Positions 1 through 64,000 of a stretch of 64,000 bases of DNA are shown piece by piece (position 1 is the first letter of the stretch; each line of letters begins with the position of its first letter). The notes under the pieces are model-generated. The model was not told where the DNA came from and searched no databases. It saw nothing but the letters and a program-made list of their open reading frames with translations. The DNA lies in NCBI RefSeq assembly GCF_008086545.1, contig NZ_CP043026.1, positions 868,001 to 932,000 on the forward strand, in the 5' to 3' direction. This stretch comes from Spiroplasma chinense (GTDB taxonomy: Bacteria > Bacillota_I > Bacilli_A > Mycoplasmatales > Mycoplasmataceae). The position numbers and the translations under genes are program-made.

Positions 1-73
1 ATAGTTCTATAACTTTCATTGCTTCTTTTTTATTAAAAGCAAAATAATACTCATCATTTTTAATTAAATGCAT
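1..73 (-). CDS. Unknown protein, N-terminal fragment
   Basis: Only the first 24 codons lie in the window; the gene continues off the left edge. It starts MHLIKNDEYYFAFNKKEA. The ATG at 73 is preceded by a GAGG ribosome-binding site about 7 nt upstream on the minus strand. It lies downstream of the cytosine methyltransferase in the same direction. The fragment is too short to assign a family. Confidence 0.5.
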   Translation of the reverse strand, partial: MHLIKNDEYYFAFNKKEAMKVIEL

Positions 74-193
74 TAATATTCCTCATTCTTTTATTATTTA
101 TATATTTTAAATAGATAGTTTAATTTATGATTATATAAAATAGTTAAAAAATTTGTTCAAAAATTTTTTTAGTTTCCCTACCATCTCTTAATT

Positions 194-1495
194 TTAATAA
201 TTTTTTTTATTATTAAAATCAGCTTTTTTAGTTACTTTAATTGACTTATTGTTTCCAAACAATTCAATTCTAGTTTCAATTTGATTTGCAAGTTTTGTTA
301 TTATATCTACGACCAGAGCATTTCCCATACAAAAATATCTCATCTTTTCACTTTCTATTGATGAGGTTCAATTATCAGGAAAACAATTAAGTCTTTCAGC
401 TTCAACTGGCGTTATAAATCTGTATCTATTACGATTACCTTCTTTAAATTTTATAATATGAGTTGATCTATTTAATGATGATTCACTAGTAAGCATAGTT
501 CTTCCTGGATTATATATTTCATCATTCAAACTCATTTTTCCTTCAGAATAAATATAATGTTCACCATTTGGTTTTATTCTTTCTTTTTTCTTAGCACCTT
601 TTAATTCTTTCATTTTTTTAAGTTGACTTGCATTTAAAACATATTTTTTATCAATATCAGCATCATTCAACAATATATCATTTAAAACCTTATAAGAACT
701 AATTAAATTCTTATTAACTTCAACTTCATATTGATAAAGATAACCGTTAATTAAAAACCCCTTAGTAAAAAACTTACCTAGATTATAATTAGAAGTAACA
801 TGTAATTCATTTTGAAATGTATCAACAAATTCTAAAAATAAATTAGGTTTTTTAATATTTTTTTCAATCACTGGGAAATCTCTTTCAAATATCGAATTCA
901 CATTAATAACATCTAAACTTATTTCTTTTCTTTCAATATTTTCATTAATAGATAATTCTCGTAATTTTGCAAAAATGAACACTCTCTTTCTTCTCTGAGG
1001 CATACCATAGTCTGCCGCATTTATAACCTGTCATTCAACATCATAACCCAAATTATGCATATTCATAAGCATAATGGCAAAATCTCTTCCTCTTTGGTTT
1101 GAAGGAGATTTTAATAATCTATCAACATTTTCCAGTAATACCATTTTTGGTTTTTTATGTTCTAAAATTCAGCTAATTTCTCATCATAAAACCCCTTTTT
1201 TTCCTTCGATACCTTTTGCATTAGTTGCTGCAACAGAATAATCTTGACATGGAAAACCTCCTACAAGAAGGTCACAATCTTCGGGGATATCATATTTAAC
1301 TTTAGAAATATCTTCATTATAAGCGTTTTCTGAACCAAAATTATTCACATAGCAATCAAAGGCGTGTTGTATTTTTTTTCCAGGTTCTCATTGATTTGTA
1401 AATACAAAATCAAATAAATCTTTATTATATTGTTCTAAACCAAGTCTAAAACCACCTACTCCAGCAAATAATTCAATAACTTTAATTGATTTCAT
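194..1495 (-). CDS. DNA (cytosine-5) methyltransferase of a Sau3AI-type R-M system
   Basis: 433-residue C5-cytosine methyltransferase that transfers a methyl group from AdoMet to cytosine in DNA. Motif I is FAGVGG (residues 10-15). The catalytic Cys83 sits in GGFPCQDYS. Motif VI ENV is at 122-124, motif VIII QRRKRVF at 167-173, and a late GNALVVD supplies motif X. Several Trp, including a WW pair near 104-105, are encoded by TGA. AGGAGA lies 7 nt before the ATG. The gene is divergent from a Sau3AI/MutH-like endonuclease; M.Sau3AI itself is a C5 enzyme acting on GATC, so GATC methylation is the inferred role. The family and chemistry are certain; the recognition site rests on the neighbour. 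Confidence 0.9.
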
Positions 1496-1546
1496 ATACA
1501 AATTCTCCTTTTAAACATATATTATAATAACATAGTGGTGAAAAAA
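1496..1546. promoter_or_regulatory. Divergent promoter of the R-M pair
   Basis: About 50 bp separate the two start codons. The plus direction has a TATAAT-like box (attataataac, around 1520-1530) and a GTGGTG ribosome-binding site at 1535-1540. The minus direction has AGGAGA near 1503-1509. Both genes must be driven from this short shared segment, which would couple methyltransferase and nuclease expression. Confidence 0.5.
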
Positions 1547-2887
1547 ATGATAGATCAAGAATATAAAAATAAAATCAAATTAATATACGAAAAAGCAAAA
1601 TCAGCTATTGGTAAAAAAATGGTTGATATTGTTGGTGATGAAGAAAAATTCATTACAGAAAATAAGAAAAATAAAGGTTCAATAGGTTTGTTGATAGAAA
1701 AATATTTATTTGATATTCCAGCAAATACTTCAAAAGAAGCTGATTTTTTAAATTATTATGGCGTTGATATAGAATTAAAGGTTATTCCATTAAAATACAT
1801 TGACAATAAACGAAAATTAACCCCAAAAGAGAGAATGTCAATGAGCATGATAAATTTTGATAATATAAAAAACGAAACTTTTGAAATGAGTAGTTTTTAC
1901 AAGAAAAACAAATACATGTTAATAATGACATATATCCATGATTTTGAAGAGGAACGAATGAATTATGTAATCAATAGTGCTCAACTATATAATATGAATG
2001 AAGATATGTTTTTTCAAAACATAAAAAAAGATTGAGAAAAAATAAAAGAAGCGTCTCAAAAAAACATAACTCATTTAATAACAGAAAAAGATTACCAATG
2101 GTTAAGTCCTGCAAGAAAAGGAAATTCCAATGACAAGTCATATATAGATTTAGAGACAGGTTTAGAAACAAAAAGACGAGTTTTTAGTTTTAAACAACAA
2201 ATGCTAAAGAGAATTTTGGAAACTAATTCTAATGATAACTTTCAAAATTTTTTAGATAGTTTGGATAAACAACATTTTACCCAAAAATTAATTGATGATC
2301 AAGACATCTTTGACTATTTAGATGGAATTAAAGGTACAAAATTATTGCAATTGAGCGCCGCTAAGAATTGACACGAATTAGCTTTCAAAAATTTTGTAAG
2401 GTCGAATAACAAAAACATGTTTGATTCAATTTATAAACACCCATATCTTAAGATTTCCCACAAAATTTCAGACAAAGACAAAATACAAGAAGAAATAAAT
2501 ACAAATATAAACCTTAATCCATTAGATATTATTAATGAAGTTTTTGATAAGAGTGTCTTATATAACGAGGTTCTTATCAAAAAATATATAATTTTAATCA
2601 TAGATAAGAATACACATATTTTTAGAGATTATATTACGTTTTATTTTAATGAAGATAATATGAAAAAAGCAGAATTAGCTTTTAATATAGTTAAACAAAA
2701 TATTTTTAGGATGATAGAAAATAAGGAAGTTGTAAAGAAACTTAGTTTTAACCTTAAAAAAAGTGATAATTTGGCAATACATGTAAGGCCTCATGCAAAA
2801 AATAATGAAATCACTTATAAGGTAAAAGGAAAAGAATTGGATATAGTTATTTCACAATGGTGAATAAATAAGGACATTATTTATTAA
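1547..2887 (+). CDS. Sau3AI/MutH-family type II restriction endonuclease (predicted GATC)
   Basis: 446-residue endonuclease partner of the divergent methyltransferase. The N-terminal domain carries the MutH/Sau3AI active site: Asp66 in EADF, then Glu76 and Lys78 in VDIELKVIP, matching the D-x(n)-E-x-K layout of MutH (DF...GIELKTIP) with a slightly longer spacer. The second half (about 220-446) would be the catalytically dead MutH-like repeat that Sau3AI uses for looping; its length fits Sau3AI (about 490 aa). ATG 1547 is preferred because GTGGTG at 1535-1540 makes a good ribosome-binding site; GTG 1535 is the in-frame alternative. Several TGA codons encode Trp, including the penultimate stretch. 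Confidence 0.85.
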
Positions 2888-3581
2888 TAAAAAAACTTAA
2901 AAAACCATAAATTAGTTTAACAATTGATTCTTTTTTATAATGTATTTAAATTTTTTATTTTTTTTAGAAAGTTCAAGTAATTTAAAATTCTTATTAAATA
3001 TAATAATTTTTAAAAAATATCATATTTACAGTAAGTTTATTTATATACATTCTCTGAAGTATTTAGATTTATATTTAGATTGTGATTAGGTAAAACTATA
3101 AATATTTTACATCTTAGGAATACATTAAATATGGATAATATACACATTTTTTTTCATCGGTTCAAAAAATTTAATTCTTGAAACATTAAAAACCCTATAG
3201 AAATAATCTTGTTCAAATTTGTAAATTTAAATTGTCATATAAATTCATTTATAGATAATTTATATATAGTCTGCTTTAAATTACGTTATTTACATTTCCC
3301 CTCCATGTTTAAGATTTGGCATGAAGACGTGTCTTTTCCAACTATTTTATTTTTTTATTACTTTCTAGTGAATCATTATCTTTCTTTAAATTCACTTTTC
3401 TAATTATCTAATTATCTCAAAGAGAATCGCATTTTTAATAAGTTTAGTCATAACATAACCTTCCTTGCAATCAAACAATAATTTTTTTGGTTTTTTCTTG
3501 ATTATACCTGTACACTCCAACTATAGTTCTTGAAAAAAACAATTAATTTAATTATTTATTTTATTTTTTTCGGTATATAAA
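2888..3581. other. Long AT-rich intergenic stretch, possible decayed gene
   Basis: Nearly 700 bases with no convincing gene. Short open stretches exist but lack ribosome-binding sites and recognisable motifs. On the minus strand a good Shine-Dalgarno (GGAAGG) precedes an ATG near 3453, but the frame stops after 15 codons (MTKLIKNAILFEIIR). Broken frames continue beyond it, consistent with a decayed gene. No RNA gene or repeat was recognised. Confidence 0.4.
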
Positions 3582-3624
3582 AAACAACCTTTCTTTTTTG
3601 AGGTATGTCCTCTTAAGGTTGTTT
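3582..3624 (-). terminator. Intrinsic terminator of the TIR operon
   Basis: AAACAACCTT (3582-3591) pairs with AAGGTTGTTT (3615-3624), with an inner GAGG/CCTC stem in the loop. On the minus strand it ends in a run of U. It lies 50 nt after the stop of the Cys-rich gene. Confidence 0.7.
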
Positions 3625-3675
3625 ATCAAATTAATTGCAAATATTTAATAAATTAAAATTATTTATTTATAAAAA

Positions 3676-4260
3676 TTAACCATTCAATTCCTTAATAACA
3701 TAATTTTCTATAAATTTAATTATGTCTTTTGAGATAATTTCTTCTATTCTTCAATATTGTTGGGGTGTTATATTTTTCTTTTTTGTTTTATCAAACATTT
3801 TAGTCATGAATTCAAATTTTGATTTTCCACTTCAATTATCACCATCTGATTCAAACGCTTTATCATTATACAAAAATTTAATAAATTTTCTAGAGAAGAA
3901 GTTCTTATTATTAATAATTTTATCATTTGCATCTCTTATAAAAAACTTTGGTATTACTCCTTTCTTCAAAGAACTTTTTCATCTTACTATTAGTTCATAT
4001 TTATTTAATATATCATTTCATTCTGAATTACCAAATTTATTTATACAAACACTGCCTATAGGTTCTAACTTATTACCATTTAGATTATTTTTAATTTCAT
4101 TAAGGTACTTTATATTCTCTTGTGTGCAGATACAATTTGAATTCATTCCATAATCAACACCACTATTTACAAATTCTCATTCCAATAAAGCTTTATTAAA
4201 ATCTTTTTTTTCTTCAGATAATTCCAATACTCTTTCCTTTAAAATACTAAATTTACTCAT
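3676..4260 (-). CDS. Uncharacterised Cys-containing protein downstream of the TIR gene
   Basis: 194 residues, family not recognised. Near residues 43-45 it has CIC, followed about 30 residues later by PIGSVCINKFGN. This CxC ... GxxCxxxF layout recurs in small phage and defence proteins and may bind zinc; no catalytic motif is visible. The C-terminal half is basic and helical. The start ATG (4260) follows AGAGG, and the gene begins 21 nt after the TIR gene stop, so the two are almost certainly cotranscribed and end at a shared terminator. A role as partner or regulator of the TIR protein is inferred from position only. Confidence 0.7.
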
Positions 4261-4281
4261 TTTTTTACCTCTATTACTTTC

Positions 4282-4929
4282 TTATACTTTTCTACCCATT
4301 AGTTTGTCGCTTACATCATAATCATTTTGTTTTCTCCTTTTAAAGGCCGAATCTACCAAACTAACAATTCTATCGGCAGCTATAGAATCTCCTCTTTTAA
4401 ATAACTCTTCTCATTGAACAAAATTTATTGCAACATTATCTCTTATTAAATTTTTAACAAGTCTTGTTGGCGCATTTTTGTGCCTCTCTCTTTGAATATC
4501 ATATTGTTTTTCCACAGGAGACCAAGTCCTAAATTCTCCATTTTCCAAATAAATATTCTCAATTTCACCAGAATGACTCAAATCACAGTCTTCATGCTTA
4601 ACCTCCGGCAAATTTATAACTAAGATTCCCATTTTCTTATTTTTTTCACCGTCATACATAGCTGCGTGTAGTTCCCAATCTATAAATTTGCTATCATACA
4701 TTTTTTTACCATTCAGTAAAATTAAAACAGTTGCTTCTCTAATATATTCATCTCTTATGGTTCTTCTAATTTGTTCATCTGTTAATCCTTTATCTGGTAT
4801 ATCACCCTCAAAAACTGATCAATCTTCAAAAATTCTTATTCTATCATTTAATTCTGTCAACGCTTCCCTATATCTTTTGTTTTCAGTATATTTAAAACTA
4901 ATATATACTTTATGTATTTTATTTTCCAT
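4282..4929 (-). CDS. TIR-like (ThsB/DUF1863 type) protein
   Basis: 215 residues. The N-terminus KVYISFKYTENKRYREAL gives the first strand and acidic/basic loop of a TIR fold. TVLILLNG and IDWELHAAMYDGEKNKKMGI match the signature of Thoeris ThsB/DUF1863 proteins (a conserved W-E before a helix, then G-I-L-V-I). In Thoeris such proteins sense phage and make an NAD-derived cyclic nucleotide that activates an effector. No SIR2/Macro ThsA effector is in this window. The divergent membrane protein at 4980 and the Cys-rich gene downstream are the only candidate partners. TIR-fold assignment is strong; Thoeris membership is inference. Confidence 0.75.
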
Positions 4930-4979
4930 TCATATCACCAAAATAATTATATAATACTTTTAAAGGAAGGGTATCATAT

Positions 4980-5489
4980 ATGGACTTTTTAAATAAAAAT
5001 TTTAATGCGTTTACAATTATATTTATGATTCTTGTTTTTTTTATTGTATTAATATATTTTTTTCGAAAGCTATTTATTTTAAGCAAAAGAAATAAGCACT
5101 TAAAGGGTTTGGATATAAAAGAAGAGCAAAAAGAAATTGATAAAAAAACAATGAAAATGGTAGATTCTGATTTAAAAGAAGTTTTAGAAATGTGGTTTAA
5201 TGTTGATTTAAAAATCATAAAAATTAACAAAGTTTCAGAATCACCCGATAAAAGATTGGCTTGATTTTGTTTTATAGAGATGATGACTCGAGTAGTTTCT
5301 AATGTTTTTGACGAAAACGGAAAATGTAAAGATGTATTAAATTCTACATATCTTCTCTTTAAAAACGTCAGAAACTATACATTAGAAAATGTGAATGCGA
5401 ATAATTCTGCAAAAATATCATTAATATATTTGAATAAGATTTTAAGACCATTTCTGGCTAAATGAGATAATTTAATAAATGGAAAATAA
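4980..5489 (+). CDS. Membrane-anchored protein divergent from the TIR gene, apparently frameshifted
   Basis: 169 residues in the open frame. One transmembrane helix (about residues 10-30, AFTIIFMILVFFIVLIYFF) is followed by a charged linker and a helical cytoplasmic domain with KILRPFLAKWDNLINGK at the end. The frame stops at TAA 5487, but the -1 frame continues from the same AAA codon for another 64 codons with matching composition (IRELKDNLNF...FRKEFEEDFKEV). One missing A in the A4 run would restore a protein of about 233 residues. Only 50 bp separate it from the divergent TIR start. I do not know the family. An effector or sensor of the TIR system is one possibility. Confidence 0.65.
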
Positions 5490-5680
5490 GAGAATTAAAA
5501 GATAACCTCAATTTTCCAACACAAGAAACATATGAAATACTAGAAAAAGAGTTCAGAAAAGAGTTTGAAGAAGATTTTAAAGAGGTTATAAAATTAACTA
5601 AAGAATATAAAATTTTAGAAAAATATTGTCACTTTGTAGGAATTAAAATAAAATTAAATAATTTTAAAAATGGTAATTAA
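5486..5680 (+). pseudogene. Out-of-frame C-terminal part of the preceding membrane protein
   Basis: This -1 frame is open from the AAA at 5483-5485 to TAA 5678 and has no start codon or ribosome-binding site of its own. It encodes a charged, coiled-coil-like segment (FRKEFEEDFKEVIKLTKEY) that joins naturally to the upstream protein at ...NGK/IRELK. Either an indel (real or sequencing error) split the gene, or ribosomes slip back one base on AAA before the TAA stop. Confidence 0.6.
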
Positions 5681-5772
5681 AATTAATTAGTGAATTAACA
5701 TTTTACTTATTTAATAAAAATACATCAATTACTTATAATTAAAAAAATAATTAAAAAATATTAATTTAACCT

Positions 5773-6507
5773 TTAAATATTATTATCAATAAATTGCACT
5801 AAGATTTTTTTGAAATTTTGGTTAATTTTTTTGTGCATTGAAACAATAAAATTCGCAGCATTTCTTAGTTCCATCTCATTATATTTAATAATATTTTCTA
5901 AATGTTTAGACGTATTATGCAAAATATCATTCATAGCCATAATTCTTACATCTTTTCCGTCGATATTCATTTTTCGCCTACCAAATGTCAAAATATCTCT
6001 ATTTTTTAATAATTGGGTTTTTTCTAATTTTGCATCATCCAAAACTTCATATAAATCTTTACACCAAACATTTTTTTTATTATTTAAATTTTTTAAAAAA
6101 TTCTTTTCCATTCTTCCCCCAAGATAAATATAAGCGCATTTTTCATCAAAATTGATATCTTCAAAAAAATCATTTTTCAGTTTTTCTTCATTTTCCATCA
6201 CATTACTTTTAGTAATATTTTTATAAAATGAAAAGCTCTTATAAACTCCAAGTTTTAAAACACCATCAGATAATACTATATTTTGTTTGCCTATCAAGAA
6301 AGGAATTCTAAAATCATCACTAGATTGAACCTTTTTACTATCCTCTCATCAAAACGCTTCTATATCAAGTAATATTATTTTTTCATAACTTGATATTTTT
6401 GAGAAAAAATTGCAAATTTTTTTATAATTTCAATAAATATTTTGAAATTCAAAGTAGATTTTAGATGCTTTTTTATATTTTTTATTATTATTATTATTAT
6501 TATTCAT
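5773..6507 (-). CDS. Uncharacterised protein, weak resemblance to DEDD-type exonucleases
   Basis: 244 residues. It begins with seven Asn encoded by an AAT repeat, then a basic stretch. Around residues 47-51 ILLDIEAFWW looks like exonuclease motif I (hhDhE). A late segment IIKYNEMELRNAANFIV resembles the Y-x3-acid motif III region, with Glu in place of the usual Asp. The middle acidic motif is not clear, so nuclease function is only a suggestion. ATG 6507 follows GAGG. It lies about 80 nt downstream of the KAP-like NTPase on the same strand and may form a two-gene unit with it. Confidence 0.5.
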
Positions 6508-6587
6508 ACATACCTCGTACATTTAAAATTTTCCTAAATTAAAACACAGTTTTTTATTATTATTTAAGGACAAATTTTCATAAAATA

Positions 6588-8699
6588 CTATTTAAAGTCT
6601 TTTTCTTCATAATATTCTAATATTTTATCTAAAAATTCTCTTTTTTCTTTATAAATCCTATTTTTCTCTTGTTCAAAGTTAATAATATCATTTCTCAATT
6701 TACTCACTAAGAACTGTGTCAACTTTTCTCTCTTCTCATAATTTTGATCATTATAACTTCTTTCTAGAGCAGAATCAATTACTTTTTTATAATTCTCCAT
6801 TGAGTAACACGCAAATAAAACTCTAAAGTTTTGATTATCTATAATACATAAATTAATTAAAAAATTAAAAGAATCATTATCAAATTTATAAATTTTATTA
6901 ATAATTTTGATAAGCGAGTCCTTTTTATTTAACAATACAATTTCATCAAAAGCTAAATTAAAATTAAAAGTTTTTAATAATGATTGCAATTTTCCTTCAT
7001 CGGAAGAAGAATAAGCAATATCCCTAAATCTACTATATATATAGTTCATAATTCATAATTCTTGCAGATTACTAGGACCCTCATTTTCTATAACCCTATT
7101 TAAAATACTAATAACATATTCTTTATTTAAAGAGAATATAAATTTTGTAATATTAAAAGTAATTTTTTCTAAATGATGTACTTTAATTTGAATTTCCACA
7201 TAGGTCATAAATTTTTTTTCTGATCCAAAATAAAGTTTGTCACTATATTTGTTTAATAATATCGCTATATCATCAGATACTTTTAATACTTCATTACAAT
7301 TTAATGAGGACTCAATATATTCTTGATTTTCTTTTAACACCTCAAACAAAACCTTGTAATCATTTGCAAAATCTTCTATTTTATCCAATTTCAAATAAAC
7401 ATTTTTCAAATCTTTATGTCATGAAGGATTAATGTAAAATTCAAAATTTTGAAGTTTTGTTATTGAGTTTCTTAGTGGTTCATCTTTAAAATTAGAATAA
7501 AATGACTGTTTATAAAGTAAAGTATCTGAAAAAATAACAAATTTATCAATAATTTGATAAAAATTATTATCTTTTTTTTCAGAAATTTTACTTTTGAATT
7601 TCTTTGCATTTTCATCCATTGGCACATTTTCTTTCCCATCCATATATAATCAATTTATAGACAATAATGATGGGTGATTTAATATCAAAAAGTATAATTC
7701 ATTATCATAAACTTGTAAAAAATTTATGTCGAAAAGATCATTTGAAACAAATTCAAACTTCCCGTCATACTCATCAAAAAAACTATTCAATTTTTCTAAA
7801 ATTAATATAATATCTCTAAAATTAGCAAAATAATTTATAAGAAGATTAAAATTACTTATAGTAACATTTCAATTTAATGTTCTTTCACAATGCAAAATTT
7901 CTCATAGTTTTTTTTGATTATTATTGTATTTACTATCATTAATTATTTTTCTTAAAATTTCGTTTTTTTCTTTTTTATTATATTTTAAATAATAAAAACA
8001 ATCAAAATATTTACCAAACTCAATTTCATTTTTATCTCTTCTATCAAATTGCTCAATATCCATAAGTGTTATACTTTTTTTATTACTAATTAATTTTAAC
8101 TTATCGAAATATAAAATAAAATCAGTCAAAAATTTGTATTGTTCTTCGGTTTTTATTCTATTTAAGTCTTCAATAACAAAATATAAATCACTTTTTGAAA
8201 AAGCCTTTTTTAATTTTATTTTTTCTAAAGAATAATTTGTAATTGGCTTTAAATTCCATAGGGAAAAAACTAATATATAAAAAATAATAAAAAAAATAAT
8301 TAAAAATGAAATAGCAAAACCTAAAGTAAAGTTTAGTTTAAAACCTACATAATTATTTTTGCTAACAAGAATACCTAAGGCAACCGAAAATAATACGGGG
8401 GCAAGAATTGAAAGAAAAGTATTTAAAAAAGCCCTTAACTTTATCAAAAAAGGCCCCCCTCCATATGTGGCAATTACACACCTTCAACTTAACCATTTAT
8501 TTCTTTTGAGATTAACTAATATAGTTTCAATAATAGAATCCTTGTCATTCACAGCATTTAATTCAACTTTTAAAAAATCTTTATTTTTTTTAAAAAATTC
8601 ATCTTTTAGATAGGTCTTTCCTGCACCATAATTTCCAGATAAGCAAATTCTTTCATAGTTGTTCGTTTTATTCTCAAAATCTTCCATTTTTATATTCAT
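6588..8699 (-). CDS. KAP-family-like membrane-associated P-loop NTPase
   Basis: 703 residues. Walker A GNYGAGKT is at 22-29. Two hydrophobic helices follow at roughly 98-118 and 125-150, then LYFVIEDLNRI (about 176-186), which corresponds to the KAP-type Walker B (hhhhDDLDR) with E-D and N substitutions. Transmembrane helices inserted between Walker A and B are the defining feature of KAP NTPases, whose bacterial members often sit in defence islands. The remaining 500 residues are helical with no recognised domain. ATG 8699 follows AAAGGAAA. The gene runs through many TGA (Trp) codons. It is probably cotranscribed with the 244-residue gene downstream. Its substrate is unknown. Confidence 0.7.
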
Positions 8700-8826
8700 A
8701 CTAATTATTTCCTTTTTTAATCTTATATATGTAGGTAAAATTAAAGTATTATTAATTTAACTCACTTTTATTTTATACTTTTATTTTCTATTATTACTTT
8801 TTTCTTCATTTATATGTGACTATTTA

Positions 8827-8878
8827 TTGCATAGATTTAAAAAACACATTTAAAAATGTGTTTTTTAAATCTATGCAA
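8827..8878. terminator. Perfect 24-bp stem, bidirectional terminator
   Basis: Arms 8827-8850 and 8855-8878 are perfectly complementary around a 4-nt loop (TAAA). A TTTTTT run inside each arm makes it usable on both strands. The TAG stop of the GH1 gene (8871-8873) lies inside the right arm. Confidence 0.75.
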
Positions 8879-10259
8879 TGTCACTTCCATTTGAATCAAT
8901 AACTTTTTTGTATCAATCAAATGAATCTTTTTTGTATCTTTTACATTCCTTAACATCATCATCAGTTCTATCAACATAAATAAAACCATATCTTTTTTTA
9001 ATTCCTTCGTGTGTAGAAACTAAATCAAATGCACTTCAAGGACAATAACCAAAAAGTTCTACTCCTTCTTCAATAGCTTCAAACATGTATTTAAAATGAT
9101 TTTGATAGTACTCTATTCTATATTGATCATGTATTTTTCCTTCATCAGTTAACTTATCATAAGCACCAATTCCATTTTCTGTTAAAAGAACTGGTAAATG
9201 ATATCTTTCATTTAGTTCAATCAAAGTATTTTTAAAACCATAAGGATCTACTTCTCAACCAAATTGTGTTTTTGAAAGATTTGGATTATCTGTTTGAATA
9301 TAGAAGTTTTCCATTTTAGCACCCGATTGTTGGTTAGAAGAATTATTTTCTTTTTTCTCATACATTTTAACTGTAGCTGTTGTGTAATAATTAAATCCTA
9401 TAAAGTCGGGTTTACCTTCTTTAAGTATTTCCATATCTCCAGGTAATATATCAAACATTGCATTATTTTTTTCTAAAATATTTAAAGCAACTTTATTATA
9501 AATACCATATACTGGAAGATCTAGAAAGAATCAATTTCTAAATGCACTAAAATTAATAGCAGCATAATAATCTTCTGGTGAATTTGAATTAGGATAAATT
9601 GTTGTAATATTTGGAGCAGGACCAATTTTTGCTTTTGTCATTTTATGACAAAGAATAGTTGCTTTCGCAGAAGCTAAAAACATATTGTGATTTGCTTGGT
9701 ACAACTCTTTTAGAGAAATTTGTTCTGCTTTTTCTTTACCCAAAATCGCTTCTGGTACTAATGACATCATATTTTGTTCATTAATAGTTAATCAATATTC
9801 AACTCTATCACCAAAGTTTTCTAATAAAACTTTGGCATAATTTTCAAAAGCGTCAATACATTTTCTATTTGTTCAGCCACCTATTTTTTCAAGTTCTTCA
9901 GGTAAATCAAAATGGTACATGGTGATAATTGGAGTTATATTGTATTTTAATAACTCATCAATTAAATTTGAGTAAAACTCAATACCTTTTTCGTTAACTT
10001 CACCTACACCATTTGGAATAATTCTAGTTCAAGCAATTGAAAATCTATATGCTTTTAAACCAAGTTCAGCCATTAATGCTACATCTTCTTTTCAATGATT
10101 ATAGTGATCTGAAGATACTTTAAAATCAGTAACTCCTTCTGGAAAACTTTTTTTAATATCTTGCACACTTTTTCCTTTTCCATCAGTGTCTCAAGCACCT
10201 TCAAATTGATAAGCACTAGTAGAAGCTCCTCAAAGAAAATCTTTTTTTATCTTATGCAT
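8871..10259 (-). CDS. 6-phospho-beta-glucosidase (GH1)
   Basis: 462 residues, the usual GH1 length. It hydrolyses phosphorylated beta-glucosides delivered by the PTS, giving glucose-6-phosphate plus an aglycone or sugar. The N-terminal DFLWGASTSAYQFEG, acid/base Glu161 in LTINEQN and nucleophile Glu361 in LTENGIG are typical. The C-terminal PWSAFDLVSTHEGIKKRYGF segment, with its phosphate-binding residues, fits 6-phospho enzymes. The ATG lies 8 nt inside the end of the upstream PTS gene, so the two are translationally coupled. bglA/bglH-type naming is possible, but the exact glucoside is not determined. Confidence 0.93.
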
Positions 10260-12750
10260 TTAACTCTCTCCTTTTTGTTAATTCTTTTTTATATAACTTG
10301 TTATCAAATTTAAATTCTTTTTTATCAATATTTCCAAAGAATATTTCAAGTGAATTTAAATCATTATAGAAGTCATTTTTGTATTCAGAAATCTGATTAA
10401 ATTTCAATGTATTTGTTAATTGATCTACTTTATTTTCAAGTTCTAATAAACAATTGTTTCTTATCTCTTCTAAAATAACTTTTTGTTTATCTAACCCATC
10501 AACTATTTCTTGTTTTCTTGTAATTAAAGGTTGCTTTTTGTCATTTAAATTAAAATTATTATATTGTTCAGCTAAAACTTTATATTCTTCTTTATTTTTA
10601 TTTCTTAAAGCTTTTTTATATAAAGAATCTTTAATTTTTTCTTCTTTTTCATTTAGTTTTTCAATTTTAATACTTATTTTTTGGAACTTAACAAATTCTT
10701 TTTCATATTCAATAAATTTATTTTGATTTGTTTTTAATAATTCCAAATCTTTTGCAAACATAGTTTTTAATTCATCATTTGATTTTTTAATATTGTTTTT
10801 TGAAAGTTTTGAATATTTTCAAGCAATTTTTTTGATAGTTTTTTTAACTCCATTGTATTCGGTAACTCTATCAACATCAAAGAAGTATGTTAATGAGAAT
10901 GAAATCCCAAAAGTTACTGCAAGTCCAATAACAGCTCAAAGAATAAAGATTGGTTTCGGTCCAATACTTAATAATGTAACTATCCCCATTGTAAAGTAAC
11001 CTTTAACATCTACAAAAGCTCCAGTGTTTGCAGCTACAAGTACTCCAGCAGCTGATGCAATACATCCAAATATAAATGGTTTTAATCTCGGTAAAGTAAT
11101 ACCATAAATTATAGGTTCAGTTATACCAAAGATTCCAGCTGGCAATGAAGCATATGCAACTTGTTTTAATCTTGAGTCTTTTGTTTTTGCAGCAACACCA
11201 AGTGAAGCTGCAACTTGACCTCAAGGAGCAAATAAAACTCCTAAGTAAATTACACTATATCCTAAAGTAATTGCAGCTGGTTGCATAGCAACAACTACAG
11301 CTACATGAGATCCAGTTAATACAAGAATTTGTCATAAGAAAGCAAATATAGCTACTCCAATACCTACTGGTAATTTTTCAAATGCCAAGAATGTTCTTGC
11401 CATAACCTCTTCTAATAATCCAAAAATTGGACCCACAGCAAATAATGTTATAAGTATTGTAAATAAGTAACATAATGTGTGTCTAAATACAACATCAATA
11501 CTTGATGGCATTCATGTTTTAACTCATTTATCAAGATAGAAGTAAATAAATCCAGCTATGATAAACGGTAACATAGAATCTACATAGTTTTTTGCAGAAA
11601 TACTTGTATTTCCCACTTTAAATAATTCTCATCCATTTACTCCATCAAATACAAACAATGGTGTAATTAATGTAAATCCTATAAATATAGCCATTACAGT
11701 ATTTCCTTTTAGATATCTTACAGTAGTATAAATAAATATAATTCCAATTAAGTTTAAACCTACTTTTGAAAGAATATACAATACACCACTCATAACATCT
11801 AATTCTAAAACATTACCACTTTCTGGTAGTCCTTTTACAGCACCAGTTAATAGTAAAATATTATATAAAGCACCAATTAAACCTATAGTCATTAAAACTG
11901 GAATAGTTGGCATCATTATCCCTGTTATTGTAGGCATAATTTTTTTATATCATTTTTGTTTATTTTCAACTTTAATTGATCTGTCAACGTTGTCATAAAC
12001 CATTTGGAACTCTTCTTTAAGCTTAACAACTGTTCCTCCAATGATTATTTGTAACTCGTTTCCATTTCAATTAATTCCTTTTACAATGTCAATTTTTTTG
12101 ATTTTTTCAATTTCAACTTTTTTTGGATCTTTTACAACTATTCTAAGTCTTGTCATACAGTTATAGAAATCGTTTATATTTTCTTTTGATCCAACACTTT
12201 TAAAAATAGTTTTAGAAGCTCTTAAAAATTGATTTTCTTGTTTAATTAATTCAATCATTTCATTATTTGTTTCAACAGCTTTATCAAATGTAATTTCAGC
12301 TATTAAATCACCATGTTTAACTTCTCCTTTTTTTAATAATTCAAAGTTAAAGTTTTCAAATTGATTAACTTCAAAAACTACTGCTGTATCTGTTTTTATA
12401 TTCTTTTTCTCAATAGTTAATAAATCTGCACTAACCAAAATTTGTTCTTTACCTACAGATTCTTGTAATTTAGTTTTAACTTCAAAAGGTTCTCCTTTTA
12501 AAGTTACTGTATCTAATCCAATATGCATTAGACCTACACAATTAGTTTTTTCATCTTTCAATGCTATTGCGTGTTTTGTGTCAAAAATCATTTCTACATT
12601 TGCTTTTTCAAAAAAGCTGTAAAAATCATTTGATTTTGGTTTAACTAAAAAACCATCACCTAGCATTTTATTAGAAAAAACTTCATCACTCATGTTTTCG
12701 ATAGCATCAACAAAACCATCGACTGGTGAATATATCTTTATTTTTTCCAT
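10252..12750 (-). CDS. PTS beta-glucoside-type EIIABC with long C-terminal extension
   Basis: 832-residue glucose-superfamily permease in the order IIA-IIB-IIC. In IIA the phosphorylated His76 lies in GLMHIGLDTV, with the second His60 in TKHA. IIB has Cys198 in YNCMTRLRI. IIC spans about 270-650 with multiple membrane helices and GITEPIIYG. About 160 extra residues follow the last helix, highly charged and coiled-coil-like (from about residue 660), which standard permeases lack. AGGAGG precedes ATG 12750. It overlaps the GH1 gene by 8 nt and is adjacent to an RpiR regulator. It carries the only glucose-type IIA domain seen in this window and may donate phosphate to the IIBC permeases at 34007 and 44187. 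Confidence 0.9.
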
Positions 12751-12815
12751 ATTAATCCTCCTATAGGTTTAAGGATAGATTAAATATAAAAAATTGCTAT
12801 ATTGCCTTTAAATAC

Positions 12816-12848
12816 AATAAAAACTTTCTAATTTAGAAAGTTTTTATT
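12816..12848 (-). terminator. Terminator after the RpiR gene
   Basis: AATAAAAACTTTCTAA (12816-12831) pairs perfectly with 12833-12848. The RpiR stop codon (12833-12835) lies within it. It separates the helicase/RpiR transcription unit from the IIABC operon promoter. Confidence 0.7.
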
Positions 12849-13588
12849 TTATATGTAACACTTACAAATAAATATTCAAGAAAGATTCTTCTTATTTTAA
12901 AACTAGAATAAATAGAGTATGATTTTAAAATTAGTTTATCTGCAAAATCACTGATTTTATGTTCTTGACTTCTACTACTAATTATAAATCCATTCTTTTT
13001 AAGAACTTCCTTGTTTAGAGAGTTATAGTTTTCTACTAGAAAACTATTATCTTGACCAGACATTGCAACCAAGACTACAAATTCTTCTAAATTCTTAGAA
13101 AAAATTATATGAAATAAACTCTTGTTTTTTACGTAATAAACTTCCATTCCCAGTTCTATTAAACATTCATAAAAGAATTCACAACAATCCTCAAGTTGAT
13201 AACTAGGTAAAATTATAACTTTTTTCTTTTCATTTATGGCTTTTGCTAAATTTGTTAAAAATTGTGTTTCAACATTAATATAATTATTAAATATTTTTAT
13301 TTGTTCAAATAACATATTAGTTTCAACAGATTCTGAACTTGGTTGAATGTAATATTTTTTATATTCATTTTTAAGAGAATAATAAAACTCTTTTCATCCA
13401 CTATATCCCAGTTGTTTTGCAAATTTTGTTATTACACTCTCACTGACAAAGCATTCTTTTGACAACTCTGTTTGAGTTTTAAAAATACCATGATCATAAT
13501 CCTTCAAAATTACTGACGCTATAATTTTTGAAGTTGTTTCACTGTTTTGTGAGGCAAGATTACTTAAAACTTCTCTTATACTTTTCAT
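12833..13588 (-). CDS. RpiR/MurR-family transcriptional regulator
   Basis: 251 residues. The N-terminal HTH_6 domain (about 10-75) has TQTELSKECFVSESVITKFAKQLGYSGWKEF, the standard RpiR recognition helix region. The C-terminal half is a degenerate SIS sugar-phosphate-binding fold (VIILPSY..., VLVAMSGQDNS). The start is ATG 13588, 6 nt after AAAGGTG. It lies immediately before the beta-glucoside operon and probably controls it by sensing a phosphosugar. It starts only 17 nt after the 617-residue gene, so it may also be transcribed from the helicase promoter. Confidence 0.88.
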
Positions 13589-13605
13589 ACTCATCACCTT
13601 TGCGT

Positions 13606-15459
13606 CTATTTTCTTTTTAACTTCAACTCTAAACTTTTATTTTTAATTTCTAGGATTTTATCTTTATCTGTTGGTGAAATTTTATTTGAGTTATGAATAA
13701 ATTTAGAAGCTGCTCTATAAAGATCTATAACTTCTTTTAAGTTATCACCATAATAATGTTCTTCTAAAGTATCTTTGAAAGAACCTTTTTTGTTATAATT
13801 CTTATCAATATCTTTTGCTCACTGTTCAAGTCTTGTTCTACTTTCTGTAATAATTCCAATTAACTCTTCTTTAGAAATATCACTTAAGTCTTTAATTTTT
13901 TCTAAAACTTTAGTTTTAAACTCTACAATTCTTGAATCTTTAATTTTTAAGATAACTAGTTTATTGTAAAGATCATCTAATTCTTTTTTATCAACGTTGT
14001 TATCATTTATTAAAGTTAAATACTTATCTTTAACTTCTAATAATTCAAATAACAATTCTTCATCAAATCATGATTCAAAGATTCTATCATTTTCATATTG
14101 TCATTCAAAGTTTTTATAATAGTCTTCAATCAATATTTCTTTGTTAAGTATTAATAATTCTTTAATATGTTCAATACTTGCAAAGTTGTTTTCTTTCATG
14201 ATTTCAAAAACAATTCTTGCATCCAATCTATTTACTAAATATTTTAAGTTATCAAAAGTTACTAACTGTTTGTAATCTAAAATGTTTTCAGTTATAAATT
14301 GTTCAGTGTTGTATTTCCCTAAATTATTTAGAACAAACTTAAATACAGTTTCTTTTTGTTCTTTTGAATTTGATTCAAATAAATGATCCAAGAACATTGA
14401 ATAGTCTACCACTCCATTGGTATAGAATGAATGGAATAACTCTTCTATGTGATTTTCAAATTTAATTTCTTTTAATCCAAAAGTATCTACTAAAATTTCA
14501 TCAGTTAATAATTTAAGTTTTATTTTAGATTTCTTAACTGCATAATATTTATTTTCAAACAAAATAACCATTTCATTATTTCAGTTCTCTGGAATAATTT
14601 GGTTTTCTTCCACTACTTTTTTTATCTCATTATGTTTATCAAACATAATAGAAACTTTTTCATTTGTATTCCATTCTTGTTCAATTAAATTTGAAACATC
14701 TAATGAATTTTTAATTGAGTTAACTATTGCTTCTTGCAATTGATTTTCAAAAAATCAATTAGATATAAGTTTTGCATTTTCATTTTTCATTAAAATTTCA
14801 TTATTTTCAATTTCAAATTCTAACTCTTCTGATAGGAAACCTTTTTTATAAGTATCAAAATTATTTTGTAAATCAAATAATTCTAATGAACTATCATTAG
14901 CATAATTTGTTTCTATAAAATTATTTGCTAGCTCTTTTCTGTTTTCAATTTTTGAAATATATTTTTCATTAAAACTATTTTTTGTTTCTTCAAATTCATC
15001 CAATGAACAATTAATTTTTCATTCTAAAGAATCTACTAAAGGAACAATAAAATTAAATCTTTTTTTCTTTTCTTGTTCATTTACTGATTTAAAAATATTT
15101 TGTTTAAAATTATTTTCTATATAATTATTAACTTGTAGATCAAAGAAATTTAAATTATAAATTTGTTCTAAATCATTTTTATCAAACTCTTTGTTTGTAA
15201 AAATGATTTCATTTGTAAATATATATAAAATACTTTTTTCAATTAAAGCTAAACTAGACTCTCTTAAATTTAAAATAGTTTTTATTGCATCTTTAAATGA
15301 ACTTGAACCATTTACCCTTTCAGAAAAAGTGTTCTTGTTAATTACAACAGCAATTAATATAGAAGATATTTCGTCAATCTCTTCAAAATATTTATAAGAT
15401 GCAACTACATCAAATTTTATACTTGGTAATTTTAAATTTACAATTATTTTACTTCTCAT
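13606..15459 (-). CDS. Uncharacterised 617-residue protein coupled to the helicase
   Basis: 617 residues with no recognised family. It is acidic, Asn/Glu/Lys-rich and mostly helical. The first 100 residues look like alpha/beta (KIIVNLKLPSIKFDVVASYKYF..., ISSILIAVVINKN). No signal peptide, membrane helix or catalytic motif was seen. Its ATG lies 16 nt inside the upstream helicase gene, with AGGAG 10 nt before it, which implies translational coupling and joint function. A substrate adaptor or nuclease-like partner of the helicase is conceivable but not shown. Confidence 0.75.
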
Positions 15460-18400
15460 AATTTAAATACTCCTAATTGACTTTCTATTTTCTTATACCA
15501 TATTTCAAATGGTGAAATAATTTCTTCACCGTTTCTTGTATCAAGAACACTTTTTACTTCTTCATTTAAATGATTTTCAAAAGCCCCTACTAATATTAAT
15601 TTATTTTTAGCTCTTGAAATTGCTACGTTTAATCTTTCGATTTTTTTATAGTGACTTAAATCTCTAGATTCATCTTTTAAGAATTCTTTATTTGAATCTA
15701 AATTTCTTTTAGCTCTAACTGTATCTACAATTATTATTTCTTTTTCTCTTCCTTGGAAATTATCTACAGTATCAATTTTTACTGTTTTTCATTTGTCATC
15801 AAATGTATTTTCAATATTTAAATATTGTTGAATTACATTTGCTTGACTTCTTGTCATTGCAATAATTCCTATTTCTTCTGGTTTTAAATTTGGATTATTT
15901 TTAATTAGGTTTTTTAAAATTTTAAGAACAGCATATGCATTATATTCATTAAACCTAGAATTTGAAATAATCTCTCTTGAACTATCAATAAACATTTTTT
16001 GATCAAAACTTGTTTGTTGACCATCACAAATTACTTGATTTGTCTTTTTAACATAATCATAAAACATGCCATCCATCATTGAAGTGTCAACAATATTTAC
16101 AGGATAATCACTATTGAAACCAAAATCTAAAATAACTTTTTTAAATTTTGATGAATCAAAATCTTGAGGACATTCAAGTTTTTCATTATCACAATAAGAT
16201 ATGTTTACCAATTCTCTAATTTCATTTACAAATCTATATGAATCTGTCAAAGCTGTGTAACTTGTGTTAATTGAATTCGGAGAAACATTTATTTCAAGTG
16301 CGTGCTTTTTAAAGAAAGGAACATTTAGATCATCAATAAATTTTTGATTTATATAATATTCAACAACATAACTTGGTATAGTGTTGTCACTTTTGTGTCT
16401 TAGAACATAATCTATAAATTCTTTTGTGATTCCTTTATCGTTATCTTTAATTTTTTCAAGTTCTGCATGAGGAGGCAATTGTCTGTAATCACCAGCTAAC
16501 ATAACTTTGTTTGCAAGTAACATTGTATTTATTATTTCTAAGGTTGTTGATTTTGAAACTTCATCAACTATTTCAAAATAAATTGGGTACTCAATAAATA
16601 ATTGTTTTGAAATATCTCCATATCTTATTTCTTGACTTGCAGAAGTTGTAAGACCAATTACATTTATTAATTCTTTTTTTAAAGCTATATTTGCAAAATT
16701 TATATCAATATCTGAATATTCATAATTTTTTTTAAAATTTAATTTTAAATTTTTAAACATTTCAACTTCATTGCTAGAAGTAAAATTAAATTTTGCTTTT
16801 AAAGATTTAAAGTCTACAATATTGTTGTTATCACTTAAACTTGAAATGATTCTTTTGATTTTATTATCAAACTCATTTTCCATTTTGTCTTGATAATTAA
16901 TAAACGCTCTTTCAAATTTACTCATTAAAAATTCTTCTTGTTCCTCTTTTGAAAAAGCTACAGCTTTTTTCATAAACGAATCCAGAGACTCACCAGTTAA
17001 ATAAAAATATTTTTCTTGAACTAATTTATCTTTTAAATTTTCTTTTTTAATGAAGTTTTTAAACATCAATTCATCAATTTCTACGTCGTTTAACTCCTCT
17101 AACTCATTAAATAATGAAAGTATTTCACTTTTATCATCAACTTCAGGACATAAGTTTTCAAATATTGCTGATACAAAATGTTTATACATTGTTGTGTTAT
17201 CAAAAATATTATTCCCATTTTCATTTTCTTTTTTTATGGTTTTGTAAAAAATCATATTAGGATTATCTTTTGTTAGTTCTTTTAATCTATCAAAAGCATT
17301 ATTAATAGCTTCGTTTGTTGACGAAGTTATTAATACATTTTTTTCATCATTATTTACAACGTGATCAATTACAGCACAAATCGTTTGAGTCTTTCCAGTT
17401 CCTGGTGGACCTTGAAGGTACGAAATCGAAGAACTACCTAATGCTTTTTGTGCTGCAAGTTTTTGTTTTGCATTTAACTTAATAGTTGATTTTAATTCAA
17501 TATTTGAATTTGTAATACTATTTGGGTTTTCAATTGCTAAACTCAAATATGGATTTTTATAATTTCCAGCGGCAAAATTTGACATAGCAGCTGCATATCT
17601 GTTGTATTTAATTGAAAGTCCTTTATCAAAACTACTTGCATTTCAACCTTTATCTTTTAACATTGTTAAATTAAATGGTTCAAAAACTACAGCTTTTCTA
17701 TCAGAACGTAATGACTTTAATTTTACTTCAAAAAATATTTTGTCTTTTGCTTTATCTTTTATTTCTTTTAAATTTTCGATTTTATTTTTTAAGTTTTTGA
17801 TATTACTTTCTAATTTAGATATTTCCTTATTTAGTAAAACTAATTTTTGAGCAAATTCTTTTATTTCTTTTATCAAAGAAGTTTGTTTAGATTCTATATT
17901 TTCTTGATCATCATTTTCAACTTTATCAAATAAAGAATTTAATTCATTCTGTTTTTTATTATAGTTATTTTCTAACTCTTCTTTTTCAGAAGTTTTATTA
18001 TAAACTAAACCACTTTCAATATTTATTGAAGTTTCACAATTAAAAACTTCTTCATCAATTAAATTATCTATTTTTATAAGTTTATTTTTTTCGCTTTGTA
18101 CTTCAAAATCCACTTTTATATCAACATCGGTTTTATCATAAGAATAAATTACTGTATGTTTTTTTGGTAACTGTTGGCTTGATTCTAACTCTAACAAGAA
18201 AATTAAATCTTTAACAGGGTCTTTGTCGATCTTAAGAGACTTATCTCCAAAATAATATAAGAAAAATTCATCACTTTTCTTTTCCTTATTATAGTTTCTA
18301 AAATCTATTGTAAATCTTTTTAACTGTCTAAGTTTTAATTTATCATTTTGACTTTGATCATTGAAAATGTTTGACAACATTTCCAAACCACTTAAAAATT

Positions 18401-18932
18401 GTAATGCTCCTTTTGTTGATGATTCTTGATTGGTTGTAACCAAGAATTTTCACATATCTGTATCAATTTTTTTAACCTTTAAATTTGAAGTTTTTTCTAA
18501 AGGTAAATCCATAAAATCAATTCTTTTAATAAAGAATTTATATTCATTATTTTTTAATAAAACTTCAAAATTTAATAAAACAGAGTTAGAGTTTTTAAAT
18601 TCTTTGCTAATTTCTTCATCAAATTTACAAACTAAAACAAGACTTTTGAATGCAATTGCATTTTTTTCAATACTACTATTATTTATAAAAAAATGCTCTA
18701 AATGGGTATTCAAAAGCTCGACAATTTGAGCTTTATTGATTAAATTAAATAAATAAGTTAAATCATTTGTCAAATTGTTATTATAATTAACTAAGTTTTG
18801 TTCTAATGTTTTAGCCAATAGTTCATTTAGTTTGATTTCATTCCCTAAAACACTTTTTCCTTGACTTGTAATAGCATTCCCAGTATCTACCGTGCTTTTT
18901 AAGTCAACAATAAAGTTTATTTCTTGTTTCAT
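15444..18932 (-). CDS. Superfamily 1 (Upf1/DNA2-like) helicase A
   Basis: About 1162 residues. A long N-terminal region with a coiled coil (roughly 270-400) precedes the helicase core. Q-motif-like KLNAKQKLAAQKAL is followed by Walker A GPPGTGKT (about 508-515). Walker B is DEVSKSTTLEI, motif III is LAGDYRQLPP, motif V is TVDNFQGREKEII and motif VI is LNVAISRAKNKLILVGAF. This is the AAA_11/AAA_12 Upf1-like arrangement: an ATP-dependent RNA or DNA helicase. Start 18932 is preferred; ATG 18962 is in frame but overlaps the likely promoter (TATACT at 18968-18973). It is paralogous to the upstream gene at 19019-22411. Confidence 0.88.
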
Positions 18933-19011
18933 AATAAATTCTCGATTCTTAAAAGCCTTCATTTTTAGTATATCAAATTTAAACCTTATATTTTAGCTTG
19001 CTTAAAAGAAA

Positions 19012-19032
19012 AAGCGCACTATAAGTGCACTT
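19012..19032 (-). terminator. Terminator between the two helicase genes
   Basis: AAGCGCAC (19012-19019) pairs with GTGCACTT (19025-19032) with one G-U. On the minus strand it is followed by CTTTTTC. It overlaps the stop codon of helicase B, so helicase A has its own promoter. Confidence 0.6.
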
Positions 19033-22000
19033 CTCAAGCATTTAAGACTCCATTTTTATCATTTACCATGTTATATCAGTTACTAAAAACAGGAATTATT
19101 TGTTTTGAGGTATCTGAAAAAATATTGTTTAATTCATCATCTAATAGATAATTTTGAAAGGCCCCAATTATAATCAATTTACTTTTTGCTCTAGAAACAG
19201 CTACATTTAGTCTTTCTAACTTGTTGTAAAATTCCATATTTCTTTTGGCTTTTTGTAAGCTTTTTTTATTATTGTAAAGATCTTTTGAAGCTCTAACCAT
19301 ATCAAAAATAACTATTTCTTTTGTTTTACCTTGGAAGTTATTTACAGTATCTACTTCAATTTGTGTAGAAAATTGCTTTAATTTTTCATCATTTTCTATT
19401 AATTGTCTAATTAATTTAACTTGAGATGAAGACATTGCAATAATTCCAATATCACTTGGATCTACTTTATTGTTTTTAACTATATTTTTCAACGATTTTA
19501 ATACTCAATAAGCATTAAATTCATTGAATCTACTTGGTGCATAATTGTATTTGTTTTTATCGATAAACATCATTTGATCAAAAGATGATTTATCTGCATT
19601 AATCCCTAAAGAAGTATTTTTCTTGTAAACATTCTCATAAAAATCATTGCAAAGATATGAAGTGTCTATTATATTGATTTTTTGTTCATAATCTTTATCT
19701 GCTTTTAAAATAATATTTTGGTATTTTTCATTTTCTTTATCATCAGCTAATTTCATTTTTTCATCATCTGCATAAATAGAGTTTACAAATTCTACAATTT
19801 CATTGTTGAATTTGTAATTTTTAGTTAATATGTTTAAACCACTTGTTTCTTTGCTTCCGTATTTTTTTATATCCATTACATTATTTTTAAATAATGAATA
19901 TTTTAAATCATTTACAAATTCTTGTTCTTTATAATATTCTTTCATTTCAGGGCTTAATTCAATTTTTCTACCATCAAATGAATCGTGTAAAAAGTCAAAG
20001 AAAGCTTTAATAACATTATCATTTTTACCATCATACTTTTCAATATCTCCAAATGGAGCAAGTTGCATATAATCTCCTGCAAATAAAATTTTCTTTGAAA
20101 ATCTTACAAAGTCTAAGATTTCAAATATAGAACTTTTTGATACATCATCAAATGCAGTTAAATCAATTGGATAATTTACAAATAAATCAAATGTTTTTTT
20201 ATTAAGTTCTATTGTTTTTGATTCAGAATTTGTTACACCAATTAGATTGATTAATTTTTTTTCAATTAATATATCAAAAAAATGTTCACTATTTGAATGA
20301 CCGTTGTTTTTATTATTGAATCTATTTCTTATTTCATCAAACATGTTTGAATTTTTATTATCTTTATTTGTATTGGTTAATTGTTCAAAAGTTTCTGCTT
20401 GACCTTTTGAATTTTTAATAATTGATTTCATGTTATTAATATCTTCAATTAAAAATTTATTTTGTAATTTTTTATAAGTTGATTGTATTTTCATATTTAC
20501 CATATCTTTAATTTCAGATTCATCATCTGAATTTATTTTTTCTAAAAAATCTTTTAACCTATATCCTGTTAGATAAAAATAATTATCAATGATATCTTTT
20601 TCTAAAATTTGTTCATAAGAAAAATTTGTTATAAAAAATAATTCATTTAATTCTAAATTACTAAAATTATTTTTTAGATCAGATAAAATTTCACAACTTG
20701 CAATTTCTTCTTCGCTGCTTGGTGATACATTTTCTAACATTGCATTTACAAATCTTTTGTAAAGATTTTTTTCGTTAAATTTATTTTTCTTACCTTTTAA
20801 TAAGAAAAATAAATTAGGATTATTTTTTTGTACATTATTTATTCTTTCAAAAACTTCAATTAAAGATTTTTTTTCAGTAGAAGTAATTAAAAAAGTTTTA
20901 TTTTCATATGCAACTATATGTTCACCAACCGCACTAACTACTTGAGTTTTTCCAGTACCAGAACCACCTTGAACATAAGTTGCAAGATTATTTCCTATAG
21001 CTTTTCTAGCGGCTTCTTTTTGTTCTTCATTTAATTTAAAACTTGTGTGCAATTCAGATTTCACACTTAACAAAGCACTTGGTTTTTCTAATAAAAAACT
21101 AATGTATGGATTTTTATAAAATCCTAATAGCGTTCTTTTAAGATTTAATAAATAATTATCAAATTTATCAAAAATAATTTTGTTATTGTGTTCAAATTTA
21201 AAAGTTGAATTTTCAAATTCTAAAAAGTCAGGATTAAATTTTTCAAATTCTATTTTTGAATTTCTAACATTTCTTAAATTAACAACATGTAATTTATTTT
21301 GATGAATTTTATTTAACATAACTTCTAATTGTGTAAAATTATTTTTTAATCAGTTAAAATTATTTTCAATTGTTTTAATATAAAGATTTAAATTTTGTTT
21401 CATAACTTTATATTTTTCACTTAACTTTGAATCATCTAAATTTATTTTTTTATATAAGTCAGATGCAACTAACCTATTATACTCTTCACTTAAATCCATA
21501 AGTTTTGAATAAATTCGTATAACTTCATTTTCTAATTTTAAAATTGTTGATGAAGGTTCATTTTTTATTTTTTCTAAAATAAATTCAGCTTCATAATTAA
21601 AAATATTTTCTGAAAACTTAACAGGCATTTTAAAAAGATATGCCTTTTCTCTGTTATCGTTATTAATAAGAAATTTAATTAATCTTTTTTCATTTGGTTT
21701 TAAAGTAATATTGTGATCTTCAAAAAAATAACCCTCAACATCTTCGAAGTTTAAATGTTTTGCAAAAGATTTAAAGTGTTCTAAAAATTGTAATAGATAA
21801 AAAAACTTAGATACTTTTTTATTTGAGTTTGGTCCAAATGTATTTACAAAATCTTTTTGATAAACTTCTAATAATTCGGTATTATTTGCAATTTCTTTTG
21901 GTTTGTAATATGAGAATTGTAAACTTGAGTTTTTACTATCAAATTTTATAACTTCTTCTTCTGGAAGAAGTTCAAGAAAATTATCAAAAAAATTAATTGT

Positions 22001-22411
22001 TCTTACCATTAGTAAAAACTCTTTTGCATAATCCAAAATACTTAAATACACAACAATAGATTTAACATTATTAAATTTTTTTTGATTTTCTTCATCTAAT
22101 CTACAAATTAAAGCATGTGAGTATTTAATTGTATTTGAATTAAATGAATATTTTGCACGTTTGTTTATTAAATCTAAATCCACAATTTCTAAGTTTTGAG
22201 AGTTTTTAAAAATATCAAAAATCATTTCTAATGATTCTTTAATATTTTCTTCTTTATAGTCTTTTACATAACTTTTAAATTTCAAACTAAATTTATCAAA
22301 CAAATTTTTATCTTCATAATCTTTAAATGAAAAAAAGTCATCAATAATTTGATCACCATTAGCTGCTCAACCATATAAAGGATCTATAAAAATTTTGTAA
22401 TTATTTTTCAT
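19019..22411 (-). CDS. Superfamily 1 (Upf1-like) helicase B, divergent paralogue
   Basis: 1130 residues, same architecture as the next gene: a long helical N-terminus, then a helicase core. Walker A is GGSGTGKT (482-489). Walker B is altered to DDVSKSSIFEI (Asp-Asp rather than Asp-Glu). Motif III is FAGDYMQLAP, motif V is TVNNFQGKTKEIVIFD and motif VI is VAVSRAKSKLIIIGAF. The DD change could weaken ATP hydrolysis, although other motifs are intact. ATG 22411 follows AGAGGG. It ends in its own terminator. The two helicases probably arose by tandem duplication and diverged strongly. Substrate unknown. Confidence 0.87.
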
Positions 22412-22551
22412 ATTTTATCCCTCTTTAATAACTTCTTTCAAGTGTTTATCTAATGATAGTATCTCAAATTTTTAACCACTTTTCCAATTCCTATTAAATT
22501 TGTATTTTTCTCCATATAAGGTTAAAATAACCTCGTCTAAGGGGGTAAAAT

Positions 22552-23073
22552 ATGGAAAGAAAATACATAGTATTTGGTATAGTAGGTTGTTCCTTACTAA
22601 TAGCATCATTATTTTTAAATTTGTTTGCAGACAAACAATTAGAATATTCATTTACTGATGCTTACATACCTTCAGTTGTCTTTTTTATATTTACAAAGTA
22701 CTTTTATGCGCTGCTTAGTTGACCAGTAATGGTAGGAGCAGTTCTTTCAATAGTTTTCTTATCACTACATCAAAAAAGAGATTTAGTGTATTCTGCTGGA
22801 ATATTTATTGTAATTATTACAAGTGTTGCTGCATTTATTCAAATTACAAATTTCATTTTGATGATGATGACAAATTCAGCTGCAAAAAATGGCGGAGTTA
22901 TAACTTATGTTTTAGCAACTATTTCAATATTAACAGCATTTAGTTCTTATGTTTTATTAGCAATTTGCGCTAAAGAAATTAAAGCAAACAATGGAGTTGT
23001 TGAAGGAAATAAAAGTAAAAGTGAAGATAACAATGAAATTGAAAAAATTGAGAATGTTCAAGAAAATTCTTAA
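22552..23073 (+). CDS. Small four-helix membrane protein, unknown function
   Basis: 173 residues with four predicted membrane helices (about 7-27, 40-70, 80-105, 112-137) and an acidic cytoplasmic tail (EGNKSKSEDNNEIEKIENV). No signal peptide cleavage site or catalytic motif was recognised. ATG 22552 is preceded by AAGGGGGT, a strong ribosome-binding site. It is divergent from helicase B across 140 bp and ends at a bidirectional terminator. Function cannot be assigned. Confidence 0.8.
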
Positions 23074-23082
23074 TTAGTTTTA

Positions 23083-23120
23083 AAAAAAATCTTAATTGAT
23101 AACTCAATTAAGATTTTTTT
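23083..23120. terminator. Bidirectional terminator
   Basis: A 17-bp perfect stem (23083-23099 with 23104-23120) is flanked by A and T runs, so it can stop transcripts from both the membrane-protein gene and the convergent gene at 23125. Confidence 0.8.
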
Positions 23121-23124
23121 ACTT

Positions 23125-24129
23125 TTATTTAGCTTCTAAAGAAAGTATAGGGTATATTAGTTCACAAACCTCTTCGTAACTTTCTTCACCCAAGTATAGT
23201 AGTTTTTTTAATTTATCTAGGTCAAAAACAGGATAATTATTTGACACATATTCTCTTAATCTTAAAGCAAACGAATTACTTGCTTCTAAATAAATTTTAA
23301 TTATTTCTTTTTCTTGAGTTTTTAAAGCAAAATTATCAACATCAACATTTTCCATGTAAAATTCTAAAAGATTTTCATTAAGATTACCAATAAAATAAGC
23401 AAAAGATGCTTTAAAAGCAAGTTTTTGTACGTGATCAAAGTATCCAATTTCACAAATTTTTTCACTCACTTTTTCAATATCGAAAGCAAATGGAAAAGCA
23501 GTTATTTTAGTTTCAATTCCTTGGATTTTGACATTTGCATCACTTGGCATTACTTCAATTCAAGGATATTCTTCTCTATAGTTATCAAAAGCTAAATATA
23601 ATTCATTTATTACATTTTGTAAATATTGTTCAACATCTAAAAATTCATTATATTCATCATCTAATCATTCATCACATTGAAACACATCTTTAAAGAAAAA
23701 CTCAAAATCTTTTTCTGGTTGAAAAGCTTCATCTCCATAAATAAATTGTTGAAATTCAAGTAGTGAACAAGGACGTGATTTTCGTTTAAATTTTTTTCAA
23801 TATTTTGTTGCAAAATCATATTTTCTTATAACAAAATCCATTGCTTCTGCGTGTTCATAACTTTCATTATCAATAAGTTTTACATATTTTTTAAACATTT
23901 TTGCTACCAAACGGTCAAGTGGTGTACAACTTGGTCAACCTCACATTTGTAATCTATCATCAACACACTGTATTGTTTCTTTTCTTTTATTGTATTCTGC
24001 TCATCAAAAAGCTTTATCGCCAAAAGCATGAGACAAATAACCAAAAAACAAAGAACTATTCTTATGTTTTTTAATTATAGCTCCTTTGTAATTTGCTTTT
24101 GCGGCATAAGCCATTAATATTTGATTCAT
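23125..24129 (-). CDS. Uncharacterised 334-residue protein
   Basis: 334 residues, not recognised. It starts MNQILMAYAAKANYKGAI, which resembles the opening of an alpha/beta protein. The middle is rich in aromatic and acidic residues (YDFATKYWKKFKRKSRP, FFFKDVFQCDEWLDDEYNEF). The C-terminal third is helical. No membrane segment or signal peptide. ATG 24129 follows AAGGAG. It stands alone as a transcription unit between two terminators. Confidence 0.75.
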
Positions 24130-24236
24130 ATTAAACTCCTTATTTAATTTAATTTTATAACAATATAACACTCATATTTTAAGTTTTATTAAAAAGTAAG
24201 TGTTATAAATATTACCTATTAAACTTAATATTAAAC

Positions 24237-24263
24237 AAAAAAATCTGTTAAACAGATTTTTTT
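24237..24263 (-). terminator. Terminator of the uracil permease gene
   Basis: AAAAAAATCTGT (24237-24248) and ACAGATTTTTTT (24252-24263) form a perfect 12-bp stem with a 3-nt loop, located 20 nt beyond the permease stop codon. Confidence 0.75.
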
Positions 24264-24283
24264 AGACTATATTAATTATTCAC

Positions 24284-25756
24284 CTATTTTTTAACTTTTT
24301 CTGATTCTTTTTTAGATTTTTCTATTTTAGGTTTTTTCTCATTATTTTCTTTTCTGTTTTGAATTGAACCAATTCAACTAAATACTCCTAAATTATCATG
24401 TTTGGGCAATAAAAGGTTTAGAATTATTCCCACAAATGTTGCTAGGAATAATCCTGTTATTGTAAATGATTTTCCAATCATAATTACACTATCAGTTACT
24501 CCCATTCCTACTCCAATTGCTACAACTAAACTTATAATAATTAAGTTTCTTGCATCTCTAAAGTCTGTTTTATTATCAATTAATATTTTTATACCATTAG
24601 AACTTATCATTCCAAATAACATTATACTGATTCCACCCATTACTGGTTTTGGAATCATTAATATAAGCTGATTAATTGGTGCTACAAAACTCATAATAAG
24701 TGCCATAACCGCTGCAAGTCCAGTAACTCAAACACTGGCAACTTTTGTAATTGACACAACACTTGTGTTTTCAGCATAAGTTGCGTTTGCAGGTCCTCCA
24801 ATTGCACCAGCTAAACTCATAGCAACTCCATCGGCAAATAAAGTTCTACTAATCCCAGGGTCTTTTACAAAATCTTTATTTGTCATATTTCCAATATTGA
24901 TATGATCTCCTAAGTGTTCTACCATTGTAACAATTGAAATTGGTACAATTGCAAGTGCTGCTGGACCAATAGAACTAGGTTTAACATCTCATATTTTCTT
25001 GAAACTTGGATATCAGCTTCAATCTTTTGTATTTGTTATTAAACTTGTGTCTACAAGTTTAATATCTGTTCCACTTAAAGAAAAGTGCAGAACTAAAGTT
25101 AATACATACCCTATCATTAAAGCTACTAAAATTGGAATAACTTTAAAGAATGATTTTGCTTTTAGCATACAAATTGCAGCGGACAAGAATGTCACAAAAG
25201 CTATTATTATTGCTAAATATTGTGGGTAATTTAAAGCTGGGTCTGTTGATTTTTCATAAATGATCCCAGAATTTGATAAAGCACTTTTAATTGCACTAAG
25301 TCCAATAATCATAACAATTGGACCAACAATTATTGGTGAGAAGGTTTTTTTAATTCATTGCACACCTGTGAAGTGAATTAAGACCCCTACAAGCATATAA
25401 ACTACTCCAACCAAGAATATACCTATAAAGATAGCATTTCCTCAGCCATAGCCCCCTGCTTGAGTTGAGAACCCTATTCCTAAGATGCTCATGTAACTAA
25501 AACTACTTCCCAAATAAATTGGTACTTTTGCAGCTGTTAAAGCTATATAAATTAGTGTTCCAATTCCAGAACAAAACAATGCCATAGAGATGTTGATAAC
25601 TTCAGTTCCAGCATTTTGGTTAATAACCATTGGTACAAGCACTGTTGCTCCAAACATGGCAAAGACATGTTGCAGAGAAAGTACCATTCATTTACCTACA
25701 CTTTTAGGTCTCTCGTGAGGCTTAAGTATAAGTTCGATATTATTTTCGTTTTCCAT
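24284..25756 (-). CDS. Uracil permease (nucleobase:cation symporter 2 family)
   Basis: 490 residues with about 12-14 membrane helices; imports uracil, or possibly xanthine, with protons. Family signatures are LQHVFAMFGATVLVP near residue 25, the TM8 segment VPISIVTMVEHLGDHINIGN and the TM10 segment GPANATYAENTSVVSIT. The Glu-His in MVEHLGD and the Asn-Thr-x-Tyr-x-Glu-Asn pattern fit UraA/PyrP rather than xanthine carriers. A short basic C-terminal tail (KKPKIEKSKKESEKVKK) is extra. ATG 25756 follows AAAGGA. Expression is probably controlled by the leader peptide and terminator immediately upstream, as for pyrimidine genes. Confidence 0.88.
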
Positions 25757-25789
25757 AATACAAATCCTTTCTGATTCATTATTTTGCAT

Positions 25790-25820
25790 AAAAAAAATCA
25801 ATTACAAAAGTAATTGATTT
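25790..25820 (-). terminator. Leader attenuator of the uracil permease gene
   Basis: A perfect 11-bp stem (25795-25805 with 25810-25820) is followed on the minus strand by eight U. It sits between a translated leader and the permease. The leader stop codon (25820-25822) touches the 5' base of the stem, so a ribosome finishing the leader would block the hairpin. Confidence 0.75.
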
Positions 25821-25915
25821 TAAATAATGAATAATGAATAAAAATCGAAAAATGAAGGACAGCACCCTTGGTACTCTGTTAATTTTTCAGTTTTGATCGC
25901 TCAAATTTTATTCAT
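25820..25915 (-). CDS. 31-residue leader peptide of the uracil permease gene
   Basis: ATG 25915 is preceded by AGAGGG (near 25919-25925) at good spacing. The frame runs 31 codons, one of them TGA for Trp. The last third, ending SFFDFYSLFII, is encoded by U-rich codons directly before the attenuator stem. This is the arrangement of the enterobacterial pyrBI leader: at low UTP the polymerase pauses in the U-rich stretch, the ribosome catches up, and the terminator cannot form. Regulation by UTP is inferred from the layout; the peptide itself shows no similarity I can name. Confidence 0.6.
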
Positions 25916-25940
25916 ATTTCCCTCTTTTTTCTTAATAATG

Positions 25941-25946
25941 ATTATA
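25941..25946 (-). promoter_or_regulatory. Extended -10 box of the uracil permease leader
   Basis: On the minus strand it reads TATGTATAAT (TG extended -10). Transcription would start near 25934, giving a leader of about 180 nt before the permease ATG. Confidence 0.55.
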
Positions 25947-26017
25947 CATAGTTTTAAGAAAAAATATGAAAATTATAAATTTTTTATAAATTGTTTTTCA
26001 TTGTTATTTAAATAGAC

Positions 26018-26614
26018 TTATTCTCTTGCTTTTGATAAATCTATAGAAAAATCCATAGGATAAGAATTTTTACCTTCTTTTTTAGCCAATCCATAATAAT
26101 GATAATAAGATTTTGACTTGTGTGTAAATTCAGACAATTTTTCGACTGTTTTAAGTTCCAGAATTAATTTCAAAGCTTTGTTCATAGCTTCTAAATCTTT
26201 CTCACTTAAAAATTCCAAACTCTGAACAAATTCTTCGTTTTTTATAACTTCTGTGCCTTTTTCAAGTTTTCTCGCTTTAAAAGCTAAACTATCGATAAAT
26301 TCAATATTAGTCAATTGATTAAGTTGAACTTCTTCAATTAGTTCTTTTAGTTTTCCTGGAATTGGTCCATTTTCTAATGCTACATATTGTTGCTTAGTAA
26401 AACTATTTCTATATTCCTGTGCAAAAATTAGTTCTAAAATAGAGAAAAATTTTAAGAGATGAGTTTTGTAGATTCTAAAATTATTTTTTTCAGACTCATC
26501 TAGCAATCAAAAAATTGCTTGATTTATTTTTATTGAATCTAATAAACTAACTTCTAAGTATTCACTAAGAAGTTTATTTTCTGAACTAATTAAAATTTTA
26601 TTTAAATCTTTCAC
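26018..26614 (-). CDS. Panacea/SocA (DUF4065)-type domain protein
   Basis: 198 residues. The segment LLKFFSILELIFAQEYRNSF followed by KQQYVALENGPIPGKLKELI matches the Panacea/SocA core, in which a helix is followed by (A/V)...xGP(V/I)(V/P)P.(V/L)Y. Panacea domains act as antitoxins to many unrelated toxins, or as protease adaptors. GTG 26614 is chosen as start because GGGTG lies 7 nt upstream and no ATG in that frame fits. The upstream 541-residue gene on the same strand, 95 nt away, is the nearest candidate partner. Domain call moderate; toxin-antitoxin role unproven. Confidence 0.6.
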
Positions 26615-26709
26615 AACATCACCCTTTTCAAAATAATAATACATTTCAAAACAAAAAAAGCAATGGTAATATTATTTATAAAATTAGCTGAAGTTGAATT
26701 TTCATAGTT

Positions 26710-28335
26710 TTATATTATTATTTTTAATTCTTTTTCTATGTTTACTCCATCTTTTAAATATATTTCTTTTAAAGCATAAAAAATTTTGAATTCTAACATT
26801 ATAGCAATTATGTTATTGGTGATCATTTCCAAAACCGTTTCTTGGTTTTTGTCAAAACCAGAAAAGTAATGTCTTAAAAAGTAGTTTTCTTTTTTAAATA
26901 AAGTTGCGGGATTGTTAAGGTCTTTTAAAATATCTTTGAGATTTAATAGTTTTGAAAAATCTAAATTATTAAAAAGTTTAGTAACTTTATCAACATTGTT
27001 CTTATTTATTAAATCTTCATTATCCATTGTAATCAATCATGACATAATTGGTTCTAATTCCTTGTGACCTGATAACTCTGATTCATACATTGAATTAGTC
27101 TCTTGAATTAATTCCATTAAGAGATTTTCAAATAATCTATTTATAGACTCAAAAACATATTTATCTTGATTTTTGGATAAAACTAGATGATTTTCTAAAC
27201 CTACCACACTGATTCACTTAAATAAATAATCTACTAATTCATAAGCCAAATCAGAAATGTGTATTTTTATTTTTGAATTAAAATAACTATCTTTATTTTC
27301 TAATCCATGATCGCCAATCTTTAATTTATTTATTATTTTCAAAAGATAATTACTATAATCAAAAATATTTTTATCAGTTTCATTTATACTACTAAAATGA
27401 CTATTAGTAAAAGTATTTCATAAATACATAACCGTTTCTAATTCTTCAGGTTCTAAAACATCTCTTCTCAATCTCTTACAAAAGGCATTTACTAAAATTA
27501 ATTCAGTTTCTATTTCAAATCTATCTTTAAATCTATTTGTGTGATCTTCTATTTGTGAAAAAAACCAAACATTTTGCAAAGCAAAATCTAATACATTTCT
27601 TCTAAAACCACTTCTTGGTTCAATTAAAACAATATTTATTGTTGTAAATACAATTTTCATAATAAATATTAAATTAAGATATGCAAGATACCCTTCCAAT
27701 CTTTGTTCCATGTTATTATCATCCATCATAAAAATTACAGAATGAAGCCCAATCCCTAAACTTAATTGTTCAAAATACTTAATAGAATGTTCTAGTGGAT
27801 TATTTGCAACTCTATAAAATTCATCATTTTCTATATTTGCTAAATTTCTAAAGAATTGATCATTGTTTATGAATGGATTACCATAATCTTTATTTAAATT
27901 TACAATTAATTCAGAATTAACTGTTTCTTTTACTTCATCTTTAAATATTTTCATCATTATATTTAATAGACTTTCTATTTCATCTTGAGTTGTTAAATTT
28001 TCTTGCATTTTATTATTCTCTATTTGTAAAATAACCTTTTTATAAAAATCTATAAATGTTAATACAAATTTTCCAATTGCGCTTACCATTCCATCAAAAT
28101 GTCTACAATTATTTTTCAATTTAAATAAACCGTTACAATCTCTTAAATTATTTGAAAAATTTAAAATCTGATTAAAATTGCTAATTTTAACTGTTTTGAA
28201 TAAATTATCTTTTATTTTTTGATTCTTAACAAAAATAGTATTATATCCTTCCATAAAATCAATATAAAATGAATCAAATACTTTGACCAAAACCTTTTCA
28301 ATATTAAAATCTATTTTTCCATATATTTTTCGCAC
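26710..28335 (-). CDS. Uncharacterised 541-residue helical protein
   Basis: 541 residues, no family recognised. Mostly helical with hydrophobic stretches in the middle (YLAYLNLIFIMKIVFTTINIVLIEP, about 220-245) that could be a membrane hairpin or a buried core. No Walker motif and no nuclease signature. It starts at GTG 28335 after AAAGGGAG; there is no in-frame ATG near. It is upstream of the Panacea gene and divergent from the Fic gene, so it may be part of a toxin-antitoxin or defence locus. That inference comes only from position. Confidence 0.7.
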
Positions 28336-28435
28336 TTCTTTTTCTCCCTTTGTTTTATTTTAAATTAAATTTGAAATAAAATTAGTAATATAAAGAGAAA
28401 ATGTAAAATTAATATATAAGAAATGAGTGATGTTT

Positions 28436-29083
28436 ATGGAAAAAGAGTTAGCAATAAGATTTGCTCGTTCAAAAGCAAATGAGTCAATATACAATTTATC
28501 AAAATTTGAACATTTAAATATGACCTTTCCCGAAACCGAAACAATTTTGGCAGGAATTACTTTAGATTATGTCGATAAAGAAGAGGCTTTAATTATAATT
28601 AACCTTAAAAGAGCATGAACATTGATTCTTAATAAAAATTTTAAGGAATTAAACATAGATTTTCTTAAGGAAATAAATATGATTATTGCAAAGGATATAG
28701 CTGTTTTTCCAGGAGAATTTAGAAATACGCCTTCAAATGTAGCTGGTGTAAACCATAATATAAATCCACTTTCAGAAAAGGAAATTATTAGTAAATTTGA
28801 AACACTTAACAAAATGGAAGACAAAATTGAAATGATCATTGAGTTAATACCTTTTTTAATTACTAATCAATTATTTTGAGATGGAAACAAAAGAACTGCT
28901 TTTGTTTTTGCAAATAGTATCTTAATAGCTTTAGGTATAGGAGTTCTTACAATTCCAGAATCTAAATATATAGAATTTGCCTATGCTCTAAATAATTTTT
29001 ACAACAAAGACTCTGAAGAAAACAAGATTTTATTGTCTTATCTTTTAAGAGAACAAATTCAAAGAGTACCAAAAAACGACTAG
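28436..29083 (+). CDS. Fic-family protein with altered catalytic motif
   Basis: 215 residues. Fic fold features are visible: PGEFRNTPSNVAG (about 92-104, the substrate/flap region) and QLFWDGNKRTAFVFAN (145-160), corresponding to the Fic motif H-P-F-x-(D/E)-G-N-(G/K)-R. The catalytic His is replaced by Gln145 and the Pro by Leu, while D-G-N-K-R is intact. Fic proteins transfer AMP or other phosphate groups; without His this one may be inactive, use another chemistry or bind nucleotide only. ATG 28436 follows GAGTGA; ATG 28430 is an alternative. It is divergent from the 541-residue gene and ends in its own terminator. Confidence 0.8.
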
Positions 29084-29097
29084 TAACTAGTCGTTTT
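29073..29097. terminator. Terminator of the Fic gene (repeat copy 1)
   Basis: AAAACGACTAG (29073-29083) and CTAGTCGTTTT (29087-29097) form a perfect stem containing the Fic stop codon. Near-identical elements occur at 29786-29810 and, degenerate, near 30695-30709. Confidence 0.75.
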
Positions 29098-29136
29098 AAT
29101 TTAAGTTAAAAATTTGATTAACGTACAAAATCTAAA

Positions 29137-29673
29137 TTATTCTGGTATTACAAAATTAAAAGTAAATGTAACTTCTACGCCAATAGGAAATTCATTTTTA
29201 TAATCTCCAACGTTAGATTCATCAGTTCACTTAACAGTTAATTTAGTTGAATCTTTTCCAAATTTTCCAACCGTATCTGGATTCATTAAAGAAAGAACAT
29301 GAGATATAGAATAATACACATTAGCTTCTGGTGTTGGATATCATGAATCATCTTTTCCAACTTCTGAGTAAGGTTCTTTTAAAGCTTCTCTTATAGATTT
29401 ATAAGCTGCTTTAAGAAAAAAGTATGTTAAGTTATATTCACTATTTTGAGTACCTGGATATTCGTATTCATCTTTATCAACCACAATTGCACCCAAATCA
29501 GTTTTTTCAAAGACTTCTTTTAGAGTTGCAAATTTAGTATTACCGTTTCCAGTATTCCCATTACCTGTACCACCTTTACTTGAAGAGTCTTCTGAAGGTT
29601 CACAAGCAACTACTGTAGATGCAAGCGGAGTTATTAATCCACCTATTGACAATAATGTTAATAATTTTTTCAT
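29137..29673 (-). CDS. Surface lipoprotein, probably phase-variable
   Basis: 178 residues. A type II signal peptide ends in STVVAC, so Cys24 would be lipidated and the protein displayed on the outer face of the membrane. A Gly/Asn/Thr linker (GGTGNGNTGNGNTK) follows, then a globular domain of about 130 residues with strands near the C-terminus. The signal sequence is of the kind shared by Spiroplasma/Mesoplasma lipoprotein families. ATG 29673 has AAGGA 11 nt upstream. Its promoter contains a 16-nt T tract between the -35 and -10 boxes. The function of the domain is not recognised. Confidence 0.85.
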
Positions 29674-29716
29674 AATTTTTTATTCCTTCTATCTTGCCGT
29701 GATGCAAGTTGCTCTT

Positions 29717-29742
29717 ATTATAAAAAAAAAAAAAAAATGCAA
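29717..29742 (-). promoter_or_regulatory. Lipoprotein promoter with a 16-nt homopolymer spacer
   Basis: On the minus strand TTGCAT (29742-29737) and TATAAT (29722-29717) flank an uninterrupted T run that includes the last base of the first box and the first base of the second. The present spacer is 14 nt, shorter than the usual 17. Gain or loss of T by slippage would change spacing and so transcription. Confidence 0.6.
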
Positions 29743-29785
29743 CTCATAAGTTTACTTGAGCGTTTTTAAGACTTTTCAATCAAAA

Positions 29786-29810
29786 AAAACGACTAGTAAT
29801 TAGTCGTTTT
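29786..29810 (-). terminator. Terminator after the DUF3800 pseudogene (repeat copy 2)
   Basis: AAAACGACTA (29786-29795) pairs with TAGTCGTTTT (29801-29810). It differs from the Fic terminator by one base in the loop region, and both are followed by AAT. Confidence 0.65.
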
Positions 29811-29823
29811 AATATAATAATAT

Positions 29824-30516
29824 CTATAAATTAAATAAGGCAAAAGGAAATAAAGATTGACAATACGTTAGTCTGTTTAAAATCTCAGGATTTAATTTTT
29901 TTTCAATTTCTCCCAAAACGTTTTTATTTTTGTAATTGTATCTTTTAAATTGAAAATGAGCTAAAAAATCTGCTATTCTTATTAGTTCATTTCCTTTAGA
30001 GTCATGATATGTTACATCTCCGATATTATCTAGTCCTTTTTCTAAAATTAAAAACTCTTTTAATTTATATTTTTTTTGAATCTTTATAGATCTATTGTCT
30101 AGGTGAATATTAATAACATCATAATCACCTAATTTTAAGTCCTTGTTATTCATTAAAAAAACTAGTAAAGTACCTACGAAATAATTATATGCGAGATTTT
30201 CATTCTTAAAATTTTTTGTATTTATATGTTTTTTATCAACTACTATCTAAACAGGATAAACATTATCTGTTAAAGAATTTAATAATCTTGCTGTTATATC
30301 AGGATTAGAATCAGCCGCTTTTATTTCAAATTTTTTGTCAATATTATAATCTTTTCTAATTTTTAATTCACTTCTCAAAAAATGCCTGGAAATTTTGTTA
30401 GTTTTTTCTGCAACAAATCCACCAATGATAAAAAATCTTTCGGGTCTCTTATCATTTTTATTATAGACATCACTTAGTTTTCCAGATTCATCTAAATAAA
30501 TATTAATTTCTTTCAT
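29824..30516 (-). pseudogene. DUF3800 protein interrupted by an in-frame TAG
   Basis: A single frame of 231 codons encodes a DUF3800-type protein: MKEINIYLDESGKLSD holds the conserved D-E-S-G catalytic-like motif of this RNase H-fold family, and ADFLAHFQFKRY near the C-terminus is the usual second acidic motif. A TAG at 30247-30249 splits it after residue 89 (NVYPV*IVVD). TAG is a true stop in mollicutes. The downstream part keeps an intact frame from 30246 to 29824, with an internal ATG but no good ribosome-binding site, so the gene is probably recently inactivated. RBS GAGG precedes ATG 30516. DUF3800 genes are frequent in defence and mobile contexts. Confidence 0.75.
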
Positions 30517-30537
30517 TTGTAAATCCTCTATAAATAT

Positions 30538-30634
30538 AAAATCACCCTAGCAAGGGTGATTTTACCGCCAAAGAGAGTTTGCAGTTACACTACAATTATC
30601 TAAGTATCCACAGAGAACTAATCATTGGTCTTAC
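30538..30634 (-). ncRNA. Candidate small RNA or 5' attenuator upstream of DUF3800
   Basis: About 100 nt of less AT-rich, structured sequence. On the minus strand an extended -10 (TATGTATAAT, -10 at 30646-30641) would start a transcript near 30634. The transcript can form UUGUAGU-GUA-ACUGCAA and a weak outer CCAA/UUGG pairing. It ends in an 11-bp terminator stem (30538-30548 with 30553-30563) only 22 nt before the DUF3800 start codon. No known RNA family (tmRNA, SRP, RNase P, common riboswitches, tracrRNA) was recognised. Confidence 0.45.
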
Positions 30635-30706
30635 ATATATATTATACATATAATATATAAAAAAATGATCACTAAAAAAATTAAAAAAATTAAATAATTA
30701 GTCGCT

Positions 30707-31546
30707 TTAATTTAATTTATTTTCAAAACTTGATTCTAACTTCATGGTATCTTCAAAAAATTTGAATGAAAAATTATCCTTATCATAAATTGAAATGCCA
30801 GGTTCTGCCATTTCTTCTGGGTTTATTTTTAAATTTATTTGATTAATCCAAATTCTGTGAATTAATGCAAACTGAAAGTAAAGGAATTTTAACTTTCCAA
30901 TAATATCGTTAATTTCAAATACAGCTATCCCCAGTTCATCTTCTCTAAAACTTGGGTCATGTTCAAAATTTACAAAACTTTTAATTAAATTTTGTAAAGA
31001 CAAATTTCAAAGATCATAATTATCTTCATTCATAACATCAAGTTCATTAATCTTTTTAAAGGCAAAGATAATCTTTCAAAATGAAGTGGTTGAAACCTCT
31101 TCGCTATTAAAGTTTTTAGTTAAGGAAAGTACAGCTCTACTTTTTTGTTTGTATTCATCAAACAAAAAAGAAAAATACCAATTCATCTCAATTTCAGTTC
31201 TAATAACTCTTGTATTTATTCCATCTTTAATCCTTTTAAATTCATTTTGAATGATATCAACAATACCATCTTTAAATAATTTAAAATCCCCTATACAAAA
31301 AGCAAACTCATCAAAATATTGATTTAATTGAATGTAAGGAAAGTATTTTTCAAAGTTTGAAGAAAACTCTAAAACATTTCACTTATTTTCCATTACCTTA
31401 TATTGATCTAAAGTTTTTCTTAACTCAACTGGTAAAGTAGATACTCTTGGACAGTTTGTTTTAAAGTCTATAAATGATTCACTAAAAATTCTTAATAAAT
31501 CATTTATATAAAAATATTCATATGTATTATTTTGTTTATTTTCCAT
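30707..31546 (-). CDS. Uncharacterised 279-residue protein
   Basis: 279 residues, not recognised. Helical and rich in aromatic residues, with segments such as WYFSFLFDEYKQKSRAVLSLTKNF and FWKIIFAFKKINEL. No membrane helix, signal peptide or catalytic motif was seen. ATG 31546 follows AGAGGT at good spacing. Its 3' end abuts a degenerate copy of the Fic-type terminator. It lies in the accessory stretch between the IS element and the DUF3800 gene. Confidence 0.7.
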
Positions 31547-31644
31547 CACTTTTAACCTCTTGTAATTATAATAAACCTTTTGAATATGAAAAAAATTGTC
31601 AAAATAATAAAATACACTTTTTTAACTAATTTTTTATCGGTTAT

Positions 31645-32364
31645 TTAGGCTTTTTTTGTATTATCTTTAATAATATTAATATCACTTTCATTTGAAATGA
31701 ATTTATTATATTCAAAATTAAATTCGAGTTTTATATTTTTAAAAATAGTTATGCTATAAGTGATTTTATTATGATAGATGGATTTACTTAATCAGAAGAT
31801 AAAAAATATAGAATTCTTTTGAAAAAGATCTTGATAACTTAATTTTGAAATATCTTTTTTAAATTGCTCTAAATTTTCTAATTTGTTGTAATTTAGGTCT
31901 GGATAATTTTGTCACCTTAATTCTAATCTGTATTTTACTTTAACCGTTTGCAAAACTCCTTCATTATCCAAAAAATCAAAAGTTTGTAAATTAAATAATG
32001 GATAATCTTTTTTTACTCTTAGCAAATATTTTTTATAACTCTTTAATAATTTTGTTAACTTACCTTGTATGTCCTTTTTTAATAAAATATTGTCATAATC
32101 TATAATCTCTTGAATAAAGGAAACCACTTCGCTTATTTTATTATTGAAAGTTCTAATATCACTTATATCAAATTTATTATTGCTTTCAAAATTCAATTCG
32201 CTCATTTTTAAATTATGTAATTTTTGATTCATTTTAGTGTATTTATTTCTCAAATACTTAATATCTCTAAATTTTTTTCAAAAATTTCATATTAAAAAAG
32301 CTACTATGGACGAAAAAATAACCCCACCACTTATTTTTAAAATTAAATCAAATCAATAATTCAT
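31645..32364 (-). CDS. Uncharacterised membrane-anchored coiled-coil protein
   Basis: 239 residues. One N-terminal membrane helix (about residues 5-27, with GGVIFSSIVAFLIW) is followed by basic residues and a long helical region (YTKMNQKLHNLKMSELNF...FDISDIRTFNNKISEVVSFI), then an alpha/beta C-terminal half. ATG 32364 follows GAGGTG. The start was set to include the membrane helix, because the frame is open and has the better ribosome-binding site there. Family not recognised; it would sit on the cytoplasmic face. Confidence 0.65.
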
Positions 32365-32444
32365 CCCAACACCTCATACAAATAATATCATTTTGACTAA
32401 TACCTTGATTATAAAAAAACAAAAAACTCTAAAGTGAATATAAT

Positions 32445-32503
32445 CTCCTATGTATAGTTATAATGATAAAAAAACATTATCATTATAATGAAAAGCATAG
32501 GAG
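32445..32503 (+). promoter_or_regulatory. Inverted repeat that can bury the transposase RBS
   Basis: CTCCTATG (32445-32452) pairs with CATAGGAG (32496-32503), and inside it TTATAATGATAA (32458-32469) pairs with 32477-32488. The right outer arm overlaps the orfA ribosome-binding site GGAGG. A TATAAT at 32439-32444 would start RNA near 32451 and omit most of the left arm, so only read-through RNA from outside would be translationally silenced. Confidence 0.6.
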
Positions 32504-32511
32504 GTTTTTTT

Positions 32512-32859
32512 ATGGCAAACAAAAAAGGTAATAAATCAAATATTTTAACCCCAGAACAAAGAAAAAGACTTGTAAATGATCATTTTAAAAAAGATTTAAG
32601 TTGAAGAGAATTGTCAATCAAATATAATGTTTCATATTCCGCTGCAAGGCAAACTTGTATTAGATTTGAAAACGAGGGAGAAGCTAGTTTTGAAGTTAAG
32701 AGTGGTAACAGTTCTAATCACACAAATATTAGAGTTAATAGTGTAGATCCCAGAGATAAACAAATTGCACAATTACTTAAAAGAAATAAGGAACTTGAAA
32801 TGGAGAACGAAATCATAAAAAAGTTCAAGGAATTTACAAAGAATCAAAAGACAAAGTAA
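32512..32859 (+). CDS. IS3-family OrfA (helix-turn-helix)
   Basis: 115 residues. Starts at ATG 32512, 7 nt after GGAGGT. The N-terminal helix-turn-helix (SNILTPEQRKRLVNDHF... SWRELSIKYNVSYSAARQTC) binds the element ends. The C-terminal leucine-zipper-like helix (IAQLLKRNKELEMENEIIKK) dimerises. It ends in the region where orfB begins. The slippery AAAAAAG at 32817-32823 allows -1 frameshifting to the full transposase. Confidence 0.88.
32817..32823 (+). other. Programmed -1 frameshift site of the IS element
   Basis: A AAA AAG in the orfA frame (ATA AAA AAG) is the consensus slippery heptamer used by IS3-family elements. The -1 frame is open from here to the orfB stop. Confidence 0.8.
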
Positions 32860-33731
32860 CGTTAAATTCCTATTATGTTTTTATCGATGAAAACAGGAAA
32901 TATTATCCTGTGTATTTGATGTGCAGAATTTTTAAAATTACAGAATCAAGTTATTATAGATGAATAAAACGCGGCAAAAAAATATACAAAGTTAAGTTCA
33001 ATTGAACACTCGCAAAAAAGATTTTAAAAATTTATAGAAAAAACATGGGAATGTATGGGGCTCCAAGAATTACTATTGATTTATTCAATAAATATGGAGT
33101 TAGAGCTTCGGAGAAGAAAGTTTGAAGATATATGTCAATTCTTTCAATAAAATCTTTTGTAAGAAAGAAACGTTCTTACAGTGTTCCTAAAGAAAAGAAA
33201 AACACAAAAAGCGGAATACCAAATATAGTTGACAGAAAATGAGGTTTATATGGTCCCAATGAATTATTTGTAACTGATGTGAGTTACATACCATATGGAA
33301 ATCACAAATTTGCTTATTTAAGTGTCATAAAAGATGCTTATAGCGGAATGATTGTTGCATGACACATTTCACTAAAAAATGACCTTATGATTTGAAAAAA
33401 TACATTAAAAAAATTTGAAAAGGTTAGACCTAAAACTCAAATTATTATGCATTCTGATAATGGGTTTCAATACACATCATTATTTATGGCTGAATATTCA
33501 AAAAATAACAACATCATACAATCATGCTCTAGAGCAGGAAACTCTTTAGATAACGCTATGTGTGAAACGTTCTTTTCTTCTTTGAAAACAGAAAGACTTC
33601 ACCATATTAAATTAAATAATCATTATGAAGTTTATGATCAAATAGATAATTATATTAATTATTATAATAATTATAGAATAACAATTAAACACAGAGCTAC
33701 TCCAACTTCAATTTGGAATACATATAATTAA
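32823..33731 (+). CDS. IS3-family OrfB, DDE transposase
   Basis: About 302 residues, entered by -1 frameshifting from orfA. An N-terminal HTH_21-type region (MGMYGAPRITIDLFNKYGV) is followed by the rve integrase core. The catalytic triad is in FVTDVSYIP, MHSDNGFQYTS and ETFFSSLKTE. The C-terminal YINYYNNYRITIKHRATPTSI is typical of the family. Several TGA codons encode Trp. All three acidic residues are present and the frame is intact, so the element could be active. Confidence 0.88.
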
Positions 33732-33749
33732 ATTTAAAATTTCAAGAAA

Positions 33750-33771
33750 GTGAGATAGCTCACAATTTTTT
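33750..33771 (+). terminator. Terminator after orfB
   Basis: GTGAG (33750-33754) pairs with CTCAC (33759-33763), followed by AATTTTTT. It is the first of five consecutive stem-loops before the PTS stop codon. Confidence 0.55.
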
Positions 33772-33781
33772 GCGTTGTCTT

Positions 33782-33946
33782 TTTGAGAGAACCAAAGGGT
33801 TTCACCCTTAGTTTCTCTCAAACTCTCTCCTTAACCTACAAAAGAAAACTTCTTGCTGCGCGTAAAGTTTTCTCTTGACTCTTTCATACAAGCTTTAGCC
33901 AAATTTTGCATAAAAAAACACATTCTATACTTGACAGAATATGTTT
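33782..33946. repeat. Three further stem-loops between IS and PTS gene
   Basis: Stem 1: TTTGAGAGAA (33782-33791) with TTCTCTCAAA (33813-33822), extended by AAGGGT/ACCCTT. Stem 2: AGAAAACTT (33844-33852) with AAGTTTTCT (33866-33874), with a GC-rich loop CTTGCTGCGCGTA. Stem 3: AAACACATTCT (33916-33926) with AGAATATGTTT (33936-33946), one mismatch. No open frame runs through them; base composition is less AT-rich than the surroundings. Confidence 0.5.
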
Positions 33947-33950
33947 AAAA

Positions 33951-33990
33951 AACTCTAAAGCACAGTCTTTTTTTGACCTACCTTAGAGTT
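33951..33990 (-). terminator. Terminator of the second beta-glucoside PTS gene
   Basis: AACTCTAA (33951-33958) pairs with TTAGAGTT (33983-33990) around a 24-nt loop. On the minus strand a run of six U follows. It is 17 nt beyond the PTS stop codon. Confidence 0.6.
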
Positions 33991-34006
33991 AATAATTATT
34001 TTTTAA

Positions 34007-35638
34007 TTATTTAACAACTTTTTGTTGTTTTGGTTTTTTTACTTTCATTTCAATTTTTAAAGTATTTATATCAACATTGTAATCTTCTTGTAATAAATCT
34101 TTTGATCTATTTCAGAAGTATTTTGTTTTTCCTAAAATTAAAGTCATGATAAATGTAACTCCACAACTTAATAGAATTGAAAGGATTCCTCAAACATATC
34201 CTCCACCAATTCAAGTAGTTACACCTGTCAATTCAGGAGCTTGCATTTGGTACATTAAGATTCCAAATATTGAACTTGCACCTTGTAATGCATAAGTGTT
34301 TGATGCTACTAATAACAATGTTCCACAAGCTGTTCCAATTGAACAAGCAATTAATGGGAATAAGTGTTTTAAGTTTACTGTAAATAGTGAAGGTTCTGTA
34401 ATTCCCCCAACAATTGCACTAACTCCATTTGAAACTCCAACATTTTTTAATTCTTTTACACGTTTATGTAATACTGTAAAGGCAATTGTTGCAATTCCTT
34501 GACTGATATTTGAAATTGTAATAAATCCTTGAATAATAGTTGCACCATAAGTTGCTTGTCCTTGAAGAATAATTGGTGTAATTGAGTGGTGCATTCCAGT
34601 AATTACTAAAGGACCATAAAGTGCAGCAATTATTGGTAAAGCAATATATTTTGCAATGTAATTTGTACTTAATCAGTTAATTGATATTGATAAGTAATTT
34701 GTAAATAACATTCCAATTGGTGCAATTATAAATAATGCAAATAGATATGTAACTAATATTATTAAAACTGGTGCAACAATTTGTTTTGCAGTTTGGTTTT
34801 TAATTTTATCAGTTCATCTTTCCATATATACTCCAAAGATTGCAACAACAATCATTGGAATTAATAAACCATTAAAGTTAATTAATCATGGATAATAGTT
34901 TCCATTTCCTGTGATATCAAATCCTGGATAATTTCCTAAAATAGATTCTCCACTTTCAACATCAACAGCTCCCATTTCAACTAATCCTTTTGAAGTTAAA
35001 ATTACCCCAATTATTATTCCATAAACACCATTGGCATTCATAGCTCTAAATACTGTGTAACTTACAACAACTGTTATAAATAGAGAAAATGTTCCTACTA
35101 AAATATCTAGTATGTCTACTACTCATTTAAAGAAGTGAACACTATCTGCAGCACTACTTGCTGGACCAGATCATTCAACTGTTAATAATGACCAAATTGT
35201 TAAAATAAGTCCATACCCTAATAAAGGATATACAATTGGTGAGAAAACATTTGAAATAAAACTTAAAGCTTTATTTCCTCATCCTTTTACTCTTCATTTA
35301 GCTTTAATTTGAGCTATATCTTCTTTTTGTTTTGTTTTAAAGTCAATATTTTTTCTACTAACTCCATCAGATTCATAATCATTTACTTCACAAAAAGCTT
35401 TATAGAAATCTGCAACACCCATACCAATAATTACTTGGTATTGGTTTGAACTTTCTACTTTGTTTATTCCAGTACAATATTTTTGACTTTTAATTTCTTG
35501 TTCATTCACTTTACTTCAATCTCTTAAAGTAAATCTCATTCTTGTCATACAATGTTTAAATGAAATGATATTTTCATATCCACCAACATTTTCAAACAAA
35601 TGTTTAGCATCATCTTGATACATTTTTATATTTGCCAT
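34007..35638 (-). CDS. PTS beta-glucoside/trehalose-type EIIBC
   Basis: 543 residues of the glucose superfamily, IIB then IIC, without IIA. IIB has the phosphorylated Cys30 in SFKHCMTRMRFTLRD. IIC (about 115-520) holds about ten membrane helices and the GGITEPSLF motif. It must receive phosphate from a separate IIA domain, for example that of the protein at 10252. The start is ATG 35638 with AAAGGA upstream. The GH1 gene stop is 17 nt upstream, so the two form an operon. The GH1 partner points to a beta-glucoside rather than trehalose or sucrose. Confidence 0.9.
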
Positions 35639-35655
35639 AAAAATCAATTCCTTTC

Positions 35656-37017
35656 TTATTTGAATTTATTTTCAATTAATTCTTTATATCAACTTGCAGA
35701 TTTCTTAAATTTTCTAGATTGGTCTTTAAGATTTACTTCTACTAGTCCATATCTATTTTTATAAGCATTTCTAAAACTTCAACAGTCAATAGCAGCTCAC
35801 AAATGATAACCAAAACAATTAGATCCCTCTTCAACTGCTCTGTGAATTTGAGTTAAATGATCATTTAAGAATTCTATTCTGTAATCATCTTGAATAATTC
35901 CAGTTTCATCTCTAAATCTTTCTTCATTTTCAACACCCATACCATTTTCTGCAATATATCATGGTATATTGTTAAATTTTTCTTTTATTTCCATACCCAT
36001 TTCGTAAAGTGCTTCAGGATAAATTTCTCACCCACGGTGAGGATTTATTTTAGCATCACTTGGTATTTCTATTTTCATACAATCCATTATTCATCTTGGA
36101 TCTTTACATTCTACAGTTTTAACTCTGCAAGGGAAGTAATAATTTACTCCCAAGAAATCAATTTTTGTTTTCTTAATAATTTCTATTTCTTCATTTGTAT
36201 AAGTTGGTAACATACCAAACTCATCTAAAGTTTTAAATAAAATTGGGTCAAAAGTACCATTATACATAATGTTTAAAGGTCCTCTATTTACATAAGCATC
36301 ATATATTTTTGAAGCTTCAATATCTTCTTTGCTTTGTGAAAAAGCATATGTATAGTTTCAGTTATAAACTACACCAATCGGAGCTTTTAAATTATGTTTT
36401 CTAAATTCTAACAGCACTTTAGAGTGAGCTAGAAATATTCCAAAAGCTTGTTCAACTGCAGCTTTTGGGTCATTTATTGCAGGATAATGTTTATCATTTA
36501 AATATCCTTCATAAACAGGTACTAATGGTTCATTAAAAGTTACATAGTAATCAACGCTATCTTTGTATTCTGTAAATACAAAGTTTGCATATTTTACAAA
36601 AGAATCAATAACTTCTCTTGACTCTCACCCACCCTTTTCATGTGCTCAAAGTGGCATATCAAAGTGAAATAAAGTCATAAATAATTTAATGTTATTACGC
36701 TTGTACTCTTTGATATAATCGTGATAGAAGTCAACAGCTTCTTGATTTAAAGTTTTTCCATCTGGAAAAAGTCTAGCTCAAGAAAAACCAGTTCTAATTG
36801 ATTCTAAACCAATTTGTCCAAACATTTTAAGATCATCTTTGTAATGTCTTGTAATGTCACTGGTAATATCTGGTCCAACTCCTTCAAAGAACAGTTCTGG
36901 ATGTTCTTTGAAGTATTTGTCAAAGGCAAGTTCTCCAATTGGAGTAATTCCTTTACCTTCTGTTTGCATGGCGCTCATAGAAGCACCTATTTGAAAATCT
37001 TTTGGAAATTTTAACAT
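35656..37017 (-). CDS. 6-phospho-beta-glucosidase/galactosidase (GH1)
   Basis: 453-residue GH1 enzyme that cleaves the phosphorylated sugar imported by the adjacent permease. It has FPKDFQIGASMSAMQTEG at the N-terminus, acid/base Glu163 in TFNEPL and nucleophile Glu357 in IAENGMG. WAAIDCWSFRNAYKNRYGL near the C-terminus is the aglycone and phosphate-binding loop. It is only distantly similar to the GH1 enzyme at 8871, suggesting a different substrate. AGGAGG precedes ATG 37017. It is first in the operon and divergent from an RpiR regulator. Confidence 0.92.
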
Positions 37018-37125
37018 ATCAATTCCTCCTTAGACTTATATTAACAAGTTGGAAATTTTTTTGTTAAGAATTTATATCAATGAAAAGTTTTTTGGAAAAT
37101 CAAAAAAACTTATGAGGAGAAATAT

Positions 37126-37881
37126 ATGTTTATATCAATCAAAGAAAAGCTAACTCTAGTTAAAAACAACGACACTAACCCTACACACTCATTAATTGCA
37201 CAATACTTGCTTGATTGTATTGAAAAAGGAGAAACACCTAAATCAAAAGCTTGTGCAGAATATGCTTTTTGTAGTGAAAGCGTATTAACAGCATTTTCCA
37301 AAAAATATGGATATGATGGTTTTAAAGAATTGGCAGTTAGAGTAAAAGTTGAAACTGAATACTATGATTTTGGAACAATTCATAAAAGTGGAGATACTTC
37401 AAAAAAAGATGACTATAGAAATATAATTGAAAGTTCCTTACAAATTATTGACCAACAAGATAAAGAAATTGAAAGTCTAATAGAGCTGATTAAAAAATCA
37501 AATAAAATTGGAGTATTAAGTTGTTATCAACAATACTTTAATAGTGAATTATTTGTAAGTGAATTACAATTACTTGGTTATAATGCTCAAATTAATTATC
37601 AAAGAAAGTCTAACCCTTCAATTTTTAAAGAGATTAATGACAACGATCTATTTGTAATTGTTGGTTTTGGTTTGGATAATCAATACTTAGTTAATTATTA
37701 TAATTTAATCAAAGAAAAAACAGATAACATTGTTGTTATCTGTTCTAGAAGTCAAAAACATAAATTCGACACATATAAGGAAATGATAATTGTAGATTAT
37801 TCAGAAAGAACTTCAATTCTAGATTCTACAAGAAGTGTCTTAATTATGTATTTGTTTAGTAAAATTATTTATAAATTATAA
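37126..37881 (+). CDS. RpiR-family regulator of the second beta-glucoside operon
   Basis: 251 residues. N-terminal HTH (PKSKACAEYAFCSESVLTAFSKKYGYDGF, about 37-68), then a degenerate SIS domain (IGVLSCYQQYFNS, DLFVIVGFGLDN, VVICSRSQKHK). It has the same length and layout as the regulator at 12833. AGGAG precedes ATG 37126. Divergent from GH1-IIBC with 108 bp between starts, which places its operator there. Convergent with the fructose-type PTS gene and shares a bidirectional terminator with it. Confidence 0.88.
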   Translation: MFISIKEKLTLVKNNDTNPTHSLIAQYLLDCIEKGETPKSKACAEYAFCSESVLTAFSKKYGYDGFKELAVRVKVETEYYDFGTIHKSGDTSKKDDYRNIIESSLQIIDQQDKEIESLIELIKKSNKIGVLSCYQQYFNSELFVSELQLLGYNAQINYQRKSNPSIFKEINDNDLFVIVGFGLDNQYLVNYYNLIKEKTDNIVVICSRSQKHKFDTYKEMIIVDYSERTSILDSTRSVLIMYLFSKIIYKL

Positions 37882-37913
37882 AAAGTCAAACCTATTTAAT
37901 AGTTTGACTTTTT
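37880..37913. terminator. Bidirectional terminator
   Basis: AAAAAGTCAAAC (37880-37891) pairs with GTTTGACTTTTT (37902-37913); 12 bp, symmetrical A and T runs. It serves the RpiR gene and the convergent IIABC gene. Confidence 0.8.
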
Positions 37914-37920
37914 ATTAATT

Positions 37921-40086
37921 TTAATAATTTTCTATTTTTTCAATATTAATATTATTATCATTTATAAAAATTTTAAATTTATCTTCTAATAAAGGTTTTT
38001 TGTTTTCTTTTTTAACAAATAAATTACCAATTGAAATAAAGTTATTTTTAAAATCATTTTTTGAATAGTATAATGCAAATTTAGTGTTTGTTTTTTTGTG
38101 GAAATGTATTTTTTGGAATAATGCTTGTCAGCATCCAACTCATACAGCTCCCAACATTATACAAACAATATATAATCATGGATTTGAAGTAAATACTCAT
38201 CCATAGATTGCACCAGCACCAACTGTCATAGTGTTTTTAGTTACTACAAATGGAATTACTGCTAATATAGCACCAGTTACATTTATACAAATTGATCTTA
38301 AAGGATATTTAATTAAGAATGGTATTGCTCCTTCCGAAATTCCAAATAAACCAGTAATAAATGAAGTGTTAGCCTTAACTTTATCATCTAATGTAAAGTA
38401 TCTTGGAACTATTCAAGTTGCAATTGCAATTCCTAATGCCGGAACCGCTATAGCAATATTACCAGCTGCATTTGGAACAAATCTTACAACATCACTGTTT
38501 GAAGTATCTGTTCATAAGAATGTATAAACAGCTCATGCTGATTTATTTACAGGCCCACCTAAATCAAATGCCATCATTCCAGCAATTAACACACACAATA
38601 ATACTAATTGTGTTTGATTTTCGGCCAATTTTTTAAGACCATCTTGTAATGCAACATTTAATCATTCTAATGGGAATCCATAAACTCATCAACCCATTGA
38701 AATTGCTGCAAAGAAACCGATTAAAGGAACAAACAATACAGATCCTAATGGTCTTAACTTACCTTTTGGTGTCATAAACGCAATCACAAATTTAATTATA
38801 TAACCAACTGTTAATGATGTAAGAATTACACCAATAAATCCTGTATTTCTCATAATACATACAAATCCAGCTATTAAACCAGGAGCCAATCCTGCTTTAC
38901 CATTTATAGAGTAACCTATAAATCCTCCTAATAATGTTAGGAATAAGTAACCTAGACCTATATTCATACCAAAGAAATATAATGTTCAAATGAAACCATT
39001 TCAACCTTTTACATCTTGAACTCAATCCTTGCTATCTAAAGTACCTGGAAATAGGCTTGAGAAATTTTCAACGCTATTTTCAACACTTATTAAGGCTAAT
39101 AATTGAGAAATACCAATCATTAAACCAGCACCAATTAATAGCGGTATACAATAACCAATACCAGACATCATATGTTTTAAAATGTCTCTTCCAAATCTTT
39201 TTGCAATATTATCTTTTTTATTGCTTTCAGAAGAATCTATATTTTTTGTATTGAACTCTACTTCTTCTTTTTCTGTAAAATTGTTTTTTACTTTTTCATA
39301 TTTTGAAATTGCTTTTTCAAGTTCTTTTTCTTTATTTTTAATAAAATCATTTGTAGAACATTGGTATTTAAATAAATTATTAAATCTATTTTCTTCATCA
39401 ACCTCTACATCAACAGCTTTAATTAAAAATAAAGCATTTTTTAATTCTTCTTCTGTAATTCTATTTTCCACACCTAAAGATCCGTGCGCTTCAACTTTAT
39501 AATTATAGCCAAGTTTTTCACAAGCATCTTCAATTGCTTTTTTAGCCATATAAGTATGAGCTAAACCAGCAGCACATGAAGAAATTCCTAAAATATATTT
39601 ATCAGATTTCTTTTTATTTTTTTTAACTTCTTTTTCTTTAGTCATAAAGAAAGAATTTAAAACTTCATTAACCTCTGATTCAGTTTTACAATTTTTAATT
39701 TTTTTTCTAGTTTCTGTATCTGCAAGATTTCCAGCTAATATTGATAATTTTTCAAGATAGTCACTACCACCAGATTCTGGAATTAAGAAACTAATAATAT
39801 ATTTAACTTTCTTATTATCGAAAGTTTCTCATTCAATTCCCTCAGATAATTTTATAAAAATTAAACCTGGTTTTGATATTGCTTTTGACTTAGCATGAGG
39901 AATTGCAAATTCATCCTCTAGGCCAGTAGATATTTGATTTTCTCTATTGGTATAAGCTTCTAATACAGAATCTTTGTTATTTGTATAACCATTATCAAGA
40001 GCCACTTTTGATAAAAATTCTAAAACACTATTTTTATCTTTTATATTTTCATTTATAAAAATAATATTATTTTTAGACTCACTCAT
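37921..40086 (-). CDS. mngA: PTS fructose-family EIIABC, probably for mannosylglycerate
   Basis: 721 residues in the order IIA-IIB-IIC. IIA has His64 in EFAIPHAKS. IIB has Cys171 in GISSCAAGLAHTYMA. IIC (from about 275) has GAGLMIGI and FGISEGAIPFLI, typical of the fructose/mannosylglycerate branch. An unusual charged insert lies between IIB and IIC (about 215-265). It is 15 nt downstream of a GH38 alpha-mannosidase, the arrangement of E. coli mngAB, where 2-O-alpha-mannosylglycerate is imported as the 6-phosphate and then split. The substrate is inferred from the neighbour; another alpha-mannoside is possible. AAGGAAGAG precedes ATG 40086. Confidence 0.85.
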
Positions 40087-40101
40087 TTTTCTCTTCCTTT
40101 C

Positions 40102-42780
40102 TTAAATTTCTATTGTTACAAATTCATTTGGATTAATAGTTTCTCTTTTTTCAATTACTTCTTCTTTTAAATTTAAATGATTGAAATTAGAAAGGTTTTT
40201 TATATCTATTACTTTAGTTGTTGGGTTATAAACTCTTATAATTTTTTTATCCCCATCATATTGTTTTTTAAAACAAGACACAACTAAATCTTTATTTATT
40301 TCTGGAATATCTGAAATTAAAGTTTCACCATAATTAAATGAACTTATTTTTTCTGTAGGAAGAACAAACATTTGCCCTTTTGCAAAGAATTTATTCAACA
40401 CTTGATTTTGATAATAAGTTGATGGAGTACATCATTCTTTAGCTTCCTTAACTAAGTTTTTTTCAGAATTATAAGCAACTCTTAAATCAATCAAAATTTC
40501 TTTATCAATTAAATTCGCTTTTGGAGTGTCATGAGGATATTGTTCTATCCCACTTGCTCTTCCAGGTCTAAATAGAAGATCTTTTCTTCCAATTAGAGAA
40601 TATGCTCTAAAAAGAGTAATTGCTATTTTTTCTCTCTTAGTTCCAATAATTTGATATTCGTTACATCCATTTACAAAAACACCAGTTTTTAAATTTTTAT
40701 TTTCCAATCAAACAACACTTTCTACTGATTCAATATCTGTAGGGTAATCATTTCATTCATCTTCTTTTCATGTTTTTAATTCAAAGTCATAATCATAATC
40801 TCTTTTTATAACTCCAAAGGCTGTATCTGAATTTGCAAATGTAGATTCAAGTTTTGTATCTAACACAAATCTTCAACGTATATCTTTTGCTTTATTGATC
40901 AACTTAAAGTTGAAATCAATAAAGTCTTTAGATAGTCAAACTTTAAACTCAACTTTTTGCGTTATTTTTTCATTACCCTCCAAACCATTAGGAACTTCAT
41001 AATCATAAATAACTTTTAGAGTTTCAAATCCATTTGAGTTTTCAATTTTACAAATAGCATTTTTTAAAACATTTGTAGCTTTTTGATCATATGCTTTTGG
41101 AGAAAAGTCATATGAATCTCCAGCATCATAATCAGATTCTATGCTAAATGCATTTTCGATATTTTGATTATTTTTTTTATCAAAAAGATTAAATTGATTA
41201 TTTTCAAATGAAATTTTTCATAAATCATTTTCCAGTGTATTTCTTTCATCTACCACATAATTAATTTTTTCATTAGTTTCTACTAGTTTAATTTTTGTAA
41301 TTGAAGTAGGTTTCATTTTGAATTCTGGAATGATAATATCACTTCAAAACACTTTCTTTTCCTTTGAAGAATCTTGATATTGAGCATCACATTTTTTTTC
41401 AAATTTTTCAGCATCAATTTTAACTTGATCGCATAATTTAAAATCAATTTTTTGACCATTAACATCTTCTAGGTAAAAGTTTTGAGTTTCACTAAAAACT
41501 TTCATTTTTAACTCTTTTTTATTTTCTTCAATTTTTGGATTAAATATAATAAATTCATTAGTTTGTAAATTTTTTACATTAGCTATTTGTCTTTGTAATA
41601 GTGTCACTAATGTTTCCATCATGTCTATTCCCATATTTAATCTTGTTACTACAGTATCGTTTGTATCATCTGTATTACATCCACCAGCACTATCGTGTGC
41701 TTGACATTCAAATAGATATCTTAAAGATTTATCAATCAATTCTTTGTGATAAGTTCCCCCAAGTTTTGCATAAGCTAAATTTAAAGGTTCAACCACATCA
41801 TAAATTAAGTATTCTAAGTGTTTAATACCTTTTTTGATATCTCATCTACCTGAATTTATTGTTTTATGAACTCTTGAAAACTGACCGTATCTCAACTCAC
41901 TTGAAAGTACCTTTAAATCTTCAACATTAATTTCATTTTTTAATAAATCTATATATTCTTCATAACTTGTAATTATTCATTCGTTTTCAGAATCTAATTT
42001 ATTTACTTCATCAATAATTTCTACCAAGTTTTCAAAGAATGTCATTTGATCAGAACCAAATGGGAAAAGTATTTTGCCATTAGTGTTTAAACTAACTGAT
42101 TTTAAGTGATTTAAAATTTCTCTGTTATCATTCATCATTTCATGATAAAGTTTTTTAGCATTATTTTTAATATCATCTTTATCATAACCATCATGGAATA
42201 AATCATATAAGAAATTTCCACCACATGTATAACCAAATTTATATAAGTTATACTCTAGTATTTTTGAACCATCAATACCTTCTCAATTATTTAGAACACC
42301 ATCTTTAATTTGTTCACCTTTAACACCCCTTCAATGAATAAACCCTTTCATATCGAAAGAATTAAAGATTTGAGGTAAATTGGCGTTAAAACCAAATGAA
42401 TCTGGCATATATGCAATTTTCATATGGTTCCCATATTTTTGACTTTCTTTTACACCAGTCAACATATTTCTAACTATTGACTCACCAGTAACGTTGAAAG
42501 TATCAGTTTGTGTGTATCATGGACTCACCACCAACTTATCAGCTGCTACCATTTCTTTGATTTTAGATTCACCATCTTTATAAATTTCTCTATAGTCATC
42601 AACTATTGAGAATTGTGAATCAAAAACATATTTATACATACTTGAACCATTTTTTTTGAAATAGTCGTATATTTTATTAATATTATTTACCAAAAAAACA
42701 TTTGATGTAGATTTAGTAAAATATCATTCTTTATCTCAGTGAGTATGTGGCACTAAGTATATTTTTCATTTCTTTTGCAT
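40102..42780 (-). CDS. mngB: GH38 alpha-mannosidase (MngB-like)
   Basis: 892 residues, the size of bacterial GH38 enzymes (MngB about 880). The metal-binding motif VPHTHWDKEW starts at residue 10. The nucleophile lies in AYMPDSFGFN (Asp near 136), and the conserved ECQAHDSAGGCNTD supplies another metal-binding His-Asp pair. The middle helical bundle and C-terminal beta domain (to TIEI) complete the fold. No signal peptide, so it acts in the cytoplasm on the phosphorylated mannoside from the PTS. AGGAGG precedes ATG 42780. It is the first gene of a two-gene operon preceded by an RpiR regulator. Confidence 0.9.
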
Positions 42781-42844
42781 TTTTTTCCTCCTGTTCATTT
42801 TTAGTTTACTATTTCAAAATTTATTTTTCATTATGATTAAAAAA

Positions 42845-42863
42845 AACGGAAAATTATTCCGTT
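42845..42863 (-). terminator. Terminator of the mng regulator gene
   Basis: AACGGAA (42845-42851) pairs with TTCCGTT (42857-42863), and the minus-strand RNA then runs into U6. The RpiR stop codon overlaps the stem. Confidence 0.65.
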
Positions 42864-43722
42864 AAAACTTTAAATTCTTAATTTTTTTAGGCTTAATTCA
42901 CCATGAATACTCATCATTAAACTTACTTGATTCAAAGAAAAGATCTTTATATTTATGTAAAGCTCTGGTCTTAAAAAAATTATTGAAAAATAAAAAATCT
43001 GTAGATGGTGAAACTATTACAAGTTTTGTATAAATATCATTCATTTTCATTAAATTAGAAGTAATTATTGCATCATCAACTCCATCTTTGTTATAGTCAG
43101 AGTTTCCTGTAATCATAATTATTTTGCAATTTTTATTAAGTTCTCTAATCTTATTGATTAAAATCATGTTTTTCTTACTTCTTCCTGATAGAGAAAAAAC
43201 TACAAACAATGAATTTTCCTTAACAGTATTAAAATTAAATGAATAATCATCTTTAGATTCATTAACAAAGTGTCAATTATTAAAGTTTATTAAAAATTTT
43301 AAAGCAAAAAAATCATATGCAGCTATTCCAGAATAACCAAGCCCACAAATATAAAGAGTCTTTCTTTGCTCAAAAATTTCTTTTAATAAGTCATCAATTT
43401 TATCCAATTGGTTTTCAAACATTACATTATTGTTGTCAATAACATCTTCAATTGTACTTTTCATTATATTTATTTGTTCGTTTTCTTCGTTTTTATACTT
43501 TGAAGTATGAAGAAAAACTCTGAATTCATTAATTGAACTTATATTAATTTTTTTAAAAAAATTATATATAAACGACATTCCACACCCATATTGTTGACTT
43601 ATATCTTTTAAGTTACTGTCCAATATTAGATCGATGTTGTTTTTACAAAAATTTAAAAAATCTATATCTTTTTTATTTAATTCATTTACCTTTTTTTCAA
43701 CTTCACTAAATTCTTTTTTCAT
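42862..43722 (-). CDS. RpiR-family regulator, intact SIS domain
   Basis: 286 residues, longer than the other RpiR proteins here. The HTH is at about 38-70 (LKDISQQYGCGMSFIYNFFKKINI). The SIS domain is better preserved: LYICGLGYSGIAAYDFF (about 125-140) and FVVFSLSGRSKKNMILI match the classic phosphosugar-binding loops. ATG 43722 follows AAGGA. Located directly upstream of mngB-mngA in the same direction and probably their regulator; in E. coli this role is played by a GntR protein instead. Confidence 0.87.
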
Positions 43723-43781
43723 AACTATATTCCTTATCTTTAAAATTATAATCCGTTATTTTGATAATGAAAAGAAAAACA

Positions 43782-43829
43782 AAAAAATACAGCAAGTATT
43801 GATGATTCAAAACTTTAACTGTATTTTTT
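43782..43829. terminator. Terminator between the RGG gene and the RpiR gene
   Basis: AAAAAATACAG (43782-43792) pairs with CTGTATTTTTT (43819-43829) around a 26-nt loop. It follows the stop of the minus-strand RGG gene. Confidence 0.6.
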
Positions 43830-43831
43830 AA

Positions 43832-44038
43832 TTATTTACTATTTTCAATTAAGATGTCTAATTTTTCATTAATTGATTTTAATAATTCGATTAATGGTTT
43901 TTCAAAGTTTTCAATTCTTCCACTGTTTCCAGATGGTCCACCTTGACTTCTTCCACCACCACCATTTGAAGAAAATCTTCTTGGTGCTCTATCGCCTCTG
44001 TCGTTTCCGCCACGGCCTCTATTGTTTTCAAATCCCAT
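43832..44038 (-). CDS. Small Gly/Arg-rich (RGG) protein
   Basis: 68 residues. The first half is a low-complexity Gly/Arg/Ser tract (NRGRGGNDRGDRAPRRF, then GGGGRSQGGPSGNSGR). The second half is one amphipathic helix (KPLIELLKSINEKLDILIE). RGG tracts usually bind RNA; a short helix could oligomerise. Base composition is clearly less AT-rich than its neighbours. ATG 44038 follows GGAAGG; a second long frame on the same strand, shifted by one, lacks a ribosome-binding site. It is located between sugar operons and not obviously linked to either. Confidence 0.7.
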   Translation of the reverse strand: MGFENNRGRGGNDRGDRAPRRFSSNGGGGRSQGGPSGNSGRIENFEKPLIELLKSINEKLDILIENSK

Positions 44039-44141
44039 GTTGCACTTACCTTCCTACATAATTCTTCTCTTCTCATAAAGGTAACTTGCCTACATTTACT
44101 AATAAAAGACGTGTTCTCTTAACACTAGATAATTATATACA

Positions 44142-44169
44142 AAAATAACTCAATAAATTGAGTTATTTT
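44142..44169 (-). terminator. Terminator of the rhamnoside PTS operon
   Basis: AAAATAACTCAA (44142-44153) and TTGAGTTATTTT (44158-44169): a perfect 12-bp stem with a TAAA loop, 17 nt beyond the PTS stop codon. Confidence 0.75.
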
Positions 44170-44186
44170 AAAATATTTTTAAAAAT

Positions 44187-45866
44187 TTATTTAGAAGTTT
44201 TTGCACTAATATCCATAGTTTTATTAGATACTCATTCTTTTTCAATAACTTCTTTTGTATTTTGTTTAAAATAATTAATCTTACTTAATCCAAAGGTAAC
44301 CCCTCCAGAAACTATAACAGCTGCAAAACAAACTATAAATCCTCAAAATAATCCATTGGGTGCTCACGTATTGATCCCGCTCATAGTTGATGAAGATTGT
44401 ATTGATAAAATTCCTAAAACAGAACCAGTTCCCCATGTTCCAGTTATACCTGATGCACAAGAGATTAGAGCTGCTACAAATCCACCAGCACAAGAAGCAT
44501 ACATAGTGTGTTTCACTTTAGAATTGATTTTATACAACATTGGAGATGAAACACCGCTTATATAACCAATTAATGCAAAATTTGCTGCACTTTTTTTGAG
44601 TTCATCAATATTTCTATTTTGAATTATAAATGTTAATGTTGCAGTGGTGATCGAAGTTGTAAGACACATGTAGATAATAACTGCAACTATTGGTCCATTT
44701 TCATTACCCATAGTATCTGGTGTATAAAATTGCAAGAAACCAATAATAAGAATAAAACTATCAAGTGAAAATAACAATATATATGGTCCAAATGCTCCAA
44801 TGATTCCTCAAATGAATCATTTGGCATACATATTTGAAAACCCTTTATTCAATCCCATTGAAATATAGTCAGTCATTATAAAAGTTAAAGGACTTATAAT
44901 CAAGAAAGATATTATAAAGCAAACAAAGAATAGTGTTGGAGCCTCTAAAATATTTTTTACAAGTTCATTTTTAAATACCTTTTTACTTAACTTCATTACA
45001 TTTACACAAAGAACAGAAGATATAATTACCCCTATCATGTTTCCGTCAAAACTTAATTTATATGCAAATGAACCGTTACCAAATCAATTTAATGTAAAAC
45101 TAGTTGAATGCAACCCATTTGCTAGAGTATTCCCTCCCGCTTCACTAAAATATCAAGTATAATATAATTTTTTGAATACATTAAGATCTGCTCAACCTTC
45201 TACATAATTTAGTTGATTTAAATCCGCTATACCAATAGTTCCAACTTTTGAAGACAATACAAACACAAGACCTATAGCAATACCAAATACTTGGTTTTGT
45301 TTTGTATATCTAAATACAGCTCATGGAATACCCATTGTTAATGCCAATGACATACCACTAGTCAATATTCCCATAATGATACTTAATTGATTTACAAACT
45401 CTGAGTTTCCTATAAGAGAAGAACTTTCTTTACCCTGTACTCATTGTGTAGTAATAAATGAATTAAACATTGATAAAATACCATAAGCACCTAATATATA
45501 TAGTAATGGAGTTGCAACACCACTGAATGTTTCTACCACTTTATCTAACACATTCTTTTTACCGGCTACTATTTGTTTTATTTCAAAAACACCTTCATCA
45601 TAACCGGTAAACGTTTGAAATTTTTTAAAAAACTTTGTATTATATTTTTTTAAAAAAATTATATGAACAGTATTTTCTTTTTCTAAAACTTCATTTACAT
45701 TTTTACTTTTAATTAACCCTTCTAAATTAACCTTACCTTTATCTTTTACCTCTACTCTTAACCTACTTATACAATTGTAAATTTCTAATATATTTTCTAA
45801 GCCACCAACATTATTGATGAAGCTTTCGATCTCTTTTTTATCAGATTGTCATTTTGTATTTGCCAT
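44187..45866 (-). CDS. PTS glucose-family EIIBC, probably for a rhamnoside
   Basis: 559 residues, IIB then IIC with no IIA. IIB has Cys32 in EIYNCISRLRVEVKD. IIC (about 125-530) has many membrane helices; the usual G-I-T-E-P loop is replaced by YISGVSSPMLYKI, so the substrate site is divergent. The ATG lies one base after the stop of the GH78 rhamnosidase gene, so the two are translationally coupled. It probably imports and phosphorylates a rhamnose-containing glycoside that the rhamnosidase then cleaves. Phosphate would have to come from an external glucose-type IIA. Confidence 0.85.
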
Positions 45867-45867
45867 T

Positions 45868-47451
45868 TTATTTATCCATATACTTTCTAATAAAATATGT
45901 AGGTGCACAAGATCAAGCGTGACAATAACTATTAACTATACTTGATCCATAAGGAGAATAAAATGGGTCTTCTGGGTCAAATAATTCTCAAAAAGTATCT
46001 GCTCCCAATTTAATCATTTCCCCTCAATAATATTTCATTATTTTAACAGCTTCTTCCTGCATATCATTTAAGAATAATGCCTCTAAAAAATAATGATAAG
46101 CATAAGGTGTTTTAAGTTTTATAGCGGGTTTAACTTCTATTATTTTTTTTAAAATCTTTTTATTTTTTTCCTGGTCAAATAAACCAGATAAAACCATTCA
46201 TATATTTGAGTGATATGAAATTTGTTTTTGATCACCACTTACAAACAATCCTTGTTTCTCATCTCAATAATTATTTTTAGCAACTTCAGATAATAAATTA
46301 ATTTTTTCTTCCAAATTTTTAGCGTCAGTATTTTTCCCCAATACATTAGCCAAATAAATTGCATGTTTATATGTAGTAATGTAAACACCTTGAATTGCTG
46401 CATTTTTATCCAATTCTGGATTTCAATCTATAAATGATCAAAAAGTATCATTATTTAGATTGGTCATTTTTTGTTCTCCCAAGAACTCCCAAGTAGTATT
46501 TACTTGATCCATAATAACTTCCCAAAATTCTTTTACCAATTCAATATCCTTTGTGTGTTCATAATAATCATAGACAGTTGATATAAAAATTAGTGAATAG
46601 TCAATTAAATTAGTATCATCAACCTGCACCTCTGGACTAACAAACAAACAAGCTCCTAAAGATTTATTTGGAAATTTAGATGCAGAGAATAGATATAGAC
46701 ATTTTTTTACCAACTCTAAATCATTAAAACTATAATAGTTTGTTAATGCCTGAAGTCTTAAATCTCCCAATCATAATCTTCTATCTCTTTTAGGCCCATC
46801 CTCGTATACATTCTGCATTGAATTTCTCAAAGTTCTTAAACCTACTTTATCTAATTCAATTAATTCTTTATCCTGAACTTTTTTTAATTGTGGATTATCC
46901 TTAAAATCAATTCAAGATTCTGCTTCCAAACTAACTTCTTCCACATAAATTTTGTATTTTGCTGATGTAGCAAGAACATCTAATTGTAAATATCTTAATG
47001 CGTATCTTCTATCCAACTTTATTTCCATAGGAAATTCATCTATGTGGATTCATTCTTCTTGTATTCAACCCTTACTAATTCATCCTTCATAATTTGAAGA
47101 GTCTGCAGCTAATTCATCTATAATTTCAGCCATTTTCAATTTTATAAACCCAGGAGCATCAGGGTGTGAACCACTGTGTGCAATTTTAATTTTTAATTTT
47201 CCAACAAAATGGTTACCAAAATCTATTATTATGTTCTCATCTTGTTGTAATTTAATATCTTTCATTTTTTCTATTTCAATCAATTCATTAGGTACATATC
47301 TTTTGGTACTTTCGTCAATTTTAAGACCTTTAATAATTCTGCATGGATTAACTGTTTTTTTAAACAGTTCTCTATTAAAAGATTTTGCTTTGTCTAGCAT
47401 TTTTGAATCTTTAATAGGCTCAAAATTTTCTATAATTGTAAAACTTGCCAT
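45868..47451 (-). CDS. Alpha-L-rhamnosidase-like glycosidase (GH78)
   Basis: 527 residues, shorter than usual GH78 enzymes (800-1000) because N-terminal carbohydrate-binding domains are missing. The core motif VYEDGPKRDRRLWLGDLRLQ near residue 214 contains the conserved Asp, Arg and Asp/Glu of GH78. WSFIDWNPE and the late WELFDPEDPFYS and CHAWSCAPTYF follow the family pattern. No signal peptide: cytoplasmic, acting after PTS uptake. ATG 47451 is chosen over an upstream ATG because AAAGGAAA lies just before it. Releases L-rhamnose for the RhaA-RhaB-RhaD route encoded next door. Confidence 0.85.
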
Positions 47452-47625
47452 AATTTCCTTTCCGTTTAGATTTTTCAAATCTAAAACTACTCATTTTTTT
47501 TGTAAGCCAAAGACTTTACACTTATAAATTAACATATTAAATAATAATTAATTAATTTCTAAACTGTGTAGGTAATTTTTTTATATTAAAAAATTTTTTT
47601 TATTTATTACTTAAAAAATAAAAAA

Positions 47626-47640
47626 AATCCCAATGGGATT
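47626..47640 (-). terminator. Terminator of the rhaBAD operon
   Basis: AATCCCA/TGGGATT stem overlaps the rhaD stop codon, and on the minus strand is followed by a long U-rich tract. Confidence 0.6.
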
Positions 47641-48469
47641 ATTTTAATATGTCTTCATTCAATTCATAACCAAAGAAATTAGACATATCTTTCATATTTT
47701 CAACACTAATTTCATTAAGTATCTTTTTATTAGTTTGCAATATTTTTAAATAAATTTTAGCTGATTTTTCAATACATTCGAGCAGACCTAAAGCTTCATC
47801 CAAGCTTTCTCCAGAACAAAATATTCCATGATGTGCTCAAATAACAGATCTATATTTTTTCATTTTTTCTGCAGTTTGTTCACCAATTTCATTACTTCCC
47901 GGTAACATTCATTCTAAAATACCTATTCCTTCTGGAAAAACTACACTTGCTTCAGAAATCATTTTTCACATATTAAAAGTAAATTTCTTTTCATCTAATT
48001 CTTCTACAAAAGTTAAAGCTATTATGTCAGTAGGATGAGAATGAATAACAGTTGTATGATTTGGATTTACTTTAAGTCTTTCAACATGAGATAGTAAATG
48101 ACTTGGTAACTCACTTGTAGGTCATGAACCTTCTTCAAATCCTCAAACTACTCCAATTTTTTTACCATTATCAAAAATTTGTATTATTCCTGCATTACAA
48201 GCAGTTTCATTAAACTTAGATATATTTCTATAATATTTACCAGATCCAGTTACCAAGAAAAACTTACCATCTAAACTAGGACATTCAAAAGGTAAATCTT
48301 TAGTTTTTGAAAATTCATTATTTATTTTAAAACTATCTACAAAACTTTCATCTAAAAGAACAGAGATATTTCCCCCATTTCTTTCAGCTCATCAATTTTG
48401 GTAAATTACTCCTGTAATTTCACGAAATTGATTTAAAATTTTAGATTCATTAATAGATTCTTTTAACAT
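47639..48469 (-). CDS. rhaD: L-rhamnulose-1-phosphate aldolase
   Basis: 276 residues (E. coli RhaD is 274). Class II zinc aldolase that splits rhamnulose-1-phosphate into dihydroxyacetone phosphate and L-lactaldehyde. GNISVLLDE near residue 34, the zinc ligands in HSHPTD and HHGIF, and the catalytic Glu in SWPTSELPSHL fit RhaD. AAAGGGTG precedes ATG 48469. It begins 2 nt after the rhaA stop, third and last in rhaB-rhaA-rhaD. Confidence 0.92.
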
Positions 48470-48471
48470 TG

Positions 48472-49728
48472 TTACACCCTTTCTGACAATACTTCTTTTT
48501 CATATTTTTTAACTTCATCCAATCAACTTTCATCAAAAGGAACATTTTCTTTATAACAATAGTAATTTCAAACATCAACTCATGGATAATTCTTTTGTTC
48601 TTCTAATAAAGCTAACCTTGTTGTAAGATCATTTTCTAGTTCTGCTTTTTTTAGAATTTCTGTAGGTTCTAGCGATGCTTTCAACAACGCTTTTATAACA
48701 TTTCTTGTACCAATGACTCAAGCTGCAACTCTATTTATGGTTGCATCAAAGAAATCTAAAGCTACATGAACTCTATCATCAAAATTATTTCTTAAAATTT
48801 CACTCATCATTTCTTGAGTTTCGTCATCCAAAGAAACTACGTGGTCTGAATCTCAACGCATAGGTCTAGTGACATGTAATAATAATTCATCAATAAAGTT
48901 TAAAACTGTAGAAACTTTATTAGAACATTGTTCAGTTGGGTGGAAATGACCCATATCCATACATAATCCAGTATTTCTAGATACTGCATATGATAAATAG
49001 AATTCATTAGAACCAACAGTGTAAGCTTCTATTCCAATCCCAAATAATTTTGATTCCATTGTATTTAACACCAAACTTTTATCATAATCCTTTGAAAAAA
49101 TTTCATCCAAAGATTCTTTCAATCTTTTTCTTGGTCCGTATTTATCAACTGTAAAATCTTTATAACCATCTGGTATTCAAATATTATTTATACATTTTTG
49201 ATTTAGTTCTTTTGCAAAAAACTCTGCAATTTCAATTGATTTTTTACAGTGTTCTATTCAAAATTTTCTTACATTTTCATCACTACTTGATAATGTAAAT
49301 CCATTTTTATACATTGGATGTGAGAATAAGGTTGGGTTAAAGTCTAATCCAATTCCTTCTTTTTTGGCTCACTCTACTCAACCTTTATAATGTTTTGGTT
49401 CGATTTGATTTAATTCTATTTCTTCATCAGTATCTACATAAATTGCATGTAAATTTAATTTATGATTCCCTGGAATCAGTGATAAAACTTTTGATAAGTC
49501 TTGTTTTAGTTCACCTGCATTTCTAGCAGCTCCTGGATAGTTACCTGTAACTAAAATTCCCCCAGAAATAGGTTGATCATTTTTTATAAACCCTTTAACA
49601 TCATCTCCCTGTCAACAATTAATAGAAACAGGTATTTTTTTTATTCTTTCAATAGCTTTATCTGTATCAATACCAAGTTTTGCATAAACCTTTTTAGCAT
49701 ATTCATATCTTTCAATAATTTCTTTCAT
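48472..49728 (-). CDS. rhaA: L-rhamnose isomerase
   Basis: 418 residues (E. coli 419). Converts L-rhamnose to L-rhamnulose. Family signatures: [23 protein letters not shown], the metal site around [17 protein letters not shown] and [11 protein letters not shown], and RWDSDHVV. Start ATG 49728 overlaps the rhaB stop by one base (TAATG). In the rhaB-rhaA-rhaD operon. Confidence 0.94.
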
Positions 49729-51185
49729 TATTCTTTCCTCATTTCTTTAATTAAATTATATTTATTAATAACATATTTGTAATCTTCACCATCTGGTCTG
49801 TAGGTTTCAATTTCAAATGATTCTTTTATAATTTTTCTAGCTTCTTTTATATCTTTAATCTCATTTTTTGCGATCATTTGCACTATAACATTACCAATCA
49901 TAGTTGCGTCACTTGGACCTGCAACAACTATTTTTTTAGAAATATTTGCAACTTCCTGATTTAAAATTTTATTTCTACTTCCTCCACCTAGAATATAGAT
50001 CTTATTAATTTCTTTGTTAGTAAGTTCACATAGTTGTTTTATATTATCGTAATAACATAATGCAAGACTATCCACTACACACCTAATTAAGGCACCTATA
50101 TTGTGTGGTATATTTTGACGAGTTTGCTCAAAGTACTTTCAAATTTCAAAAATCATATTTTCTGGATTTAAGTATCTAATATCTTCACAATCCATAATAT
50201 AGTTGAAAGAGTCATTCTTTAATGCTTCATTTAAAAGTTCTTCAATATCAAATTTATTAGACAAATTGTTTTCTATTTCTTGTAAAATTCACATTCCTGC
50301 AATATTTTTCAAAAAAGTGATTGAATCTTCAACACCTAATTGGTTTGTAAAACCACTTTTAAAAGTTAATTTATTTATAATTCTTTCTTTTGATTCAATA
50401 CCTAGTAACGATCAAGTTCCACTAGAAATAAAAACATCATCTTCTGTTTCTAAAGGTGCTGAAGCTATTGCAGATGAAGTATCATGAGATGCCACAGCTA
50501 TCACTTTACATTTTGGCAAATCATATTCTTCAATTAATTCTTCTTTTATAAAACCTATTTCTTCTCCTGGATAGACAACTCTACCAAACAAACTCTTATC
50601 TATTTTTAATTTTTCAAGAATTTCGGGAATGAAATCCTTTTTATCTATATCAAAGAGTTGAGTGGTTGAAAGATTGGTAGCTTCTGCTATCATTTCCCCT
50701 GTTAATCTATATATAAAGTAATCAGGCATCAAAAGAATTTTTTTAACTTCTTCTTGTTCTCAAATTTTTTGAACATATAATTGATAAACTGTATTAAATT
50801 CATGAGAAACTATACCAGTTTCTAGATACATAGTTTCTTTATCAAATACCCCTTTGTGTTTTTTGAAAAAATCCACTGTTCTATTATCTCTGTATGAATA
50901 AGCTCCCATTACTCTTTCGCCTTTTTCGTTTAAAGATACATAATCAACTCCTCATGTATCAATTCCAAGATAACAATTATCTATACCTGCACTTTTAGCT
51001 TTTTTTAAACCTATTATAATCTCACTAAAAAAACTATCTACATCTCAAAAATATTCTCCAGCCTTTTTAATCATTAAGTTTTTAAATACATGTAATTTTT
51101 CAAACACTATTTTTCCATCAACAAGTTTTGCCAATGACATTTTTCCACTACTAGCACCAATATCAAGACATATATAATTATTCAT
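49728..51185 (-). CDS. rhaB: Rhamnulokinase
   Basis: 485 residues of the FGGY carbohydrate kinase family (E. coli RhaB 489). Phosphorylates L-rhamnulose at O-1. N-terminal phosphate loop LDIGASSGKMSLAKL, substrate region GIDTWGVDYVSLN, SHDTSSAIASAP and IYILGGGSRNKILNQEVA (adenosine motif). GGGAGG precedes ATG 51185. First gene of rhaBAD. The promoter lies in the 60 bp between it and the upstream regulator's terminator. Confidence 0.93.
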
Positions 51186-51248
51186 TCTTTACCTCCCTTT
51201 TTAAAAAGTTTACATTTTTTTAAAACTTTTAGATAATTTAAACAAAAA

Positions 51249-51281
51249 AAAATAATTTTTCCTTATTGTAAAAATTATTTT
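51249..51281. terminator. Terminator of the rha regulator gene
   Basis: A perfect 12-bp stem (51249-51260 with 51270-51281) overlaps the RpiR stop codon, with A/U runs on both sides. Confidence 0.65.
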
Positions 51282-52045
51282 ATTCTATTGGCAATTTGTC
51301 TCACAATTTGGTTTAATACATAGTAAATATAAATTCTGCTATTTACAAAGTTAATTAATTCACCATCATTACTATCAATAGTGATCTCTTTATCACTTCC
51401 TGTATATGTTTCTTCGTCTGTAATTAACCCTATATTTTTATTTTCTATTTCTCTAAAAAGTTTTTCAAATCAAAAAATATCATCTCCAAATAACATCCCC
51501 ACATAAAACGCACCTTCAACATTTTTATGGTTAAAATCTATTTGACTCTTATTAGAAATTAAAATTACATTTATTTGCATTTTAACTAAGCACTCATAAA
51601 AATATTGAGCGTAAGTTTCACTTTGTTTTGAATAAAGTATAATTATTTTTTTACTGATTAAAATTTTTTGAGAAATCCTAACAATATTTTTATATGCAGT
51701 TTCGTTTATTAATCTCATCTTTTTTAGAATTGTTTCAAAATTATTATCAAAAATAAAATCATTATTTCAATTTATATTTTTAGTATTAGAGTAAATATCA
51801 TCCTTTTGAAATTCAAATTCTAAAAATAATCTATTAATTAACTCTTTGTATCCTTCATAACCTAACTGCGCACAAAATCTAGTAACAGAACTAGGTGTTG
51901 TGAAAGCAGATTTAGAAATTTCTGCTATACCAGGTATTTTTTCATTTGGTTTTAAATTAACCAAAATTTGAGCTATAGATTGAAATGTCGTGTTAATAGT
52001 TTGTTTACTATATCACTCAAGTTCATTTAAAATATTTTTCTTCAT
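51275..52045 (-). CDS. RpiR-family regulator next to rhaBAD
   Basis: 256 residues. HTH at about 38-70 (GIAEISKSAFTTPSSVTRFCAQLGYEGYKEL). The C-terminal SIS-like fold (IIILYSKQSETYAQYF, AFYVGMLFGDD) has lost the classic loop. ATG 52045 follows GAGGAAAA. Same strand as and directly upstream of rhaB, and downstream of the ascorbate-type operon terminator; it is most likely the rhamnose regulator. Confidence 0.85.
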
Positions 52046-52105
52046 ACATTTTCCTCATATTTATAATTATACTTTTAATTATAGTTTATGGAAAAAAATA
52101 CTAAA

Positions 52106-52130
52106 AAAATACTCATTTAATGAGTATTTT
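52106..52130 (-). terminator. Terminator of the ula-like operon
   Basis: AAAATACTCATT (52106-52117) and AATGAGTATTTT (52119-52130), with U-rich sequence beyond on the minus strand. It closes the seven-gene operon that starts at 57921. Confidence 0.75.
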
Positions 52131-52135
52131 TAAAA

Positions 52136-52831
52136 TTATTTTTGTCCATAGTATGAATCTTTACCATGTTTTCTGAAATAATGTTTATCCATTAATTCTT
52201 GAGTTAAATTGTTTTCTTGTTTACTTAGCATGTAAGAATTTAAAGTCATTTGTGCCACTACTTCTAAAATTTTAGCAATCTCAACAGCTTTTTTTGGAGA
52301 GTTTGAAAATGTAAAAGGACCGTGATTGTTAACTAGAACTGCTGGCATATCTTCAACTTTAATGTTATTCTTTTCAAATTTTTCTGCAATTATAACTCCT
52401 GTTTCGTATTCATAACTATTTTTTATTTTTTTTACATCAAGATGTTCTGTACAAGGGATATCACCATAAAAGTTATCTGCATGGGTAGTACCTTGAATTG
52501 GAATATCTTTTCCAGCTTGACATCAACTTGTTGCGTATAGAGAATGAGTATGACATATTCCTTTAAGATTTGGGAATTTATTATAAAGGTATATATGAGT
52601 TGGAGCATCTGTTGAAGGATTTAACGTTCCTTCAACAACATTATAATCAAGATCCATTACAACCATATCTTCTGGTTTTAATTTATCATAACTTACTCCA
52701 CTTGGTTTTATTACCATTAGTTTTTTATCCCAATCAATTCCAGATACATTTCCTCAAGTAAAAGTTACTAGTTCATATTTTTCCAAAAGCATATTTGCTT
52801 CATAAACTTCTTTTTTTAATTCCTCTAACAC
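52136..52831 (-). CDS. ulaF: L-ribulose-5-phosphate 4-epimerase
   Basis: 231 residues (AraD/UlaF are 228-231). Class II aldolase-fold zinc enzyme that interconverts L-ribulose-5-P and D-xylulose-5-[30 protein letters not shown], zinc ligands in [10 protein letters not shown] and the later NNHGPFTF, and the C-terminal [15 protein letters not shown] are typical. GTG 52831 is the start, with GGTGAG upstream. It overlaps the ulaE end by 7 nt. Last enzyme of the pathway, feeding the pentose phosphate route. Confidence 0.92.
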
Positions 52832-53697
52832 AATTCTCACCCCGTTTCTTTAAAAATGTTTAAAACATATTTTTTTGCATTTTCAAGCAATGATACGGTT
52901 TTGGGAAAGTCTTCATATCAAGCTTCAATTACAAAACTTCCCGAATATTGTTTAGTATTTAAATATTTTAATAACATTTTAAAGTCAACATCACCTTCAC
53001 CAAATTCAACGTTTTTAAATTTACCGGGAAAGTCTTCTTTCACTAAAAGAGTATCTTTAATGTGTAAAGCAACTACCTCGTTAAAACCTTTTTCTAATTC
53101 TTCAATAGAATTATCAGAATTTCAAGCTCATAGATTTCCCAAATCTGGATAGACACTCAATCATGGATAATTAACTTCTTTTTTTATTTCTAAAAACTTA
53201 GAAATAGAATTTATAAAAACATCATCCATAATTTCAATAGATAAATTTATAGCATATCTATTTGCAATTTTCATAGCCTCATTTAAATTTTTTAAAAAGT
53301 ATTCTTTGGTTGTTTGATCTTTTTCTTCATAGAACACATCATAACCTGCCAATTGAATAATTTTAATTCCAAGTTTGTGAGCTAAAATTATGCATTGTTC
53401 TAAAAGTTTCATTGAAGTTTTTCTAATCTCTTTATCATGACTTCCCATAGGATATCTTCTTTGACCAGAAAAACATATAGACCTTATAAAAATATTATTT
53501 TGTTTGCACTCTAGCAAAATTTCTTCAACTTGTTTATCGCTTCAGTTCAATCTTTCAAGTCTTTCGTCACTTTCATCGATTGATAATTCAATAAAGTCAA
53601 ATCCAAGTTCACTAGCTACCTTAATTTTTTCAGGTCAAGAAACTTTTGGTAAGGCTTTTTCATAAACTCCTAAGAAGTTATTTTTCAAATTAAGCAT
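52825..53697 (-). CDS. ulaE: L-xylulose-5-phosphate 3-epimerase
   Basis: 290 residues, TIM-barrel epimerase (UlaE/SgaU about 284). Converts L-xylulose-5-P to L-ribulose-5-P. LGVYEKALPK at the start, FDFIELSIDESDERLERLNW, ICFSGQRRYPMGS, IQLAGYDVFYEE, LSIEIMD and ALHIKDTLLV are family features, with catalytic Glu in SIEIMDD and GSFVIEAWYED. The last codons read through a TGA (Trp). The ATG lies within the end of ulaD, 8-nt overlap. Confidence 0.92.
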
Positions 53698-54346
53698 TAG
53701 TTCATTTTTCCTTTAAAGCTTTTTGAAAACTTAAAGCAGCTTTGTTTGGATCTTCTACATCTCTTATAGATCTTCCAGCAATAATTATATAAAGTGGTAA
53801 ATCTTTAAATATATCAAGATCTGCTTCTGAAATTCCTCCAGTGACAGTAACTTTAAAGTTCATATCACAAAGTTGTTTTATTTTGTCAATATCTTTTGGT
53901 TCTCAGCCTACCCCAGCAGCTTGTGAATCTCTAGATCTGTGATATACAACTTGTTCTACTCCAATTTGTTTTCATTCTTTTGCTTGTTCCATACTTCAAG
54001 AACCTGTTAACTCAATTTGTGTGTCTCCACCAAATTTTTTAGAGATATTTAAAACACCTTCAACTGTTGGCAAATCTGCACAACAAATGACAGTTGTTAT
54101 TTCAGCACCTTCTTTAAAAAACATTTCCGAAACTATATTTCCTGCGTCTGCAATTTTACCATCAGCTAAAATTATTTTGTCAGGATATAGTTCTTTAATT
54201 TTTCGGATACACTTTTTACCTTCTGATAATAAAAGTATAGTACCCACTTCAATGACATCAACCACATTACCTACATTTTCTAATGTTTTTAATGCATCAT
54301 CTAAAGTTAAATTATCCAGTGCCACTTGTAAAAGTGGTTTATTCAT
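53690..54346 (-). CDS. ulaD: 3-keto-L-gulonate-6-phosphate decarboxylase
   Basis: 218 residues (UlaD 216), orotidine-decarboxylase-fold TIM barrel. Decarboxylates 3-keto-L-gulonate-6-P to L-xylulose-5-P. LQVALDNLTLDDAL, VDVIEVGTILL, the catalytic IILADGKIADAG (family D-x-K-x-x-D), YHRSRDSQAAGVGW and VTGGISEADL are present. Position 2 of the D-x-K motif is Gly rather than the usual Ala or Met, with Asp, Lys and Asp kept. Overlaps ulaE. Confidence 0.92.
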
Positions 54347-54362
54347 TCATATCAATTCCTAT

Positions 54363-54836
54363 CTATTTTAGGTATTTTAGAAAGTCTACACCTTCTATAA
54401 TTTTTTTTAATTCTTCTTCACTTTTTGAATTTGCAATTTTATCAACAGTTGATTCATTTTCAAAAATTGCAACAATTTGAGGTAATGCAACTGTCATGTG
54501 AACTTCACTATTAACTGCTGCAAAACCAATCAATACACTAATCTCTTGCTTATCAAATAGAACTGGTTTTTTTAAAGTCATGATACTAAAACCATTTTTT
54601 AAAGCTCCACTTTCTGAAGAAGCATGAGGCATAGCAACGTTTGGACAAATTATATAATAAGGTCCATATTTTAAAGTGCTATCAATTACACCTTTGATAT
54701 ATTCTTCACTAATAACACCATTTTTTAATAATGGTTGAAAACAAGCGGTAATAGCATCTTTTCAATCGTTGGCTTCTTGATTAATTAGGATTGACCTATT
54801 TTCTAATAATGAATTTAAGAAATTTAATTCAGTCAT
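54363..54836 (-). CDS. ulaC: PTS ascorbate-type EIIA
   Basis: 157 residues, mannitol/fructose-type IIA fold of the ascorbate family. The phosphorylated His is in NVAMPHASSESGA (near residue 70). It accepts phosphate from HPr and passes it to UlaB. Start ATG overlaps the ulaB stop by one base. Confidence 0.92.
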
Positions 54837-55114
54837 TATAGATCAAAAGCCTTTCTAAATCCTTCTTCAATCATTTCTTCATCCATAAGATTTTCTAGAC
54901 CTATTACATATGCATTGCAGTCTTCTAAGTCTTCTTCTAGATATGTAGAACAAAGAACAACATCATATGAATTTGCAATTCCTTTTGCTTCACCTATTGA
55001 TGAAGTATCTACCCTTGAATCAATTCCTAATTTTTCTAATACTTTTTCTACCTTAATTTTTATCATCATTGAACTACCCATACCGTTACCGCATGCACAT
55101 AAAATTTTTTTCAT
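54836..55114 (-). CDS. ulaB: PTS ascorbate-type EIIB
   Basis: 92 residues, standard length. Phosphocysteine in the loop LCACGNGMGSSMM (Cys8 position of the C-G-N-G-x-G-S-S motif). It relays phosphate from UlaC to the sugar bound by UlaA. AAGGAAAAAAG precedes ATG 55114. In the operon between ulaA and ulaC. Confidence 0.93.
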   Translation of the reverse strand: MKKILCACGNGMGSSMMIKIKVEKVLEKLGIDSRVDTSSIGEAKGIANSYDVVLCSTYLEEDLEDCNAYVIGLENLMDEEMIEEGFRKAFDL

Positions 55115-55152
55115 ATCTTTTTTCCTTCTTTCTTATGGGAATTGCCTAACAA

Positions 55153-56910
55153 TTATTTATTTGCTAATTTTTGTTTCTTTAATTCCTCTTTTTTTTGTTT
55201 TTCAATCGCTATTTCTTTAGCTCTTTCATTGTCTTTTTCACATCATTTTTTAAATAATAATCTTTTTATAATCATTGAACTTCCAGGTTCTGTTGTTGTA
55301 AATTGTGCAACTATTATGAAAATAATTGGCACAAAGAACACTAAGTACATGGCAGCACTAGATGGTACTGTTGTTAAAATAGCAATAATTACTGCTCAAA
55401 TTGTTGTTCAGTCAAACAGACCATTATATCCAATTTGGAATATTTGCCCTGTTCTTCCTCCAGTTTGTACAACTAGAACTGCACCAAACACTACCAATAT
55501 TCCTGCAACAAATGGAATTGTAAGACAAGCTTTTCAACCTCCACTTGCATTTGCATATAATCCTAAAGCTGCTCCGTCAAAGAACATTGGAATGAATCCT
55601 ACCATTATAATAACTTTAAAAATATCAATTTTAAATACTTGTCCTAGTAATAAAACTAAACCAATACCAATAAAGTTACCAATAGCACCCGCTAAGAATC
55701 CAAATGTTACAGATTTTTCTCCGTATGAGAAAGATCCTGCAATATCAATACCAATTGAAGCACCAGGAATTAAACGTCCACTAATTCCTATAAATGATTT
55801 TTGCAATTCAGCAACAAACATTCTTGCTCCAAACATTAATATTTGTAAAGAAGCTACAACAGTAAATACAAGACCAACTAATTGTAATAATCAATTTTTA
55901 CCTGCAAATAAGTTATATCCTCCCATTGAGTCGATCATTTCTTTTCAACTACCTTCTAATTTAACTATTAAGAATAGTATTCCAAAGAAGATGAAAAGTA
56001 ATATTGAAGATGAAAATATATTATCGTGGAAAATTCTAAATCCTTTTTTCATATTTAGCTTTTCTGCAGATTTAACTTCTTTATTATTTAATGCAAATAA
56101 TTTTCCTGCTTTGTAAGCGGCTCATACACCAAACATTTGTTGGTGACCAATTGTAAATCCCGCATTATTTGAAACTGCTTGAGTTGGAGCATATGCTAGG
56201 TTAGAAAATACTCCTCAATATGTTCCAATTAAAATTCCACTTGTCAGTATTGTTAATAATTGTTTTGTTGCATCATCATTAATATCTTTGAATACAAAGA
56301 AATATAGAATAGCTACAACAACACTTGATTGTTGAAACATAATATGACCTGTTACATTGATACTTCTAATATTTGTTATTTTTTTTAGAACTACAAGAAG
56401 TATATTGAATGCTAAACCGATTAAAACAGTGTAACTTATCATTGAAACAGCTGTTCCTAACGCTTCATTAATTTCACTTCATGAAGTATATGTATCTAAC
56501 AAGACAACATTACTTCCCATTAAAGTTCCAAATGTGATCATCAATGGTTTTGAAACTCCAGTTAGGAAAGCGCTTCCCATTTGAAGAATTAGATAACCAC
56601 AAATACCTTTAAACATTCCGCTTAATGCATCATATCAAGGTTTTTTTTGTAATAAATATCCTAGGAAAACTATCAAACCAACCAAAATTGAAGGTACTGC
56701 TAGAATATTATCTACTATGATTTGATAAAATACTAAGTTCAAAATGTCCAATCTTTTTATAGCGATACAAGTAATAATAAAAGTTAATAATAAAGTTACA
56801 ATAGTTATTAATATTGCTCAATTAATTCACTTACTACGTTTTTTCTTTAATTGATTTTTAATTCCAGCTTCTGGATTTTCTAAATCATTTCTTTTTGTTT
56901 CATTACTCAT
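55153..56910 (-). CDS. ulaA: PTS ascorbate-type EIIC permease
   Basis: 585 residues, about 100 longer than typical UlaA (465), with a hydrophilic N-terminus of about 28 residues and a charged C-terminal tail (EIAIEKQKKEELKKQKLANK). About eleven membrane helices; motifs GHQQMFGVW, SIGIDIAGSFSYGEKSVTFGFL and GALGLYANASGGWKA-like DGAALGLYANASGG belong to the family. Imports ascorbate or a related sugar acid lactone with phosphorylation. Starts 6 nt after the lactonase gene. Confidence 0.9.
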
Positions 56911-56916
56911 TTAATT

Positions 56917-57921
56917 TTATCCTCTCTTTGAATTATCAAATGCTAAAGCGACCTGAGGGTTATTTATTAATATGTCATCAATAGCATCTTGGCTTACACC
57001 GATTTGTTTTAGTAAAGGTACAAAGTGTGTTAGCATATATGCTATACCAAAACTTATGTGACCTTTTGTTTCTGAATATGCAGTTTGGTAATAGAATCTA
57101 CCTGCATCCATTGCTAAAAGTAATTGTTTTTGATAACCTTTATCAATTAAATATTTCATATTTTCAGCTAAAGTGCTGTCTGGATAATACTTAACTCTAT
57201 CTGGACCATCAAAAGCAATAAAGACACCTTTCTCACAAATTTTTTCATAATAATATTTATCAGGATTTTTATTTAAGTGTGAAAGTATTATTTTTTTAGG
57301 ACTAACTCCTAATTTTAATAAAATATCTACAACTTCTAATCCCATTGTTCCTAATTGTGTATGTATCAAAATAGGTACACCTGTAGCTAAATTTGTTTTA
57401 GCAGCAATTCTTAAACTTTTTTGTTCTAATGGATCTATTGAAGCATATCCTGTTCCAACTTTAATAATTCCAGCTTTTGCACTTACTCTTTCAACAACTG
57501 GTCCATTATAAGAATGTTTATCCATACCTTCTTCAATTTCTGCAACCATCATAGCTACAATTTTATCTTCTTCAACAGTTTTCAATCATGAACAGTGTTT
57601 ATCATAAAATTTTGCTTTATGAAATCCTGTAGACATAATTAAATGTGCTTTTCCTTTAAAATCGTTTGCTATTTCAAGCATTCTATTTACATCCCTACCT
57701 ACATTTGGTGGGTCCATTGTAACCATGGTTTTTCCTCCAGCATCCAAATAGTTTTGCAACTCTTTTTTAGCTGCATTGATATCTATCATCAAGAAATCAA
57801 TGTGTTCTTCAACTTCTGGTCCTCCGTTTTTAATTAGGTGATCGTGACAATCTACTACACCCATTTCTTTTGGGTCTATATCACCCAAAACCGTTCTTAC
57901 AAATTCTTTCTTATCATTCAT
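56917..57921 (-). CDS. Phosphotriesterase-family lactonase in the ula-like operon
   Basis: 334 residues, amidohydrolase TIM barrel. Metal ligands: VVDCHDHLIKNGG (H-x-H-like first pair), a Lys in AGIIKVGTGY (carbamylated Lys position), ILIHTQLGT and ILSHLNKN (His 3 and 4), and LLAMDAGR (final Asp). Homologues from mycoplasmas act on phosphorylated sugar lactones, which is the chemistry expected here: opening the lactone of the PTS product in place of the metallo-beta-lactamase-type UlaG, absent from this window. ATG 57921 is preferred because AGGAGG lies just before it; ATG 57939 is in frame. First gene of the operon. Confidence 0.85.
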
Positions 57922-57987
57922 AACAACTTCCTCCTTCATTAAAATTATCTCAAATATAAATTTTTGAAATATTTAAAAAAATGGATA

Positions 57988-57993
57988 ATTATA
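57988..57993 (-). promoter_or_regulatory. Likely -10 box of the ula-like operon
   Basis: TATAAT on the minus strand, about 65 nt before the lactonase ATG, in the short gap after the regulator gene. No convincing -35 was seen, as expected if an activator drives it. Confidence 0.4.
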
Positions 57994-58009
57994 TGACCAA
58001 AAATTTAAT

Positions 58010-59512
58010 TTAGTCAGCTGATAAGAAAATGATTTGTTCTAAGTCTTTTAGTTCTTTTATATTTGTTATTACATTTTTTTCTTTGATAATTTGTTTATTA
58101 GCTGAGTAGTATTCATAAGAAATGATTTTATAATTTATTAATTCGCCAAATGTATTAATTATTTTGTACAATCATAAATTTAAAGAAATATTTGTTAAGT
58201 CTGTTATGAAGTAAGTTTCTTTTGAACTATCTAGCACATTCACTTTTGGAATACTTGTAACACCTACTAAAAATATTGATGCAAGCAATCAAAAGAAGTA
58301 ATTGTTTTCGTCAATATCTTCATATTTATTCTGTTTATATAAAATAGTAAAGTCTTTAAAAAATTTTTGAAAATTTTCTTGTTTTAAGATTTTAATTTTG
58401 TTTGAATAAAGTCAACTGCCATCATACAATTTTTTAAAAGGAATAATTTCATAATATGCAAAACATTTTAAGAAATTTCTTTTGTTTAAGTCTTCGTTAA
58501 CTTTATATCCAATGTTTTCTAATCCAACTTTTATATTGTTATAAATTTGTTCTCAAGAAACTATTTCAAAAGAATCAATATTTATTTCATCAGAAAAATT
58601 ATATGAAATTATTTGCGCTAAATATAATTTTTCAAAGTGTCCAATATCTGTCTTTTGTAAATTGTATTTCTTTTTAATTTCATTGATGACATTAGAACTC
58701 AATATATACCATTTCGTTTCTTCAAACTGAATTTTTTTCATTATATATTGCTTAACCTCTTCTAATAATAAATCTGATTTAAATTTTCTGATGAATACAA
58801 GAAAAAGAATAAATGACATTGTATTGTTATCAACATTCTTAAAAGATATTTTCTTGAGATTCTCGTTAATTATGTTAGTTATATCTTCAAAAAAATCCAA
58901 ATTATTTATATTTGAGTTTTTTAAAAACTCATAATCGTCAAAATTAAAATTTCGCACTAAAAAATATAACAGATTTTTATCTCCGTTAATATCTAATAAT
59001 TCAAAAAGTGTATTTATCATTAGCTTATGAATTGAAAAACTATCCCCAACTAATTGATATCCACTTTTATTTATATTCAAACTAATATTGTTAGTTTTGA
59101 TGTAATCACTCTTCTTTATATTTTCAATATCGTTAAAAATTGTATTAGAAGTTACACCTAAAATATTTGATAATGATTTTAAAGAAACACTTTTGTTAAA
59201 TAATATGAATAGAATTATTGTTAAGTGCCTCTCATATAAACTTAATACTATTTTTGTATTACTATTATCATCAATAACTTCGTTTAAAAAATTATCATAA
59301 AAGGTTTTAATTTGTGAAACTCCTTCTAGGTAATTAATCTTTAAATCTATTGGCTTTAAATGGTATTTGACCAATATATTATTAATGTGATCTACATGAT
59401 ACATTAAATTTGAGCGACTTAAACCCAACTTGTTACTTAACCAAGATATACTTTCTCACTCATTTTTTTCAATTAAATAATTTAAAATTAACCTGTCTTT
59501 CTTATCTAGCAT
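58010..59512 (-). CDS. BglG/Mga-like transcriptional regulator of the ula-like operon
   Basis: 500 residues. Two N-terminal winged-HTH segments (ILNYLIEKNEWESISWLSNKLGLSRSNLMYHVDHI, about 7-45; then LKSLSNILGVTSNTIFNDIENI, about 110-135) are the Mga/HTH_11 arrangement of BglG-superfamily activators such as UlaR-like or MtlR-like proteins. The rest is helical, where PRD domains would be, but conserved PRD histidines are hard to find, and no EIIA/EIIB tail is obvious. ATG 59512 has AAAGGA 8 nt upstream. Same direction as and directly upstream of the ula-like genes, so probably their activator. Confidence 0.7.
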
Positions 59513-59610
59513 TTTCAACATCCTTTACAAAACGCATTATTTCATTACAAATTCCATTCTTTTTTATTTTAAAGGAAATAACAGAAAAATAAAAACCTAA
59601 TAAATAAAAA

Positions 59611-59633
59611 ATATCCAAAATGATTTTGGATAT
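59611..59633 (-). terminator. Terminator of the DUF262 gene
   Basis: ATATCCAAAAT (59611-59621) pairs with ATTTTGGATAT (59623-59633). On the minus strand a U-rich tail follows. Lies 17 nt after the DUF262 stop. Confidence 0.7.
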
Positions 59634-59649
59634 TCCTCATATTTAACAC

Positions 59650-61710
59650 TTAATCAATAAGAGTTTCTTTTTTTCTTGTTGTAGTAAATTCAAATGTTTC
59701 TTTATCTAAATCTAAATAATCATAAATAGTACCAATTAGAGAAATTACATCATTTGGTGTATAGTTATAATTAAAATAAATTGGTGCATTATCCAGTTTT
59801 TTGGATCTTTTGATAAGTTCTTTATCAAAAGATAAATCTATTGTTTTTGTGCTTTTAAATGAGAAGTTTTGTTTTGCTAAAGAAATTAGCAACTCTTCTC
59901 TACTTCTATATAATTCTTCTAAAGTGATTCTTAAAAGTTCTGTATAATCCTTAGTATAATGTTCTTGACCATCCATAACAAAACTTGCAATTTTTGTACC
60001 ATTAATATCTCCAAAATTTACTAAATTTGATTTAGGAATCAACAATTCTTTATATTCAAATTTTTTCTCAGGTTGACTGTACTCAAAAACCTTAATAGCT
60101 TTATTAATTAACACTTGAGCTCGTGCTTTTATAGCTTCTTCATTTCAAACATTTTTATCAAAAATAGACTCGTTTAAAACAGTGAATTTTGAACTAAGCT
60201 CTTTAAGTTTTTGTTTCTTTGTTTCAAAAGAATAATCAGATAATTCAACATTAAAACCTGTCAAAGTTAAATTTCCGATTGTATGCAAATATATTTCATG
60301 CACTAAATTGTAATCATCTCCAATATGAGTTCTTCATTTTTCATTTCTATTTTGAGGCATGATATGTTCGATTGTGATTTGTTCTGTTTCCAGTTTTTCT
60401 TTTAAACCGTAGTGTTCAATTTCATATAACAATAGTTTACAAATAGCTCTTGCACTATAAATATTATTCTTCACAAGAGCCCTTCCAAACTCACTGTCAG
60501 TCGGAAATCTATCTGTAGTAGTAATTTGAATTAAGTAAGAACAAAGTGAATCATAATAATTATTTCTATTAACTTCTAGTTTGAAAACTTTATCATATAA
60601 ATTAGAAAAGAGTTTATTTAAATTTTTCGCACTTTTATCAGTTATAGTTCTTCTTATCAAATAATTTCTAATAAGTTTTAATGACTTGTATAAAGTTTCG
60701 TCATCAATTAAACCACTCTTATTGTCCTCAAATAAGTGAAGAAGGAAAGGATAACAAGTGGTCTGATTAATCACTCTAATATGTTCTAGCATTTGGTCAA
60801 TTTTTTTGTTTCCAAAATTTTCTAAGCCCACTATTTTTGCATAATGTTTACTAATATTCTTCATTTCGTAAAGAACTTCTCTTCTATCAAGATTTTTTTC
60901 ATATATAAGTTTTTTAAACTCAGGATATGACTTTTTATCACTAATTGCAGAAGAGGATTTAAAAATTAAATAGTGATTAACAAAGGCATTTACCTTTTCT
61001 TTTAGTAAAGTTTCTATTACATACCAATTATCTATATATAAATTATTTTGATCATGATATGACATAAGTAAAAAATTACGCACCAAATCAGCTAATGTTA
61101 ATTGTACTCCTGTTGAATTTATTCTTTCAAAAATAACTTGAGCATCATCATTGTTATCTAAAGTTGTGTTTGCATAAACTAATCTAGAAATACAATTTAT
61201 CATAACTTGAATATCATAATCCTTTTGTTTATCAAACAAACTAATTAATTTATCTTTAAAATATAAATAATTTATATAAACAAATGAAGACTTATCTACG
61301 TTTTCGTGGTCATTTTTTAAAAGTAATTTAAAGTTATTATCATCTTCAATATTTAAATTTAATTTTTTTACTCCATCTTTTTTAAAAATAAAACTTTCAA
61401 TTGTCATTTTTTCAACTGGACTTGAAACCATATCCAACATAGCCTTCAATAAAATGAAGGTAGTTGTAATCCTTTGTTGACCATCTATAATTATGTTTTC
61501 ATTGATATAAGTTAAATTATTAACATTTCTATTTAGAATTATATTTCCGATAAAGTGAACATCATTAGAATTTTTAAGTTTTATCAAATCATCAAAAAAT
61601 TGAGAACATTGTTCTTTTGTTCATGAATAATTTCTTTGATATACTGGTATGATATATACCTCATTGTGTTCTAACAAAGTTGCTCTAACGTGACCTAAAT
61701 TTACTATCAT
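59650..61710 (-). CDS. DUF262-DUF1524 protein (GmrSD-like)
   Basis: 686 residues. N-terminal DUF262: IIPVYQRNYSWTKEQCSQF (from about residue 20) and NIIIDGQQRITTTFILL (about 70-86) are the ParB-like nucleotide-binding motifs of GmrS. The middle carries FERINSTGVQLTLADLVRNFLL. The C-terminal DUF1524 has TIEHIMPQNRNEKW followed by HTIGNLTLTG, the His-Me/HNH nuclease of GmrD. Fused GmrSD proteins are type IV restriction enzymes that cleave modified phage DNA. A further C-terminal domain of about 170 residues is unassigned. AAGGAG precedes ATG 61710. It is next to a methyltransferase-nuclease pair on the same strand. Confidence 0.87.
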
Positions 61711-61751
61711 ATATTGCTCCTTACTGTGTATTATACAGATAAGTATAAAAA

Positions 61752-61778
61752 AAACAATTTATTACAAATAAATTGTTT
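61752..61778 (-). terminator. Terminator of the second R-M operon
   Basis: AAACAATTTATT (61752-61763) and AATAAATTGTTT (61767-61778), perfect 12 bp, followed on the minus strand by a U run. The nuclease stop codon is inside it. Confidence 0.75.
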
Positions 61779-62937
61779 ATAGTTCCCTAACCCAATAACC
61801 TCTAGATTTCATATCAAATTTCTCTTGAAAATCTTGAAAATTATAAAAATTAATTTTTAAATCCTTAAATAATTCAAAATTAGGTTTAGAATGAGTTAAA
61901 TCCACAACATTGGGGTCAATATTTTTTATTGTACATAAAAAATAGTAGTCTTTATATTCCTTCATACATTCAAACTCATTATCTGAAATAATGAACTTTT
62001 CTTTATCATCCTTTGACATACTAGATTTAACTTCAAATAAATTATAATTATCAACTCTAAAATCGTATGGACTGGTTTTTTTAATTTGACTCTCTCATTT
62101 AAATTCTTCAAATTTTAAAGACCTTACCTTAGATATATCTGTAAATTTTTTAAGTTTATTAAAGTTCTTTAAAAAAATACTGAATAAGTATTCACCCAGA
62201 AATCCAATTGTTTCATTTATAGTTTTTTCGATAGTACCCTCATCTATAGTTACTTTTTCATCATTTTTATCACCAAATAGTACATTCAAAAAAGGCATTA
62301 ACTCTCTATTAGAATTAGCAGCACCTTCAAATGACTTAGTTTCGGTAGTTTTCTTCTTTTTAAATTCTTCTACTATCAATAAAATATTTGCTTTTTCTTT
62401 TTTATCAGTCTCTTTATTTAAAGAGTAAAACAGATATAAAGTGAACAATAAATCATAACAAGCTCTAATCATAAAAATATTTTCTTTACTTTTAGCAAAA
62501 CTTGTAATGCAATTCCAAAGATAATCCATATTGCCGCAAAAATATTCTATAAAATTATTTGAATTTTTAAATTTATCAGAAAATTTAAAAACAATATTGT
62601 TATTCACTCATTGCTTACCAAAATCTATTGCTGTATTAAATACAAAATCATTTGGTTTTTCAATACATCCAAAAAGCAAAAGAACCCTCAAATACTGACT
62701 TCATGCAGATCAGGAAAGTTGTTCATTGAATCCTTTTACAATTATAGTGCATCCCTTTTCATTGATTTCTTTACCTGTAATTTTTATAACCTCTAATTCT
62801 GATAAATTATAACTTTTAAATTTTTTAAACATAGAAGTCAATGATGTATCTATATTTCATCATTTACAAGAATAATTGTCATCTAACCCATTGTTCTTCA
62901 ATCACTTTTTAAAATTCATTACATTTGTTATATTCAT
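61777..62937 (-). CDS. Putative restriction endonuclease (PD-(D/E)XK/DUF3883-like)
   Basis: 386 residues. The C-terminal third contains YDFRVDNYNLFEVKSSM, an Asp followed by Glu-x-Lys in the PD-(D/E)XK pattern, then IISDNEFECMKEYKDYYFLC, which matches the helix and strand after the active site in DUF3883-type nucleases. The N-terminal 250 residues are helical and unassigned. It begins 2 nt after the stop of the C5 methyltransferase, so the two are an operon and probably a restriction-modification pair. ATG 62937 follows AAGGAAG. Recognition sequence cannot be deduced. Confidence 0.7.
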
Positions 62938-62939
62938 GA

Positions 62940-64000
62940 TTACACTTCCTTAATTAAATTAAATATTGCAAGTAAGACATTTACAACTATTGAGTTACCA
63001 GCTTGTCTATACTTAACCTCACGTCTTATTAATCCTGATTTATAAATTTTATCTACATCTTGATTTTCAAAACCCATCATCAGATATGCTTCTCTTGGAG
63101 TTAAAAATCTATAATTAGCTTTCCTTTTTTCTTCAATTTTTAAATTTTCCAACTTGGTATTTTTTAAATCAATTATGCCAGCGTTGGGGTTCCTATCCTG
63201 TTTGGTGGTAAGAGTACTGCAATAATTTAAAAAATATCCATTTTTGAATTTATGGTAGATTTTTGTAAATTTATTTTCACAACTTTCTTTTTTTTCTTTT
63301 CTTAGCGTAAATAAAACTCTATTTTCAAAATACATTCTTTCCCTACTTGGAGTTCTATTCGGTATAGACTCCAACGCCTCATCTCTTATTGTTTTATCTT
63401 CATAATTTAACTTTAAAACACGTTCCATTGTCTTTTTTCTACCTAAAATTTCCGATATATCTTTTGGTTTGTTATTAGAAACTATTTTTCCTACAGAAAA
63501 ATATGTATCTTCAAATGTTATATTTTTAGGTCTTAAAATACTTAAAGCATACACTCTTTCTCTTGATTGGGGGATTCCATAATCTTTCGAATTTAAAATA
63601 TAAGTTTGAGTATTAAAACCAATACCATTTAGAAAAGAAATCCATTCAATATAATCATTCTTGTGTTTATCAGAAATCATATTTTTTACATTCTCCAATA
63701 GCAAATATTTTGGTAATTTATTGATTGAATTTAACTCTTTTAATAGTCTTTCAACCTCCCAAAGTAAACCACTTCGTGTTCCTGAACCTTTAGCCATTCC
63801 TTGATTAAAACCATGGAAACTTCCTGCAACCGATAAATCTTGGCAAGGGAATGAATAAGTTAAAAGATCAAACTCACCTATTTCGTCTATTAATCTTTGG
63901 CCATTAATTTCCACAATACTACCTTGGTTTTTAGAGTTCTTATAAGAACTATACAACATTTCTCTTGTGTGCCTTGAAAACCTAGATAAATTTTTGTTAT
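62940..64000 (-). CDS. DNA (cytosine-5) methyltransferase, 5' end outside window
   Basis: At least 353 residues; the N-terminal AdoMet-binding motif I lies beyond the window. Visible: motif IV TYSFPCQDLSVAG with catalytic Cys, motif VI LLENVKNM, motif VIII YGIPQSRERVYALS and motifs IX-X with RFLTPREAYLMMGF and YRQAGNSIVVNVL. A SGTRSGLLWEVERLL segment after motif IV is shared by several phage- and plasmid-borne enzymes. It is not closely similar to the methyltransferase at 194-1495, so specificity differs. Followed at 2 nt by the putative nuclease. Confidence 0.92.
   Translation of the reverse strand, partial: NKNLSRFSRHTREMLYSSYKNSKNQGSIVEINGQRLIDEIGEFDLLTYSFPCQDLSVAGSFHGFNQGMAKGSGTRSGLLWEVERLLKELNSINKLPKYLLLENVKNMISDKHKNDYIEWISFLNGIGFNTQTYILNSKDYGIPQSRERVYALSILRPKNITFEDTYFSVGKIVSNNKPKDISEILGRKKTMERVLKLNYEDKTIRDEALESIPNRTPSRERMYFENRVLFTLRKEKKESCENKFTKIYHKFKNGYFLNYCSTLTTKQDRNPNAGIIDLKNTKLENLKIEEKRKANYRFLTPREAYLMMGFENQDVDKIYKSGLIRREVKYRQAGNSIVVNVLLAIFNLIKEV

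Follow-up and report, generated by a model that had tools for sequence, protein, structure and literature searches.

Sensing of UTP through translation of a leader is known mainly from enterobacteria and pseudomonads. In the Escherichia coli pyrL leader, UTP is sensed by way of the speed, fast or slow, at which the leader is transcribed, and transcription terminates when UTP is abundant (PMC10135430). A ribosome close to a terminator represses it in E. coli, and amino-acid attenuators hold their leader stop codon more than 20 nt away from the terminator (PMC4824070). Leader translation also decides termination in the amino-acid leader-peptide attenuators of the trpL and pheL type. A different solution is the PyrR RNA attenuator (RF00515), which acts on pyrimidine genes in species of the same family as the organism studied here, depends on a protein and contains no leader ORF. 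Here we analyse a 64,000-nucleotide stretch of the genome of the wall-less bacterium Spiroplasma chinense (the window) in which a uracil permease gene is preceded by a leader that we consider, with a probability of roughly 0.7, to be a pyrBI-like, UTP-responsive and translation-coupled attenuator of uracil uptake. If so, an attenuator of the pyrBI kind would be conserved in a new lineage and would act on a new target gene.

The permease gene (24284..25756, minus strand, with its ATG at 25756) is intact under code 4 and encodes an NCS2-family, UraA-like protein of 490 amino acids. The protein matches Pfam Xan_ur_permease, lies above the cut-off of the NCBIfam ncs2 model and has E. coli UraA as its best PDB match (E 4e-63). 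Uracil is its probable substrate, an assignment that rests on similarity to UraA, and the NCBIfam uracil permease model is the best equivalog, at a score below its own curated cut-off.

A first-pass annotation had listed a -10 element, a ribosome-binding site, a 31-codon leader ORF with a TGA codon and a terminator ahead of the permease, and all of these parts are found, on the minus strand throughout. The -10 element (25941..25946) is a perfect TATAAT; it had been described as extended, but it is not canonically so, having TG rather than TGn directly before it. Transcription is predicted to start at about A25933-G25931, and in many leaders of the same genus a conserved 5' end, AAGAAAA, is found 7 bases past the -10. 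The leader Shine-Dalgarno sequence (SD), AGAGGG (25925-25920), lies inside a segment, GAAAAAAGAGGGA (25919..25931), that forms the 5' arm of a long-range helix. The leader ORF (25820..25915) comprises 31 codons and a TAA stop and encodes MNKIWAIKTEKLTEYQGCCPSFFDFYSLFII; its codon 5 is TGA, which is read as Trp in the Mycoplasma/Spiroplasma code (code 4). The 3' arm of the helix, TCCTTCATTTTTC (25847..25859), lies at the start of a U-rich tract (25822..25852) that encodes FFDFYSLFII and that, from its U content, is a candidate region for UTP-dependent pausing. The leader stop codon sits on the stem base of an intrinsic terminator, the putative attenuator (25790..25821), whose stem (25821-25810 / 25805-25794) has 11-12 bp and a loop of 4. 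The eight U that had been noted with the stem are present at 25797-25790, but about half of them belong to the stem itself. The permease SD, AAAGGA, occupies 25765..25770. Only one of 200 shuffles folds better than the leader (z -3.7), and neither in this fold nor in the upstream regions of relatives did we find a conserved or shared antiterminator. Within 25773-25852 of the window (minus strand), the segment AATAATGAATC downstream of the terminator has its complement in the repeat TTCATTATTCATTATT before the terminator, a pairing that could lengthen the terminator hairpin and that was not seen in the other leaders looked at.

This arrangement resembles E. coli pyrL-pyrBI in that a pyrimidine gene is preceded by a short, SD-led leader ORF with a U-rich tract before an intrinsic terminator, and in that a ribosome in the leader would, judging here by the anatomy, be positioned to block that terminator. 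The leader stop is only a few nt from the stem, which matches the distance at which terminators are repressed by ribosomes in E. coli (PMC4824070). There are also differences: the stop lies on the stem base, whereas the pyrL ORF runs through the terminator and ends beyond it; the attenuator stands on an uptake gene and not on synthesis; and TGA is a sense codon. The initial description of exactly the coupling seen in pyrBI was thus too strong, although a UTP attenuator as such is supported by the conserved layout described below. Compared with attenuators of the trpL and pheL type, the leader has no conserved run of control codons, and its stop is too close to the terminator.

Ribosome-polymerase coupling is known in Mycoplasma pneumoniae. 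The layout, its conservation and the distribution of PyrR are read from sequence; leader translation, pausing, UTP as the signal and timing by SD occlusion are what we infer in proposing the following course of events. Transcription would start a short distance before the leader SD. When UTP is plentiful, RNA polymerase would move quickly through the U-rich distal leader, the distal segment would pair with the 5' end and hide the SD before any ribosome has loaded, the terminator would fold and the permease would go untranscribed. With scarce UTP, the polymerase would be slow in the U-rich tract, and a ribosome could load first and follow it closely; halting at the leader stop codon, which lies on the stem of the terminator, this ribosome would keep the stem from folding, the polymerase would read through and uracil import would rise. 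In relatives the pyrB operon would be controlled by the same device, and relatives in the same genus that possess PyrR lack it at the permease.

The set of permease orthologues was drawn from 60 family genomes and 298 genomes of the order, with missing loci added. Counted from the upstream regions, 33 of the 42 permease-bearing family genomes have an SD-led ORF whose end falls on or within an intrinsic terminator, including one (G013, leader L015) in which the leader start is altered. These ORFs are 20-43 codons long and occur in five genera of the family (g1, g2, g3, g5 and g8), and L026 adds a leader from another family. In most relatives the stop codon ends about 2-9 nt inside the terminator stem; in some, the ORF runs into or through the terminator, as in E. 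coli. The first-pass annotation had made its reading depend on conservation of the leader ORF, and ORF, stop position and terminator are indeed kept while the sequences diverge: the deep clades that we compared have neither leader peptide nor RNA sequence in common, and it is the plan that they share. Genomes without an intact leader either have a plain promoter (G005, G011 and G016), a degenerate terminator or none (G007 and G012), or a broken permease gene (G068, G070, G071 and G072). In G013 the leader start codon has changed from ATG to ATT, an in-frame ATG lies four codons further downstream, and the permease SD is weakened to AATGAG, which is possibly a sign of decay.

Short open frames are common in AT-rich DNA under code 4, and the leader could in principle be an unregulated terminator that happens to follow a meaningless short frame. 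In dinucleotide shuffles of 17 representative leaders, the probability of an open frame with a stop at most 5 codons from that observed was 0.02-0.18 for each single leader. Taken over all 17, the product is about 1e-18, a figure in which independence is overstated because the representatives are related. The layout is moreover kept over genera and recurs at pyrB, and when 444 kb of the S. chinense genome (a sample of 19 stretches with 298 genes) was scanned, only two genes had it, the permease and one other. The layout is not chance; we give an accidental origin a negligible probability, and consider the conserved leader-terminator layout strongly supported. The second case in the sample, an SD-led ORF ending at a terminator on the minus strand of L061 (7304-7399 in strand coordinates), precedes a small gene of unknown function.

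U makes up 0.53 of the second half of the S. chinense leader ORF and 0.22 of the first half, and over the 17 representatives the means are 0.48 and 0.30 respectively (p = 1.5e-5). The enrichment is not significant at free (synonymous) third codon positions (p = 0.34), so selection on U in the RNA and selection on the amino acids are not separated by these data. This last result, and a peptide end rich in Phe, Leu and Ile, would suit a translation-coupled attenuator that senses a signal other than UTP, be it general translation capacity or the charging of a tRNA for the Phe, Ile or Leu codons that the distal half contains. However, the number of Phe codons ranges from 1 to 7 and no codon run is common to the deep clades, while both gene contexts, permease and pyrB, concern pyrimidine supply. 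Against tRNA charging in particular, the stop codon lies on the terminator, where a finishing ribosome blocks it, whereas in attenuators that respond to charging more than 20 nt separate the two (PMC4824070). We regard such a signal as unlikely, and a response of the permease leader to UTP as likely. The distal part of the peptide is kept within genera (SFQFSKLFIFN in one, ILFDIFNILQN in another), as might be expected if the nascent leader peptide were itself the sensor and stalled the ribosome. Yet no peptide motif is common to the genera, and the conservation within them coincides with the RNA arm and the U tract, so we consider peptide-dependent stalling very improbable.

The RNA arm just mentioned belongs to a pairing between the 5' end of the transcript, including the SD, and a segment in the distal half of the ORF. 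For the S. chinense pair, GAAAAAAGAGGGA/TCCTTCATTTTTC, 12 of the 13 bases of the 5' arm (25919-25931) pair with 25859-25847, and the helix is part of the minimum free energy (MFE) structure. Corresponding arms in other leaders are GAAAAGTTTG(G)AGAAA/TTTCTCAAACTTTTC (L009), GAAAATAAGTGG/CCCACTTATTTTT (L028) and GAATGTTGAGGTAT/ATATCTTTAATATTC (L020); L023, L025 and L032 have no good helix. Family-wide, duplexes between each 5' arm and its cognate ORF average -12.5 kcal/mol, against -9.4 (sd 0.57) when partners are permuted. None of 20,000 permutations was as low, the result holds when the set is cut down to representatives of the deep clades, and a duplex with an arm swapped in from another species is on average about 3 kcal/mol weaker. 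Shuffles of single leaders give weak duplex results one by one (p = 0.07 for the S. chinense leader). Within genus g8, thirteen helix columns retain standard pairs despite changes; in L039, for instance, adjacent pairs have gone from G-U to A-U and from G-C to G-U with both pairs kept. The sole break of the helix in this genus is in L033, a copy in which both permease and leader are broken. The comparisons suggest that the helix arms co-evolve across clades; arms from different clades could not be aligned with one another.

Predicted accessibility of the SD is 0.56 before the distal half has been made and 0.27 afterwards, and composition-matched shuffles reach 0.31 (p = 0.10). Sequestration of the SD in the MFE structure was considered as proof of specific selection and rejected, since these shuffles explain most of the drop: SD occlusion is partly, and as such mostly, a by-product of U-rich composition. 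We put forward tentatively, as the less probable side of the matter, that the U-rich tract has two jobs, slowing the polymerase at low UTP and, once made, closing the leader start by pairing with the SD. The attenuator would then be a timed gate for ribosome loading, and this gate would have arisen separately in mollicutes and in the pyrBI leaders of enterobacteria.

A comparable match is present in E. coli MG1655 pyrL (L092, 1400-1534), where the leader SD CGGGAGGA likewise has a complement, UCUUCCCG, within the U tract. In enterobacteria more widely, 80 pyrB loci (L093-L172) yielded 62 distinct leaders upstream of pyrB, most of them with complementarity between SD and U-rich pause tract. Leaders of the Serratia type are altered on both sides, CGGGAGGAA/TTCTTCCCG as against CAGGAGAAA/TTTCTCCTG. 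We treat the enterobacterial match as a lead only, because a purine SD will readily find a match in a pyrimidine tract and because the cognate-versus-permuted test is weak here (p = 0.008, from related sequences). No pairing between SD and U tract is mentioned in the titles or abstracts of the literature retrieved for pyrBI, Shine-Dalgarno and UTP. By eye, neither the S. chinense leader nor those of its relatives show similarity to enterobacterial pyrL, and the mollicute and enterobacterial leaders look convergent.

That PyrR-type control had not been recognised at this locus agrees with its absence from the genome: S. chinense has neither a PyrR RNA site detectable with Rfam nor a PyrR protein orthologue. 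A PyrR site in the permease leader was considered and rejected, as Rfam gives no PyrR match there. There are six matches to the phosphoribosyltransferase fold in the genome, four of which were scanned (three HGPRT-like, one Upp), and the other two look, by length and sequence, like Apt and PRPP synthetase. With Upp, and HGPRT-like proteins besides, imported uracil should be convertible to UMP. A riboswitch, or an attenuator bound by PyrR or an unknown binder, with the ORF incidental, might still act through the SD-covering long-range helix, which a ligand could stabilise. However, at a permissive threshold Rfam yields only chance-level matches, no PyrR gene is available, the sequence, bulges and mismatches of the helix are not conserved between clades, and the leader ORF is maintained. 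We consider control of this type quite improbable.

PyrR RNA sites were detected in G005 and G016 (two each), G011, G081 and G031, and weakly in G061, and clear PyrR orthologues only in G016, G005, G011, G081 and G031. The RNA sites lie ahead of pyrR-pyrB-pyrC-carA or pyrD-like genes (named by recognisable sequence and position). Within the genus of S. chinense, PyrR sites and protein are confined to G005, G016 and G011, which are exactly the species whose permease has a plain promoter. PyrR and the leader have nearly complementary distributions (Fisher p = 0.004, phylogeny ignored), and the three PyrR species may represent one evolutionary event. The exception is G081, which has PyrR as well as a leader, with a helix that is not convincing.

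A PyrB search identified operons in six relatives without PyrR (G073, G026, G067, G065, G034 and G021). Upstream of each is a leader ORF of 39-53 codons with its stop within a terminator, and U makes up 0.45-0.52 of the second half against 0.23-0.33 of the first. The arrangement is close to that of pyrL-pyrBI, and we take these pyrB leaders to be its probable true counterpart. That leader-terminator units precede the pyrB operons of PyrR-less relatives strengthens the pyrimidine link of the permease leader. Two further species without PyrR, G007 and G012, have a pyrD-pyrB-pyrC-carA-carB-pyrF operon and have lost the permease leader. Upstream of pyrD on the minus strand, L083 (G007, at 8248) has a frame of 90 codons and L084 (G012, at 8390) one of 115, each ending in a long-looped, terminator-like repeat; they are possibly long versions of the same attenuator.

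If the UTP-attenuator reading is true, two unrelated pyrimidine controls, leader attenuator and PyrR, replace each other, and organisms with small genomes that are thought poor in regulation would control both uptake and synthesis without a regulator. The textbook pyrBI model would also gain a testable step, in which the U tract closes the leader SD. In a literature search whose scope took in few subscription papers, no paper linked Spiroplasma with such an attenuator, and the match for Mollicutes was a general review. Elsewhere in the window, on the plus strand, 28427-29083 encodes a protein with a motif, WDGNKRTAF, that resembles a Fic domain, and two ORFs at 32488-33731, one helix-turn-helix and one integrase-like, resemble an IS3-type transposase pair.
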